Of a DNA stretch of 64,000 nt, positions 1 through 64,000 are shown piece by piece. Source of the DNA: Actinomycetes bacterium (GTDB lineage: Bacteria; Actinomycetota; Actinomycetes; Mycobacteriales; Mycobacteriaceae). A program made the position numbers and the translations under genes. The notes below the pieces were generated by a model that saw nothing but the letters and a program-made list of their open reading frames with translations, was not told the DNA's origin and did no database searches. The stretch lies in contig JAHZIT010000093.1 in the NCBI GenBank assembly GCA_022601275.1, positions 43,400-107,399 on the forward strand, given 5' to 3'. The first letter of the stretch is position 1; every line of letters starts with the position of its first letter.

Positions 1-702
1 GTCACCGGAGCGGGTTCCCATCACCAAACCCTCCATCGGAGTGAAGCCCATCGACGTATCGACCGGTCGTCCGCCGACGATCGCCGAGGCCGACGCACCG
101 TTGCCGAGATGCAGAACGATCTGGCTGAGGGATTCCAACGGGACGCCCAAGAAGCTCGCCGCCTGCTCGCTGACGTACTGGTGTGAGGTTCCGTGGAACC
201 CATACCGCTTGATGTGCCATTGCGCGGCGATCTCACGGTCGATGGCGTAGGTGGCCGCGGGAAGCGGCAGGTCGTGGAAGAACGCAGTGTCAAACACTGC
301 GATGTGAGGTAACTGTGGCAGCGCCCGCCGTGCCACCTCGATGCCCAGGATGGCCGGTGGGTTATGCAAAGGTGCCAGCGCAGCCAGTTCCTCCAGTCTC
401 GCGATCAGCGCATCGTCGACGATGGTGGGCCGGTACAGGTCCGGTCCGCCGTGTACCACTCGGTGGCCGACGGCCACCAGCCCGAGATCACCCAGAGAGT
501 TCCCACCCTCGTCAAGCAGGTCGAAGACCGCCTGCAGAGCAGCGGCGTGATCTGCGACTGCGCAGTTCCCCGAGCTCGACTCGGCCTCCTCGCCGATACG
601 GTCGACCATTCCGTCAGCAACGGTCGCACCCGAATCAAGTTGTACAACTGAGTATTTCACTGATGATGAGCCCGAGTTGAGCACCAGCACCGAACGCGTC
701 AT
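1..702 (-). CDS. ackA: Acetate kinase, C-terminal part cut by left window edge
   Basis: Minus-strand reading from ATG at 702 gives [25 protein letters not shown]...[11 protein letters not shown]...LGNGAS, acetokinase signatures; directly follows pta on the same strand. Not given as a main ORF in the track because it is open at the window edge. Confidence 0.93.
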
Positions 703-706
703 GGAT

Positions 707-2845
707 TCACCCCTGGGCCTGGATCGCGGTGATCGCCACGGTGTTCACGATGTCCTCGACCAGCGCGCCGCGGGACAGGTCGTTGACGGGTTTGTTCAGA
801 CCTTGCAGTACCGGCCCGATCGCGATGGCGCCCGCGCTGCGCTGGACCGCCTTGTAGGTGTTGTTGCCGGTGTTCAGATCGGGGAAGATCAGCACCGTGG
901 CGTGGCCGGCGACATTCGAGTCCGGCATCTTCGTCGCCGCCACCGAAGGTTCCACAGCTGCGTCGTACTGGATCGGCCCCTCGACCAGCAGCTCCGGGTC
1001 TCGCGAGCGCACCAATTCTGTTGCCTTCCTGACCTTGTCGACATCCGCGCCCTCGCCCGACGTGCCGGTCGAATACGACAGCATCGCCACTCGCGGTGCG
1101 ATTCCGAACTGCGCGGCGGTATGCGCTGAGGAGATCGCGATGTCGGCGAGTTGCTCGGCTGTCGGGTCCGGCACGATTGCGCAGTCGCCGTAAGCCAGAA
1201 CCTCGTCGGCCAGGCACATCAGGAAGATGCTAGAGACAGTGGCGACACCTTCGGCGGTCCTGATGATCTCGAAGGCCGGTCTGATGGTGTGCGCCGTGGT
1301 GTGTCTGGCACCCGACACCATGCCGTCGACCATGTCGTTGTGCACCAGCATGGTGCCGAAGTACGAAACATCGTGGATGGTCTCCCGGGCCCGCTCGAGG
1401 GTGACCCCTTTATGGCTGCGCAGCGCGGCGTACTGCTGGGCGAACTGGTCACAGAGGTCACTGGTCTGCGGATCGAGAACCGCAGCCTGCGACAGGTCGA
1501 CCCCGAGTTCCGCTGCACGAGATCGGATCTGGGATTCAGCTCCGAGAATGGTCAGGTCGGCGACGCTGCGCTGCAACAGCCTGCCCGCTGCCCTCAAAAT
1601 GCGGTCGTCGTCGCCTTCGGGCAGGACGATGCGCTTACGGTCCGATCGGGCCCGATCGAGCAAACGGTGGGTGAACATCTGCGGCGTGGTGACCGAAGGG
1701 ATAGGAATAGCTAACTGCGCCAACAAGTCCGCAGTATCGACGTGGGCGTCCATCAAAGCGAGCGCCGTGTCAATCTTGCGCTGGGATTGGATCGTCACTC
1801 GGGCACGCGTCGCGGCCACCCTGCTGGCCGTCTCGAAGGTACCGAGCGTCGTCTCCAGGATGGGTAGGCCCAGACCCAGCCCCGACACCAGGGAGTTCAC
1901 CGACGGATGCAGTTGCAGACCGCCAGTGAGAATTACGCAGGAAAGTGAGGGAAAGCCCTCGGCGGTATGGGCACTCAGCACCGCGAGCACGACGTCGGAG
2001 CGGTCACCGGCGATGACGACCGCGGCCCCCTCGGTCAGCCGCTCCAACACGTGTTCGGCCGTCATACCGGCCACCAGGACGTCGAGCACCTCGCGTCTGA
2101 GCAACGCAGGATCGCCGCGCAGCAGTGTGCCGGCGACCGCGGACTTCAACTCGGCGACCGACGGTGCGCCCAGCAGTGGCGCCTCGGGCAGCACATAGCT
2201 TCCGGGCTCGATGTTCTGCAAGGCGGCAGCGACATCGGCCATGTCCGCCGGGTCACAGCGATTGACCACTATCGCGGCGGTATGGGCATGCTGGGCCGCG
2301 ATCTCGTCGATACAGACCTCGACCACCTGCGCGACCTGATCAGGTGTACGACCTTTGGCCCGGACCGCGAGCACCAAGGGAGCGCCGAGGTTGGCCGCGA
2401 TCCGGGCGTTCATCGACAACTCGCTGGGCGCCGCGACGTCGGTGTAGTCGCTGCCCACGACCAGGACGGCGTCACACTGGTCGGCGACCCGGTAGAAGCG
2501 GTCGACGATCTCGGCAAGTGCGATGTCCGGGTCGTCGTGCAACTGCTGGTAGCTGACGCCGACGCATTCCTCGTAGGACAGGTCCGCGGTGGAGTGGGCC
2601 AGCAGCAGTTCGAGTATGTAGTCCCGACCCCCGCCGGGTCCATCAACGGAGTCACTTCTGCCCCGCCCCAGGGGAGCCCGCGCGATGGGGCGGAACACCC
2701 CGACCCGGGCGACTGTCGCGGCTAGCCGGTGCAGGATGCCCAGCGCGACGGTCGACTTCCCGGTGTCTCCCTCCGGCGAGGCGATGTATATGGCGGATAT
2801 CTGGGAGCTCGGGGCGGATATCTGGGAGCTCGGGGCGTCGGGCAC
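707..2845 (-). CDS. pta: Phosphate acetyltransferase (long form, N-terminal DRTGG/AAA-like region)
   Basis: 712-aa ORF with C-terminal PTA_PTB domain ([35 protein letters not shown]); GTG start; adjacent to ackA. Confidence 0.95.
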
Positions 2846-2861
2846 ATTTCCACCCTGCCTG

Positions 2862-3833
2862 TCAGCTGGCAGTCATGTCTACCGGAACGCGCAGCGTGGC
2901 CAGCAGGCCGCGGTGGTCGGCTCCCGGAACCGTGACCGTTCCGGCCGTCACCGCCGAGCAGTTCCTCACCAGAATGTGGTCGATACCCAGCAGTGGCGGC
3001 CGGTTTCCGCGGTCGGGGTAGGTGCGTGCGAGGCCGGCTCCGGCGTCGGCGCCGGCATCCCCGAACCCCTCGTCCAGTAGACGCCGGAATGGCGCCATAT
3101 CGGCGGTGGCGTTGAAGTCGCCGGCGACGATCACCGCACCCGCGCCGGCTGCGGCGCCCACCTGCCGCAGCGTGTCGGGAAGCAATGCGATGTCCCGCGA
3201 CCACGGCCCGATTGGCTGCGGCCACGGTGCGGCCAGGTGCACCGACAGCACGGTGGTGTCGACCGCGACCCCAGGTACGCGGATCCGCGCGCCCAGCATG
3301 GGCAGGGAATAACCGTCGATCCGGCCGGACTGCACTATGGGATGTCGGCTCCAGATTCCGATTCCCGAGACCAGCGGCGCGGGCACCACGACCCGATACG
3401 GGAACACGGCATCCATCCCGGCCGCCGACATTCCGTCGGCCGCATCCTGGGTGACCTCCTGGACTGTGACGATGTCGGCACTGTCACGGGCCAGAGCCAC
3501 CACCGCAAGTGGATCAGCCTGTCCCACACCGAGGTTCGCGGTCAGCACCCGGACGTCGACAGCGGCCGATTCGGACACAGCGACACCCTGGTAGCGCGGC
3601 AGGTACACACCCACCAGCGCCGTGGTCACCGCCAGTGCCACCAGCGCAAGCAGCCAACGTCTTCTCAGCCCCAGCAGCAGCACGGCCAGCGGCGCCGCGA
3701 GCGCAAGGTAGGGCGCCACGGCCGCGAGGATGAGGGTGGGGTGCCCGGAAATCGGCACATACCGGGCACCGAGGGCCACCACCGCCGCGGCCAGGGCCAG
3801 CACACCCAACAGGTTCGCGAGAATCCTCATCAT
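2862..3833 (-). CDS. Endonuclease/exonuclease/phosphatase family protein with N-terminal TM helices
   Basis: VRVLTANLGVGQAD, VTVQEVT, VIVAGDFNATADMAPF, GIDHILVR motifs of the EEP superfamily. Confidence 0.85.
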   Translation of the reverse strand: MMRILANLLGVLALAAAVVALGARYVPISGHPTLILAAVAPYLALAAPLAVLLLGLRRRWLLALVALAVTTALVGVYLPRYQGVAVSESAAVDVRVLTANLGVGQADPLAVVALARDSADIVTVQEVTQDAADGMSAAGMDAVFPYRVVVPAPLVSGIGIWSRHPIVQSGRIDGYSLPMLGARIRVPGVAVDTTVLSVHLAAPWPQPIGPWSRDIALLPDTLRQVGAAAGAGAVIVAGDFNATADMAPFRRLLDEGFGDAGADAGAGLARTYPDRGNRPPLLGIDHILVRNCSAVTAGTVTVPGADHRGLLATLRVPVDMTAS

Positions 3834-3851
3834 CTCGCCACGTTCACCGGG

Positions 3852-4862
3852 TCAGGCCAGGCGTCGCAGCCTTGGTTCCAGGTCACGCTTGAAGAGTTCC
3901 AGGAAGCGCTTCTGGTCGTGTCCGGGCGCGTGAAAAACAAGGTGGTTGAGGCCCCAGTCGACGTAGTCCTTGACCTTGGCTACGGCTTCGTCGGGGTCTG
4001 AGGCGACGATCCAGCGCTTGGCCACCTGCTCGATGGGCAGTGCGTCGGCGGCCTTTTCCATTTCGATGGGGTCGTCAATGCTGTGCTTCTGCTCGGCGGT
4101 CAGCGACAATGGCGCCCAGAACCGGGTGTTCTCCAGAGCAACCTCGGGATCGGTGTCGTAGGAGATTTTGATCTCGATCATCCGATCGATGTCTTCGGGG
4201 TTGCGGCCGGCCTTCTCGGCACCTTCGAAAACGGCAGGGATGAGCTTGTCCTTGTACAGTTCCTCGCCCTTGCCCGACGTGCAGATGAAGCCGTCGCCGG
4301 CGCGGCCGGCGTACTTGGTGACCACCGGACCACCGGCCGCGATATAGACCGGTACGCCGCGATCAGGCACGTCGTAGATGGAGGCGCCCTTGAGCTGGTA
4401 GTACTCACCATCGAAATCGACTCGGTCGCCCCGCCACAGTTCGCGCATCAGCTTGACCGATTCGCGAAATCGGGCGAAGCGCTCCTTGAACTCGGGCCAC
4501 TCTCCCACGTAACCGGTGGCGATCTCGTTGAGCGCCTCACCGGTGCCCACTCCCAGGAAAATCCGATCCGGGTAGAGGCACGCCATGGTGGCGAAAGCCT
4601 GGGCGATGACCGCGGGGTTGTAGCGGAACGTCGGCGTCAGCACCGATGTGCCCAGAAGCAGGCGCTCGGTCCGCTCACCCACCGCAGTCATCCAGGCCAG
4701 CGAGAACGGCGCGTGGCCCCCCTCGTGGCGCCAGGGCTGGAAATGGTCGCTCACCGTCGCGCTGTCCATGCCGTGCGCTTCGGCCGCGACACCCAACTCA
4801 ACGAGTTCACGCGGCGCGAACTGCTCCGCCGATGCCTTGTAGCCCAGTTTCAGTTCACCCAT
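3852..4862 (-). CDS. fgd1: F420-dependent glucose-6-phosphate dehydrogenase
   Basis: 336 aa [58 protein letters not shown], typical of mycobacterial Fgd1 (LLM fold). Confidence 0.97.
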
Positions 4863-4884
4863 GCGTTCTTTCTACACTCGCCGG

Positions 4885-5634
4885 ATGGCACCGGTCCTCA
4901 CCGCCGTCACCGACCGCGTTCACTTCGTCCACACCGACTTGGTGAACTGGACCCTGGTCACCGGTAGGGACGGGGACGGCGTCATGCTCATCGACGCCGG
5001 TTTCCCCGGCAGCCGCGCCGACGTGGTGGACTCTCTCGACCAACTCGGGTTCGGCGTGCAAGACGTGCGGGGGATTCTATTGACCCATGCGCACATCGAC
5101 CATTTCGGCTCGGCCATCTGGTTCGCTCGTGAGCACGGCACCCCTGTCTACTGCCACGCCGCCGAGGTCGGGCACTCGAGGCGGGAGTACCTCGAACAGG
5201 CATCACCGGTGGACATCGCCGCGCGCGTGTGGCAGCCGAAATGGCTCAAGTGGTCGGCGACGATCATCGGCAAGGGTGCTCTGACGCGCGACGGCATCCC
5301 GACCACCGAAACGCTGTCCGCGAATATCGCGGCGGGGCTGCCGGGGGCTCCCAAGCCGATCCCGACGCCCGGCCACACCGGAGGGCACTGTTCCTACCTG
5401 GTGGACGGAGTCCTGGTCAGCGGTGACGCGCTGGTCACCGATCACCCGTTGGCATCCCGCCGGGGGCCGCAACTGCTGCCTTCGATGTTCAACCACGATG
5501 AGGACCGGTGCCGGCGCAGCCTGGCAGCGTTGGCCACGGTCGACGCGGAAGTATTACTACCTGGCCACGGTCCGGTGTGGCGGGGCCCGGTCAGGATGGC
5601 CGCAGAGCAGGCCGCTCAGGCCGGTGTGGCCTAA
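4885..5634 (+). CDS. MBL-fold metallo-hydrolase
   Basis: THAHIDHFGSA, GHTGGHCSYLVDGVLVSGDAL, PGHGPVW metal-ligand motifs. ATG at 4885 preferred over 4861, which overlaps the fgd1 start. Confidence 0.88.
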   Translation: MAPVLTAVTDRVHFVHTDLVNWTLVTGRDGDGVMLIDAGFPGSRADVVDSLDQLGFGVQDVRGILLTHAHIDHFGSAIWFAREHGTPVYCHAAEVGHSRREYLEQASPVDIAARVWQPKWLKWSATIIGKGALTRDGIPTTETLSANIAAGLPGAPKPIPTPGHTGGHCSYLVDGVLVSGDALVTDHPLASRRGPQLLPSMFNHDEDRCRRSLAALATVDAEVLLPGHGPVWRGPVRMAAEQAAQAGVA

Positions 5635-5812
5635 CCGCGCGAGAACGGCGCTATCACGATAAGCCCGCGCGATCGCCATCCCGCTCGCGGCCAGAGAGCT
5701 CATCTCGAAGTTCAGAACCCCGTCGTCCGAACGTGGCCGGCCCAGTCGGAAGGGTCGGTATCGTCGGAAGAGTCAGTCCGGCCACAACTTCAGTAGACCC
5801 GTGGAGAGTTCG

Positions 5813-7288
5813 ATGTCCGATACCGCAGCACCCCACGTCATCCCGCTGGACTCCAGCGGCCTCGGTGATCGCAGCTACGTCGCGCACGACGGCGAGCACG
5901 CGCTGGTCGTCGATCCGCAGAGAGACTTCGACCGTGTCGAGGAGCTACTCGCCGAGCACGGGCTCACGTTGACCCATGTCGCCGAAACCCACATCCACAA
6001 CGACTACGTCACCGGGGGGCTGGAACTCGCCCGCCGCCACGGCGCGACCTACGTCGTCCCCGGGGACGTCGAGCTGTCGTTCGCGGGGCTGGCCGTGCGC
6101 GACGGTGACTCCTTCTCCGTCGGGGATCTGAGGGTCGACGTGATCCACACCCCGGGGCACACCCCGCATCACGTGTCCTTCGCCGTGTGCAAGGGCGATC
6201 ACCTCGGTGCGGTGTTCACCGGCGGTTCCCTGCTGTACGGCAGCGTTGGCCGGCCCGACCTTGTCGCGCCGGATCTGGCGGTAAAGCAGGCCCATGATCA
6301 GTGGCACTCGGTGCGCCGTCTTGCCGACACCCTGGACGACAAGACCCCGATCTATCCCACCCACGGGTTTGGTTCGTTCTGCGCCGCAACACAGGCGAAG
6401 GGACTGTCCTCGACCATCGGCAACGAGAAGGCGATCAACCCCGCCCTCACCGAGGCCGAAGAGAAGTTCGTCACCAACCTGCTGGCCGGGCTCGACGTCT
6501 TCCCCGCCTACTACGCCCATATGGGACCGGCCAACGCCGCCGGCCCGAAAGATGTCGACCTCTCGATGCCCGAACAGGTCGATCCCGCGGTGCTGCGCGA
6601 ACGCATCGTTGCCGGCGAGTGGGTGGTAGACCTTCGTTCGCGCAACGTCTTCGCAGCCGGTCACGTCCCCGGCGCTCTGAACTTCGATCTCGATGGCGCC
6701 TTCATCAACTACCTCGCATGGATGATCCCGTGGGGCACCCCGGTGACCCTGCTCGGTCGCACCCCCGAGCAGGTCCGCGCCGCGCACCGCGAGCTGGTCC
6801 GAGTCGGGATCGACAACGCCGTCGGACAGGCCACCGGAGGTCCGCAGGCCTGGCTGGAGGACCCGGCAACAGCACAGCGGCTGGAGCAGGTCGACTTCCA
6901 CGGAGTCGCCGCGGCGCTTGCCGCCGACCCGGACACTTACCTGTTGGATACTCGCCAGATCCTGGAGTGGGACGCTGGTCATCTCGCCACAGCGGTCTTC
7001 ATGCCGTTCTACGAGGTCGCCGACCGGCTGGAAGAGATTCCACGAGACCGGCCGGTCTATGTCTTCTGCGGATCCGGCTACCGCGCCGCCGCGGTGGCCT
7101 CGCTGCTCATGCACCACAATTTCACCAACATTGTCCACGTTGACGACGACTTCGCCGATGCGGCCGCCGCCGGACTCAACGTCGTGGCAGAGGAGGCCCC
7201 GGAACGAGAGCCGGGCTGGACCTGGATCGCGTCCCGCGCCGTGGTCCGTGAGTACAGCCCACGCAGGGCGGCGGATTCCTCGGGGTAG
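5813..7288 (+). CDS. MBL-fold (persulfide-dioxygenase-like) protein fused to rhodanese domains
   Basis: THIHNDYVTGG, HTPGHTPHHVSF N-terminal MBL; C-terminal rhodanese region YLLDTRQILEWDAGHLATAVFMPF...VYVFCGSGYRAAAVAS. Confidence 0.88.
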   Translation: MSDTAAPHVIPLDSSGLGDRSYVAHDGEHALVVDPQRDFDRVEELLAEHGLTLTHVAETHIHNDYVTGGLELARRHGATYVVPGDVELSFAGLAVRDGDSFSVGDLRVDVIHTPGHTPHHVSFAVCKGDHLGAVFTGGSLLYGSVGRPDLVAPDLAVKQAHDQWHSVRRLADTLDDKTPIYPTHGFGSFCAATQAKGLSSTIGNEKAINPALTEAEEKFVTNLLAGLDVFPAYYAHMGPANAAGPKDVDLSMPEQVDPAVLRERIVAGEWVVDLRSRNVFAAGHVPGALNFDLDGAFINYLAWMIPWGTPVTLLGRTPEQVRAAHRELVRVGIDNAVGQATGGPQAWLEDPATAQRLEQVDFHGVAAALAADPDTYLLDTRQILEWDAGHLATAVFMPFYEVADRLEEIPRDRPVYVFCGSGYRAAAVASLLMHHNFTNIVHVDDDFADAAAAGLNVVAEEAPEREPGWTWIASRAVVREYSPRRAADSSG

Positions 7289-7340
7289 CCCACGGCGGGC
7301 GGGATCTACTCGCCGGGCGGCCGGTGGCCGCCGATACAGA

Positions 7341-7360
7341 AACTTGACACGTGTTAAGTT
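7341..7360. promoter_or_regulatory. Near-perfect 20-bp palindrome AACTTGACACGTGTTAAGTT, candidate repressor operator
   Basis: The two halves are reverse complements except for one pair; sits 7 bp before the ATG of the downstream SDR. Confidence 0.6.
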
Positions 7361-7367
7361 TTCCCGC

Positions 7368-8234
7368 ATGGACAACATCCGCGGCAAGACCATCGCGATC
7401 ACCGGCGCAGCCCGGGGCATCGGGTATGCCACCGCTAGAGCACTGCTGGCACGCGGAGCGCGGGTGGTCATCGGCGACCGCGAAGTCGCGATGCAGGAGT
7501 CGGCGGTCGCTCAGCTGAGCGCTTTGGGACAGGTGTCGGGCCACCCGCTGGACGTGACCGACCGCGAATCGTTCGCCACCTTCCTCGACAAGGCCCGTAC
7601 CGATGGGAACGGGCACATCGATGCGTTGATCAACAACGCCGGCGTGATGCCGGTCGGCCCGTTCCTCGAACAGTCCGAGCAGTCGATCCGCTCGGCAATC
7701 GAGGTGAACTTCTACGGTGTCCTCACCGGGTGCCAACTCGCACTCCCGGAAATGGCAAGGCGCCGCAGCGGCCACATTGTCAACATCGCGTCCCTCGCGG
7801 GCATGATCGCGCTGCCCGGCCAAATCGTTTACGCCGGAACCAAGTTCGCGGTCGTCGGTTTGACGACGGCGATGGCCGACGAGTTCGCCCCGCAGGGAGT
7901 GGACGTCAGTTGCGTGATGCCGACCTTCACCAACACCGAACTCCTCACCGGGACCCACACGTCCACGGCCCAGAAGCCGGTGGAGCCCGAGGATATCGCG
8001 GCGGCGGTCATCAAAGTGCTGGAGAAACCGACCACGCTGGTGTCGGTTCCACCCGCCCTGCGGTTCGTCAGCGCGATCACGCCGACCCTTGGGGCCAGAG
8101 CACGGCGTTGGCTCTCCCACAAGATGGGCAACGACACGGTGTTCCTCGACTTCGACCGGGCCGCGCGCGACGGCTACGAGCGACGCGCGCAGGCCGCGCA
8201 GGGAGTTGTCGACTCGCCCGGTGGGAAGAACTAG
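7368..8234 (+). CDS. Short-chain dehydrogenase/reductase
   Basis: GKTIAITGAARGIGYATA (Rossmann), NNAGVM, YAGTKFAVVG catalytic motif. Confidence 0.92.
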   Translation: MDNIRGKTIAITGAARGIGYATARALLARGARVVIGDREVAMQESAVAQLSALGQVSGHPLDVTDRESFATFLDKARTDGNGHIDALINNAGVMPVGPFLEQSEQSIRSAIEVNFYGVLTGCQLALPEMARRRSGHIVNIASLAGMIALPGQIVYAGTKFAVVGLTTAMADEFAPQGVDVSCVMPTFTNTELLTGTHTSTAQKPVEPEDIAAAVIKVLEKPTTLVSVPPALRFVSAITPTLGARARRWLSHKMGNDTVFLDFDRAARDGYERRAQAAQGVVDSPGGKN

Positions 8235-8671
8235 CTGAAGAGCGGCGGCGGCGCGCCGACCCGATAGGCCTCGATGACGTCGAGATGGTCGAACAACTCC
8301 TCGAGGCCGAACTGATAGTCCACGGACGTGCCGACGAACACCACGTGGGCGATTTCTCCCCCGTCGTCCGGCGTGAGCAGAACCACCGTCGCCGCCACCT
8401 GCTCGGCGTCGTCCTCCACCTCGGCCATCGAGGGCGGCCAGTACCAGGCAACCCCCACGTCGTCCGAATCATCTGAGTCGTCCGAGTCGTCGAAGTCCTC
8501 AGAGAAGGCCCAGCCCCGCGCGGTCAGCTGGGCGTCGAAATCCTCCAGCTCGCTGGCGATTTCGAGTTCCTCAGCGATCTGCTCGCGCACTGGCGCCGGA
8601 ATCCAAGTCCGATCGCGGGCGGCCTGCCGCTTGTTCCGGCGCGCCCTCTTCGCCGCCGATCGCTTCGACAC
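8231..8671 (-). CDS. Conserved hypothetical protein with acidic DSDDSDDSDD stretch
   Basis: 146-aa ORF between convergent SDR and metZ, no overlap with other convincing genes. Confidence 0.7.
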   Translation of the reverse strand: MSKRSAAKRARRNKRQAARDRTWIPAPVREQIAEELEIASELEDFDAQLTARGWAFSEDFDDSDDSDDSDDVGVAWYWPPSMAEVEDDAEQVAATVVLLTPDDGGEIAHVVFVGTSVDYQFGLEELFDHLDVIEAYRVGAPPPLFS

Positions 8672-8680
8672 CTACGACAC

Positions 8681-9934
8681 CTAGGCCAATGCCCGGTCCA
8701 GGTCGGCCAGCAGATCCTCAGTGCCTTCCAACCCGACTGATATGCGCACCACGCCATCGCCCAACCCGATCGCGGCCCGGCCTTCCGGTCCCATCGCCCG
8801 ATGCGTCGTCGTCGCCGGATGGGTGATCAGCGACTTGGCGTCCCCGAGGTTGTTCGAGATATCGATGACCCGCAGCTTGTCCAGCACTTCGAACGCGCGC
8901 TCCTTACCACGGCCGTCCGGGGCATCGAGTTCGAAAGTCACCACGGTGCCGCCACCGGTCATCTGACGCTTGGCCAGATCGTACTGCGGATGCGACTCCA
9001 GGAACGGGTAGCGCACCCACCGCACCGCGGGGCTGGACTCCAGATACTCGGCGATTCGATGAGCCGAGGAATTCTGGTACTGCACACGCAATTCCAACGT
9101 CTCGAGACCCTTCAGCAGCGTCCAGGCATTGAAAGGACTGAGCGCCGGGCCGGTGTGCCGCATCAGCTTCTGTACAGGCTCGTCGATGTACTGCTTGTCG
9201 CCGAGGATGGCCCCGCCCAGTACCCGCCCCTGGCCGTCGATGTGTTTGGTACCCGAGTAGACGACCACGTCGGCGCCCAGCGGGAAACCGTGTTGCAGAA
9301 TCGGTGTCGCGAAGATGTTGTCCAGAACCACCTTCGCCCCGGCCGCGTGCGCAAGGTCGCAGACAGCGGCAATGTCGACCAATTGCTGCATCGGGTTGGA
9401 CGGCGTCTCGAAGAAGACTGCTCGAGTGGGTTTGGAGGAGTCGGACAGCGCCGCCTCCCACTGGGAAAGGTCGTCGCCGTCGACGAACACCGTCTCCACG
9501 CCCCAACGCGGGAGGATCTCGTTGCACACGACGTAGCAAGACCCGAAGAGACTGCGCGCCGCGACCAATCGATCACCGGCAGCCAGCAGCGCACCCAACG
9601 AAGTGAACACCGCAGACATCCCGGTGGACGTCGCGAAGCAGGCGGGCGCACCCTCGATAAGGCGCAATCGCTCTTCGAACATCGAGATCGTCGGGTTGCC
9701 GTAGCGCGAGTAGACATAACGATCTATCTCGCCGGTGAACGCCTTCTCCGCATCGGCTGCCGTCTCGTACACATACCCCGACGTCAGATACATCGCTTCG
9801 GCGGTTTCCTCGAAACCCGAACGCAGCAACCCGCCACGCACGCCGATGGTGGCCTGACTGACCCCCTCGGGCAGTTCGGCCGGTGTCCGCACCGACGGCA
9901 CGGGCTGGTCGTGACTGCTCACGATTGTCTCCAT
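8681..9934 (-). CDS. metZ: O-succinylhomoserine sulfhydrylase
   Basis: 417-aa Cys/Met metabolism PLP enzyme (YSRYGNPTISMFEERL, VVYSGTKHIDGQGRVLGG). Confidence 0.93.
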   Translation of the reverse strand: METIVSSHDQPVPSVRTPAELPEGVSQATIGVRGGLLRSGFEETAEAMYLTSGYVYETAADAEKAFTGEIDRYVYSRYGNPTISMFEERLRLIEGAPACFATSTGMSAVFTSLGALLAAGDRLVAARSLFGSCYVVCNEILPRWGVETVFVDGDDLSQWEAALSDSSKPTRAVFFETPSNPMQQLVDIAAVCDLAHAAGAKVVLDNIFATPILQHGFPLGADVVVYSGTKHIDGQGRVLGGAILGDKQYIDEPVQKLMRHTGPALSPFNAWTLLKGLETLELRVQYQNSSAHRIAEYLESSPAVRWVRYPFLESHPQYDLAKRQMTGGGTVVTFELDAPDGRGKERAFEVLDKLRVIDISNNLGDAKSLITHPATTTHRAMGPEGRAAIGLGDGVVRISVGLEGTEDLLADLDRALA

Positions 9935-10332
9935 GGAAGTCCGCGGGCCCGCCAGCCGGTACCACCGCGATGGCCCTGTTCATCGAGGTTGCCCTCGAAA
10001 CCGTCCAGCATGTTGTAGGACGGAGTGATACCCGCTGCCGTGGCCGCCCGGGCCGCAGGGATAGAACGGTTACCGGAGCGACACAGGAACACCACCGCGC
10101 TTTCGCCCGGGGTGACCCCCGAGGCCAGCAGATCGTCGACGAAGCCCTCGTTGCGCGAGCCGTCCGTGCGATTCCACTCGACGTAGACGACATCGCGGTC
10201 CAGGCTTGCGAGGTCGGCCACCCCGACCAAACGCCACTCGGCTGCCGTGCGACAGTCGACCAGCACGGCTTCGGGGTTCTCGCTCAGCAGCTTCCAGGCC
10301 TCTTCAGGCGTGACATCTCCGGCATAACTCAC
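9919..10332 (-). CDS. Rhodanese-like domain protein
   Basis: VSYAGDVTPEEAWKLLSENPEAVLVDCRTAAEW...VVFLCRSGNRSIPAARAA; overlaps metZ start, so probably co-translated. Confidence 0.9.
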   Translation of the reverse strand: MSYAGDVTPEEAWKLLSENPEAVLVDCRTAAEWRLVGVADLASLDRDVVYVEWNRTDGSRNEGFVDDLLASGVTPGESAVVFLCRSGNRSIPAARAATAAGITPSYNMLDGFEGNLDEQGHRGGTGWRARGLPWRQS

Positions 10333-10351
10333 GTTCGTGAGTGTCCCACAG

Positions 10352-10798
10352 CTAATTGGGCCCGGTCGAACAGACCTTCCATACACCGTCCTGGCGTGCG
10401 AACAGCATCTCGACGGTCTCCTTGGCGTCAGGATCTTTGTCGAAGTGGTAGGTGACGTCGGCGGTGGCCCGGTCGCCTTCGATAGCCATGTTGGTCGCGC
10501 GGTCGACAAAGCGCTCACCACGGTTCGTCGACGAATCACGTTGCCTGGCAATTACTTCTGCTTCGATACCCCGGTGCTCCGCGCAGGTGTAGGCACGGAA
10601 GTCAGCGTAGTCCTGGCGCTGTAGCGCGTCGTTCCGCGCAACCACTGCGCGACCGATCTGCTGTTCGTCGGTGAGCTCGTCACCGGAGAGCGCATTGGAC
10701 AACCAGACCGCGATCAAGCCGATGACGATGATCGCGAGTGCGGCCAGGAACGGACCGGGGCTCGCGCCATTGGAAGACTTGTCAGAAGGTTCTTTCAT
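10352..10798 (-). CDS. Hypothetical single-TM protein with NTF2-like/DUF4878-like extracytoplasmic domain
   Basis: N-terminal TM FLAALAIIVIGLIAVWLSNAL; start overlaps purT stop. Confidence 0.75.
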   Translation of the reverse strand: MKEPSDKSSNGASPGPFLAALAIIVIGLIAVWLSNALSGDELTDEQQIGRAVVARNDALQRQDYADFRAYTCAEHRGIEAEVIARQRDSSTNRGERFVDRATNMAIEGDRATADVTYHFDKDPDAKETVEMLFARQDGVWKVCSTGPN

Positions 10799-12009
10799 CG
10801 GAGCCCGCGCAGAGCCGTCGCGACCCGGCGAGCGCGGTCGCGGGCGACAATCGGATCGGGTGCTGTCGCCGTCGAGAGGGCGAGCCAGCGCCGAGCTTCC
10901 GGCGCATCGCTTCGGCCGAATAGACGCACGTCGCTTTCCGCGACGGCCAGCGCGTCGGCCAGGTGGGCGCGCAGCTGTGCGTCCTCCGCATCGAGGCTGT
11001 CCGCCTTCGCCGACGCTGAACCCGACGCACGACCCGGCCCTGACGCATAGCGCACCTCGACGGCGCCCGGCGAGATCATGATGGTGTCCACCGGAAGCCC
11101 GAGGATGGCCCGAGCGTGCAGCTCGAACTCGGAGAGCCGCTGCGAGCGCAGGGTCACCAGCCCACTGTCATCGGGCCGCGGCGCCACGTCGGCGAAATAG
11201 ACCTCGTCGCCACGTACCAGCAACTCCACGCTGAACACCCCGCGACCACCCAGCGAATTGACGATGCGGGCGGCGATCGATTTCGCATCGTCCAGCGCGG
11301 CCGGTGAAAGCTGCTGGGGCTGCCAGGATTCCAGGCTCCCATCAGCTGATTGGTGGTGACCGATCGGCTCACAGAAATGGACGACCGGTCCGGTGGGGCC
11401 GCTGGTGCGCACCGTCAGCAACGTCACCTGGGCATCGACCTCGACGATGGTCTCGACCATGACACGTTGCAGGCTGAGGCGGCCCCCGGCGACGGCGCGG
11501 CGCCAAGCAGGATCGACGTCTTCCGCCCCCCGCAGCACCGACTCGCCCTCACCTGGGGCGGCGGCGACCGGCTTGACCGCCAACGGGAAACCCGCGTGCT
11601 GTCCGATCGCGGTGAGCTCTGCTGCCGAACCGGCGAACCAGAACGGGACCGTGGGCAGGCCGAGCTCGTCGGCCGCAAGCCGCCGCAAGCCTTCACCGTC
11701 GAGCGCCAGGCGGGAGCCGCGCGGCGTCGGGAACACCTCCACGTCGCCACGCTCGGCAATCTTCGTCAGCGCGTCCATGGCGACGGCGCCGTCGTCGGCC
11801 ACCGGGTAGTCCGGCTTCTCCTTCTCGATGAGCTCGGTGACCGCGTCGGCGTACCGGTCCACGGTGATCACCTCGGCACCGAGATGCCGGAACGCCAGCG
11901 CCAGCTCACCGTTACGTTCCCCGGCGCCAAGCAGCATCACCACTGCCGAACCGGGTGCGCGCACCGACGTCTGTTCAGAAATCGTGTCACCGTCCGTCGT
12001 GTCACTCAT
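10795..12009 (-). CDS. purT: Phosphoribosylglycinamide formyltransferase 2 (ATP-grasp)
   Basis: VVMLLGAGERNGELALAFRHLGAEVITVDRYADA; FSVELLVRGDEVYFADVAPRPDDSGLVTL. Confidence 0.93.
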   Translation of the reverse strand: MSDTTDGDTISEQTSVRAPGSAVVMLLGAGERNGELALAFRHLGAEVITVDRYADAVTELIEKEKPDYPVADDGAVAMDALTKIAERGDVEVFPTPRGSRLALDGEGLRRLAADELGLPTVPFWFAGSAAELTAIGQHAGFPLAVKPVAAAPGEGESVLRGAEDVDPAWRRAVAGGRLSLQRVMVETIVEVDAQVTLLTVRTSGPTGPVVHFCEPIGHHQSADGSLESWQPQQLSPAALDDAKSIAARIVNSLGGRGVFSVELLVRGDEVYFADVAPRPDDSGLVTLRSQRLSEFELHARAILGLPVDTIMISPGAVEVRYASGPGRASGSASAKADSLDAEDAQLRAHLADALAVAESDVRLFGRSDAPEARRWLALSTATAPDPIVARDRARRVATALRGLR

Positions 12010-12144
12010 CGTCCGTACACCCTGCCAGAACAGGCGACATGACGAGCCGCGCCATGCGCAACCGGGCGGTCGACTTGCACCCCGGGCGCGCCGGCCCCGC
12101 GCCGCGCGGGCACCGGTGCGCGGAAGTCTGAAAACATTGACGGT

Positions 12145-14217
12145 ATGGTCGGTCGGTTCTCGTGGGTGCTCGCGCTCGTCATCGTCGCTGCGTCCGGCGT
12201 ACTGATGGGACTCCTCGGCGGCAGTGACTCAGCGGAGCAGTCACCGGTTCCGGTTCCTCCAAGCGCTGAGTCGGCCCGGGCCGACTCAGCCCGCACCCAG
12301 TTCCCCGGCGGTGATCGCGTACCGGTGATTTTGGTGGTCAGCGGCGAAGACGGCGCTGCGTTGACACCGGCTGACAAACAAGCGGCCGATGCGGCCCGCC
12401 AGCGGATGCTGGGTGTCGCCGGGGCGAGCGAAGCGACGGGTCCGCCCATCCAGATCTCCGAAGACCGACAGGCCGCGGTGGCGGTGGTGCCGTTACCGGC
12501 AGACCTGTCCGGGTTTGCGCTCAACGACAAGATCCAGGCGCTACGCGCGGCCGCTGACCAGGGGCTTCCCGGTGACCTTCGAGCCGAGGTCACCGGCGGG
12601 CCGGCATTCGGCGCGGACATCGCCGACTCGTTCTCCGGCGCGAATCTGACACTGCTCATCGTGACCGCGACGGTGGTGGCACTGCTGCTGATCATCACCT
12701 ACCGGTCCCCGGTGTTGTGGCTCGCACCGCTGGTGGTGATCGGCTTCGCCGACCGGGTGGCCGCCGTCGTCGGCACGGCCGTCGCCGAAGCCCTGGATAT
12801 GGCACCGGACGGGCAGTCGTCGGGGATCACCAGCGTTCTGGTCTTCGGTGCGGGCACAAACTATGCGTTGCTGCTGATCTCACGGTACCGAGAAGAGTTG
12901 GGACGTAACCGGTCCCATCACGATGCTCTGGATACCGCCGTCCGCCGCGCCGGCCCGGCCATCATCGCGAGCAACGCCACGGTGGTGTTGGCATTGTTGA
13001 CGTTGCTCCTGGCGTCGTCACCGAGCACCCGCAGCCTGGGGGTCCAGGCCGCCTCCGGACTGGTGGTCGCGGCGGTGTTCCTGTTGCTGGTACTACCCCC
13101 GGTGCTCGGAATTTTCGGGCGGAAGCTGTTCTGGCCGTTCATCCCTCAGGTAGGGGACGAAGCACTGACCGACCGGGGGGTCTGGCACCGGGTGGCCGCC
13201 TCCGTGGCGCGACGACCGGCGCAGGTCGCGGTGGTTTCGATCGGCGCGCTGGCCCTGCTGTGCACTGGATTGCTGAGCACACCGCTGGGCCTGTCACAAA
13301 CCGAGCAGTTCCGCGTCCAGGCCGAATCGGTCAACGGCTTCGACACACTCGCGGCGCACTTCCCCAGCGGACTGACCGATCCAACCTGGGTGATCGCGTC
13401 GACCGATCGCGCCGCCGGGGTGCAGCGGGCGATCGACGACACACCCGGTGTCGTAGCGGTGACGCCCACCGGTACCGCGCCAAACGGCCTGAGCCAGTGG
13501 TCGGTGGTCCTCTCCGCTGCCCCGGCTTCCGATGAGGCATTCGGAGCCATTGATGCACTTCGTGATTCGGTGCACCGGGTCGACAGCGATGGACTTGTCG
13601 GCGGCTCCGATGCCAAGGCAAGAGATGCGGCTGCAGCCGCCGGGCACGACCGCGCAGTGGTGGTACCCGCGATCCTCGCGGTGGTATTGCTGGTGCTGTA
13701 CGTTTTGCTGCGCTCGGCACTGGCGCCGCTGGTCCTGGTTGCCGTCACGGTGCTGAGCGCGCTGGCCGCCCTCGGGCTGGGCGGCTGGGCGGGCGTGCAT
13801 GTGTTCGGATTCCCAGCACTGGACAACACCGCTCCCCTGTTGGCCTTCCTGTTCCTGGTCGCCCTCGGGGTGGACTACACCATCTTCCTGGTGACCCGCG
13901 CTCGTGAGGAGACACCGGAGCACGGCACCCGCGACGGCATCATCCGGGCAGTCTCGGCGACCGGCGCGGTGATCAGCAGTGCGGGCATCGTATTGGCCGC
14001 GGTGTTCTGCGTGCTGGCCGTACTTCCCTTGATCGTGCTCACCCAACTGGGCATCATTGTCGGGTTGGGCATCCTGTTGGACACCTTCTTGGTGCGGACA
14101 GTGATCATCCCGGCGCTGTTCACCCTGATCGGCCCCCGGATCTGGTGGCCCGCGCTGCAAGGCGAGACCGCCGGTTCCCCGGTACGACGGGCGGGCGGCC
14201 GACACCGCGCCCGATAG
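12145..14217 (+). CDS. MMPL/RND family transporter
   Basis: 690 aa with two MMPL repeats (ITSVLVFGAGTNYALLLISRYREEL; FLFLVALGVDYTIFLVTRAREE). Confidence 0.93.
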   Translation: MVGRFSWVLALVIVAASGVLMGLLGGSDSAEQSPVPVPPSAESARADSARTQFPGGDRVPVILVVSGEDGAALTPADKQAADAARQRMLGVAGASEATGPPIQISEDRQAAVAVVPLPADLSGFALNDKIQALRAAADQGLPGDLRAEVTGGPAFGADIADSFSGANLTLLIVTATVVALLLIITYRSPVLWLAPLVVIGFADRVAAVVGTAVAEALDMAPDGQSSGITSVLVFGAGTNYALLLISRYREELGRNRSHHDALDTAVRRAGPAIIASNATVVLALLTLLLASSPSTRSLGVQAASGLVVAAVFLLLVLPPVLGIFGRKLFWPFIPQVGDEALTDRGVWHRVAASVARRPAQVAVVSIGALALLCTGLLSTPLGLSQTEQFRVQAESVNGFDTLAAHFPSGLTDPTWVIASTDRAAGVQRAIDDTPGVVAVTPTGTAPNGLSQWSVVLSAAPASDEAFGAIDALRDSVHRVDSDGLVGGSDAKARDAAAAAGHDRAVVVPAILAVVLLVLYVLLRSALAPLVLVAVTVLSALAALGLGGWAGVHVFGFPALDNTAPLLAFLFLVALGVDYTIFLVTRAREETPEHGTRDGIIRAVSATGAVISSAGIVLAAVFCVLAVLPLIVLTQLGIIVGLGILLDTFLVRTVIIPALFTLIGPRIWWPALQGETAGSPVRRAGGRHRAR

Positions 14218-14227
14218 CCCGCCGCGG

Positions 14228-14896
14228 TCAGGGGTCACCCCGCACGTCGATAACACCTGATCGCGCCAGGATCACCAGGCTCACCACCAGCACCCACGCC
14301 GGAAAGGCCACCGTCATCCACAGGTTGATGTCGCTGGCCACCAGAACACTGAGCGCGACCAGGTAGGTCAGCACCACCAGCCAGACGGGCATCAGCCGGG
14401 TCCGCAACCAGATGGTCGCCAGCGACATCATGAACACCGCCGCCATCTTCAGCGCATAGGTGTTGCTCAGCGAAACGAGGAGTCCCTGACCGAAGGCGGC
14501 CACCTCGGTGCGGGTGCCGTCGGCTGACAGAAACTCCTTGCTGGCGAGCAGCCCTGCGCCAACGGCGGTGGACGCGTAGATCATCGCCAGGAATAACAGA
14601 CCACTGCCGATGAACACCGTCGAGAAGAACTTGTCCTCCAACGGGCCGAGAACGTCGCGTATCACGCCGATGAACCAGAGGAACGCGATGCCTGCAAACG
14701 GCATCAGCACCACCGCGACCCGCAGGCGATCATCCGACCCCGCGACCCATTGCTCGCCGAGTTCGGCATCGGCGGGCATGGCAGTACGGATCATCACCAG
14801 AACGGCGCCGAAAAGCAGCGCGAACAGCACACCGGCGAAGGCCGCCGCGCGCGGTGTCGAGAGGCGGCGGATGTGGCGGTCAATGGGATGCGTCAC
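14228..14896 (-). CDS. Multi-TM hypothetical membrane protein
   Basis: GTG start gives VTHPIDRHIRRLSTPRAAAFAGVLFALLFGAVLVMIRTAM..., 222 aa with about 6 hydrophobic segments. Confidence 0.75.
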   Translation of the reverse strand: MTHPIDRHIRRLSTPRAAAFAGVLFALLFGAVLVMIRTAMPADAELGEQWVAGSDDRLRVAVVLMPFAGIAFLWFIGVIRDVLGPLEDKFFSTVFIGSGLLFLAMIYASTAVGAGLLASKEFLSADGTRTEVAAFGQGLLVSLSNTYALKMAAVFMMSLATIWLRTRLMPVWLVVLTYLVALSVLVASDINLWMTVAFPAWVLVVSLVILARSGVIDVRGDP

Positions 14897-14936
14897 CGTT
14901 CCATGGTGGCATGCCGGGCCCGTCAGATGCAGTTGA

Positions 14937-17900
14937 TCAGCCCGCCCACACATCCTCGACGTAGCGATCCGACTCGACCAGGCCGATGAGCCAGTCGCGG
15001 GCATCGCTCTCGCTTGCCCCGGTGCGCGCGCGGTAGATGTCGATGAACGCCTGCCGCACGGCCGGGGCCATCTTGGCGCCATCGCCACAGACGAAAACGT
15101 GGGTGTCGCTCGTGGGGTCGCCGAGAAGTGCCCAGACGTCCTCGGCGTCGGCAGCGATGCGGTCCTGCACGTAGCGGACGCCGTTCTGCGGTGCCCGCGA
15201 GAAGGCCGGGCGCATCGAGACGATCCCGAGCCCTTCGGCTTCGATGAACTGGTCCTTGAAGATGTAGTCCACGTCGGGGTCGCGGACCCCGAAGAAGCAC
15301 AGCGCGGTGGTATACGGCTCACCCGCTGCTCTGGCCGCCAAGCGGTCGCCGAGGAACCCGCAGAACGGCGCTACGCCGGTGCCTGCGCTGACCAGGATGA
15401 CGTTCTTCTCTGGGTCCGCGCCCGCCCGGAAGGCCTTGCGTGCCGGATCAACCCGGGCGCGGATCTGTTCCCCGGCGCCGATGCCGGCGAGATGGTTTGA
15501 GGCAACACCTTTGAAGAGGCCTTGGCCCGATCGGGCCGGCGCGTCGAGCACGCTCACCACGAGACCGACGACATCCGGGGACAGTCGCGAGGACGACGAG
15601 ATGGAGTAGTGCCGGGGTGTCATCGGCTCGAGCAGCTCGAGAAGCTCTGCACCGGTGATGTCGCAGGCAGGGAACTCCTCAAGAATTTCGATGGGGCTGA
15701 GGGCACACGGCTCGGATGCGGCGGCAAGCTCTTCGAGGCGTTTCCGCTCCGGTTGGCATGGATTGGCCGCGGCGAGCTTCCGCAGTTGGCCGTTCGTCGC
15801 GGGCTTGCGAAGCTCGACGAGGTGGGTGAGCAATTCGCGCACGCTCACCTCGCGGTCGAGTGCAATGAGCCGCCGCGAGGTCCGCCGAGGGTTGATCGAC
15901 AGGCGTTCCGCCGCGTCGATTTCCAACGATGCGATAACCGCTTCGACCACATCGGCTGGGTTGTCGGCGAGCACCGTCAAATGATCGCCGGTCTGGTACT
16001 CGAAGCCTTCGGGGAGGGCAACGCGGACATTTCTCTTGGCTTGCCCGAGGGCGTTTTCGCCACTGACCAGCTCGGTGTTTTCCAGCACCACCATCGGTGT
16101 CACCGCGAACCGTGCGTCGATTGCCGCGGTAACCGGACCGGTGATGGTGTGCAGATCGTAGAGCGGCTCGTCCATCGAGGTCTTCAGCGTTGAGTCGGGG
16201 TCTCCGAAGAGCTCGGACAACGCCAATCCCAGCGCGACAGTGAACTCTTCGACCGTCCCGGTGAGGTCGCCCGAGGTGTCCGCAGCGCCCATCGGGACCA
16301 GACGCCTGCCGCCGAGTTCGGCCAGCCGTTCGTCGATGCGCTTCGGCACCGCCTGGTAGGTATCGGTCCAGTTGTGGTCCCCTACGCCCAGCACCGCGAA
16401 GCGGGGCGAGCCACTCAGTGCGGCATCCTTGTCGTTAAGCCAGGCGAAGAAGGCGCGCGCATCATCGGTCGGCTGTCCGTTGTAGGACGACGCGACAATC
16501 AGTATCGCGTCGACCTCAGGCAGGTCACCGACGGCGTCATCCAACGGTCCGAGCGTTGCGACGCAGCCCACATCGGTGGCTTCCTCTTGCAGTTGGCTGG
16601 CCAGCGCCCGACAGGTGCCGAGGTTCGAGCCGTGCAGGATCGCCACGGTGGTTCCGGCCTTGATGGATGAAACCACCTGCGGCTGGACCGCGGTGGAGCC
16701 GGCCGTGTCCGCCGGCGCTGCGTGATGGCGGTCGGCCGGGGTGCGCCGGATCAGATCAAGGTGGAAACCGACCGGCCGGCGACTCAGCTCGCCCTCCCAC
16801 CGCGGTACATAGTGTTGCGAATCGATCAGACGGTATCGATGGAGCACCCGGGCGATCGCCATGGTGGCCTCGTGCAGGGCGAACTGGCGGCCGATGCACG
16901 ACCGAGGTCCGGTGCCAAACGGTTTGAACAGGGCCGACGGTCGGGCTGCGGCAAGGTCGGGTTCGAACCGGTCGGGGTCGAAGAGCTCTACGTTGTCGCC
17001 CCATTCCGGCTGCCGGTGTAGCGCTCCGGTGAGCACGGTGACCGCTTCGCCCTGCTTGACCGGGTACTTGCCGCCGATAACTTGGTCGGTAAGAGCCATC
17101 CGGTCGAAGTTCAGCACAGGAGGCGACAGCCGGAGCGTCTCGTTGAGTACTTGTCGCAGATAGGTGAGTTTGCCGATGTCGTCGTAGCTGGGCAGGTAGT
17201 CATCGTCGGAGCCGAACACCCCGTCCACCTCGGCCTGCACCCGGGAGTGCACCAGCGGATGCCGGACGATGTTGTAGAGCGCAGTGGGCATCAGCTCTGA
17301 GGTCGTCAGCTGCCCGGCGATGAGGAAGGTCATGATCTGGTTACGGATGTTTTCCGGCTCGAGCACCGGGTTACCGTCGGCGTCGTGCTTGAGCATGGAG
17401 TACAGCAGGTCGTCGGCCTCATCTGAGCCGGCGCGATGCCGATCGATCAGTTCGTCGAAGTATCCGTGGAGGTTGGCCAGCTCGGCCTCGAATTCGGAGG
17501 CATATTGCGGTGATCCGACCATATCGAGCGCGGTGGTGAAACTCTTCGGGATCGGAGCAAGGCCGTCATGATCGAAGGACTCGAAGCGTGCTCCGAATCC
17601 AGCCAACGCGACGGTGTCCATCGCAAGCTTCTGCAGATCGCCGGATACGTCCACCGGCTGCCGGCCGATGCTGGCATCCCACCGGGCGATGAGCTTGCCG
17701 TTGATGTCCAGCATCGCGGCGTGGTAATTACGCAGACCGGTGTAGCTGAACCCCGGCAGCAGGACGTCGTGTGCCTTTTGCCAATTCGGCTCACCGTGAT
17801 ACGCGGTGAACAGCCCGTCTCCCGCCAATTGGCGGATATCGGCGAGCGGCTTGGTCAGGTTCTTGGCGAACCTGCTCTCGTCGCACACCTCCTCGACCAG

Positions 17901-18104
17901 CGCCATGGAGCACAGGTACAACCGTTGACCACCGCTGTAGTCCCCATAGAAAATCGGCCCATGGAGCTCACCGAGGATGTCGATGGGGAGTGCGTAGGGT
18001 CGGCCGGCCAAATCCGCCGGGGTGGGGAGTGCACCTTCGGCGGAAGGGACGTTCTCGAGCTGTGGGGGCAAAGAGGGTTCGAATTCGGCCACGCCGGACA
18101 GCAT
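14937..18104 (-). CDS. Bifunctional cytochrome P450/NADPH-P450 reductase (CYP102-type)
   Basis: 1055 aa; heme motif FKPFGTGPRSCIGRQFALHE; flavodoxin-like ILHGSNLGTCRALASQL; FAD/NADPH region RHYSISSSSRLSPD, ILVSAGTGVAPFCGFL. Confidence 0.95.
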   Translation of the reverse strand: MLSGVAEFEPSLPPQLENVPSAEGALPTPADLAGRPYALPIDILGELHGPIFYGDYSGGQRLYLCSMALVEEVCDESRFAKNLTKPLADIRQLAGDGLFTAYHGEPNWQKAHDVLLPGFSYTGLRNYHAAMLDINGKLIARWDASIGRQPVDVSGDLQKLAMDTVALAGFGARFESFDHDGLAPIPKSFTTALDMVGSPQYASEFEAELANLHGYFDELIDRHRAGSDEADDLLYSMLKHDADGNPVLEPENIRNQIMTFLIAGQLTTSELMPTALYNIVRHPLVHSRVQAEVDGVFGSDDDYLPSYDDIGKLTYLRQVLNETLRLSPPVLNFDRMALTDQVIGGKYPVKQGEAVTVLTGALHRQPEWGDNVELFDPDRFEPDLAAARPSALFKPFGTGPRSCIGRQFALHEATMAIARVLHRYRLIDSQHYVPRWEGELSRRPVGFHLDLIRRTPADRHHAAPADTAGSTAVQPQVVSSIKAGTTVAILHGSNLGTCRALASQLQEEATDVGCVATLGPLDDAVGDLPEVDAILIVASSYNGQPTDDARAFFAWLNDKDAALSGSPRFAVLGVGDHNWTDTYQAVPKRIDERLAELGGRRLVPMGAADTSGDLTGTVEEFTVALGLALSELFGDPDSTLKTSMDEPLYDLHTITGPVTAAIDARFAVTPMVVLENTELVSGENALGQAKRNVRVALPEGFEYQTGDHLTVLADNPADVVEAVIASLEIDAAERLSINPRRTSRRLIALDREVSVRELLTHLVELRKPATNGQLRKLAAANPCQPERKRLEELAAASEPCALSPIEILEEFPACDITGAELLELLEPMTPRHYSISSSSRLSPDVVGLVVSVLDAPARSGQGLFKGVASNHLAGIGAGEQIRARVDPARKAFRAGADPEKNVILVSAGTGVAPFCGFLGDRLAARAAGEPYTTALCFFGVRDPDVDYIFKDQFIEAEGLGIVSMRPAFSRAPQNGVRYVQDRIAADAEDVWALLGDPTSDTHVFVCGDGAKMAPAVRQAFIDIYRARTGASESDARDWLIGLVESDRYVEDVWAG

Positions 18105-18133
18105 ATGCGTGACTGAGCGCCGCAGGCAGCGAA

Positions 18134-20768
<2,635 letters not shown>

Positions 20769-20770
20769 TC

Positions 20771-20840
20771 ATCGGCCCTTGAAAATCGGCCGTCGAAAAT
20801 CGGCCGTCGAAAATCGGCCCTTGAAAATCGGCCGTCGACG
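20771..20840. repeat. 14-bp tandem repeat, 5 units (ATCGGCC[CTTG/GTCG]AAA)
   Basis: Five contiguous 14-mers in pattern A-B-B-A-B, last unit ending ACG. Confidence 0.95.
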
Positions 20841-20872
20841 AGGGGCGCAGCTGCCCCGGATAGCCTGGTGGC

Positions 20873-21652
20873 GTGAGCATTCGCCCACTGCATCAGTCGG
20901 TGCGCCCCAGCCCGATCTTCCTCGTCATCGTGGGGCTCACCGTGGTCGGCGGGGTCGTGGCATGGCTCTCGGCGCAGCAGATCCGGCCGCTGGCCTACCT
21001 CGGCGTCTTCGTTTTCGTCATCTTCGGGTGGCTGGTGACACTGTGTCTGCACGAGTTCGGCCACGCCTACACGGCATGGCGGTTCGGTGACCGCGACGTC
21101 GCCATACGCGGATATCTCACCCTCAATCCACTGAAGTACTCGCATCCGCTGCTGTCGCTCGGGCTGCCCGTTCTGTTCATCGCGCTGGGCGGCATCGGCC
21201 TGCCGGGCGGCGCGGTGTACGTCCAGACCGGGTTCATGACCAAGCGGCAGAAGACGCTGGTCAGCTTGGCCGGCCCGGCAGTCAACCTCGGGTTCGCGGT
21301 GCTGCTGCTCACCCTGACCCGGCTCATGTACGACCCGGCCCACTCGGTGTTCTGGGCGGGCGTGGCATTCCTGGGCTTCCTGCAGATCACCGCGTTCCTG
21401 CTCAACATGCTGCCCATTCCTGGCCTGGACGGCTACTCCGCGCTGGAGCCACATCTCAGTGCGGAAACGCAGCGCGCGCTGCAGCCCGCCAAACAGTGGG
21501 GCTTCTTCCTGCTGTTGATCCTGCTCATCGCACCGGGCCTCAATCAGTGGTTCTTCTCTGCGGTGTACTGGCTGTTCGAACTGTCCGGAGTGCCCGCCGC
21601 GCTGTCGGCCGCCGGGGGGCAGCTGACCCGGTTCTGGTCGGCCTGGTTTTGA
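20873..21652 (+). CDS. M50 (site-2 protease-like) membrane metalloprotease
   Basis: LCLHEFGHAYTAWRFG (HExxH) and LLNMLPIPGLDGYSALEP. Confidence 0.92.
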   Translation: MSIRPLHQSVRPSPIFLVIVGLTVVGGVVAWLSAQQIRPLAYLGVFVFVIFGWLVTLCLHEFGHAYTAWRFGDRDVAIRGYLTLNPLKYSHPLLSLGLPVLFIALGGIGLPGGAVYVQTGFMTKRQKTLVSLAGPAVNLGFAVLLLTLTRLMYDPAHSVFWAGVAFLGFLQITAFLLNMLPIPGLDGYSALEPHLSAETQRALQPAKQWGFFLLLILLIAPGLNQWFFSAVYWLFELSGVPAALSAAGGQLTRFWSAWF

Positions 21653-21730
21653 GCCACCGGGATGGTCCAGCTAGCGGTCCAACTGGCGGTCCAGATAGCT
21701 CAAGTGCGCCAGCCGGCCGGTGGTAGCCGG

Positions 21731-22879
21731 CTATTGGTATATCGCGCCGGCGACGGCGCGCTTCTGCGCCCTGAGCCGTTGCACGATGCCCGGAGCGAAG
21801 CCTGCACCAGTGGGGCGTTCGGGCACCTTGTCAAGATCTTCGGCCAGTGTCCAGCCTGAACCCAGCTCGATCAGGGATCGGTGCTTGGCGGCGTAGTAGT
21901 CCGGACTGATCGAGATCGCCACACCCGACGCGCCCGCCGCAGCGGCAATCATGTGCGGGTGAAATCGGGTCGAGATCCACGTCTGCCCAGCGGACACCGG
22001 AAGGCCATTGGCCCAGACATCGACGAACGGGTAGAACCGCGCCCCGGGCATTTCGTGCTCGATGAGCGCGTAGACCTCCCGGTCGACCCGCGGTATTCCC
22101 TCGACCACGCAGACCTGCTCCGGGGGCACTGCCCAGGCGCGCAACATTGCCAGCGTCGCGCCGGCGATCGAGCCATTGCCGATGTCGCTCATGTCTGACT
22201 GAAGGCAGATCATCACCGAGGGCGGCGGCGCATCCGGCCAGGCTTCCTGAGGCGTGGTGGTGCGGTGTCCCTGACCGATCGTCAGGAATGCATCGTCGAC
22301 GCCGGGGCCTACCCCGAGCAACTGAGCTGATTGCGAGTCGCGAACATCGACGACATCGAATCGGTCAGCCAGCGCTGCCAGTAGCGGGCCTGCACCCGGC
22401 GGCTGCGGGGTCAGCCCATGGCCCGACATTGCCGCCCTGGCCCCCGAATGCCGGGCAGCCGCAGCAGCCCCCGCCAGCAGCCCGACGTGCCGCGGCCATA
22501 CGGCATTGACGTACCCACCGCCGAGGACATGCACCACTTGGGGGCGGTGCAGCGCCACAATGCCCTGATGCCAGCGGGGTGCCATCCCAGGATTGGCGAT
22601 GGCATTCTGCACCCAGGACGCAACCTCCCACGGATCGTCGGATGGGGCCTCCCAACACAGTCGCCACAGCGTGTCGACGAAACGCACCCGCGGATGCGCG
22701 TGCCCGAAGAGCAACTGGCTCGGCCCCGGCGAGTGGGTGTCGACCCACACCTCGGCGTTGGGTGCTACCTCACCGAGGTGCCGCAACCACCCGTCCAGGA
22801 TGAGTTCGTCGCCGAAATTCGGGAAACCTGCGGTGGCAACCAGGTAGTACACGGGGGACTCCCGGCTTTCGCCCATCAC
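21731..22879 (-). CDS. Polysaccharide pyruvyl transferase family protein
   Basis: FPNFGDELILDGWLRHL N-terminus and WISTRFHPHMIAAAAGASGVAIS C-terminal motif. Confidence 0.85.
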   Translation of the reverse strand: MMGESRESPVYYLVATAGFPNFGDELILDGWLRHLGEVAPNAEVWVDTHSPGPSQLLFGHAHPRVRFVDTLWRLCWEAPSDDPWEVASWVQNAIANPGMAPRWHQGIVALHRPQVVHVLGGGYVNAVWPRHVGLLAGAAAAARHSGARAAMSGHGLTPQPPGAGPLLAALADRFDVVDVRDSQSAQLLGVGPGVDDAFLTIGQGHRTTTPQEAWPDAPPPSVMICLQSDMSDIGNGSIAGATLAMLRAWAVPPEQVCVVEGIPRVDREVYALIEHEMPGARFYPFVDVWANGLPVSAGQTWISTRFHPHMIAAAAGASGVAISISPDYYAAKHRSLIELGSGWTLAEDLDKVPERPTGAGFAPGIVQRLRAQKRAVAGAIYQ

Positions 22880-22928
22880 GCGATGCTACCGAGCGCCACG
22901 CGGCCCAACGCCTTGCCATACATGCAAC

Positions 22929-22938
22929 TATGCGCATA
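22929..22938. promoter_or_regulatory. TATGCGCATA palindrome upstream of CDF gene
   Basis: Perfect 10-bp palindrome within AT-rich ATATAT context, 10 bp before the start codon. Confidence 0.45.
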
Positions 22939-22948
22939 TATTTCAGCC

Positions 22949-23845
22949 ATGGGTGCGGGACACAATCACGGGAATTCGGACACCCGCGTTTCGCGCATGC
23001 TCATCGCGGCGGGAATCCTGTCCATCTTCTTCATCGTCGAGTTGACCACCGCGCTGGCGATCAATTCCATCGCGCTGTTGGCCGACGCGGGCCACATGCT
23101 GACCGACCTGGTGGCCATGTTCATGGGCCTGACCGCGGTGCTGATGGCCCGGCGCGGCAGCGCGTCGCCTTCGAGGACCTACGGGTGGCACCGCGCCGAA
23201 GTGTTCACCGCAGTGGCCAACGCGGTGCTTCTGCTCGGGGTGGCGGGCTTCATCCTGTACGAGGCATTCCAACGGCTTGGGGACGCCCCCGACGTCCCCG
23301 GAGTCCCGCTGATCGTCGTTGCACTGGCGGGGCTGCTCGCCAACGCTGTGGTCGTGCTCCTGCTGCGTTCGGACGCCAAGACCAGCCTCGCCGTCAAGGG
23401 CGCCTACATGGAGGTCATCGCCGACACCCTCGGCAGCGTCGGAGTGCTGATCGCGGGCATCGTCACGGTCACCACAGGGTGGCCCTACGCCGACGTCGTG
23501 GTCGCCGTACTGGTGGCGCTGTGGGTGCTCCCCCGGGCCATCTCGCTGGCCCGGACCGCACTGCGAATCCTGTCCGAGACGTCACCGAGCCATATCGACG
23601 TCGAAGAGCTGCGCACCGCGCTGAGTGCCGTCGACGGCGTCACCGAAGTTCACGACCTTCACGTCTGGACCCTGGTGCCGGGCAAGGACATGGTCACAGC
23701 GCATCTGACCAGCAGACGAAACTCAGCCCTCGTGCTCGACGACGCCCGGACAGTGCTCACCGCGCGCGGCCTCGACCACTCGACGGTTCAGGTGGAGCCA
23801 CCGGACTCGGCCACCGACTGCGAATGTGAAAGCGACAGGCGGTAG
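22949..23845 (+). CDS. Cation diffusion facilitator family metal transporter
   Basis: MGAGHNHGN His-rich N-terminus, LLADAGHMLTDLVAM, HDLHVWTL. Confidence 0.93.
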   Translation: MGAGHNHGNSDTRVSRMLIAAGILSIFFIVELTTALAINSIALLADAGHMLTDLVAMFMGLTAVLMARRGSASPSRTYGWHRAEVFTAVANAVLLLGVAGFILYEAFQRLGDAPDVPGVPLIVVALAGLLANAVVVLLLRSDAKTSLAVKGAYMEVIADTLGSVGVLIAGIVTVTTGWPYADVVVAVLVALWVLPRAISLARTALRILSETSPSHIDVEELRTALSAVDGVTEVHDLHVWTLVPGKDMVTAHLTSRRNSALVLDDARTVLTARGLDHSTVQVEPPDSATDCECESDRR

Positions 23846-23855
23846 CGGGCAGCTG

Positions 23856-24272
23856 TCAGGACAGACCGAGTTCCGCCCGCGCGGACGGATCACAGTCGTC
23901 GAGCAAATCGAGGCACCGCTGAAATTCCGGGGTCTCGCCGATCGTTTCGGCGGCTCGTGCCAGCGCCGCAACGCATCGCAGAAAGCCCTGGTTGGGCCTG
24001 TGGGAGAAGGGCACTGGACCGAAACCTTTCCAGCCGCTGCGCCGCAGTTGATCGAGCCCACGGTGGTAACCGGTGCGGGCGTAGGCGTAGGCAGTGACCG
24101 CCTGGTCGTGGTCAAGGGCATCTTCGGCGAGCAACGCCCACGCGATAGAGGCCGACGGACGTGCCGCAGCCACGGTGGCAGGGTTGTCCGCAGCGGCTAG
24201 TTCCGCCTCTGTGGCGGGATCACCGGGCAGCAACACCGGTTCCGGTCCGAGGAGATCGCCCATCCGAGTCAT
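23856..24272 (-). CDS. DUF3151 family conserved actinobacterial protein
   Basis: ASIAWALLAEDALDHDQAVTAYAYARTGYHRGLDQLRRSGWKGFGPVPFSH matches the family I recall next to fba in mycobacteria. Confidence 0.85.
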   Translation of the reverse strand: MTRMGDLLGPEPVLLPGDPATEAELAAADNPATVAAARPSASIAWALLAEDALDHDQAVTAYAYARTGYHRGLDQLRRSGWKGFGPVPFSHRPNQGFLRCVAALARAAETIGETPEFQRCLDLLDDCDPSARAELGLS

Positions 24273-24280
24273 GAGCCCAT

Positions 24281-24320
24281 TGTGCCGGGTGGACTCTGGC
24301 GGTGCCGGGCGGACTCTGGC
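24281..24320. repeat. 20-bp imperfect tandem duplication (KGTGCCGGGYGGACTCTGGC)x2
   Basis: tgtgccgggtggactctggc followed by ggtgccgggcggactctggc, 18/20 identical. Confidence 0.9.
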
Positions 24321-24382
24321 GTGCGGCCGTGGGCGCCCGTCTCCGCGGATGGCTAAGCTTCCGCCGTAGCGTCTGTGGCGAC

Positions 24383-24420
24383 GGACGCCGTCGTTGGGTT
24401 AGGACGCCGTCGTCGGGTTA
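24383..24420. repeat. 19-bp tandem duplication GGACGCCGTCGTYGGGTTA x2
   Basis: Two adjacent copies differing at one base, upstream of the 24445 ORF. Confidence 0.93.
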
Positions 24421-24444
24421 GGACCGGAAAGGATTTGAGCAGGG

Positions 24445-25218
24445 ATGTCGCACCCCACAGGGCCTGGCCAGCCCGACGAGAACACCGGCGAATCGACCGA
24501 CGAAACGGCTGAAACCCCAGGCTCTGACCACGAACCGGCCACCGAGGTCATGGCGCCGGCCGACCCGGCCGAGGATCAGGCCGAACAACCCGGGGAACGG
24601 CGGTTCACCGCACCGTCTGGATTCGACGCGGGATCAACCCAGATCATCGACCAGCCCGCGGATCCAGCCACCGAAGTGTTCTCGTCGACCGAGGGCGGCC
24701 AGCCCGGCGAGCAGCAGCCCGTTCCCCCCCAACTGATTCCGCCCCGTGGTGACGCGCCGCAGCAGCCGAAGAAGAAACGCAGCTGGGCATGGGTGGCGGC
24801 CATCGTGGCCGTAGTCGCCGCGCTGGCGGCCATCGCGGTTCTCGGCACGATCCTGCTGACCCGCGCGGCCACCCCCAAGGTGTCCCAGGAGGAAATGGTC
24901 CGGGCCACGATTCAGGACTTCGACATCGCCGTGCAGAACGGCGACCTGTCGACACTGCGCAGCATCACCTGCGGGACCACCCGGGACAACTACGTCCGCT
25001 ACAACGAAAAAGCCTGGGCTGAAACACACTCGCGGGTGGCTGCCGCCAAGCAGTACCCAGTGGTCGCCAGCATCGATCAGGTGGTGGTCAACGGCGATCA
25101 CGCTGAGGCGAATGTGACGACCTTCATGGCGTATGCGCCGCAGACCCGCTCGACGCGAAGCTTCGATCTAGAGTTCCGCGACGACCAGTGGAAGATCTGC
25201 CAGGCACCGGCCAGTTAG
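24445..25218 (+). CDS. Single-TM membrane protein with disordered N-terminus and NTF2-like C-terminal domain
   Basis: Acidic/Pro-rich N-terminus, KKKRSWAWVAAIVAVVAALAAIAVLGTILL TM, C-terminal DUF4878-like region. Confidence 0.85.
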   Translation: MSHPTGPGQPDENTGESTDETAETPGSDHEPATEVMAPADPAEDQAEQPGERRFTAPSGFDAGSTQIIDQPADPATEVFSSTEGGQPGEQQPVPPQLIPPRGDAPQQPKKKRSWAWVAAIVAVVAALAAIAVLGTILLTRAATPKVSQEEMVRATIQDFDIAVQNGDLSTLRSITCGTTRDNYVRYNEKAWAETHSRVAAAKQYPVVASIDQVVVNGDHAEANVTTFMAYAPQTRSTRSFDLEFRDDQWKICQAPAS

Positions 25219-26249
25219 CCGGTCACGCTCCGGCCCGCGCTGTGCAGGTCGTTGCATGCCTCGATGACCCGGTCGACCATGCCGGCCTCGGCTTTCTTCA
25301 GGTAGCTGCGCGGGTCGTAGGCCTTCTTGTTACCCACCTCACCGTCAATCTTGAGCACTCCGTCGTAGTTGGAGAAGAAATGGCCGGCGATCTGCCGGCT
25401 GAACGCGTACTGCATATCGGTGTCGACGTTCATCTTGACCACGCCATACTTCAGGGAGTCCTCGATCTCGGACTTCAATGACCCGGAACCGCCGTGGAAA
25501 ACGAAGTCGAACGGCTGAGAACCCTCCGGCAGGCCCAGCTGCGCCGAGGCCACCTTCTGCCCCTCGGCGAGGACCTCAGGTTTGAGCACCACATTGCCCG
25601 GCTTGTAGACACCGTGGACATTGCCGAACGTCGCGGCCAGCAGGTACTTGCCGTGTTCACCGGCGCCCAGGGCGGTGATGGTCTTCTCGAAGTCCTCGGC
25701 ACTTGTGTACAGCTTGTCGTTGATCTCGGCCTCGACGCCGTCCTCCTCGCCGCCGACCACCCCGATCTCGATCTCCAGGATGATCTTGGCGGCCGCGGCC
25801 AGCTTCAGCAGCTCCTGAGCAATCTCGAGATTCTCGTCGATCGGAACGGCCGAGCCGTCCCACATGTGAGACTGGAACAACGGATTGTGGCCATTGGCCA
25901 CTCTTTCCGAGGAGATCGCCAGCAGCGGCCGGACATAGCCGTCCAATTTGTCCTTCGGGCAATGGTCGGTGTGCAGCGCGACAGTGACCGGGTACTTCTC
26001 GGCGACGATATGAGCGAATTCGGCCAGGGCCACCGCGCCGGTGACCATATCCTTGACGCCGAGACCGGAGCCGAACTCCGCGCCACCGGTGGAGAACTGA
26101 ATGATGCCATCACTGCCCGCATCAGCGAAGCCCTTGAGCGCCGCGTTGATGGTCTCCGAGGACGTGCAGTTGACCGCCGGGAAGGCAAAGGAGTGCTCCT
26201 TGGCGCGACTCAGCATCTCGGCGTAGACCTCGGGCGTGGCGATGGGCAT
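25215..26249 (-). CDS. fba: Class II fructose-bisphosphate aldolase
   Basis: MPIATPEVYAEMLSRAKEHSFAFPAVNCTSSETINAALKGFADAGSDGIIQFSTGG; HTDHCPKDKLDGYV. Confidence 0.97.
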   Translation of the reverse strand: MPIATPEVYAEMLSRAKEHSFAFPAVNCTSSETINAALKGFADAGSDGIIQFSTGGAEFGSGLGVKDMVTGAVALAEFAHIVAEKYPVTVALHTDHCPKDKLDGYVRPLLAISSERVANGHNPLFQSHMWDGSAVPIDENLEIAQELLKLAAAAKIILEIEIGVVGGEEDGVEAEINDKLYTSAEDFEKTITALGAGEHGKYLLAATFGNVHGVYKPGNVVLKPEVLAEGQKVASAQLGLPEGSQPFDFVFHGGSGSLKSEIEDSLKYGVVKMNVDTDMQYAFSRQIAGHFFSNYDGVLKIDGEVGNKKAYDPRSYLKKAEAGMVDRVIEACNDLHSAGRSVTG

Positions 26250-26393
26250 AACTGGTTCCTCTCGGCTGTCCTGGCTTTACCGGCAGTATCTCAAGAACGA
26301 TCCATCCTCACACGGTCAACGCCATTCGGCGCCGTGCGCGACCTTCGTCGACCGCAGCATAGGCCTCGCCGCATTTTCCGAGGACGTCGGCGA

Positions 26394-27311
26394 TCAGTCG
26401 AAGTCTGTCTGCTCCTCGGATATTCCCAGCCGGCGTTCAACGAGGATCAGTCCCGCGACCGCCAGAACTCCGGCGACGAACAACAGCAGCACCATGGAGA
26501 TGTCGGCGGCCGGGGCGAGCAGGTCGCGGTCCGGGGATTGCCAGGGCCAGAGCGCCCGAAGAGACCCCACCATGAGCCCCGTGATGACGACGAGAGTGGT
26601 GCGAGCCCGGTTCGCGAGTAGCCACCTCAACAGCGTGACGAACGATGCGAGGCCAAGGGCCGCGCCGAGTCCGAAGAGTGCGATGTAGCCGAGCTCGCGG
26701 TTATTGACGGCGCTTATGGTCGCCTCGTACATGCCGACGGATAGCAGCAGGAATGAACCGGAGACTCCGGGCAACACCAGCGCGCAGATCGCTACGGCCG
26801 CAGCCAGGACGATAACGATCGGGCCCGGGTCAGCGATATTTGCCGGCGGCACACCCGTGAGCCAGAACAGGAAGACCGCGGCCACCAGCCCGACGGCGAG
26901 GTCCTTCGCGGGCCAGCCGCCCGGCGCGGTGCGGATCACCATGTGCGCCGGCACGTACACACCTGCGAGCACAAGTCCGAAGAACAACGCCCGCATCTGC
27001 ACCGGATGCGCCTCGAGCAGCGGCTCGAGGAATCGCGCCCCCAGAATCAGCGCGATGACCATGCCGATCGCCACCGGGATCAGGATTCGCCAAGGCAGAC
27101 TACGGAACGTGGACACGGCGGTGCGCGCGGATGCTTTCCCGGTACCGAGGCCGACCAGTTGCCGCAGGGAGAGCACTACATTGGCGATCGCGTTGATCAG
27201 GGTCTCGTAGAGGCCGACGATCAGTGCGACCGTTCCGCCACTCACGCCGGGGATGACCTCGGCAACGCCCATGAGTGCACCACGGATCAGGTTGGTGACA
27301 GTTCGAAGCAC
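26394..27311 (-). CDS. DUF368 family membrane protein (polyprenyl-phosphate translocase family)
   Basis: IRGALMGVAEVIPGVSGGTVALIVGLYETLI and CALVLPGVSGSFLLLSVGMYEATI twin motifs. Confidence 0.9.
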   Translation of the reverse strand: MLRTVTNLIRGALMGVAEVIPGVSGGTVALIVGLYETLINAIANVVLSLRQLVGLGTGKASARTAVSTFRSLPWRILIPVAIGMVIALILGARFLEPLLEAHPVQMRALFFGLVLAGVYVPAHMVIRTAPGGWPAKDLAVGLVAAVFLFWLTGVPPANIADPGPIVIVLAAAVAICALVLPGVSGSFLLLSVGMYEATISAVNNRELGYIALFGLGAALGLASFVTLLRWLLANRARTTLVVITGLMVGSLRALWPWQSPDRDLLAPAADISMVLLLFVAGVLAVAGLILVERRLGISEEQTDFD

Positions 27312-27424
27312 GCGATCACGCTAACGGTTGTGGCCGCGATTATGCGGGACGGTTGTGGATGACGTTCTGGGTGACGTTGTGGAGCCGTTCCTGAGCGCCC
27401 TATACGCCGGTAGCCTTGCACCCC

Positions 27425-28120
27425 GTGACGGTCGACCAACTCGCGCTGATGCCCGACTCCATGGACCCGATCAACCTCCTCGGCTACTTCGGCACCTGGG
27501 CGCTGATCGGTGTGCTCGTGGTCGTGTTCGTCGAATCAGGGGTGCTGTTTCCGATCCTGCCCGGAGACTCGCTGCTGTTCGTGTCGGGGATGCTCGCTGC
27601 CGGCACCGCCGCAGCGGCTCATGACGGGACGGTCCAAGCCAACTTCGCGCTCTGGCAGCTGCTGGTGTTCATCCCGATCGCCGCGGTGCTCGGAGGCCAG
27701 GTCGGCTACTGGACTGGACGCAAAGTCGGTACCGCCATGTTCAAGCCCAACGCGCGATTTCTTAAGCAGCGGTACCTCGACGAAGCACATCTGTTCTTCG
27801 AGCAACGCGGGCCGTTCGCCATCGTGATCGCGCGGTTCGTGCCGGTCGTGCGCACCCTGGCCCCTATCACCGCCGGCGCCGCGAAGATGAATTACAGCGT
27901 CTTTACGCTGTACAACGCCGTCGGGGCCACGGTGTGGGGTGTCGGCCTGACGCTGCTCGGGTACTGGCTGGGCCGATTCGAGATCGTCCAGAGTCTGCTA
28001 GAGCCCTTCATCATCGGGATCGTCATTCTGTCGGTCCTGCCGATGGCATACGAGTGGTACAAGCGTCGGAAAGCCGCTCCGAAGACCGAAGGGGCCGCCG
28101 AAGCCGAGCCGACGGCCTGA
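27425..28120 (+). CDS. DedA family membrane protein
   Basis: ESGVLFPILPGDSLLFVSGMLAA and IVIARFVPVVRTLAPITAGAAKM. Confidence 0.92.
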   Translation: MTVDQLALMPDSMDPINLLGYFGTWALIGVLVVVFVESGVLFPILPGDSLLFVSGMLAAGTAAAAHDGTVQANFALWQLLVFIPIAAVLGGQVGYWTGRKVGTAMFKPNARFLKQRYLDEAHLFFEQRGPFAIVIARFVPVVRTLAPITAGAAKMNYSVFTLYNAVGATVWGVGLTLLGYWLGRFEIVQSLLEPFIIGIVILSVLPMAYEWYKRRKAAPKTEGAAEAEPTA

Positions 28121-28130
28121 ATAGTCGGCC

Positions 28131-29252
28131 TCAATCGCCCGCGGCACCTGATTCGTCACTGGCGACATATGCGGCTTCCATCAACATCCAACCGGCCAAC
28201 TGCACCGATAGATCGCGCTCTGGGATCTGTGAGGAATTGACCGCTCCCTCGATGAACTGGGCCTCCTGGGTATCGGCCGTCGGTAGTTCGGCGACCCGGT
28301 CCCAGAATGCGCTGAACAACGGCAGATCCTCAGCAGTCTGGCGGTTGTCCCAGGCAGCCCGCGCCGACGCGATCACCACCGATCGCGCGGTCTGACGAGC
28401 CTGCTCGTCCCGGGGCCCGCGCCCGGGCAGCGTGGTGGCCACCAGAGCCAGATAGCGCGCCAGAATCCCGTTGAACAATCCGCCGTCACCGCCGCCGGCG
28501 CCCTTGATCACACCGTCGGGCGCCATCTCCTCGGCAACCGCAGCCACCAGCCGGTGCACCCGTTCGGCATGTTCGGCATCCTCGGTGCGTACGGCGAGTT
28601 CGGTTTCCAGTCCCAGCACTACCCCCTGGCAGTACGTGTACTGCGCCCGGACCAACGAGCCGGCCTTGATGCCGTCGAAAACCAGATGGGTCTCCGGGTC
28701 TATCAGCAACTCGTCGATCCAATCGGCCATCTGTTGCGCTCGGCGCAATCGGTCCTCGTGACGGGCGAGGAAGATGCCGGCAGGCCCATTTGCCGGTGCG
28801 TTGAAGAACTGATCCTGCTTACGCCAGGGGATTCCGCCACCGTCCTCGGGCACCCACGCGTTGAGGAACTGCCCGGCCAGCTTCTCCAGTGCCTTCGGGC
28901 GTCCCACTCCGGTGAGCCGGCCCGAGCGCTCCAGCGCCAGGGCCAACCACGCCATATCGTCGTAGTAGTCGTTGCCCCAGGACCCGAAGTTACGCAGGCG
29001 GTGTCCCCGAATCTGCCGGGCGATCGACTTCAGACGCTCGGGTTGGGGGTCACGCAGCTGCGCATCCACCAGGTTGTCCAGCAGGTGCGCCTGCCACCAG
29101 TAGTGCCAGGTCGCGAACCTCCGGTGCTGCCGAGCCGCAGGCCAGGCGACTACGCCTAGCTGCGTGCCCGGTATGCCCCAGAGCCGCTTGAGATGCCGCT
29201 TGGTGATCGCGGCTTCCGCGCTGGCGGCGCGGTTGGCCCACAACTGATCCAT
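28131..29252 (-). CDS. Glycoside hydrolase family 76-like protein
   Basis: YYDDMAWLALALERSGRL, YTYCQGVVLGLE, FNGILARYLA, typical of GH76. Confidence 0.88.
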   Translation of the reverse strand: MDQLWANRAASAEAAITKRHLKRLWGIPGTQLGVVAWPAARQHRRFATWHYWWQAHLLDNLVDAQLRDPQPERLKSIARQIRGHRLRNFGSWGNDYYDDMAWLALALERSGRLTGVGRPKALEKLAGQFLNAWVPEDGGGIPWRKQDQFFNAPANGPAGIFLARHEDRLRRAQQMADWIDELLIDPETHLVFDGIKAGSLVRAQYTYCQGVVLGLETELAVRTEDAEHAERVHRLVAAVAEEMAPDGVIKGAGGGDGGLFNGILARYLALVATTLPGRGPRDEQARQTARSVVIASARAAWDNRQTAEDLPLFSAFWDRVAELPTADTQEAQFIEGAVNSSQIPERDLSVQLAGWMLMEAAYVASDESGAAGD

Positions 29253-29307
29253 GACACTGATCCTGCCCTAAACGGGCGCGTGCCGGGGAGGCAGCCGCAG
29301 AAAGTGA

Positions 29308-29325
29308 TGAGACATTTCTGTTTCA
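29308..29325. promoter_or_regulatory. Imperfect inverted repeat TGAGACA-N4-TGTTTCA, candidate operator of the adjacent TetR regulator
   Basis: 7-bp arms with one mismatch just upstream of the tetR-like gene. Confidence 0.35.
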
Positions 29326-29344
29326 CATGAGCTATAGTCGTTGC

Positions 29345-29887
29345 ATGTCAGCCACTCGCGACCAGCTACTGCGTGCCGCGGCGGACTTTCTCGGCCGGCG
29401 TCCGAACGCCACGCAGGACGAGATCGCCGCCGCAGTCGGGGTCAGCCGAGCAACGCTGCACCGGCACTTCTCCGGTCGACTCGCGCTGACCGAGGCCCTG
29501 GAAGACCTTGCCATCAACGAGATGCGCAAAGTACTGGCAAGTGTTCAGCTACAAGAGGGTTCGGCCACTGACGCCCTGCGTCGCCTGGTCTCGGCATGTC
29601 AGCCGGTCTCGCCCTACTTGGCGTTGCTGTACAGCCAGAGCCAGGAACTCGACGCCGACAACACGCAGGACGCGTGGTTGGAGGTCGACACTGAGATCAC
29701 ATCGCTGTTCCAGCGCGGACAGCGCGACGGAGAATTCCGGCCCGACCTCACCGCAGCCTGGCTCACCGAAGTGTTCTACAGCCTGGTCGCCGGGACCGCA
29801 TGGGCCATCCGCGCCGGCCGTGTCGCCGGCCTCGATTTCGACCGACTCATCACCGACCTGATGCTCAACGGAGTACACACCTCATGA
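29345..29887 (+). CDS. TetR family transcriptional regulator
   Basis: MSATRDQLLRAAADFLGRRPNATQDEIAAAVGVSRATLHRHFSGRLALTEAL HTH. Confidence 0.93.
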   Translation: MSATRDQLLRAAADFLGRRPNATQDEIAAAVGVSRATLHRHFSGRLALTEALEDLAINEMRKVLASVQLQEGSATDALRRLVSACQPVSPYLALLYSQSQELDADNTQDAWLEVDTEITSLFQRGQRDGEFRPDLTAAWLTEVFYSLVAGTAWAIRAGRVAGLDFDRLITDLMLNGVHTS

Positions 29888-31737
29888 CCCGCCGCTGGTT
29901 CGCCCTCGGTGTCCTCGCCATGGCCGTGCTGCTCATCGGCGTCGACGGCACGGTTCTTGCGCTGGCTACCCCCTTCATCAGCGCAGACCTCGGTGCCACC
30001 GGAACACAGATCCTCTGGATCGGTGACATCTACTCGTTCGTTCTGGCCGCCCTGCTGATCAGCATGGGCAGCCTCGGTGACCGCATCGGCCACAAGAAGC
30101 TACTACTCTGCGGCGCAACGGCTTTCGCCATCATCTCGGCGGTGACCGCATATTCCTCGACGCCGGAGACCCTGATCCTGACCCGGGCCTTACTGGGCAT
30201 GGCAGGAGCGACTCTGACACCTGCCACGCTGGCATTGATCCGCGGACTGTTTCCCGACCAGAGGGAGCGCAGCATCGCCGTGGGTGTGTGGGCGTCGGCC
30301 TTCTCGGCAGGTGCCGCCCTGGGCCCCGTCGTCGGCGGCGTGTTGCTGGAACACTTCTGGTGGGGGTCGGTCTTCCTCATCAACATTCCGGTGATGCTGG
30401 TCCTACTCGTCGGCGGCATCCTGCTGCTGCCCGAGCACCGCAACCCCGAACCCGGTCCGTGGGATCTCCCCAGCGTGGCGTTGTCCATGCTCGGGATGCT
30501 CGGTGTCGTGTACGGCATCAAGGAGGGCTTCGTCGGCCTGGCTCACGGTCTGCGTATCGACGCCGTCCTGGCGGGTGTCGTGGGGGCGACGGCACTGATC
30601 TTGTTCGTCCGGCGCCAATTGCGCCTGCCGGTGCCCCTGATCGACGTCCGACTGTTCCGCAACCCGGTGTTCTCCGGGGTGGTGTCGGCGAACCTGTTGT
30701 CGGTCCTGGGCCTGTCTGGGCTGGTGTTCTTCCTGTCGCAGTACTTCCAGCTCGTGCAGGGTTTCGGGCCGCTCAAAGCCGGGATGGCGGAGCTGCCGGC
30801 GGCGGTGACCGCCACCGTGTTCGGTGTCCTCGCCGGGGTGGCTGTGCGCTACGTCTCGCACCGCGCGGTACTGACCACGGGGTTGACCCTGATCGGTCTC
30901 GCCATGGCCTCGCTATCGGCGTCGCTGAAGCTGTTCGCGCCCGTCACGCCGTACCTGCCACTCGGCGTCGCGCTGTTCGTCGTCGGTGTCGGCCTCGGCC
31001 TCGCCTTCACCGTCGCCAGCGACGTCATCCTGGCCAGCGTGCCCAAAGAACGCGCGGGCTCAGCGGCAGCGGTCTCCGAAACGGCCTACGAACTCGGGAT
31101 GGCGCTGGGCATCGCCACGCTGGGCTCGATCGTCACCGCCGTCTACCGCACGGTCGTGATCGCGCCGAGCCTTCCGGCCGCGGCAGCTGACCAAGCGCAC
31201 GATTCACTGCCCGGAGCGATCCAGGCAGCCGCAGACCTACCGGCCAGCCAGGGCACCGCATTGCTCACCGCCGCGAAGGCGGCGTTCACCGATGGCCTGG
31301 CGATCGCCTCCGCGGCCGGTGCGGCGCTGCTGCTCACGGCAGCGGTCGCAGTCTGGCTACTGCTGCGACCCAGCTCGAATGTCGCCGGCAGCCCGGCTCC
31401 CAGCTCGAATGTCGCCGGCAGCCCGGCTCCCAGGCCGAATGTCGCCGGCAGCCCGGCTCCGTCACCAGGCGCGGCCGAGGTCGGCATGCTGGCGGATCCA
31501 GGTGTGCATGGCGATCCCCGCGGCGACGCCTACGTTGATGCTGCGGGTGGAGCCGAACTGGGCGATCGATACCGTCACGCCGGCACCGGCCGTCGCGTCC
31601 GCGGTGATACCCGGTCCCTCCTGGCCGAAGACCAACAAGCAGTCGCGCGGCAAGGCGACCTCTTCGATGCGCGCGGAGCCGGGGGTGTTGTCGACCGCGA
31701 CGACGGTCAACCCGCTCTCTGCGGCGAAGTCCAGTAG
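29884..31737 (+). CDS. MFS (DHA2/14-TM) drug efflux-type transporter with repeat-containing C-terminal extension
   Basis: ATG overlaps tetR TGA (ATGA); IGVDGTVLALATPFISADLGAT, GDRIGHKKLLLCG motifs. Reading frame stays open into the opposite-strand methyltransferase gene. Confidence 0.9.
   Translation: MTRRWFALGVLAMAVLLIGVDGTVLALATPFISADLGATGTQILWIGDIYSFVLAALLISMGSLGDRIGHKKLLLCGATAFAIISAVTAYSSTPETLILTRALLGMAGATLTPATLALIRGLFPDQRERSIAVGVWASAFSAGAALGPVVGGVLLEHFWWGSVFLINIPVMLVLLVGGILLLPEHRNPEPGPWDLPSVALSMLGMLGVVYGIKEGFVGLAHGLRIDAVLAGVVGATALILFVRRQLRLPVPLIDVRLFRNPVFSGVVSANLLSVLGLSGLVFFLSQYFQLVQGFGPLKAGMAELPAAVTATVFGVLAGVAVRYVSHRAVLTTGLTLIGLAMASLSASLKLFAPVTPYLPLGVALFVVGVGLGLAFTVASDVILASVPKERAGSAAAVSETAYELGMALGIATLGSIVTAVYRTVVIAPSLPAAAADQAHDSLPGAIQAAADLPASQGTALLTAAKAAFTDGLAIASAAGAALLLTAAVAVWLLLRPSSNVAGSPAPSSNVAGSPAPRPNVAGSPAPSPGAAEVGMLADPGVHGDPRGDAYVDAAGGAELGDRYRHAGTGRRVRGDTRSLLAEDQQAVARQGDLFDARGAGGVVDRDDGQPALCGEVQ
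31371..31460. repeat. 30-bp in-frame tandem repeat, 3 copies, encoding (S/P)(S)NVAGSPAP
   Basis: cagctcgaatgtcgccggcagcccggctcc twice exactly, third copy caggccgaat... with 2 differences. Confidence 0.96.
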
Positions 31738-32145
31738 CTCGGCGGTGTTCTCGTGGTGGCGCAGCCGCTGATACCGGTCGGTGACCATGGCCCCGCGCCG
31801 GTTCCAGCGCCTGCGGCCGACGATGTGCACCGTGTCGACCGCGAAGGCGTTCGCGGTACGCACGACCGCGCCGATGTTCGCGTCATTGCCGAAGTTCTCG
31901 ATGGCCACGTGTAGCCGGTGCCTGCGCTCGTCGATGTCGGCGACGATGGCTTCACGGGTCCAATAGCGGTATTCGTCAACGACATTGCGGGTGTCGCCGG
32001 CACTCAGCAACTCCGGATCGTACCTGGAGTCATCAGGCGGCGGTCCTGTCCACGGCCCCACCCCGTGGCTCTCACCCCACTCGGTGGGGCCGGCGGCATG
32101 AGGGTCAGATCCACCAGAATCGTGGCTGCCGGCACTGGCTATCAA
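31462..32145 (-). CDS. TrmH/SpoU family RNA methyltransferase
   Basis: NFGNDANIGAVVRTANAFAVDTVHIVGRRRWNRRGAMVTDRYQ, LLVFGQEGPGIT, IAQFGSTRSINVGVAAGIAMH. Confidence 0.92.
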   Translation of the reverse strand: MIASAGSHDSGGSDPHAAGPTEWGESHGVGPWTGPPPDDSRYDPELLSAGDTRNVVDEYRYWTREAIVADIDERRHRLHVAIENFGNDANIGAVVRTANAFAVDTVHIVGRRRWNRRGAMVTDRYQRLRHHENTAELLDFAAESGLTVVAVDNTPGSARIEEVALPRDCLLVFGQEGPGITADATAGAGVTVSIAQFGSTRSINVGVAAGIAMHTWIRQHADLGRAW

Positions 32146-32930
32146 GTACGGTCACGGCCCTTGCCCACAACTTTTGTCAAGGCGCGCACCACATTCCGTG
32201 GCACCATGCGCCCACCGGTAGTCAGCGCCTTGTACTGCAAGCCCGGAATGATCACGGTCTTGTTGCTCTTGGCATCCTTACCGATGTGGGCCATGGTCTC
32301 CCGGACCACGTCGTCGACCTCGAGCCAGAGGAACGACGCGGTGCCTGCCATGTCGATGCCGGCCCGCTGATGAAACTCGGTGCGGACGAACCCCGGACAC
32401 AGCGCGTGGACGCCCACGCCCGTGCCGCCGAGCCCGTTGGCCAGCCCCTCGGAGAACGAGACCACCCATGCCTTGGAGGCCGAGTAGGTCGAACCGCGCC
32501 CCGGCAGCAGCCCTGCGACGCTGGCCACATTGAGCACCGTTCCGGCGCCGGCGGCCAGCATGGGCGGCAGCGCGGCATGAGTGAGCTGCATGACAGCGGT
32601 GACGTTGACGTCGAGCTGAGCCTGCAGCACTTCGAGATCGGCGGACCAGAACTCCCCCGCGGTGCCGAACCCGGCATTGTTCACCAACACTTGCACACCT
32701 GACCGCAGACGGTCCGCGACCACCACCCGGTCGGCCGCGACAGCCAGATCCGCCGGAATGACCTCGACCCGGGCACCTGCCTCATCCCTCAACTCGGCGG
32801 CCAAGCATTCCAGTCGCTCGATGTCGCGCGCCACCAGCACCAGGTCGTAGCCGTCGACGGCGTAACGGCGGGCAAACCCCTCTCCCAGCCCGGACGTCGG
32901 CCCGGTGATCAGAGCAACGGGGCGAGACAT
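32142..32930 (-). CDS. Short-chain dehydrogenase/reductase
   Basis: VALITGPTSGLGEGFARRYA, NNAGFGTAGEFW, YSASKAWVVSFSEGL. Confidence 0.92.
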   Translation of the reverse strand: MSRPVALITGPTSGLGEGFARRYAVDGYDLVLVARDIERLECLAAELRDEAGARVEVIPADLAVAADRVVVADRLRSGVQVLVNNAGFGTAGEFWSADLEVLQAQLDVNVTAVMQLTHAALPPMLAAGAGTVLNVASVAGLLPGRGSTYSASKAWVVSFSEGLANGLGGTGVGVHALCPGFVRTEFHQRAGIDMAGTASFLWLEVDDVVRETMAHIGKDAKSNKTVIIPGLQYKALTTGGRMVPRNVVRALTKVVGKGRDRT

Positions 32931-32943
32931 GCCCCGAGAATAC

Positions 32944-33804
32944 TTACCGCTGATAGTTCGGCGACTGCCGACCGTTGCGCGACGGCGGTTGAGCGCGGCG
33001 CGTCGGGTCCGGCTGGGCGGGCGTGGCTTCGGGTCCGGCGGCTTCGGGCTGGTCGACGTAGTTGCTCACGTCGGCGCGGCCGGGTGGCTGGTCGCCCCTT
33101 CCGGCCGACAGCTCGGGACGCCCGGACGGTGCGGGCGTGATCGGACGGCTGGGCGAACCGGCGCGGCGCGCGACGGGCTGCGCCGCGGCCGCCGTGGCCA
33201 ACGGGGGCAGCACCCTCAGCAGGTCGTTGAATTGACGCACGGTGCGCAAGCCCTCGTCCCATTGGGCACGTGTGCTGGTGACCGGCATGCTGATCAGGGT
33301 CCAGTTCTGCTCATTCCACATCATCTCGGCGCAGTCCGGCGCGGTGTGCACGAACGTCACCATCCTGCGGTCGCATGCGCGTCGGGCCGCATCCAGGTTG
33401 GTGGAATACACCATCCGGGGGCCGATGGCGCCGAGAAGCCAGATGTCACTCTCGCGCGGCTCCTTGACACCCTTGAGCCGCAGGTCGACGACGACGCTCG
33501 TACCGACCTTTCGGTGCAACGCAATGACCGTCGCGACGTCGTCCAGGTCGAAGACGAAGACCGCCTCGCCGCGGATCTGACCGAGGACCACGTTGCGCGC
33601 GGTGACGTCACCGACCGTTGACATCACCCCGCGCTTCCAGCGCTTGAGAATGTCAGTGGACTCGTGCTCGTAGTCGAATCCGTGCGACTTCGCCCACGAC
33701 TTGCGGCGACGGCCGAGACCTCGACGTCTGTCGAGGTCGACGTACAACAAGACCGCCGCACCTACGAAGCAGAGTGCAGACAGGGTGAACCAAAGCGGAA
33801 CCAT
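32944..33804 (-). CDS. Conserved mycobacterial membrane protein, single N-terminal TM
   Basis: MVPLWFTLSALCFVGAAVLLYVDLDRRRGLGRRRKSWAKSHGFDYEHES. Confidence 0.85.
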   Translation of the reverse strand: MVPLWFTLSALCFVGAAVLLYVDLDRRRGLGRRRKSWAKSHGFDYEHESTDILKRWKRGVMSTVGDVTARNVVLGQIRGEAVFVFDLDDVATVIALHRKVGTSVVVDLRLKGVKEPRESDIWLLGAIGPRMVYSTNLDAARRACDRRMVTFVHTAPDCAEMMWNEQNWTLISMPVTSTRAQWDEGLRTVRQFNDLLRVLPPLATAAAAQPVARRAGSPSRPITPAPSGRPELSAGRGDQPPGRADVSNYVDQPEAAGPEATPAQPDPTRRAQPPSRNGRQSPNYQR

Positions 33805-33892
33805 TGGCTAAAGAGTATCCGCTCATGCCGTCGAATCCCGAACTCGAATAGATCACAACCCGATCACCGTGAAATCGATCACCCGCGAGCAG

Positions 33893-36454
33893 TCAGCCCA
33901 GCACCAGCGAATCGCCGTCCTCGCTGACGTTCACCGGCACCGCATCGCCGTCGTGCACATCACCAGCGAGCAGCTGCTTGGCCAACTGGTCGCCGATCGC
34001 CTGCTGCACCAGTCGACGCAGTGGCCGCGCGCCGTAGAGCGGGTCGAACCCACGTTCCGCCAGCCACTTCTTGGCCGCCAGCGACACCTCGAGATTGAGA
34101 CGGCGCTGCGCCAGCCGCTTCTGCAGCTGCACCAGCTGGATGTCAACGATCGCCACCAGCTGCTCGGGATCGAGCGCGTCGAAGATGATCACGTCATCCA
34201 GGCGGTTGATGAACTCCGGCTTGAACGCCGCGCGTACCGCTGCCATCACCTGCTCTTCGGTGCCCCCGGCGCCGAGATTGGACGTCAAGATCAGGATCGT
34301 GTTGCGGAAGTCGACCGTGCGGCCCTGACCGTCGGTCAACCTGCCCTCATCGAGCACCTGGAGCAGGACGTCGAAGACGTCGGGGTGGGCTTTCTCGATC
34401 TCATCGAACAGAATCACGGTGTAGGGGCGACGTCGTACCGCCTCGGTCAGCTGACCGCCCTGGTCGTACCCGACGTAGCCGGGGGGCGCACCGACAAGAC
34501 GGGCCACCGAGTGCTTTTCTCCGTACTCGCTCATGTCGATGCGGACCATTGCCCGTTCATCGTCGAAGAGGAACTCCGCCAAGGCCTTGGCCAGCTCGGT
34601 CTTACCGACGCCGGTAGGGCCGAGGAACATGAACGAGCCCGTCGGGCGGTTCGGGTCGGCAACACCGGCACGACTGCGGCGAACCGCATCCGAGACAGCC
34701 TGCACCGCCTTTGTCTGCCCGATGACGCGCTTGCCCAGCTCTTCTTCCATCCGCAGCAGCTTGGCGGTCTCACCTTCGAGCATCCGCCCCGCCGGAATGC
34801 CGGTCCACGCGGACACCACATCGGCAATGTCGTCGGGTCCGACGTCTTCCTTGAGCATGACGTTCTCGCGAGCCTCGGCGACCGGCAACGCCGCGTCGAG
34901 CTTCTTCTCGAGCTCGGGGATGCGGCCGTACCGCAACTCGGCGGCCTTGGCCAGGTCGCCGTCGCGCTCAGCCCGGTCGGCCTCGCCGCGCAGCGTGTCC
35001 AGCTGCTCGGTGAAATCGCGGACGATATCGATGGCGCCCTTCTCGTTCTGCCACCGCGTGGTGAGCTCGGCCAACTTTTCTTTATCGTCGGCCAGCTCGG
35101 CCCGAAGCTTCTCCAGCCGGTCCTTGGAAGCCGCATCCTCCTCTTTGGCCAGCGCCATCTCCTCGATCTCCAGCCGCCGGACGAGCCGTTCGACCTCGTC
35201 GATCTCTACCGGCCGCGAATCGATCTCCATCCGCAGGCGCGAGGCGGCCTCATCGACCAGGTCGATGGCCTTGTCCGGCAGGAACCTGCTGGTGATGTAC
35301 CGGTCCGAGAGTGTGGCGGCCGCCACCAGCGCGGAGTCCGTGATCCGGACACCGTGGTGCACCTCGTAACGGTCCTTGAGCCCCCGCAGGATGCCGACGG
35401 TGTCCTCGACCGACGGCTCGCCGACCAGCACTTGCTGGAAGCGGCGTTCCAGCGCAGCGTCTTTCTCGATGTACTTGCGGTATTCATCGAGGGTGGTGGC
35501 GCCAACAAGCCGCAATTCGCCTCGAGCCAGCATCGGTTTGATCATGTTGCCCGCGTCCATCGCCGATTCGCCGGTCGCGCCGGCGCCGACGATGGTGTGC
35601 AACTCGTCGATGAACGTGATGATCTGGCCCGCCGAGTTCTTGATGTCGTCGAGGACCGCCTTGAGCCGTTCCTCGAATTCACCTCGGTACTTGGCCCCGG
35701 CCACCATCGATCCGAGATCGAGGGAGACTACGGTCTTGTCCCGCAGGCTCTCCGGTACGTCACCCTCGATGATGCGCTGGGCCAGGCCCTCCACGATCGC
35801 GGTCTTTCCGACGCCGGGCTCACCGATGAGCACCGGGTTGTTCTTGGTGCGCCGGCTCAGCACCTGCACCACCCGGCGGATTTCGTGGTCACGTCCGATG
35901 ACCGGGTCGAGCTTGCCGTCCTTGGCGCGCGCGGTCAGGTCGGTGGAGTACTTCTCCAGCGCCTGATAGGTGCCCTCGGGGTCGGGGCTGGTGACCCGGG
36001 CGCTACCGCGCACCTTGACGAATGCCTCCCGCAGCGCCTGGGGCGAGGCGCCGTGGCCGTTCAACACCTTGGCGGTGTCACTGTCGCTGGCCGCAGCCGA
36101 GCCGCCGGCCAGCCCAACGAGTAAGTGCTCGGTCGAGACGTACTCGTCGTCCATCTCGGTGGCGAGTGCTTGGGCGGCACTGATCGCCGCGATCGAGTCT
36201 GGGGACAGCTGCGGCGTAGATGCCGATCCGCTGGCGCTGGGCAGCCGGTCCAGTAACTGCTGCGCCTCGTTTCGGATGGTCGCGGGATCGACTCCGACGG
36301 CTTCGAGCAGCGGTCCGGCGATGCCATCGTTCTGGGTGAGCAGCGCCATCAACAGATGAGCGGGCGTAACCTGCGGGTTACCCGCAGAGGTCGCCGCCTG
36401 CAGGGCCGAAGTCAGCGCCGCCTGGGTTTTTGTCGTCGGATTGAACGAGTCCAC
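33893..36454 (-). CDS. clpB: ClpB disaggregase (AAA+ chaperone)
   Basis: [21 protein letters not shown]; two Walker A motifs [16 protein letters not shown] and [19 protein letters not shown]; middle coiled coil. Confidence 0.97.
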
Positions 36455-36544
36455 GACACCTCACTTTCTCAGTACGTGCCGCAACGGGCACGGGCCGCAA
36501 CAGCGGCCCCTCAAATGCTTGTCGCGTTATACAACGCCGTCAAG

Positions 36545-36565
36545 GTTGAGTCTGTTCCGCTCAAC
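36545..36565. promoter_or_regulatory. HAIR-like HspR operator upstream of clpB (GTTGAGT-N7-GCTCAAC)
   Basis: gttgagtctgttccgctcaac; TTGAG-N9-CTCAA spacing identical to HAIR consensus CTTGAGT-N7-ACTCAAG. Confidence 0.8.
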
Positions 36566-36633
36566 TTATCTGGCCGATCAGGATCAATGCGCGATCGTCA
36601 GCAGCCGCACACGCACCTTGCTAGGTTGAGCCC

Positions 36634-37305
36634 GTGTCAGGTATCTGGGGATCAATTCTGACGGAGCTCATTCCGCTCGGCCTGGTCGTCGCGTTCTCCC
36701 CGCTTTCGATAATCCCGGCTGTTCTCGTGTTGCACAGCCCTCGACCCAAACCCACTGGGTTGGCTTTCCTGGCCGGCTGGATCTTCGGCCTGACGTTGTT
36801 GACCACTATCTTCCTGACGGTGTCCGATCTGGCCGGCGGGCTGGGCAAGAGCCCGCCGATCTGGGCGTCGTGGCTGCGCATCGTCGTCGGCGTCGCGTTG
36901 ATCGTCTTCGGCGTGTACCGCTGGGTGACCCGGAAAAAGTCCACGCACATGCCGGGCTGGATGACGAAGATGAGCAGCCTCACCCCCGCCAAAGCCGCCA
37001 TAACCGGGGTGGTGCTGACGGTCGTCAATGTCAAAGTCCTCCTCATCTGTGCCGCGGCAGGTTTGGCGATCGGGTCATCCGGGCTGGATTCACCCAGCGT
37101 GTGGGTCGCGGAAGCCTGGTACGTCGCGATGGCAGGTTCCTCGGTGGCGCTGCCCATCCTCGGATACGCGGTGTCAGGTGACCGCCTAGACCCCGCTCTG
37201 GAACGGCTCAAGGCCTGGATGGAGCGCCAGCATGCCGCACTGGTCGCCGCGATTCTGGTCGTGATCGGCCTCATGGTGCTGTACAAGGGAATCCACGGCC
37301 TCTGA
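36634..37305 (+). CDS. GAP/LysE-like family membrane protein
   Basis: MSGIWGSILTELIPLGLVVAFSPLSIIPAVLVLHSPRPKPTGLAFLAGWIFGL. Confidence 0.85.
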   Translation: MSGIWGSILTELIPLGLVVAFSPLSIIPAVLVLHSPRPKPTGLAFLAGWIFGLTLLTTIFLTVSDLAGGLGKSPPIWASWLRIVVGVALIVFGVYRWVTRKKSTHMPGWMTKMSSLTPAKAAITGVVLTVVNVKVLLICAAAGLAIGSSGLDSPSVWVAEAWYVAMAGSSVALPILGYAVSGDRLDPALERLKAWMERQHAALVAAILVVIGLMVLYKGIHGL

Positions 37306-37322
37306 CGAGAGGATCGTGCCGC

Positions 37323-38489
37323 GTGGGACTCGAAGACCGGGACTCGATACGCATCCTGCGGGATGCCCTCGATCCTGACCGCAGCGCCGAAACGCTCATC
37401 CGGGACTTCTACACCCGATGGTTCGGTGCCGACCCATCGGCTCGGGACCTGTTTCCACCGGACATGGCCAACCAGCGCAATGCCTTTGGTCATGCCCTGC
37501 GTTGGCTATGCGACGAGATCATCGCCCAGCGCGCCGACGAGCCGGTGGCCTTTCTCGCTCAGCTGGGCCGTGACCATCGCAAATACGGTGTCACCCCTGC
37601 GCATTACGCCACGCTGAAGGATGCGCTGCTCAGGACACTGCGATCGTATCTCGCGCAGAGCTGGGACCGCCGGCTCGAGGAAGCGGTCCACGACGTCGTT
37701 GAGCTCGCCGTCGGCGTGATGAGCGGCGCCGCCACCGCCGAGACCAGTCCGGCGTTCTGTGACGGCACCGTTCTCGCACACCTGCGACCCACCCGGGATG
37801 TGTCGATAATCCGGCTGAAGATGGACCACCCGCTGAGCTACCTGCCGGGGCAGTACGTGCCGGTCCAGGTGCCGCAGTGGCCTCGACGGTGGCGCTATCT
37901 GAGCCCGGCGATACCCGCCGAACCGCACGGGTACGTCGAGTTCCATGTCCGCTCGGTTCCCGGCGGAATGGTCAGCACAGCAATCGTCGGGGAAGCCCGC
38001 CCGGGTGATCGATGGCGGGTGTCCAATCCGCACGGCGCGCTGCGTATCGACCGCGATGACGGCGACGTGCTGATGGTCGCGGGCTCGACCGGGCTGGCAC
38101 CGCTGCGGGCGCTGATCATGGACCTGGCCAGGTTTGTGGATAACCCGCGCGTACATCTGTTCTTCGGGGCGCGGTATCCGAACGAACTCTACGACCTGCG
38201 CACCCTCTGGGAGATCGCGTCGACCAACCCGTGGCTGTCGGTGACTCCGGTGTCAGAACACCGAGTCGATCCAGCGTGGGCCGCCGAGTACCCCGACACC
38301 GCACCACCGCGCGGGCTGCACGTACGTCAGACCGGCACCCTGCCCGACATCGTGAGCCGGTACGGGGGCTGGGGAGATCGCCAGATCCTGCTGTGCGGCA
38401 AGCCCGCGATGGTGCGAGCCACCAAGGCTGCACTCATCGCCAAGGGCGCACCCGCTCAACGTATTCATCACGATCCCCTGGCAAGCTGA
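37323..38489 (+). CDS. Flavohemoprotein-like protein: globin fused to FAD/NAD(P)-binding reductase
   Basis: Globin region IRDFYTRWFGADPSARDLFP; reductase MDHPLSYLPGQYVPVQVPQWPRRWRYLSPA, MVAGSTGLAPLRALI, FFGARYPNELYDL. Confidence 0.9.
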   Translation: MGLEDRDSIRILRDALDPDRSAETLIRDFYTRWFGADPSARDLFPPDMANQRNAFGHALRWLCDEIIAQRADEPVAFLAQLGRDHRKYGVTPAHYATLKDALLRTLRSYLAQSWDRRLEEAVHDVVELAVGVMSGAATAETSPAFCDGTVLAHLRPTRDVSIIRLKMDHPLSYLPGQYVPVQVPQWPRRWRYLSPAIPAEPHGYVEFHVRSVPGGMVSTAIVGEARPGDRWRVSNPHGALRIDRDDGDVLMVAGSTGLAPLRALIMDLARFVDNPRVHLFFGARYPNELYDLRTLWEIASTNPWLSVTPVSEHRVDPAWAAEYPDTAPPRGLHVRQTGTLPDIVSRYGGWGDRQILLCGKPAMVRATKAALIAKGAPAQRIHHDPLAS

Positions 38490-38513
38490 AATCACATGGC
38501 AGGATCGACTGCC

Positions 38514-39416
38514 ATGGACGAGTTAGAAACCGTCACGCTGCGCGATCCGTCGTCGGCACTGACCGCCACCTACGTCCCAGTCGCCGGGATGGTCGCCACA
38601 TCGCTGTCGGATGACGGCGTGGAGCTGTTAGGGCAGCGCCGCGGCCTGCAGGCCTACGTGTCGAACCACAAGACCATGGGCATCCCCATCCTTTATCCGT
38701 GGGCGAACCGGCTGAGCAGCAACGGCTATGGCGTCGACGGAGCGGTCATTACGCTGACGCCGGGCACCGGCGGCGTACGCACCGACCAGCACGGCGTGCC
38801 CATTCACGGGACGTTGGCCGCCTATCGGGACTGGAACGTCACCACGCTGCTGGAATCACAGCTGACCGCCGAGCTGGACTTCGCGGCCCGGCCGGGACTG
38901 CTGGCAACCTTTCCGTTCCCGCACCTGCTGACGCTGGACATCACGCTGCTCGACCGCACGCTCACCGTGAAGACAACGGTCACGGCGACCACGGGTTCGC
39001 GGGTGCCGACCTGCTTCGGCTTTCACCCCTACCTGCAGCTGCCCGGCATCCCCCGCGCGCAGTGGCGGATGGAGACCCCGGCGATGCGCTACCAGCCTGT
39101 GAACGCCTGGGGCATCCCCACCGGTCGGGTGGAGCAGCGCCCTGCGGCCTCAGAGCTGTTGGGCGACAGATTCGTCGACGAGGGCTACGACGAAGTCGAA
39201 CCAGGATCGATTTTCGCCCTTTCGGGCGGCGACCGGCGTATCGAGGTGCACTTCGATCAGGGTTTCACGGCGGCGCAGGTGTTCGCGCCGGGTGATGACG
39301 ACGTCGTGTGTTTCGAGCCGATGGCCGCCCCGACCGACGCGCTGCGGCGCGGCGGCTACCACGAGGTGCAGCCCGGCGAGTCGGCGACCGCACAGTTTCG
39401 GATCAGAATCAGTTAG
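38514..39416 (+). CDS. Aldose 1-epimerase family protein
   Basis: GIPILYPWANRLSSNGY, GVPIHGTLAAYRDW, TCFGFHPYLQLPG. Confidence 0.9.
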   Translation: MDELETVTLRDPSSALTATYVPVAGMVATSLSDDGVELLGQRRGLQAYVSNHKTMGIPILYPWANRLSSNGYGVDGAVITLTPGTGGVRTDQHGVPIHGTLAAYRDWNVTTLLESQLTAELDFAARPGLLATFPFPHLLTLDITLLDRTLTVKTTVTATTGSRVPTCFGFHPYLQLPGIPRAQWRMETPAMRYQPVNAWGIPTGRVEQRPAASELLGDRFVDEGYDEVEPGSIFALSGGDRRIEVHFDQGFTAAQVFAPGDDDVVCFEPMAAPTDALRRGGYHEVQPGESATAQFRIRIS

Positions 39417-39778
39417 TGCTGCCGTCTCGGCTGCCACACCACCAGCGCGGTGCTCTTGGCCCGCGGCTGAGCCCGCAGATACTCGACTTCCCCGCTCAAC
39501 TCGCGAACCCGCGCCTGCAGCGCCTCGACCTGGTTGGTGAGTTCGATGATGCGCTTGACCCCAGCAAGATTCACGCCTTCTTCCTGGGACAGCCGCTGCA
39601 CCTCGCGCAACAGATCGACGTCGCGCTCCGAATAGCGCCGACCGCCACCGGAACTGCGCTGGGGACTGACCAGGCCGAGCCGGTCATAGGTACGCAGGGT
39701 CTGCGCGTGCATACCCGCCAGCTCGGCGGCCACCGAGATCAGAAACGTCCTGGCTTCTTCCCGGCGGTTGGTGTTCAC
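39413..39778 (-). CDS. hspR: Heat-shock repressor HspR (MerR family)
   Basis: FLISVAAELAGMHAQTLRTYDRLGLVSPQRSSGGGRRYSERDVDLLREVQRLSQEEGVNLAGVKRIIEL; GTGA overlap with dnaJ stop. Confidence 0.95.
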   Translation of the reverse strand: MNTNRREEARTFLISVAAELAGMHAQTLRTYDRLGLVSPQRSSGGGRRYSERDVDLLREVQRLSQEEGVNLAGVKRIIELTNQVEALQARVRELSGEVEYLRAQPRAKSTALVVWQPRRQH

Positions 39779-40959
39779 AGCGCACCGGCCCAACCCGCCC
39801 GCGGGTCGAATCCGCTGGCGCGCTCGGCCTTGGCGTAGGCCTCCAACGCTTCGGCCGCCTCGCCCTCCAGCTTCGGCGGCACCGCCACCTTGACGGTGAC
39901 GAGCAGGTCACCGTGACCGCCGGAACGCTTGGGCACACCACGACCGCGCACCCGGAGAATCCGACCGTCCGACGTACCCTTGGGCACCCTCACCCCGACC
40001 TTGCCTTCCAACGTCGGAATTGAAAGTGTTGTGCCCAAAGCTAATTCGTGAAAACTGACCGGAACCGCGACGGTCAAGTCGTCCCCGTTGCGGCCGAACA
40101 CCTTGTCGGGCTTGACATGGACGGTGACGTACAGATCACCCGAGGGTGCCCCACGCAGTCCAGCTTCCCCCTGCCCGGCCAGCCGGATCCGCTGGCCGTC
40201 TTCCACACCTGGAGGTATCCGCACGTTGATGGTGCGGGTGCGGGTCGCCACACCGGTGCCCTTGCACTCGTCGCACGGATTCTCGATGATCGAACCGCTC
40301 CCACGACATTCGGTGCACGGCTCGGAGAATCCGAACGCACCCTGGTTGCGGTTGACGACCCCGGCACCGTTGCAGTTGGCGCAGACCTTGGGGCTGGTGC
40401 CCGGACGCGCGCCGCTGCCGTGGCAGTTCGTGCAGGGGGCCGGGCTGGTCAGCCGAAGCGGCATCGCCACACCCTTGGTGGCCTCGAGGAAGTTGAGTTC
40501 CGTCTCGGTCTCGAGGTCGTTGCCCCGGCGTGGCCGAGATGGTCGAGGCTGTTGAGCGCCCCGGCCGAACAGCCCGCCGAACAGGTCGCCGATGTTGGCG
40601 CCGCCTTCCTGACCGGCGGCGTCGAACAGGTCGTTCAGGTTGAACTCCTGACCGTCCCCGCCGCCACCGAAACCGGCGCCACCACCGCCGCCGCCGAAGC
40701 GACCTCGACCGAACCCTCCGCCGGCGAACAGTCGGCGAGTTTCGTCGTACTCCTTGCGCTTCGCCGAATCCGTGAGCACTTCCTTGGCTTCCGATGCGGC
40801 CTTGTACCGCTCCTCGGCCACGGTGTTACCAGGGTTCCGGTCGGGGTGGTTCTCCGAGAGAATCTTGCGGGCGGCCCGCTTGATCTCTTTCTCATCGGCG
40901 TCAGAGCTGACGCCCAACTCTTTGTAGAAGTCCTTCTCAACCCACTCGCGTTGGGCCAT
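39775..40959 (-). CDS. dnaJ1: Chaperone DnaJ (type I, zinc-finger)
   Basis: J domain KDFYKELGVSSDADEKEIKRAARKILSENHPDRNPG, G/F-rich region, four CxxCxGxG repeats. Confidence 0.96.
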   Translation of the reverse strand: MAQREWVEKDFYKELGVSSDADEKEIKRAARKILSENHPDRNPGNTVAEERYKAASEAKEVLTDSAKRKEYDETRRLFAGGGFGRGRFGGGGGGAGFGGGGDGQEFNLNDLFDAAGQEGGANIGDLFGGLFGRGAQQPRPSRPRRGNDLETETELNFLEATKGVAMPLRLTSPAPCTNCHGSGARPGTSPKVCANCNGAGVVNRNQGAFGFSEPCTECRGSGSIIENPCDECKGTGVATRTRTINVRIPPGVEDGQRIRLAGQGEAGLRGAPSGDLYVTVHVKPDKVFGRNGDDLTVAVPVSFHELALGTTLSIPTLEGKVGVRVPKGTSDGRILRVRGRGVPKRSGGHGDLLVTVKVAVPPKLEGEAAEALEAYAKAERASGFDPRAGWAGAL

Positions 40960-40998
40960 ACCGCGTCACCTCCTCGCCTGCTCGTCGTTGCCTGTCGG

Positions 40999-41622
40999 TC
41001 AATGTTCTGATTCTGAGCGCTCTTCTGCCGCGGAGTTGGCAGAATCGGACCCCGATGCGTCGGGCACGGTGTCGACGACACCCACCATGGCGTGGCGTAT
41101 CACGTGATCACCGACTTTGTAGCCCCGCCTCATCACGGTCCCGATCACCGAATACGACCCGTCGCCCTCGTGCTGGACGGCCTCGTGCAACGCGGGATCG
41201 AACTCCTCACCCTCGCTACCGAAAGCCGCCAGACCAAGCCCTTCGAGCACTCCGATCAGCTTGTCGGCGACCGACTTCAGCGGCCCCGAATCGAGGTCGC
41301 CGTGCGCCCGAGCCCGGTCGAAATCGTCGAGCACGGGCAACAACTGGGCGACCACGTGGGACTTGGCCCGATCAGTCGCCACCCGCTGATCTCGCAGGGC
41401 CCGTTTGCGGTAGTTGGTGAAGTCGGCCTGCACGCGCTGCAGGTCGGCGATCAATTCGGCGGCCTCGCTCTGAGATTCCTCAGACACGGTGGGCGCCTCC
41501 GGGACCGGCCCGGTGTCCGCGTTGTCGCGCACCTGGCCGGTTTCCGGGTCGATCTTGCGCCTGTCGGTGAAGGTGATCGGCTCGCCGTGTTCGGATGAAC
41601 GGTCGTGATCGGCGTCACTCAC
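40999..41622 (-). CDS. grpE: Nucleotide exchange factor GrpE
   Basis: [19 protein letters not shown]...[15 protein letters not shown]...[18 protein letters not shown]. Confidence 0.96.
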
Positions 41623-43493
41623 TTGCGCTCCTGGTCGTCCTCAACAACTTCGGCATCTACCACGTCATCGTCGGAACCTGCGGCGTTACCCGCAGGCCCT
41701 TCGCCGCCCGCTGCAGACTGTTCTGCCTGAGTGGCCTCGTAGATCGCCTGGCCCAGGGCCTGGCTCTCTTCGCCGAGCTTCTCCATCGCGGCCTTGATCG
41801 CGCCGATGTCGGTGCCATCGAGCGCCGCTTTGGCTTCGGTGATCGCGCTGTCGACCTTGGCCAGGGTGTCCTCGGCGACCGCAGGTCCTCCCGCTCCCTC
41901 TTTGGGTTCCCGCTGCTCTTTGACGAACTTCTCAGTCTGGTAAACCAGCGACTCCGCCTGGTTGCGGACGTCGGCCTCTTCGCGACGGGTGCGGTCCTCC
42001 TCAGCGTGCGCCTCGGCATCCTTGACCATCCGGTCGATCTCTTCCTGGGACAGGCCGGAGCCTTCCTGGATGCGGATGGTGTTCTCCTTGCCGGTGCCCT
42101 TGTCCTTGGCGGTCACGTGCACGATGCCGTTGGCGTCGATGTCAAAGGTGACCTCGACCTGGGGCACTCCGCGCGGAGCCGGCGGCAGGCCGGTCAGTTC
42201 GAAGGACCCGAGCAGCTTGTTGTGCGAGGCGATCTCCCGCTCACCCTGGAAGACCTGAATCTGTACCGAAGGCTGATTGTCATCAGCTGTGGTGAAGGTC
42301 TCCGAGCGCTTCGTCGGAATCGTGGTGTTGCGTTCGATCAGCTTGGTCATCACGCCACCCTTGGTTTCGATCCCGAGGGACAACGGGGTGACATCAAGCA
42401 GCAGAACGTCTTTCACCTCGCCCTTGAGCACGCCGGCCTGCAGAGCCGCGCCGACGGCGACAACTTCGTCAGGGTTGACGCCCTTGTTGGGCTCCTTACC
42501 GCCGGTCATCTCCTTGACCAGCTCGGAGACCGCGGGCATACGGGTGGAGCCGCCGACCAGCACGACGTGATCGATATCGGAGACCGGGATGCCGGCATCC
42601 TTGATCACCGACTGGAACGGACTGCGGGTGCGGTCCAACAGATCCTGGGTGATCTTCTGGAACTCTGAACGGGTCAGCTGCTCGTCCAGGAACAGCGGGT
42701 TCTTGTCCGCGTCGACAGTGATGTAGGGCAGGTTGATCGAGGTGGATTGACTCGAGCTGAGTTCGATCTTCGCCTTCTCGGCAGCCTCACGCAGTCGCTG
42801 CATCGCCATCTTGTCCTTGGTCAGGTCGATTCCCGCGCTTGCCTTGAACTTGTCGACGAGCCATTCGACGATCCGGTCATCCCAATCGTCGCCACCGAGG
42901 TGATTGTCACCGGAGGTGGCACGCACCTCGACGACGCCCTCACCGATCTCCAGCAGAGAGACGTCGAAAGTGCCGCCACCGAGGTCGAACACCAGGATGG
43001 TCTGTTCCTTCTCGCCCTTGTCCAGCCCGTAGGCCAGTGCCGCAGCGGTCGGCTCGTTGACGATACGCAGAACGTTCAGGCCGGCGATCTGGCCGGCTTC
43101 TTTGGTGGCCTGACGTTGGGCGTCGTTGAAGTACGCGGGAACGGTGATGACCGCGTCGGCGATGTCCTCGCCGAGGTAGGACTCAGCGTCGCGCTTGAGC
43201 TTCATCAGGACTCGTGCGCTGATCTCCTGCGGGGTGTAGTTCTTGTCGTCGATCTCCACCGACCAGTCGGTGCCGATCTCACGCTTGACCGAACGAATCG
43301 TCCGGTCGACGTTGGTCACCGCCTGGTTCTTGGCGGGTTGACCTACCAGCACCTCACCGTTGCGCGCGAACGCGACGACAGACGGGGTGGTCCGGGAACC
43401 CTCGGAGTTGGCGACCACGACGGGCTCACCACCCTCCAGGACCGCGACGACGGAGTTGGTGGTCCCGAGGTCGATTCCGACCGCACGAGCCAT
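41619..43493 (-). CDS. dnaK: Chaperone DnaK (Hsp70)
   Basis: [45 protein letters not shown] at 43493. Confidence 0.98.
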
Positions 43494-43538
43494 AATTTCT
43501 GCCTCCTGAATAGAACGAATCATTGGTCACGAGTGCAC

Positions 43539-43561
43539 TGCACTCAATCGGACTGAGTGCA
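43539..43561. promoter_or_regulatory. Perfect inverted repeat TGCACTCA-N7-TGAGTGCA (CIRCE-like core GCACTC-N9-GAGTGC) in the dnaK leader
   Basis: tgcactcaatcggactgagtgca read directly, about 46 bp upstream of the dnaK ATG. Confidence 0.65.
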
Positions 43562-43606
43562 CCGGGCTCAAGACTGCCCGGGCCGGCCATCGGATGTCAA
43601 CCCAGG

Positions 43607-43627
43607 CTTGAGCCTAGTACACTCAAG
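43607..43627. promoter_or_regulatory. HAIR element (HspR-associated inverted repeat) upstream of dnaK
   Basis: CTTGAGC-CTAGTAC-ACTCAAG versus consensus CTTGAGT-N7-ACTCAAG. Confidence 0.92.
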
Positions 43628-43806
43628 TTGTCATAGGGGTCAACGGGAGGTCGCACGTATTTGTTCCCGGTTGCGCAATCAGCAGCTGCCCAGGCGGCGG
43701 CATATTGCTCGCGCCACGCCCGGGTACGTCGGTGACACCGGCGCGGCCCCGTGGGCCCGCGCGTCACTTTCGCGACCTCAACGAAGAGCGCCGTATTCTG
43801 CAATGA

Positions 43807-44352
43807 ATGAAGATTCCGCTGGCCACCGCAGGCGTGCTTGCCTGCACGGCGGCGCTCGTCGGCTGCCAGTCCACCATCGACGGCACCGCCACCAGAATCC
43901 CCGACTCACCGACCGAACCGAACTTCCCGACCCCGCGACCCAGCAGACCCACCGCGGCACCACCTTCCACCATCGAACCAACCCAGTCCCCCGGGTCGCC
44001 GCGGCAACCCAACGGCGAGGTGCTGCAACCGCGAAACGGCGTCGTCTTCATCGAGACGAAGTCAGGTAAGACCCGCTGCCAACTCGACCAGCGGGAAGTG
44101 GGCTGCGAGGCGGCGTTCACCAATGCTCCGGAGGTCAACGGATTCACCGCCAACGGCGTGCGATTGAGTGCAAGTGGGCAAATCAGTTGGGTACTGGGCA
44201 ATCTGGGCGCCATTCCCGCGGTGACCCTGGATTATCAGACCTATTCAGCAGTCGGCTGGACGATTGACGCCGGCCGGGACGGCACTCGATTCACCAACGA
44301 CAGAACCGGGCGCGGCATGTCCATCAGCGTTGAGGGTGTCGAGGGCTTCTGA
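43807..44352 (+). CDS. Putative lipoprotein
   Basis: MKIPLATAGVLACTAALVGCQSTIDGTATR: signal peptide and lipobox, followed by Pro/Thr-rich linker. Confidence 0.8.
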   Translation: MKIPLATAGVLACTAALVGCQSTIDGTATRIPDSPTEPNFPTPRPSRPTAAPPSTIEPTQSPGSPRQPNGEVLQPRNGVVFIETKSGKTRCQLDQREVGCEAAFTNAPEVNGFTANGVRLSASGQISWVLGNLGAIPAVTLDYQTYSAVGWTIDAGRDGTRFTNDRTGRGMSISVEGVEGF

Positions 44353-44376
44353 GCGGCCGACCTTAAGCTGGCGAGC

Positions 44377-45342
44377 GTGACGCCAGTGGATTTCAGAATC
44401 TTCGTCGAACCTCAGCAAGGTGCCACCTACGCCGACCAACTTGCCGTCGCATGCGCCGCAGAGGCTGCGGGTTATTCGGCCTTCTGCCGATCCGACCACT
44501 ACCTGGCGATGAACAGCGACGGGCAACCCGGCCCGACCGACTCATGGGTGACGTTGGCCGGTCTCGCGCGCGAAACGACCTCGATCCGGCTCGGCACCTT
44601 GGTGACTTCAGCCACCTTCCGCTATCCGGGGCCATTGGCCATCTCGGTGGCTCAGGTCGATGAAATGTCCGGCGGGCGTGTCGAATTCGGAATCGGTGCC
44701 GGATGGTTCGAAGCCGAGCACCGCGCCTACGCCATCCCCTTCCGGCCGCTGGGCGAGCGATTCGACCGACTGACCGAGCAACTCGAGATCATCACCGGGC
44801 TATGGGCCACCCCACCAGGCCAAACATTCGACTATTCCGGGACCCACTACAGCGTCTCCGATTCGCCGGCGGTGCCCAAGCCTGTCCAGTCCCCGCACCC
44901 GCCGATCATCATCGGTGGTGGCGGCGCCAAACGGACCCCGGCGCTCGCGGCCAGATTCGCCGCGGAGTTCAACATCCCGTTCGCGCCGTTGGCGACATTG
45001 CGAACGCAGTACGAGCGGGTGGCGGCGGCAGTTCAGAGATCACAGCGCGGATCACAGCGCGGATCACAGCGCGCGAAGGACGCGTTGACCTACTCCGCAA
45101 CGTTTGTGGCGTGCGCCGGCCGCGACGAGGCGACGATCGCCCGCCGTGGCGATGCGATCGGCCGTGAGGTCGAAGAGCTACGGGCCAATTCACCCACGGT
45201 AGGGACTCCGGCCGAGATCGTCGACAAGCTGGGCCCCTTCATCGAAGCCGGTGTTCAGCGAATCTACCTGCAACTTCTCGACATGTCGGATCTGGATCAC
45301 GTTGCGTTCTTCGCCGACGAGGTGGTTACCCAGCTTCGCTGA
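44377..45342 (+). CDS. LLM-class F420-dependent oxidoreductase
   Basis: DFRIFVEPQQGATYADQLAVACAAEAAGYSAFCRSDHYL...VEFGIGAGWFEAEHRAYAIPFRPLGERFDRL. Confidence 0.92.
   Translation: MTPVDFRIFVEPQQGATYADQLAVACAAEAAGYSAFCRSDHYLAMNSDGQPGPTDSWVTLAGLARETTSIRLGTLVTSATFRYPGPLAISVAQVDEMSGGRVEFGIGAGWFEAEHRAYAIPFRPLGERFDRLTEQLEIITGLWATPPGQTFDYSGTHYSVSDSPAVPKPVQSPHPPIIIGGGGAKRTPALAARFAAEFNIPFAPLATLRTQYERVAAAVQRSQRGSQRGSQRAKDALTYSATFVACAGRDEATIARRGDAIGREVEELRANSPTVGTPAEIVDKLGPFIEAGVQRIYLQLLDMSDLDHVAFFADEVVTQLR
45038..45073. repeat. 12-bp in-frame tandem repeat GATCACAGCGCG x3
   Basis: Three exact copies encoding (S)QRGSQRGSQR within the LLM oxidoreductase. Confidence 0.97.
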
Positions 45343-45382
45343 ACGAGCATCGGTCCCGCATCCGCGGCTACCATCGGTGGCC

Positions 45383-45817
45383 GTGAACAGCCAGGACCAC
45401 GACGGCGGCGCCCATCGGCAGGCGCCGCGCGTACCGTGGTACGACCGCACCTCGACGGTGCTAGGGGCCAGCGTGGCGGGCCTGGCCGCGATTGTCATCG
45501 TGTTCACTTCAGCCACCTATGTGGTCCGCCAGTTCGACGAGCCGGAGCGGGCACCGATCAACTACGTCGGACCATCGGCTGCCACCGGCACCTCGTCGAA
45601 GCCGGCCGCGCCCAGCACGATCACCAGCACCAGACCGCCCATCACCAGCGACATCAACCCCGACCCGACGCCCCCCGGCACGGGCTCCGCGGAAGTCTCC
45701 AGCCAGAACCCCAATTATCGGGCCCCCAGAACCCGCGAGGACGACAGCTCCGAGGCGCAGACCACGCGCAGCAGGCCCAGAACCAGCGTGCCCCGCACGC
45801 TCAACCCGGCCCGGTAG
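45383..45817 (+). CDS. Single-TM hypothetical with Thr/Pro/Ser-rich C-terminal tail
   Basis: VNSQDHDGGAHRQAPRVPWYDRTSTVLGASVAGLAAIVIVFTSATYVVRQF...; GTG start, 144 aa. Confidence 0.75.
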   Translation: MNSQDHDGGAHRQAPRVPWYDRTSTVLGASVAGLAAIVIVFTSATYVVRQFDEPERAPINYVGPSAATGTSSKPAAPSTITSTRPPITSDINPDPTPPGTGSAEVSSQNPNYRAPRTREDDSSEAQTTRSRPRTSVPRTLNPAR

Positions 45818-45842
45818 GTCAGAGCGCCTACTATCGGACTCC

Positions 45843-46283
45843 GTGCCGCGCTACGAAACCCCCGACGACCCGGACAACTTCCCCGACGCCGGACCACCGC
45901 CCGGCGATGTGCCCTGGCATCGGCAGCCGGTGGCCCTGGTGGCGTTCGGCGCAGGCGGCGCGGTGCTCATCGCTCTGATCGTCTACGGCCTGGCCAAGGC
46001 CATCACCGGGGACTCGATCTCCGATTCGACACCCACGACCTCACTCACGCCATTGACCTCGACGAGGGTTGCGACAGTGGCACCCCCGGTGACCATCACC
46101 GAAACCGAGACGCTGACCACAACGCAGCCGACTACAACCACACCGACCACAACCACGACGACAACAACCGCACCGACCACAACCACCAGCACCGCGCCGC
46201 CCACCAGTGTGAGCACCAGCACCGTCACGCAGACCGAGACCGTGACGATCACCCAACCGCCACCAGTTGAACCGGAGCCCTGA
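45843..46283 (+). CDS. Single-TM hypothetical with Thr-rich C-terminal tail
   Basis: VPRYETPDDPDNFPDAGPPPGDVPWHRQPVALVAFGAGGAVLIALIVYGLAKAI... followed by TTTPTTTTTTTTAPTTTTSTAPPTS. Confidence 0.75.
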   Translation: MPRYETPDDPDNFPDAGPPPGDVPWHRQPVALVAFGAGGAVLIALIVYGLAKAITGDSISDSTPTTSLTPLTSTRVATVAPPVTITETETLTTTQPTTTTPTTTTTTTTAPTTTTSTAPPTSVSTSTVTQTETVTITQPPPVEPEP

Positions 46284-46285
46284 GA

Positions 46286-46663
46286 ATGGCAGATCAACCG
46301 CTGGACACGTCGACCCGACTCGCTGTAGATCGCACGCGCCTGGCCGCCGAACGAACGCTGATGGCCTGGATTCGCACCAGCACCTCGCTGATCGCATTCG
46401 GCTTCACCATCTTCAAGTTCTTCCAGTATCTGGCGGCAGATGAGCAGCTTCATCGCCCGATTCTGAGTCCCTGGGCCGTAGGGATGTTCATGATCGTCAT
46501 TGGGCTCGCAGCCTTGATACTGGCCTGGTTGCAGCACCGCCAGGAGATGAAGTCCCTGCGGGCCGAGGGCGTTCACATGCCGTATTCGCTCGCCGGGGTC
46601 ATGTCCGCGTTGATCGCCATTCTCGGCCTGCTGGCCCTGGTCGTCGTCGGCTGGCGCCTGTAA
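46286..46663 (+). CDS. DUF202 (YidH-like) membrane protein
   Basis: LAVDRTRLAAERTLMAWIRTSTSLIAFGFTIFKFFQYL. Confidence 0.9.
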   Translation: MADQPLDTSTRLAVDRTRLAAERTLMAWIRTSTSLIAFGFTIFKFFQYLAADEQLHRPILSPWAVGMFMIVIGLAALILAWLQHRQEMKSLRAEGVHMPYSLAGVMSALIAILGLLALVVVGWRL

Positions 46664-46773
46664 CGCGGTTATCTGGTTTCGCGCGTCAGACTTCGCGCGT
46701 CACGCGTCAGCAGCGGCTCTGGGTCGCCCGCCGCCGCTAAGGTTATGACCGCCCAGACAGGAGAGACGGCACC

Positions 46774-48678
46774 ATGAGTGAACCCTTGGGGTTGTCGATC
46801 GGTATGACCAACCTGGTGGCGGCCCGGGTCGGCCGCCCGCCTGTGCTGCGGCGATCGATCCTCACGCTGTTCACGGGCCGGGCACCTGAGGTAGGGGTGT
46901 CCGCCCAAGAAACATCGGAAAGCTCGGGAAACCTCGATCGCGGCATGCCGGGGGTCGTCCTCAACGGGTTCGTCGAGCGCGTCGGCAGCTCGGCTCCGCT
47001 GGTGGCCCCGGACGGCTCGATCCACCGCGGCGAGCAGGTCCTGGCCGCCGCCCTCGAAGCGATGGCACATCTGGTCGACGGGGGTTCTCCGATCGCCGTC
47101 GCGACACCCGCGCACTGGGGCCCGGGGGCCATCGGCGCGCTGCGCGGTGCGATGCGCGCCCTGCCCGGCCTGGCACCCAGCGGCACGCCCGCCGCGCTGA
47201 TTCCTGACTCGATGGCTGCGCTGGCGGCGCTCCAGGCCGGCCCGGGGCTGCCCGACCGTGGCGTGGTCGTGTTGGTCGATCTCGGCGGCAGCGGATCCAG
47301 CATCACCCTGGCCGACGCGGCCGCGAACCTGGACCCGATCGGCCATACGGCCCGCTATGCAGAGTTCTCGGGTGACGCGCTGGACCAGGTGATGCTCAAC
47401 CATGTGCTCGCGGCGTTGGCCGAGGCGCACCAGGACGACACCGCGCGCACCGCCGCTCACGATTCGCTTGGCCGGTTGGGTGAGGAGTGCCGCATTGCCA
47501 AGGAAAGGCTCTCCGCGGAAACCGCAGCGGTGGTGCCCGCCGAACTCCCGGGGTTGAAGTCCGACATCCGGGTCACCCGCCCCGAGTTCGAGCAGCTGAT
47601 CTCCGAACCCGTCGGGGGACTGTTGAACGCAGTCGAGGACATCCTGCGAAGCAGCGGGGTTTCGGTCACCAATGTCTCCGCGGTAGCCACCGTCGGAGGC
47701 AGCGCCGCCATTCCGCTGGTGACGCGGCGGCTGGCTGAGCGGCTCCACGCACCTGTGATCACCACCCCATATCCGCAGCTGAACGCGGCCGTCGGCGCGG
47801 CGCTGGTCGCCGACGCGAGCCCGGGAGCCGACGCGCCGACCGGAAGCGCCCACCCAGTCGACGCGCCTACCGCCATGGGATCGGCGGCATGGGCGGCACG
47901 GGCGGCGGGATTGGCCGCCGGCGAATCCGCCGTCGACGGTGCCGCGTCGGCGACCTTCCGCGCGCTCGCCTGGTCCCAAGACGACGAATCGGTCGGGGAT
48001 CCACTGCCCTACACCGGCGACGACTACACCTCCACATCGTCCTACCCGGGTCAGGGTGCGACCGCTGTCCCACCGCCGGTGGACTTCACCTCCGGGGACG
48101 GCGGATACCCAAACGAATCGGCCGGCAACTACGAATCGGCCGGCACTGCACCCTACGGTGAGCCCGATCCGTTCCCCTGGTACAAACGCCCGCCTGTGTT
48201 GTTCGGGGTGGCTGCCGCCGCCGCGCTCCTTGCCATTGGCGGGCTCGCCTTGACATTGAACAGCTCGATCGGTGACCCGACCACGGTCACCGAGACCGCT
48301 ACGCCCGCTCCGGGCGAGTTGCCCCCACCGGTCACCACGGTCACGGTCGGGCCGGACGGGGTGGCAACCACCACCGTGAGCCAGCCACCGCCGACCCCGC
48401 CGGAGTCCACGACGACGAGTGCGACGACAACGAGTGCGACGACAACCACCACGACGCAGCCGACCACCACGACGACGACCGCAACAACGACTCAGACCAC
48501 CACCCAGCCGACCACCACGCAGCCGACAACCACCCAGCCGACCACATCCCGGCAGACCACCACCCAGCCGACCACCACTCGGCCGCCAACAACGACCACG
48601 GCAGCGCCGCCGACCACCACGGCCGCACCCGCGGATCTGATCACCACGACTGCCATCGCACCCAACGCCGTGGCGTGA
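46774..48678 (+). CDS. Hsp70/actin-fold-like protein with single TM and Thr/Pro-rich C-terminal tail
   Basis: LSIGMTNLVAARVG (phosphate-1-like), VVLVDLGGSGSSITLAD (phosphate-2-like), VATVGGSAAIPLVTRRL (adenosine-like), TM VLFGVAAAAALLAIGGLALTL, then Thr-rich repeats. Confidence 0.85.
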   Translation: MSEPLGLSIGMTNLVAARVGRPPVLRRSILTLFTGRAPEVGVSAQETSESSGNLDRGMPGVVLNGFVERVGSSAPLVAPDGSIHRGEQVLAAALEAMAHLVDGGSPIAVATPAHWGPGAIGALRGAMRALPGLAPSGTPAALIPDSMAALAALQAGPGLPDRGVVVLVDLGGSGSSITLADAAANLDPIGHTARYAEFSGDALDQVMLNHVLAALAEAHQDDTARTAAHDSLGRLGEECRIAKERLSAETAAVVPAELPGLKSDIRVTRPEFEQLISEPVGGLLNAVEDILRSSGVSVTNVSAVATVGGSAAIPLVTRRLAERLHAPVITTPYPQLNAAVGAALVADASPGADAPTGSAHPVDAPTAMGSAAWAARAAGLAAGESAVDGAASATFRALAWSQDDESVGDPLPYTGDDYTSTSSYPGQGATAVPPPVDFTSGDGGYPNESAGNYESAGTAPYGEPDPFPWYKRPPVLFGVAAAAALLAIGGLALTLNSSIGDPTTVTETATPAPGELPPPVTTVTVGPDGVATTTVSQPPPTPPESTTTSATTTSATTTTTTQPTTTTTTATTTQTTTQPTTTQPTTTQPTTSRQTTTQPTTTRPPTTTTAAPPTTTAAPADLITTTAIAPNAVA

Positions 48679-48887
48679 CCTGCGTAATCGCGAGTCCCGC
48701 GCCGCGCCGACGACACATCCTCCTCCCGGCCATCGGTGCGGCGATCGCGTGCGCCAACGCCGATCCACGTGCGGGTGCTGATTTGGCCGCGATGCGGCCG
48801 CCGTCACGCTGACCAATCGATAGTTAGGACAGCCTTCATAGCGCGGTTTCACTGCAAGATGCGACTATGAGCAGGCAACCAGCCAAA

Positions 48888-48928
48888 GTTACCCATCGGT
48901 AATGTAGCCGATGTTACCCGTCGGTAAC
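48888..48928. promoter_or_regulatory. Two inverted repeats GTTACC-CRTC-GGTAAY, 25 bp apart
   Basis: gttacccatcggtaat (48888-48903) and gttacccgtcggtaac (48913-48928) immediately upstream of the Fe-S oxidoreductase. Confidence 0.7.
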
Positions 48929-48948
48929 CCCACGACCGGAGGATGCGC

Positions 48949-51861
48949 GTGGACACGCAGATGCTGATAAGGATCATCGTCGGGGCATTGATGATCGCCG
49001 TGGTCGGCGTGTTCGCCGTCAAGCGGGTGATGTGGCTGACAAAGCTGATCCGGTCCGGTCAACCGATGAGTGAGTCGAACAACCGCAAAGACCACATGAA
49101 AACGCGGATCACCACGCAAGTCGAAGAGGTGTTCGGACAGACCCGAATGCTGCGCTGGTCGATCCCAGGTATCGCGCATTTCTTCACCATGTGGGGATTT
49201 TTTGTCCTGGCCACGGTATACCTCGAGGCTTTCGGCCTGCTCGTCGTCCGTGACTTCCACATTCCGTTCATCGGCAAGTGGGACGCCCTGGGCTTCCTGC
49301 AGGACTTCTTCGCCGTCGCGGTGCTGCTCGGCATCATCACCTTTGCGATCATCCGGTTGCGCACCGAACCTAAACAGCACGGTCGCAACTCCCGCTTCTA
49401 CGGATCACATACCGGCGGCGCCTGGCTGATCCTATTGATGATCTTCAACGTCATCTGGACCTACGCCCTGGTCCGCGGGGCCGCGGTCAACAACGGCACG
49501 TTGCCGTACGGCAACGGCGCATTCTTCTCGCAGCTGATGGGCTCGATCATGGAGCCGCTGGGCCATACCGCCAACGAGTGGATCGAGACGATCGCCCTGC
49601 TCGCGCACATAGCGATCATGCTGGTGTTCCTGCTGATCGTGCTGCACTCCAAGCACCTGCACATCGGCCTGGCACCGCTCAACGTCACGTTCAAGCGGCT
49701 ACCCGACGGCCTGGGCCCGCTGCTGCCGGTGGAGTCCAAAGGCGAGCTTGTGGACTTCGAGGATCCCGCCGAGGACGCTGTGCTGGGCCGAGGCAAGATC
49801 GAGGATTTCACCTGGAAGGGCTACCTGGACTTCACCACGTGCACCGAATGTGGACGCTGCCAATCGCAGTGCCCTGCCTGGAACACCGGAAAGCCGCTGT
49901 CACCCAAGCTCGTGATCATGAACCTTCGCGACCACATGTTCGCCAAGGCTCCCTACTTTCTGGACGGCAAGGAGATGCCCAGCGAGGCCTCGGTGGCCAA
50001 GGAACTCGAGTCGACCGAGGGCGGCTTCATCGAGACCAAACATGACGACGAGCACCATGTGCCGGAGTCGGGCTTCGAGCGTGTTCCCGCCGACTCCCCG
50101 CTTCAGGCGACCCGACCGATGGTCGGCACCCTCGAACAGGGCGGCGTCATCGACCCGGACGTGTTGTGGTCGTGCACCACGTGCGGCGCTTGTGTCGAGC
50201 AGTGCCCGGTGGACATCGAGCACATCGACCACATCGTCGACATGCGCCGTTATCAGGTGATGATGGAGTCGGAGTTCCCCGGCGAACTCGGTGCGCTGTT
50301 CAAGAACATGGAGAACAAGGGCAACCCGTGGGGCCAGAACTCCAAGGACCGCACCAACTGGATCGACGAGGTCGACTTCGACGTGCCGGTCTACGGCAAG
50401 GACGTCGACTCTTTCCAAGGCTTCGAGTACCTGTTCTGGGTGGGTTGCGCCGGTGCGTACGAGGACCGGGCGAAGAAGACCACCAAAGCGGTCGCCGAGC
50501 TGCTGTCCGCGGCCGGCGTGAAGTTCCTGGTGCTGGGCGAGGGCGAGACGTGCAATGGTGACTCGGCCCGTCGGTCCGGCAACGAGTTCCTGTTCCAGCA
50601 ACTCGCCGCACAGAACGTCGAGACGCTCAAAGAGCTGTTCGACGGGGTCGATCAGGTGGACCGAAAGGTCGTCGTCACCTGCCCGCACTGCTTCAACACC
50701 CTCGGCCGCGAATACCCGCAGCTCGGCGGCGACTACACCGTGCTGCATCACACCCAGTTGCTGAATCGACTGATCCGTGACAAGAAGTTGGTTCGGGTCG
50801 AGCCCGTCGGCTCCAGCGGCCCGGGCGAAGCAGACATCACTTATCACGACCCCTGCTACCTGGGCCGGCACAACAAGGTCTACGACGCCCCCCGCGAGTT
50901 GATCGGAGCTTCCGGCGCGAAGCTGACCGAGATGCCCCGGCACGCCGACCGCGGCCTGTGCTGCGGTGCGGGCGGTGCGCGGATGTGGATGGAAGAGAAC
51001 ATCGGCAAGCGGGTCAACAACGAACGCGTCGAAGAGGCCCTCGACACGGGCGCCTCCAAGATCGCCACCGGGTGCCCGTTCTGTCGAGTGATGATCACCG
51101 ACGGTGTCGATGACGTCGCCACGGCCAGAGACGTGGAAAAAGCCGAGGTTCTCGACGTGGCCCAGCTGCTGCTGGGTTCGCTGGACAGGAGCACCTTTAC
51201 GTTGCCCGAAAAGGGCGCCGCCGCAAAGGAAGCCGAGAAGCGCCGGCCCCGTGTCGCAGCTGATCAAGCACCCCCAGCCGAAGACGTGGCAGCCGAAGAC
51301 GTGGCAGCCGCACCCGCGGAAGCGGCAAAGTCCGGGGCCGCAGCGCCATCCGAATCCAAGCCCGTCACCGGCCTGGGTATCGCCGGTGGCGCCAAACGGC
51401 CCGGTGCGAAAAAGGCAGCTCCCGCGGCAAGCGATGCACCTGCCGCCCCGGCGTCCGCAACCGCCCCGAAAACCGCCCCCGCAGCTCCGGTCAAGGGGTT
51501 GGGCATCGCCGGTGGAGCCAAGCGCCCGGGCGCCAAGAAGTCCGCTCCTTCTCCCCAGGCGTCAGCCCCGGCGTCTGCTCCGGCAGAGCAGCCGGAGGCA
51601 AAGCCGGCCGAGTCTGCGCCGGAGCCGCCGGTCAAGGGCCTTGGCATCGCCGCGGGCGCGCGTCGCCCAGGTGCCAAAAAGGCACCGGCTGCGGCGGCCC
51701 CTGCCGAACCCGCCGCAGCCCAGCCGAAGCCGCCCGCCGAGCCAGGCAGCGACGGCGAAGCGGCCGCTGCTTCGGCCACGGAGGCCAAGAAGGTCGAAGA
51801 AGAGCCGCCAGTCAAGGGCCTCGGTATTGCCAAGGGCGCACGCCCGCCAGGCAAGCGTTAG
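48949..51861 (+). CDS. (Fe-S)-binding oxidoreductase, HdrD/GlpC-like, with membrane N-terminus and repeat C-terminus
   Basis: CTECGRCQSQCPAW and CTTCGACVEQCPVD 4Fe-4S motifs; CCG domains (CPHCFNTLGREYP, HDPCYLGRHN); GTG at 48949 has well-spaced GGAGG. Confidence 0.92.
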   Translation: MDTQMLIRIIVGALMIAVVGVFAVKRVMWLTKLIRSGQPMSESNNRKDHMKTRITTQVEEVFGQTRMLRWSIPGIAHFFTMWGFFVLATVYLEAFGLLVVRDFHIPFIGKWDALGFLQDFFAVAVLLGIITFAIIRLRTEPKQHGRNSRFYGSHTGGAWLILLMIFNVIWTYALVRGAAVNNGTLPYGNGAFFSQLMGSIMEPLGHTANEWIETIALLAHIAIMLVFLLIVLHSKHLHIGLAPLNVTFKRLPDGLGPLLPVESKGELVDFEDPAEDAVLGRGKIEDFTWKGYLDFTTCTECGRCQSQCPAWNTGKPLSPKLVIMNLRDHMFAKAPYFLDGKEMPSEASVAKELESTEGGFIETKHDDEHHVPESGFERVPADSPLQATRPMVGTLEQGGVIDPDVLWSCTTCGACVEQCPVDIEHIDHIVDMRRYQVMMESEFPGELGALFKNMENKGNPWGQNSKDRTNWIDEVDFDVPVYGKDVDSFQGFEYLFWVGCAGAYEDRAKKTTKAVAELLSAAGVKFLVLGEGETCNGDSARRSGNEFLFQQLAAQNVETLKELFDGVDQVDRKVVVTCPHCFNTLGREYPQLGGDYTVLHHTQLLNRLIRDKKLVRVEPVGSSGPGEADITYHDPCYLGRHNKVYDAPRELIGASGAKLTEMPRHADRGLCCGAGGARMWMEENIGKRVNNERVEEALDTGASKIATGCPFCRVMITDGVDDVATARDVEKAEVLDVAQLLLGSLDRSTFTLPEKGAAAKEAEKRRPRVAADQAPPAEDVAAEDVAAAPAEAAKSGAAAPSESKPVTGLGIAGGAKRPGAKKAAPAASDAPAAPASATAPKTAPAAPVKGLGIAGGAKRPGAKKSAPSPQASAPASAPAEQPEAKPAESAPEPPVKGLGIAAGARRPGAKKAPAAAAPAEPAAAQPKPPAEPGSDGEAAAASATEAKKVEEEPPVKGLGIAKGARPPGKR

Positions 51862-51918
51862 GTCACCGTCGCGCCTCAGATTCCTATTTCATTCGACAGC
51901 AGTGGGACGATGGTGCCC

Positions 51919-53184
51919 ATGAGCACTTCCCAGTTGCCCTGGCACTCGACCGGCCACCATGACCGGTCGCGGGTTTTCACGCAGTCGAGCAAGCTGCAGG
52001 ACGTTCTCTACGAGATTCGCGGACCTGTGCACGAGCATGCGTCACGCCTGGAGGCCGAAGGGCACCGGATCCTCAAGCTCAACATCGGCAACCCGGCGCC
52101 GTTCGGCTTCGAAGCGCCCGACGTGATCATGCGCGACATGATCGCCGCGCTACCGTACGCGCAGGGCTATTCCGATTCCAAGGGCATCGTCAGCGCACGC
52201 CGTGCCGTCTTCACCCGCTACGAACTCGTCGACGGGTTCCCACGGTTCGACATCGACGATGTCTTTCTGGGCAACGGCTGCTCTGAGCTGATCACCATGA
52301 CCCTGCAGGCGCTGCTGGACAACGGCGACCAGGTGCTCATCCCGGCGCCGGATTACCCGCTGTGGACGGCGTCGACGTCGCTGGCCGGTGGCACCCCCGT
52401 GCACTACCTGTGTGAAGAAACCCAGGGCTGGCAGCCTGACATCGCGGATCTGGAATCCAAGATCACTGACCGCACCAAAGCGATTGTCGTGATCAATCCG
52501 AACAACCCCACCGGCGCGGTTTACTCCCGCGAAGTTCTCACCAAAATCGCCGACCTGGCTCGCAAGCACGAGCTGATGCTGCTGGCCGATGAGATCTACG
52601 ACAAAATCCTCTACGACGATGCAGCGCACATCGCGATGGCGACCGTGGCGCCTGACGTGCTGTGCTTGACCTTCAACGGCCTTTCCAAGGCCTACCGGGT
52701 GGCGGGATACCGGTCCGGCTGGCTGGTCATCACCGGCCCCAAGGAGAACGCGACCAGTTTCATCGAAGGCATCGGCTTGCTGGCCAACATGCGGTTGTGT
52801 CCGAATGTGCCCGCGCAGCATGCGATTCAGGTTGCGCTGGGTGGTCACCAGAGCATCGACGACCTCGTGCTGCCGGGTGGACGGCTGCTGGAGCAGCGCG
52901 ATGTGGCGTGGACGCAGCTGAATGCGATCCCTGGGGTGTCATGCGTGAAGCCCGAAGGTGCGCTGTACGCGTTCCCGCGCCTGGACCCCGAGGTCTACGA
53001 GATCCTCGACGACGAACAACTCGTCCTCGATCTGCTGCTACAGGAAAAGATTCTGGTGACCCAGGGCACCGGCTTCAACTGGCCGACACCGGATCATCTC
53101 CGCATTGTGACGCTGCCGTGGGCGCGTGATCTGGCGAGCGCGATCGAACGGCTGGGCAATTTCCTGGTCAGCTACCGGCAGTGA
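51919..53184 (+). CDS. aspC: Class I PLP-dependent aminotransferase (alanine/aspartate type)
   Basis: LNIGNPAPFGFEAPDVI, NPNNPTGAVYSREVL, FNGLSKAYRVAGYRSGW; start codon among 51910-51925 uncertain. Confidence 0.9.
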   Translation: MSTSQLPWHSTGHHDRSRVFTQSSKLQDVLYEIRGPVHEHASRLEAEGHRILKLNIGNPAPFGFEAPDVIMRDMIAALPYAQGYSDSKGIVSARRAVFTRYELVDGFPRFDIDDVFLGNGCSELITMTLQALLDNGDQVLIPAPDYPLWTASTSLAGGTPVHYLCEETQGWQPDIADLESKITDRTKAIVVINPNNPTGAVYSREVLTKIADLARKHELMLLADEIYDKILYDDAAHIAMATVAPDVLCLTFNGLSKAYRVAGYRSGWLVITGPKENATSFIEGIGLLANMRLCPNVPAQHAIQVALGGHQSIDDLVLPGGRLLEQRDVAWTQLNAIPGVSCVKPEGALYAFPRLDPEVYEILDDEQLVLDLLLQEKILVTQGTGFNWPTPDHLRIVTLPWARDLASAIERLGNFLVSYRQ

Positions 53185-53220
53185 GCTGACGCCCGAGCAC
53201 GCTCCGTCCGCTGCCCCAGC

Positions 53221-53320
53221 CGACCGTGAAGTTGCCTTCACTCTCGGGCGCTCGCCCAGCCGAACGTGAAGCTACCCGCACTCTCGGGCGCGAGCGTGAA
53301 GCCACCGGCACGCTCGCCAC
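53221..53320. repeat. Three degenerate 30-bp units CGANCGTGAAGYYRCCNNCAC..., third forming a 9-bp-arm hairpin
   Basis: Units at 53221-53250, 53261-53290, 53291-53320; GCGAGCGTG-N10-CACGCTCGC at 53290-53317. Confidence 0.88.
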
Positions 53321-53359
53321 TGCCCCAGCGCTGACGGTCCGTGCCCATACGCTGTCGGG

Positions 53360-54604
53360 GTGACGCACTCACATTCACACTCGCTGAGCGGCCCTTCGCC
53401 GATGGGGCCGCTAGCCGCAAAGATCGTGGCCGGATTGTTGGTCGCCTGCGGTGTCGCGGTACTGATCGGCGCGGCACTACTGTGGCCCAGCGGGCAGAAG
53501 ACCGAGGTTCCACTGCCGTTTCAGAATGCCGCCGGCGGCGCGGTGACCACCGAGGCCGGACATGTGGTGTCCACCAGGGCCGCCGCCTGCGGCAATCCTT
53601 CGGCCGGCGCGGTGCTCACCGCCGATCCCCCGCCGACGCAGAGCAAGGGCGAGATCGCGCAGTGCGTCCAGACGCTGGTAGCGATCGACTCCGGACCCAA
53701 TCGGGGCGCAAACACGCTGCTGGAGCTGGGCATCGGGCCCGGCCAGCCCAATCTCACCGTCGGCGAAGACATCCGCATCAGCCGGCAGGTGGACGAGGCC
53801 GGCACCACCACCTACGCGTTCTACGACTACGAACGGACTTGGCCGCTGGCCATACTGGCCGCAGTATTCGCGGTGGTCATCGTCGCGGTCGCCCGCTGGC
53901 GCGGCCTGCGCGCCCTGATCGGCATCGTGGTGGCGTTCGGGGTACTCGTCGTATTCCTGCTTCCAGCGCTACTTGACGGAGCGCCCGCCGTTCCAGTCGC
54001 GATAGTGGCGTCGGCTGCCATCCTGTTTGCGGTGTTATACCTGGCTCACGGCGTGAGCCTGCGCACCAGCGCGGCTCTACTGGGAACGTTGGTATCGCTG
54101 TTATTCGCCGCTGCGTTGTCCTGGGGCGCAATCGGATTCACCCATCTCACCGGCCTGTCGGAAGACAAGAACAATGAGGTGGCCGCCTACCTGGGCAATG
54201 TGTCGATCACCGGTCTGCTGCTCGCAGGTTTCATCATCGGCTCGCTCGGTGTACTCAACGATGTCACGGTCACACAGGCATCGGCCACGTTCGAGCTGGC
54301 CGCACTCGGTGACGGCGCCTCACGCCGCGAGGTGTTCGTCGGAGCAATGCGGGTAGGTCGCGACCACATCGCCAGCACCGTCTACACACTCGTGCTGGCC
54401 TACGCAGGTAGCGCGTTGCCGCTTCTATTGCTGTTCAGTGTCGCGAACCGCTCCCTTGTTGACGTGCTGACCAGCGAGAGCGTAGCCATCGAGATCGCGC
54501 GCTCCGCGGTCGGCGGGATCGCGCTGGCGCTGTCGGTGCCGCTGACCACGGGCATCGCGGCACTGCTAGCGACCCCCGGGGCGAGCGAAGCGACGGGAAA
54601 ATAA
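53360..54604 (+). CDS. YibE/F family membrane protein
   Basis: 414 aa with 8 or so TM segments; GVLNDVTVTQASATFELAA and YTLVLAYAGSALPLLLLFSV family motifs. Confidence 0.9.
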   Translation: MTHSHSHSLSGPSPMGPLAAKIVAGLLVACGVAVLIGAALLWPSGQKTEVPLPFQNAAGGAVTTEAGHVVSTRAAACGNPSAGAVLTADPPPTQSKGEIAQCVQTLVAIDSGPNRGANTLLELGIGPGQPNLTVGEDIRISRQVDEAGTTTYAFYDYERTWPLAILAAVFAVVIVAVARWRGLRALIGIVVAFGVLVVFLLPALLDGAPAVPVAIVASAAILFAVLYLAHGVSLRTSAALLGTLVSLLFAAALSWGAIGFTHLTGLSEDKNNEVAAYLGNVSITGLLLAGFIIGSLGVLNDVTVTQASATFELAALGDGASRREVFVGAMRVGRDHIASTVYTLVLAYAGSALPLLLLFSVANRSLVDVLTSESVAIEIARSAVGGIALALSVPLTTGIAALLATPGASEATGK

Positions 54605-54626
54605 CCGGGGCGAGCGAAGCGACGGG
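54578..54626. repeat. Tandem 29-bp duplication carrying GGGGCGAGCGAAGCGACGGG
   Basis: Copies at 54578-54597 and 54607-54626 with GAAAATAAC spacer; a third copy of the 20-mer occurs at 12421-12440. Confidence 0.95.
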
Positions 54627-54638
54627 AAAATAACCCGG

Positions 54639-55502
54639 CTACCGCTCCAACAGCTCCAACAGATACGCCCCATAACCGGACTTGAGCAGCGTCCGTGCCC
54701 GGGCGGCAAGCGCGTCGTCGTCGATGAAGCCGACCCGCCAGGCGACCTCCTCGGGCACGCTGATCTTGAGCCCCTGCCTGCGTTCGATGGTCCGCACGTA
54801 GTCGCTGGCGTCCAGCAGCGAGTCGAAAGTTCCGGTGTCCAGCCAGGCAGTACCACGCGCCAGCACCTCGACGGACAACCCACCCCGATTGAGGTAGCTC
54901 TGATTGATCTCGGTGATCTCGTACTCGCCGCGCGCCGATTTCCTTAGCGACCGGGCGATCTCGACGACGTCGTTGTCGTAGAAATACAGACCAGGCACTG
55001 CATAATTCGATTTCGGCTTGGCCGGCTTCTCCTCCAGCGACAAAGCTAGGCCGTCGGACGCGAACTCGACGACACCGTAGGCCGAGGGATTGGCCACCCA
55101 GTACGCGAAGATCGCTCCGCCGCTGACATTCCGGAACCGGCGCAGGCTCGTTCCCAAACCGGGTCCATAGAAGATGTTGTCGCCCAAAACCAATGCGACG
55201 GAGTCATTACCGATATGGTCGGCCCCGATCATGAACGCCTGCGCGAGGCCCTCCGGTTGGCGCTGCACCGCGTAGGTCAGGTTGATGCCGAAGTCCGATC
55301 CGTCGCCGAGTAATCGATGAAAACCCGGAGCATCCTGCTGCGTCGTGATGATCAGGATGTCGCGGATGCCGGCCATCATCAGCGTGGACAGCGGATAGTA
55401 GATCAGAGGCTTGTCGTAAACCGGCACCAACTGCTTGCTGACACCCATCGTTATCGGGTACAGCCGGGTGCCTGATCCGCCGGCCAGAATGATCCCCCGC
55501 AT
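54639..55502 (-). CDS. rmlA: Glucose-1-phosphate thymidylyltransferase
   Basis: [57 protein letters not shown]. Confidence 0.97.
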
Positions 55503-55870
55503 CAGCCGGTTAGATCCGCTTCGGTCAGCTCGGTAGCGGCCAGCGCGGCGGCGAGGTCGTCGTGTCGGAAGACCGAGGTAACTCGATCGTGGACCACTCG
55601 AAACGCTGACGCCGCCATTCCGTATTCCCCAGTCACCGTGATGATCCGCTGTTCGACGACGACGACCCCGTCGTGAACGAAGATCCGACCCGGCTCAGCC
55701 TTGGCGTCGAGTGCCTGCGCCCATTCGCGCAGGGCGGCATGCCCCTGGGCGGCTCCGTGGGCGTCACCGATCTCGATGTCGTCGCTGGACAAGGACAGCA
55801 GGGTGCCTAGGTTGCCGGCGTTGAGCGCGTCGTGCCAGGCAAGGACGGTGGCCATCTCTGATGTGGTCAT
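55502..55870 (-). CDS. SnoaL/NTF2-like hypothetical protein
   Basis: [51 protein letters not shown]. Confidence 0.8.
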
Positions 55871-55918
55871 GCTCGCGAAGCATAGGCCGTTTGACCTTCT
55901 CCGAGAAGAAGCCCCCAC

Positions 55919-56665
55919 TCAGAACGGAGTGCGATCCAACCAAGCGTTCCAGACGGCGGCGTCGCCGAAAACCTCCAGGCCCGCCTCCGCCGCAGTCCTG
56001 CGACGCACCGCCGCCAGCAGCAACTCCTTGGCGGGGCCGCGCAGTGCGACGCTGCCTTTCTCGTGGCTGTGCGACCACGAAACACCCTCCTCGTCATGGA
56101 CGATGCTCCACTCCCCGGTGGGACCCAGCCGGCTATCGGTGGCGTGCAGATGGATGGACTGACCACGGTCCAGCGCCGCTGGCTGCCGGGAGTCCACACA
56201 AGTTCGATCGATCCACTCGCTGAGTGCATCGGCGGCCAGTTCCGAGGACAAGTCGAACTCGATACCGAGCGCCAGAGCGGCATCCGCACGGTGGACTGTC
56301 GCCTCATGCAGCCGTCGGCGGATCCACCACCCTGCCGGGCGGGCGCCCAGAAACGTCCATACCCGGGCGTCGGAGCCAACCTGGTCGACCGCATCGATGA
56401 CCGCCTGCGCGCCTTCGACGAGCCAGTCGATCGCCGAGTCAGGGTCCGACGGCGGCCTGCCGCCACGCACGTCGCGCGGGTCCAGGGGCTGGCTGCGACG
56501 TTCGCTGATGATCTGTGCCGCCCAAAGGTTTCCGCGCCCCACGTGGCGGAACAACTGCCGGAAAGTCCAGTCCCCACATGTCGGCACCGGCGTCGCCGGG
56601 TCTGCCGATCTGATCAAGTCGCCGAAGGCTCGAGTTTGGTCGAGCAGCGCTGCTCGGAAGTCCAC
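55919..56665 (-). CDS. Maleylpyruvate isomerase family (mycothiol-dependent, DinB-like) protein
   Basis: TPVPTCGDWTFRQLFRHVGRGNLWAAQIIS N-terminal MDMPI-type motif. Confidence 0.85.
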   Translation of the reverse strand: MDFRAALLDQTRAFGDLIRSADPATPVPTCGDWTFRQLFRHVGRGNLWAAQIISERRSQPLDPRDVRGGRPPSDPDSAIDWLVEGAQAVIDAVDQVGSDARVWTFLGARPAGWWIRRRLHEATVHRADAALALGIEFDLSSELAADALSEWIDRTCVDSRQPAALDRGQSIHLHATDSRLGPTGEWSIVHDEEGVSWSHSHEKGSVALRGPAKELLLAAVRRRTAAEAGLEVFGDAAVWNAWLDRTPF

Positions 56666-56666
56666 G

Positions 56667-58001
56667 TTACGAACCTAGCGCGGCAGGCGCCTTACCGAGC
56701 GTGATCGGCAAGGTCGACCAGCCGCGTAGCACCCGGGTGTCGCGCCGGCTGCCTTCTCCGGCCAGACGGGCGGCCGGGTAGCGCTCAAAGAACGTGCGCA
56801 GACCCACCTCGCCTTCGGTGCGGGCCAGAGCCGCACCCAGACAGAAGTGCCGACCCCCGGAGAACGACAGATGCTTGCCCGCATTCGCCCGCTCGATGTC
56901 GAAGCGGTGGGGATCGTCGAATACCTTGGGGTCCCGGTTGGCGCCGGCCAGATAGATGACGACGAGTTCCCCCCGCTGAATCTTGGTGCCGGCAACCTCG
57001 ATGTCGGTGGCGGCGAAGCGCGCGCTCATCTGCACCGGCGAGTCCAGCCTCAAAATCTCCTCCACGGCGTTCGGCCACAGCTCCGGGCGCGCTGCCAAGG
57101 TCTCCAGATGCTCGGGGTGGTCCAGCAGCATCCGGATACCGTTGCCGAGCAGGTTCACCGTGGTCTCAAAGCCGGCAGCCAGCACCAGTCCCGCGGTCGC
57201 CTGCAGTTCACGATCCGAGAGCCGGGCACCTTCAGCTGCGGCCTGGCTGGCCTGGATCAACTGGCTCATGAAATCGTCGCCGGGGTTTCGGCGCAGCTGG
57301 TCAAGGTGGTCACCGAGCCAGTTGTTGAAACCGACGATGCCACGGTGTACCTGCATGTATTGCGGCCAGGACAGCCCGATGTCGAGGCTGGGCGCACCGA
57401 GCTCACCGAAGTGCAGGATCTGTTGGCGGTCGCGTTCGGGCACGCCCAGGATGTCGCTGATCACCGCCACTGGCAACTGGGAGCAGTACCGGGCGACAAC
57501 GTCCACCTCGCCGGATTCCCCGTCTAGGTCGTCGAGCAATTGGTCTGCGGTCTGCTGAACGCTTTCGCGCAGCGCTGCGACGGCCCTGGGAGTGAATACC
57601 GAGGACACCAGCTTGCGGCACCGCGTGTGGTCGGGCGGCTCGATCGACAGCAGTGACGGCGGCTCGATGGGGTGCAACAATCCGGGGTGAGTCTTGCGGT
57701 TGATCCAGCGCAACGGTGCCGGCAGGCCGGCGCCGAGCGACGAGACGCGGAAGTCCTCGGAGCGCAGCATCTCGTTGGCCACCTGGTGGTCCACGGTCAT
57801 CAGGACCGCGCGGCACCGGATCACCGGGCCACGGTCCCGTAGTTCGTCGGCGAACGCTGCGGGATCGGCGCGCACTTCGGGGTCGGCGATAAGCCGGGCC
57901 TGCGGATCGCCATCCCTGCGTGCGCCTATTTTCGACAGTGCGCGGATCACGCCGTGCAAAGCCAACCAACGGATTCGGTGACGCAGATATTCGGCTGCCA
58001 T
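56667..58001 (-). CDS. Cytochrome P450
   Basis: AGFETTVNLLGNG I-helix, EILRLDSPVQ, LSFSGGRHFCLGAALARTEGE heme-binding motif. Confidence 0.95.
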   Translation of the reverse strand: MAAEYLRHRIRWLALHGVIRALSKIGARRDGDPQARLIADPEVRADPAAFADELRDRGPVIRCRAVLMTVDHQVANEMLRSEDFRVSSLGAGLPAPLRWINRKTHPGLLHPIEPPSLLSIEPPDHTRCRKLVSSVFTPRAVAALRESVQQTADQLLDDLDGESGEVDVVARYCSQLPVAVISDILGVPERDRQQILHFGELGAPSLDIGLSWPQYMQVHRGIVGFNNWLGDHLDQLRRNPGDDFMSQLIQASQAAAEGARLSDRELQATAGLVLAAGFETTVNLLGNGIRMLLDHPEHLETLAARPELWPNAVEEILRLDSPVQMSARFAATDIEVAGTKIQRGELVVIYLAGANRDPKVFDDPHRFDIERANAGKHLSFSGGRHFCLGAALARTEGEVGLRTFFERYPAARLAGEGSRRDTRVLRGWSTLPITLGKAPAALGS

Positions 58002-58324
58002 CACGCCAGCTTAAGCAGCGGTCGCAGGTCGTCCAAGCGGTCGAAGAGGTGCCAGATGTAGGACGACGAACCGTCCTCCCGGTGGGCGTGCAGGTCTGCG
58101 AGTCCGGGGTCGTTGCGATAGCTGTCGAATGCCTCTTTGGAATCCCACTCGACGAGGATCAGCACCTTGCGGGGCTCGATGTCACCGGTGATCGATTCGC
58201 GGAATTCCCCCAGGGCGACGACTCGGCCGCCGTGACCGGCGACTTCCTTCGGCGAGCGCTTGGAGTAGGCCAGGTATTCGTCGCGGTCTGAGACATCGAA
58301 CAAGTTCAGCGCGTATACGGTCAT
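58001..58324 (-). CDS. DUF1330 family protein
   Basis: MTVYALNLFDVSDRDEYLAYSKRSPKEVAGHGGRVVALGEF...LILVEWDSKEAFDSYRNDP; stop overlaps P450 start. Confidence 0.85.
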   Translation of the reverse strand: MTVYALNLFDVSDRDEYLAYSKRSPKEVAGHGGRVVALGEFRESITGDIEPRKVLILVEWDSKEAFDSYRNDPGLADLHAHREDGSSSYIWHLFDRLDDLRPLLKLA

Positions 58325-58334
58325 GTTGGCGACG

Positions 58335-59675
58335 CTACGCCGCAGCCGGCGCCCCGTCTGACCGACCCAAGGCGTAGACCCGCCAGCCCGCCCGTTGCCA
58401 CAACAGGCTGTCGAGGCAATTGCGGCCATCCACAACGATTTTGGCGCGCACGATGTCGGCCAGTGTCTCGGGTCGCAATTCGAGGAATTCGCTCCACTCG
58501 GTCAGCACCAGCACGGCGTCAGCCCGCTCGCAAGCCTCCACAACCGATGTCGAATAGTTGAGAGTGGGGAAGACGCGCCGGGAGTTCTCTATCGCCTTGG
58601 GGTCGTAGACATTCACGGTGGCGCCATTGAGCTGCAGCATTCCGGCCACGTTCAGAGCGGGAGAATCCCGCACGTCGTCAGACTCAGGCTTGAACGCCGC
58701 TCCGAGCACGGCTACGTTCGCGCCCAGCAGCGAGCCGCCGCAGGCCCTAGTCGCCAGCTCTACCATCCTGGTTCGGCGGCGCATGTTGATGCTGTCCACC
58801 TCCCGCAGGAATGTCAGCGCGTGGTTCGCGCCGAGCTCGCCGGCGCGGGCCATGAAAGCGCGGATGTCCTTGGGAAGACAGCCGCCGCCGAAGCCGAGGC
58901 CCGCGTTGAGGAATCGCCGGCCGATGCGAGCGTCGTATCCGAGCGCGTCGGCCAGCAGGGTGACGTCCGCATCGACGGCTTCACACACTTCGGAGATAGC
59001 GTTGATGAACGAGATCTTCGTCGCCAGAAAGGCATTAGCCGACACCTTGACCAGTTCGGCCGTCTGTAGATCGGTCAGCAGGAAGGGCACCGCTTCGTTG
59101 AAAAGAGGCGTGTACAGCGCCCGTATCGCTTCCTCAGATAGCACTGAATTACGCTGCACACCAAGGACAATTCGATCAGGATGCAGAGTGTCCCAGACGG
59201 CAAACCCCTCGCGCAGAAACTCCGGATTCCAGGCTACCTCGACGGTTACCCCTTCGGGAGCCAGCCTTGCCGCGCGGTCAGACAGCTCGGCTGCCGTGCC
59301 GACCGGGACAGTTGACTTGCCCACGATCACAGCCGACCGTCGCAGCGCTGGTACCAGTGCGTCGATCACGGCGTACACGTGACGCAGATCGGCCCCGTAC
59401 TCGCCCTTCTTCTGCGGCGTGCCTACCCCGAGGAAGTGCACATCGGCGAACTCGGCCGCCTCCGAATAGTCGGTGGTGAAGCGTAGCCGCCCTTCGTGGA
59501 GGTTGCGCTGCAGCATCTTTCGCAGTCCAGGCTCATAGAACGGAACATCTCCACCGGATAGCTTGGCGACCTTGCCCGGGTCTATATCGACGCCGATAAC
59601 ATCATGGCCCAACTCGGCCATCCCTACTGCGTGGGTCGCGCCCAGGTATCCGGTACCGAAAACGGTGCATCGCAT
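58335..59675 (-). CDS. udgA: UDP-glucose 6-dehydrogenase
   Basis: MRCTVFGTGYLGATHAVGMAELGHDVIGVDIDPGKVAKLSGGDVPFYEPGL; GLGFGGGCLPKDIRAF. Confidence 0.95.
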   Translation of the reverse strand: MRCTVFGTGYLGATHAVGMAELGHDVIGVDIDPGKVAKLSGGDVPFYEPGLRKMLQRNLHEGRLRFTTDYSEAAEFADVHFLGVGTPQKKGEYGADLRHVYAVIDALVPALRRSAVIVGKSTVPVGTAAELSDRAARLAPEGVTVEVAWNPEFLREGFAVWDTLHPDRIVLGVQRNSVLSEEAIRALYTPLFNEAVPFLLTDLQTAELVKVSANAFLATKISFINAISEVCEAVDADVTLLADALGYDARIGRRFLNAGLGFGGGCLPKDIRAFMARAGELGANHALTFLREVDSINMRRRTRMVELATRACGGSLLGANVAVLGAAFKPESDDVRDSPALNVAGMLQLNGATVNVYDPKAIENSRRVFPTLNYSTSVVEACERADAVLVLTEWSEFLELRPETLADIVRAKIVVDGRNCLDSLLWQRAGWRVYALGRSDGAPAAA

Positions 59676-59751
59676 ACTGCTTCTATAGGCAGCGGCGATG
59701 AGCGACCCGCTACGCGAGACTGAGCGCCAGACCAACGGCAGGTGACGATTA

Positions 59752-61599
59752 CTAGCCAGGGACGCAGGCGGCGAGAACGCAGTCGCTGCCCCCGGTATCT
59801 GCACCGCTGCTCGAAGGCCTTTCCGAGCCTACCGAACCCGTCGGATACCCGGGCTCCCCAGCGACGTCTGACCCGCGACCGGAAGTGTCGGAAGCGCTGC
59901 TGCTACTGCTGCTCGAAGAGCTCGAGTCGGATCCGTCGCTGGGGCCCGACCCTGAGTCGCCGGCCGCTGCGCTCGACACCGGGGCCGAGTCGCCGGCCAC
60001 TGCACCCGAGCCCGACCCCGAGTCGCTGGCCGCTGCACCCGAGCCCGACCCCGAGTCGCCGGCCGCTGCACCCGAACCCGGGGCCGAGTCCGAGGTCGAA
60101 CCACTGGAGCCATCACTGGTGTCCGAATTAGAGCCGACGCCGGAGCCATCACCGGAACCGGAGCCTGAACCAATGGAGCCATCACCGGAACCGGAGCCTG
60201 AACCGATGGAGCCATCACTGGAGTCGGCGCCGCCGCCGGGCTGCTGGGGCTGTTGCGGCGCCTGGGGGACCTGAGGATATTGAGGGGACTGCGGTACTTG
60301 CGGCTCGGCCGGCGACGATATCCCGCTGTCCTGCGACGGCCTCCACAACGGCCACTGCGACGGCGGCAAGATAACCACCGGGGGTGGCACCACCACCGGC
60401 GCTGGGACCGACGGGGGCGCGACCGCGGGGGCAGCCGCCGTCGCTGCGGGAGCGGGCGGGGCCGGCGCGGGAGCCTGCTCCACGTACACCGTGCGCGGCG
60501 CCTGCACAGGCGCCTGTTGGACCACGGGCACCGGCGGTTTGATGGTCTCGGCCACCGGCGGATCAACAGGCTGCAGCGCCTCCTGCACCGGCGCTGGTAC
60601 CTGACTGCTGGGCACGATGATGCCCTCAGCCGGGCTGGGACGCTGATCAGCGGTTGGGCGAATGCTGACAGCCAACGAAATCGCCAGCGCTACAACACCA
60701 ACAACGAATATTGACGTCAGGGCACTGCCGACGAGGAGGAACGGTTTGCGCTCATCCTCGACCGCCCGGGCCTGCGTTTGCGCATATTCGTCGACCACGT
60801 CGTCGGCAGGGTGGGCGGTGGCTACCGGAGCCAGCTGAGTGTCGACACTGGCCGGGACGGCATACGGCGTCCCGCCCGCGCTGCCATCGGGGTCCTTCGA
60901 ATACGCCAGGCCGACCGTCGACGCCTCAAAGGTGGGCGCCGAGGCCGAGGCCAGCGCAGCCCCTCGAGCCAACGCCAACTCGGCCTCCTCGGGCGCATTG
61001 ACCGGCACCGGCACAAGCTTCTCGAGGTTCGCCTTCACCGAACCGATGTCGACGCCGGAACCGACCACGAAGATGCCCTCCGGCGGGGCCTCCCGGGCTG
61101 CAGTGGCTTCGGCCATCTCGGTCAGGACGGCCAATGCGTCTGCACTGTGAAGCGTGCGGCTGAGCACTTTGACCACTGATCCGTCATCGGTCCGCACGAC
61201 CGACAGCGTGGCGGTCTCGCGATTGACGAATAGCAGTGCAGTGGAGGCGTATCCGACAGCCTGCCCAACCGCCTGGGCCAGCGAGGCCGCGGCATGCCCC
61301 TCGGAAACGAGCATGACGTCGTCGATGCCACCGGCCGCAAACCCGTCGCGCAGGGCGGACACCTCGGCGTGGTCGCTCCAGGTCACGCCGATCGCTTTGA
61401 GGTGATGCCCACCGGCCTGGACACTTTCCCGGGTACCTAGGACCGCCGCGACGACTTGATCGGTGACGTTTGCTGAGCCGTCTATCGAGGCGACCTCGAA
61501 TACATCGTGATCGACGGTGACACCGTCCGCTTTTTCACCCTCCACCAGGACCATGCGGACCTTCGCAGGGGTCATCGAAACACCCAGTACGATATCCAC
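59752..61599 (-). CDS. Mycobacterial ASKHA-like membrane-anchored protein with Gly/Ser repeat tail
   Basis: MDIVLGVSMTPAKVRMVLVEGEKADGVTVDHDVFEV; TM FLLVGSALTSIFVVGVVALAISLAVSI; Pro/Ala-rich then Ser/Gly/Asp repeats. Confidence 0.85.
   Translation of the reverse strand: MDIVLGVSMTPAKVRMVLVEGEKADGVTVDHDVFEVASIDGSANVTDQVVAAVLGTRESVQAGGHHLKAIGVTWSDHAEVSALRDGFAAGGIDDVMLVSEGHAAASLAQAVGQAVGYASTALLFVNRETATLSVVRTDDGSVVKVLSRTLHSADALAVLTEMAEATAAREAPPEGIFVVGSGVDIGSVKANLEKLVPVPVNAPEEAELALARGAALASASAPTFEASTVGLAYSKDPDGSAGGTPYAVPASVDTQLAPVATAHPADDVVDEYAQTQARAVEDERKPFLLVGSALTSIFVVGVVALAISLAVSIRPTADQRPSPAEGIIVPSSQVPAPVQEALQPVDPPVAETIKPPVPVVQQAPVQAPRTVYVEQAPAPAPPAPAATAAAPAVAPPSVPAPVVVPPPVVILPPSQWPLWRPSQDSGISSPAEPQVPQSPQYPQVPQAPQQPQQPGGGADSSDGSIGSGSGSGDGSIGSGSGSGDGSGVGSNSDTSDGSSGSTSDSAPGSGAAAGDSGSGSGAAASDSGSGSGAVAGDSAPVSSAAAGDSGSGPSDGSDSSSSSSSSSSASDTSGRGSDVAGEPGYPTGSVGSERPSSSGADTGGSDCVLAACVPG
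59954..60230. repeat. Two 33-bp-period in-frame repeat arrays in the tail of the 59752-61599 gene
   Basis: Array A (59954-60090) gccgctgcacccgagcccgaccccgagtcgccg-type units; array B (60142-60230) ggagccatcaccggaaccggagcctgaaccaat units. Confidence 0.93.
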
Positions 61600-62073
61600 T
61601 AGCCCCTCCGTGTGTGTTTGCTATGGCTATCGGAATCGACTGGTTCCCCAGCCAAGAAAAGCCGACAACTAGATACTTCATCGCCCCCAGCGGCTGGGCC
61701 GTTACACCGCATGGCGTTAGCTGGACCCCCGGCGATCCGCCCCTGGTCGCCTCAACGACAGACCCGAGATTGGGGGCTTAAAGCCCGGCCGACCTCGCGA
61801 TCAGTTTCCGCCGACCCACTCCGGGCGTCCCGGGACCCGAGTGTTCCGCGACGTCGCGCTGCTAGATGGCTGTCGCGCCCTCGTCGTGCGCGGTTTTGGC
61901 GTGCTGGGTGAAGTCGACGCCGGTGGTGCGGACCATGCCACCGCAGAAGACGGGCCCGCCCAGGCGTCAGAGCAGGACGAGTGCGGTGCTGGCCGACAAC
62001 CGGGCAGTAGCGGCGGGATCGAGCCGTGACACCTCGGGCCCCCAAGGCGGTCCGACCGAGCACAAGCGCTCGC

Positions 62074-62646
62074 TCAGCGGGATTTGATGAAGCTCTGGTA
62101 GGAGCGCGACGGAGTCGGGCCACGCTGCCCCTGGTACTTCGAGCCGGCCTTGGCACTTCCGTAGGGGTGCTCGGCGGGGCTGGTCAGCCGCAGCAGGCAG
62201 AGCTGGCCTATCTTCATTCCCGGCCACAACGTGATCGGCAGGTTCGCGACGTTAGACAGCTCAAGGGTGATGTGACCGGAAAATCCCGGATCGATGAAGC
62301 CCGCCGTCGAGTGGGTGAGCAGCCCGAGCCTGCCCAGCGAGGACTTCCCCTCCAACCGGCCGGCCAGATCGTCGGGCAACGTGCAGCGCTCCAATGTCGC
62401 ACCCAGCACGAACTCGCCCGGGTGCAGCACGAACGGCTCGTCGACCTTCGGTTCGACCAGGGTGGTCAGGTCGTCCTGGCGCTCCGCAGGGTCGATATGG
62501 GTGTAGCGGGTGTTGTTGAAGACCCGGAACAAGTTATCGAGCCGGACGTCGATGCTGGACGGCTGGATCAGTGCGTCGTCGAACGGATCGAGACCGAGTC
62601 TGCCGGCCTTGATCGCAGCGCGGATATCACGGTCGGAGAGCAGCAC
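62074..62646 (-). CDS. dcd: dCTP deaminase
   Basis: [78 protein letters not shown]. Confidence 0.97.
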
Positions 62647-62761
62647 GGCAAGAGCGTAGCCTTCGCCACACCCGGCCCGGGCAGGCGGCACGCCTGGACT
62701 TCCAGTGCACCTACCAAGACGAGCCATACCCCCAGGGTGTTAGCCTTTGGCGGCGAAAAGT

Positions 62762-62835
62762 GCCGATGTAGTTCAATGGCAGAACATCAGCTTCCCAAGC
62801 TGAATACGCGGGTTCGATTCCCGTCATCGGCTCCA
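62762..62835 (+). tRNA. tRNA-Gly (anticodon CCC)
   Basis: GCCGATGTAGTTCAATGGCAGAACATCAGCTTCCCAAGCTGAATACGCGGGTTCGATTCCCGTCATCGGCTCCA: acceptor GCCGATG/CATCGGC pairing, TTCCCAA anticodon loop, GGTTCGATTCC T-arm, encoded CCA. Confidence 0.95.
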
Positions 62836-63069
62836 CGAAGCGCCTGCTCAGTGGCGTGTTTGCCGAAAATCCAACCACCTAGGTTTCATTCTCGGCCAGG
62901 CCTGACCTTCGCAATGCAATGCGTTCGACCCGAAATCGTTTGCTGCAGCCCGTTTACCCCCGTATCGCTACGCGCGCGCAGAACGAGTCGCCGAGCTCGC
63001 CGTTGGCCACTGGCTGCGTGATCACGGCACGAGGTAAGCCATCTGCAATAGGTGTGTATATTAGTGTGT

Positions 63070-63288
63070 ATGGCTCGGCTGAATGTGTATGTTCCCGACG
63101 ATTTAGCGGAACGAGCAAGGGCGCGAGGATTGAACGTCTCAGCACTGACTCAGGCCGCGATCAGCGCCGAGTTGGAGAGTTCCGGAACCGACGTATGGCT
63201 CGACACGCTGGCGGCCAGAAGCACCACCGCGCGGCATGACGACGTGATCGATGCCATTGATGCCGCCCGCGACGAGTTCGGAGCGTGA
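63070..63288 (+). CDS. vapB: VapB-like antitoxin (CcdA/RHH-type)
   Basis: MARLNVYVPDDLAERARARGLNVSALTQAAISAELE...; overlaps downstream PIN toxin by GTGA. Confidence 0.85.
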   Translation: MARLNVYVPDDLAERARARGLNVSALTQAAISAELESSGTDVWLDTLAARSTTARHDDVIDAIDAARDEFGA

Positions 63289-63692
63289 GGCTGCCCTCGG
63301 CGCCGGAGCATGTGGTCATCGACGCTAGTGCGATGGTCGATCTGCTCGCCCGGACAGAGGATCGCCAAGCGGCAGTACGTGCGCGGCTAGCCCATACGGT
63401 CATGCACGCGCCGGCGCACTTCGACGCCGAAGTGTTGTCGGCACTTGGCCGCATGCACCGCTGCGGCCTGCTCACCGTTGCCGAGGTCGATGCGGCACTG
63501 GACGAGCTGGGGCAGGCGCCCGTGACCCGGCACGATCTCACGCCACTGCTTGCCGGGGCATGGTCGCGTCGCGACAGTCTCCGCGTTACCGATGCCTTCT
63601 ACGTAGAACTCGCCAACACGGCCGGTCTGGTGTTGCTGACCACGGATCACCGATTGGCACGCGCTTGGCCCTCGGCCGATGCGATCGCCTAG
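63285..63692 (+). CDS. vapC: VapC-like PIN-domain toxin
   Basis: VVIDASAMVDLLAR, HFDAEVLSALGRM, VTDAFYVELANTAGLVLLTTDHRLAR acidic PIN motifs. Confidence 0.88.
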   Translation: MRLPSAPEHVVIDASAMVDLLARTEDRQAAVRARLAHTVMHAPAHFDAEVLSALGRMHRCGLLTVAEVDAALDELGQAPVTRHDLTPLLAGAWSRRDSLRVTDAFYVELANTAGLVLLTTDHRLARAWPSADAIA

Positions 63693-63815
63693 CCGAGCAC
63701 CAGAAAATGTGAACCATTCGAAGAATTCGAACACCGGCCCCAGGACGTCACGCCCGGCCTTCCAACTGAGTGGCCCATGGTGGCGTTCGGCGAGACGTTA
63801 TCGCCGCCTGGAAAG

Positions 63816-64000
63816 CTACCCGCGCTGTTTTCGCGGCAATGGAAGCCAGTAGGGGACCTTGCGGGAGTAGGCGTCGAATGCTGCGCCGTAGATCCGCCGG
63901 AACCGGGCTTCCTTGAACAGCGGGGCGATCAAGCAGTAGAGGGTGAATGCAACAGCGACAACAAGCTGGTCGGGTGTCCACGTCGGGACGGTCCACAGCG
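63816..64000 (-). CDS. C-terminus of isoprenylcysteine carboxyl methyltransferase/NnrU-like membrane protein (cut by right window edge)
   Basis: Not in ORF track (open at edge); minus-strand frame reads LWTVPTWTPDQLVVAVAFTLYCLIAPLFKEARFRRIYGAAFDAYSRKVPYWLPLPRKQRG*. Confidence 0.75.
   Translation of the reverse strand, partial: LWTVPTWTPDQLVVAVAFTLYCLIAPLFKEARFRRIYGAAFDAYSRKVPYWLPLPRKQRG

Follow-up and report, generated by a model that had tools for sequence, protein, structure and literature searches.

What does it mean that a DUF368 gene and a DedA gene lie back to back in the genome of an aquatic-type mycobacterium: do they form one lipid-carrier recycling system, or has one of them arrived beside the other? 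Loss of DUF368 proteins raises outer-leaflet C55-P, and the DUF368 and DedA families interact genetically in Und-P recycling (PMC9876793), while the mycobacterial carrier is C50-P (PMC12826051). The question was addressed in a stretch of 64,000 nucleotides, referred to here as the window, whose relevant features are given below in window coordinates.

25215..26249, minus strand: fba, the class II fructose-bisphosphate aldolase gene, which flanks the pair on the left and anchors the synteny (PF01116; NCBIfam TIGR01520 passes its cutoff).
26394..27311, minus strand: DUF368 protein (PopT/VCA0040-like), candidate polyprenyl-phosphate translocase; 305 aa, GTG start (PF04018).
27312..27415, no strand: divergent intergenic region between DUF368 and DedA.
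27416..28120, plus strand: DedA protein of predicted COG0586/UndP-flippase type, at the place of M. tuberculosis Rv0364; 234 aa from a TTG start (PF09335).
28131..29252, minus strand: glycoside hydrolase of family GH76, similar to Rv0365c, which flanks the pair on the right and converges with DedA (PF03663, E 5.2e-29).
31462..32145, minus strand: SpoU-family RNA methylase; anchor common to the translocase slot of the donor family (PF00588, E 1.1e-26).

Open reading frames and Pfam matches bear out the preliminary description of this locus, in which DUF368 (minus strand) and DedA (plus strand) were an adjacent divergent pair, and HMM searches uphold both family assignments (PF04018, 227.6 bits against a gathering cutoff of 26; PF09335, 65.8 against 33.9). 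The GH76-like hydrolase that it placed immediately after DedA is there as well, convergent and 10 bp past the DedA end. Its separation of about 113 bp is correct if DedA starts at an alternative in-frame GTG at 27425, which was probably the start used for that figure; from the TTG the start codons are 104 bp apart, and both candidate starts are kept in relatives. A search for sigma-70 consensus promoters in the gap found none. On the minus strand at 27309-27323, a leaderless-type -10 arrangement (TAGCGT, 6 nt, GTG) was recognized by eye before DUF368, and it is kept in four genomes (those of the window, G241, M. hippocampi and G499). Farther to the right, the C-terminus of an MFS transporter (window 31300-31480) carries tandem repeats of ~10 residues (SSNVAGSPAP).

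The DUF368 protein matches PF04018 with an E-value of 2.4e-67 over profile positions 1-234 of 246, with a PGVSGG motif at residues 21-27 and PGVSGS at 181-187. Its N- and C-terminal halves match one another (E 3.8e-7, half-versus-half profile), which points to an internal repeat with one PGVSG per copy, and in the predicted structure (pLDDT 89.6) both motifs fall at helix breaks. Scores were below the NCBIfam equivalog cutoffs, at 194 of 400 bits for the VCA0040-type model and 92 of 400 for PopT. A PDB sequence search with this protein returned no match, and a fold search with its model returned nothing significant; BacA (5oon) came third in the latter (probability 0.41, E 0.24) and was not used as evidence. 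A relation to BacA was also considered through weak PF04018 matches in the donor family, of which the two inspected were other, CDP-alcohol phosphatidyltransferase-like proteins, and this was put down to chance.

In the DedA protein, PF09335 (VTT domain) matches with an E-value of 6.7e-18. The signature of COG0586 UndP flippases comprises acidic residues at the tip of the first re-entrant segment and two arginines, six apart, at that of the second (PMC10127716). In the window DedA the acidic positions are E40 and D51 and the two arginines are R140 and R146, which gives it the signature of this subfamily; E40 and R140/R146 are invariant and D51 nearly so in our alignment A2. The other three VTT proteins of the window's genome are without the second arginine and are COG0398-like, making the COG0586-type DedA unique in this 92%-complete genome both by residues and by profile search, which gives a single match. 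Against the NCBIfam UptA models it scored 59 bits (cutoff 300) and 56 bits (cutoff 250); the closest curated model was PRK10847, annotated as a DedA family protein (156 bits of 236), and a PDB sequence search with DedA gave no match. Because both proteins fall below the PopT/UptA equivalog cutoffs, family membership and context are the basis for assigning their function. In M. tuberculosis, Rv0364 adjoins fba and one probe spans both (PMC4031216); a re-analysis of Li et al. 2022 (PMC12687858) lists the Rv0364 knockdown as one that becomes depleted under vancomycin and rifampicin, which is consistent with an envelope role.

DedA is essentially universal in Mycobacterium and DUF368 is rare. The locus-type DedA was present in 393 of 397 genomes and in all 362 good ones (at least 90% complete, at most 5% contamination); the four genomes in which it is missing have completeness values of 55, 79, 72 and 85%, the 85% genome being G499. 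Among 60 sampled genomes that lack DUF368, DedA is close to fba in every one: in 59 it falls inside the fetched 11 kb, and in G233 it is ~11 kb away. DUF368 exceeded the cutoff in five of the 397: the window's genome, G241, Mycolicibacterium hippocampi JCM 30996 (G372), G399 and G499. A flanking-gene tree places these carriers in two separate clades with different insertion points, the order being fba-DUF368-DedA in clade I (window, G241, M. hippocampi) and DedA-DUF368-GH76 in clade II (G499/G399), as seen in G399, whose DUF368 gene is split across two contigs with matching ends.

Other genes were observed around the locus in mycobacteria. Many have a zinc alcohol dehydrogenase gene between fba and DedA (L043:10065-11090 in M. 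hippocampi; gaps of L060, L066 and L106), an interval that seems to accept inserts. A fusion of an NhaA Na+/H+ antiporter with thioredoxin lies between DedA and GH76 in M. hippocampi (L043:6391-8280) and in L066:4378-6249 (Pfam-tested in L043 only), which places Na+/pH homeostasis next to the translocase locus in some mycobacteria. M. hippocampi also has an 1821-aa adhesin-like protein with cadherin/Ig-like repeats between fba and the alcohol dehydrogenase (L043:11213-16678).

In the family to which the origin of the mycobacterial DUF368 is traced below (f32, 68 genomes), a single chromosomal slot by fba and SpoU is occupied by either DUF368 or DedA. None of the 22 genomes with DUF368 had a strong DedA-family match (one had a weak match), against 40 of the 46 without it (Fisher p 9e-13 for all genomes and 3e-9 for good genomes, counted as independent despite kinship); six genomes lacked both genes or gave just a weak VTT match. 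A flanking-gene tree that covers 47 of the genomes requires at least seven state changes, some of them at nodes with weak support. Of the fetched loci, 31 of 38 with DedA have it divergent from SpoU, usually with fba close by, and 14 of 21 with DUF368 have that gene divergent from SpoU, several of the exceptions being loci that run off contig ends. SpoU and fba lie near the translocase locus in Mycobacterium too. Since several Mycobacteriaceae genera carry both genes, the exclusion is not general. Elsewhere, COG0586 DedAs are reported to be rarer in genomes with DUF368 (PMC10127716), and in Pseudomonas, where the two families are nearly exclusive, DUF368 can take the place of the DedA PA4029 (PMC12893004).

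A replacement of this kind appears to have left a trace in one mycobacterium. The order in G499 is fba-DUF368-GH76-SpoU with no DedA at the locus, and a genome-wide search of G499 found no COG0586-type DedA. Its gap between fba and DUF368 contains 111 bp that are 92% identical (E 2e-42) to the 5' end of DedA in G399, spanning, with G399 as reference, the DedA upstream region and the first ~20 codons. This relic indicates that G499 once had a DedA gene, which was removed next to DUF368. Between DedA and DUF368, G399 has an LpqN-type lipoprotein gene and another short ORF that are likewise missing from G499, so one deletion could explain all of the losses. It is possible that the absence of DedA reflects misassembly, this MAG being 85% complete, and DedA loss among the mycobacterial carriers is a single event that is borderline by counts alone (p 0.05).

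The two genes might instead be a dedicated, co-regulated pair serving one recycling system. Their divergent order around a short common promoter region would suit such a pair, as would the operon-like DUF368-DedA order in other Mycobacteriaceae genera (g9/g10) and some Streptomycetaceae. DUF368 is also near DedA in at least 4 of 50 class-level loci, whereas the chance of its lying within 5 kb of a DedA-family gene is ~1% (with ~4 DedA-family genes per genome); since the DedA profile missed three DedAs in the slot as well as other VTT paralogues, adjacency at class level is a minimum count. However, the genes almost never co-occur in f32, 99% of mycobacteria are without DUF368, the insertion point differs between the mycobacterial clades, and DedA could be lost in G499; we consider a dedicated pair unlikely. 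Conservation of the adjacency in relatives, by which the preliminary description proposed to check its recycling locus, mostly failed in Mycobacterium. The functional link that it drew is strongly supported by the mutual exclusion and slot sharing in relatives, but the locus is not a conserved mycobacterial two-transporter arrangement. We infer that the window holds an acquired DUF368 beside a resident DedA, in a redundant or transitional state.

As a separate observation, DUF368 and DedA are direct neighbors, co-directional or convergent, in Streptomycetaceae-type loci (L228, L239, L240 and L147-L149) and in L237 from another family, which suggests repeated linkage.

A further explanation is that DUF368 moves some other lipid phosphate or has another envelope role, and that the common slot is simply a recombination hot spot. 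Both proteins do lie under the equivalog cutoffs, and the fba-DedA interval does take unrelated inserts (the zinc alcohol dehydrogenase, and NhaA-thioredoxin by DedA), so that a hot spot is real to some degree. As a full account this explanation is quite improbable, since a hot spot leaves unexplained both that the presence of DUF368 predicts a genome-wide absence of DedA in f32 and that G499 has lost an otherwise universal DedA.

The origin of the mycobacterial DUF368 was examined in a tree of 111 sequences. The five mycobacterial proteins group together (100/97), and their sister is MAG_171, labelled Candidatus Nanopelagicales (100/99; its contig belongs to genome G941); all six lie within a larger clade (98/98) made up mostly of actinobacterial MAGs that look aquatic, where habitat statements lean partly on MAG names. 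The DUF368 proteins of g9 and g10 are far from the mycobacterial clade, with strong support. Identities to the window run in opposite directions: the MAG_171 locus is 80% identical in DUF368, 65% in fba and 64% in SpoU, whereas g9/g10 are 77-85% identical in fba and 41-45% in DUF368. The position of the mycobacterial proteins inside Nanopelagicales-labelled sequences indicates that their DUF368 was acquired horizontally from these aquatic actinobacteria. It is very improbable that DUF368 is ancestral in Mycobacterium and lost nearly everywhere, with the adjacency a relic of the fba-DUF368-DedA order that g9 and g10 have, as the tree parts the mycobacterial genes from those genera, DUF368 and fba identities are discordant and gene orientation differs. 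At least two gains, or passage between mycobacteria, are likelier than many losses. The transfer left no compositional trace, DUF368 having a GC content of 65.5%, equal to that of the window, and this host-like composition argues that it was not recent. A search for plasmid carriage gave just distant Vibrio-type DUF368 proteins (<40% identity), and this route was set aside. A 45523-base contig labelled Rubrivirga sp. NP52 (L134/L349) has an actinobacterial, f32-type DUF368; its organism label looks wrong.

The reading that we favor is that DUF368 and DedA are probably interchangeable polyprenyl-phosphate (here decaprenyl-phosphate) translocases and that DUF368 can displace DedA in situ. These unrelated membrane proteins would each return decaprenyl phosphate from the outer to the inner leaflet, where it would again serve the synthesis of peptidoglycan, arabinogalactan and LAM. 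The resident translocase would be DedA, which essentially all mycobacteria retain at the fba-DedA locus, whereas DUF368 reached mycobacteria by horizontal transfer from the aquatic actinobacteria with the shared slot. In V. cholerae and S. aureus, DUF368 matters most under alkaline conditions and, in V. cholerae, under high Na+ also (PMC9876793); by analogy with these homologues, the newcomer may extend carrier recycling to alkaline or high-Na+ conditions. With DUF368 in place, DedA would become dispensable and could be deleted, as in G499. The transport activity, C50-P substrate and pH/Na+ role assigned here to the window proteins are putative. A broader version is conceivable, though we lean slightly against it: that actinobacteria have one fba/SpoU slot for a polyprenyl-phosphate translocase, in which DedA and DUF368, two families with no known relationship, replace each other through homologous-flank transfer between orders, and that mycobacteria are being converted in aquatic lineages, which would make Rv0364 the main mycobacterial decaprenyl-phosphate flippase.

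Mutual exclusion of DedA and DUF368 is already known from Pseudomonas (PMC12893004). Our search, made mostly outside subscription journals, found no published report of a common DedA/DUF368 slot, of transfer into mycobacteria or of a DedA relic, and the literature searched gave no experimental proof of a mycobacterial decaprenyl-phosphate return protein. DedA occurs in every good Mycobacterium genome and is replaced only where DUF368 occurs, which makes the Rv0364 group the main candidate for decaprenyl-phosphate return. The natural replacements are ready material for cross-complementation. They also illustrate how a membrane step that looks essential can pass to a protein from a different family while the chromosomal position stays fixed, and this bears on antibiotics that target the lipid carrier.

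The window proteins can be set against characterized members of both families. With V. cholerae VCA0040 and S. aureus SAOUHSC_00846, the window DUF368 shares full-length PF04018, both PGVSG motifs and the lack of any other domain; it differs in lying outside the curated equivalog groups (NCBIfam) and in a host carrier that is C50-P, not C55-P. The VTT domain, E40, D51 and R140/R146 of the window DedA are alike in E. coli DedA and YghB, P. aeruginosa PA4029 and S. aureus/B. subtilis UptA, although it is far under the UptA equivalog cutoffs and nearer to PRK10847. The fba-DedA-GH76 order of the window is that of Rv0363c-Rv0364-Rv0365c in M. tuberculosis, where the GH76 gene (Rv0365c) adjoins Rv0364 and DUF368 is not known to occur, whereas in the window DUF368 lies between fba and DedA. 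The closest parallel in evolutionary terms, the exclusion in Pseudomonas (PMC12893004), is likewise one family replacing the other, with DUF368 rescue known in Pseudomonas only; the present case differs in belonging to Actinomycetia, in the use of the same slot for both genes, in a transitional state with both, and in a DedA relic.
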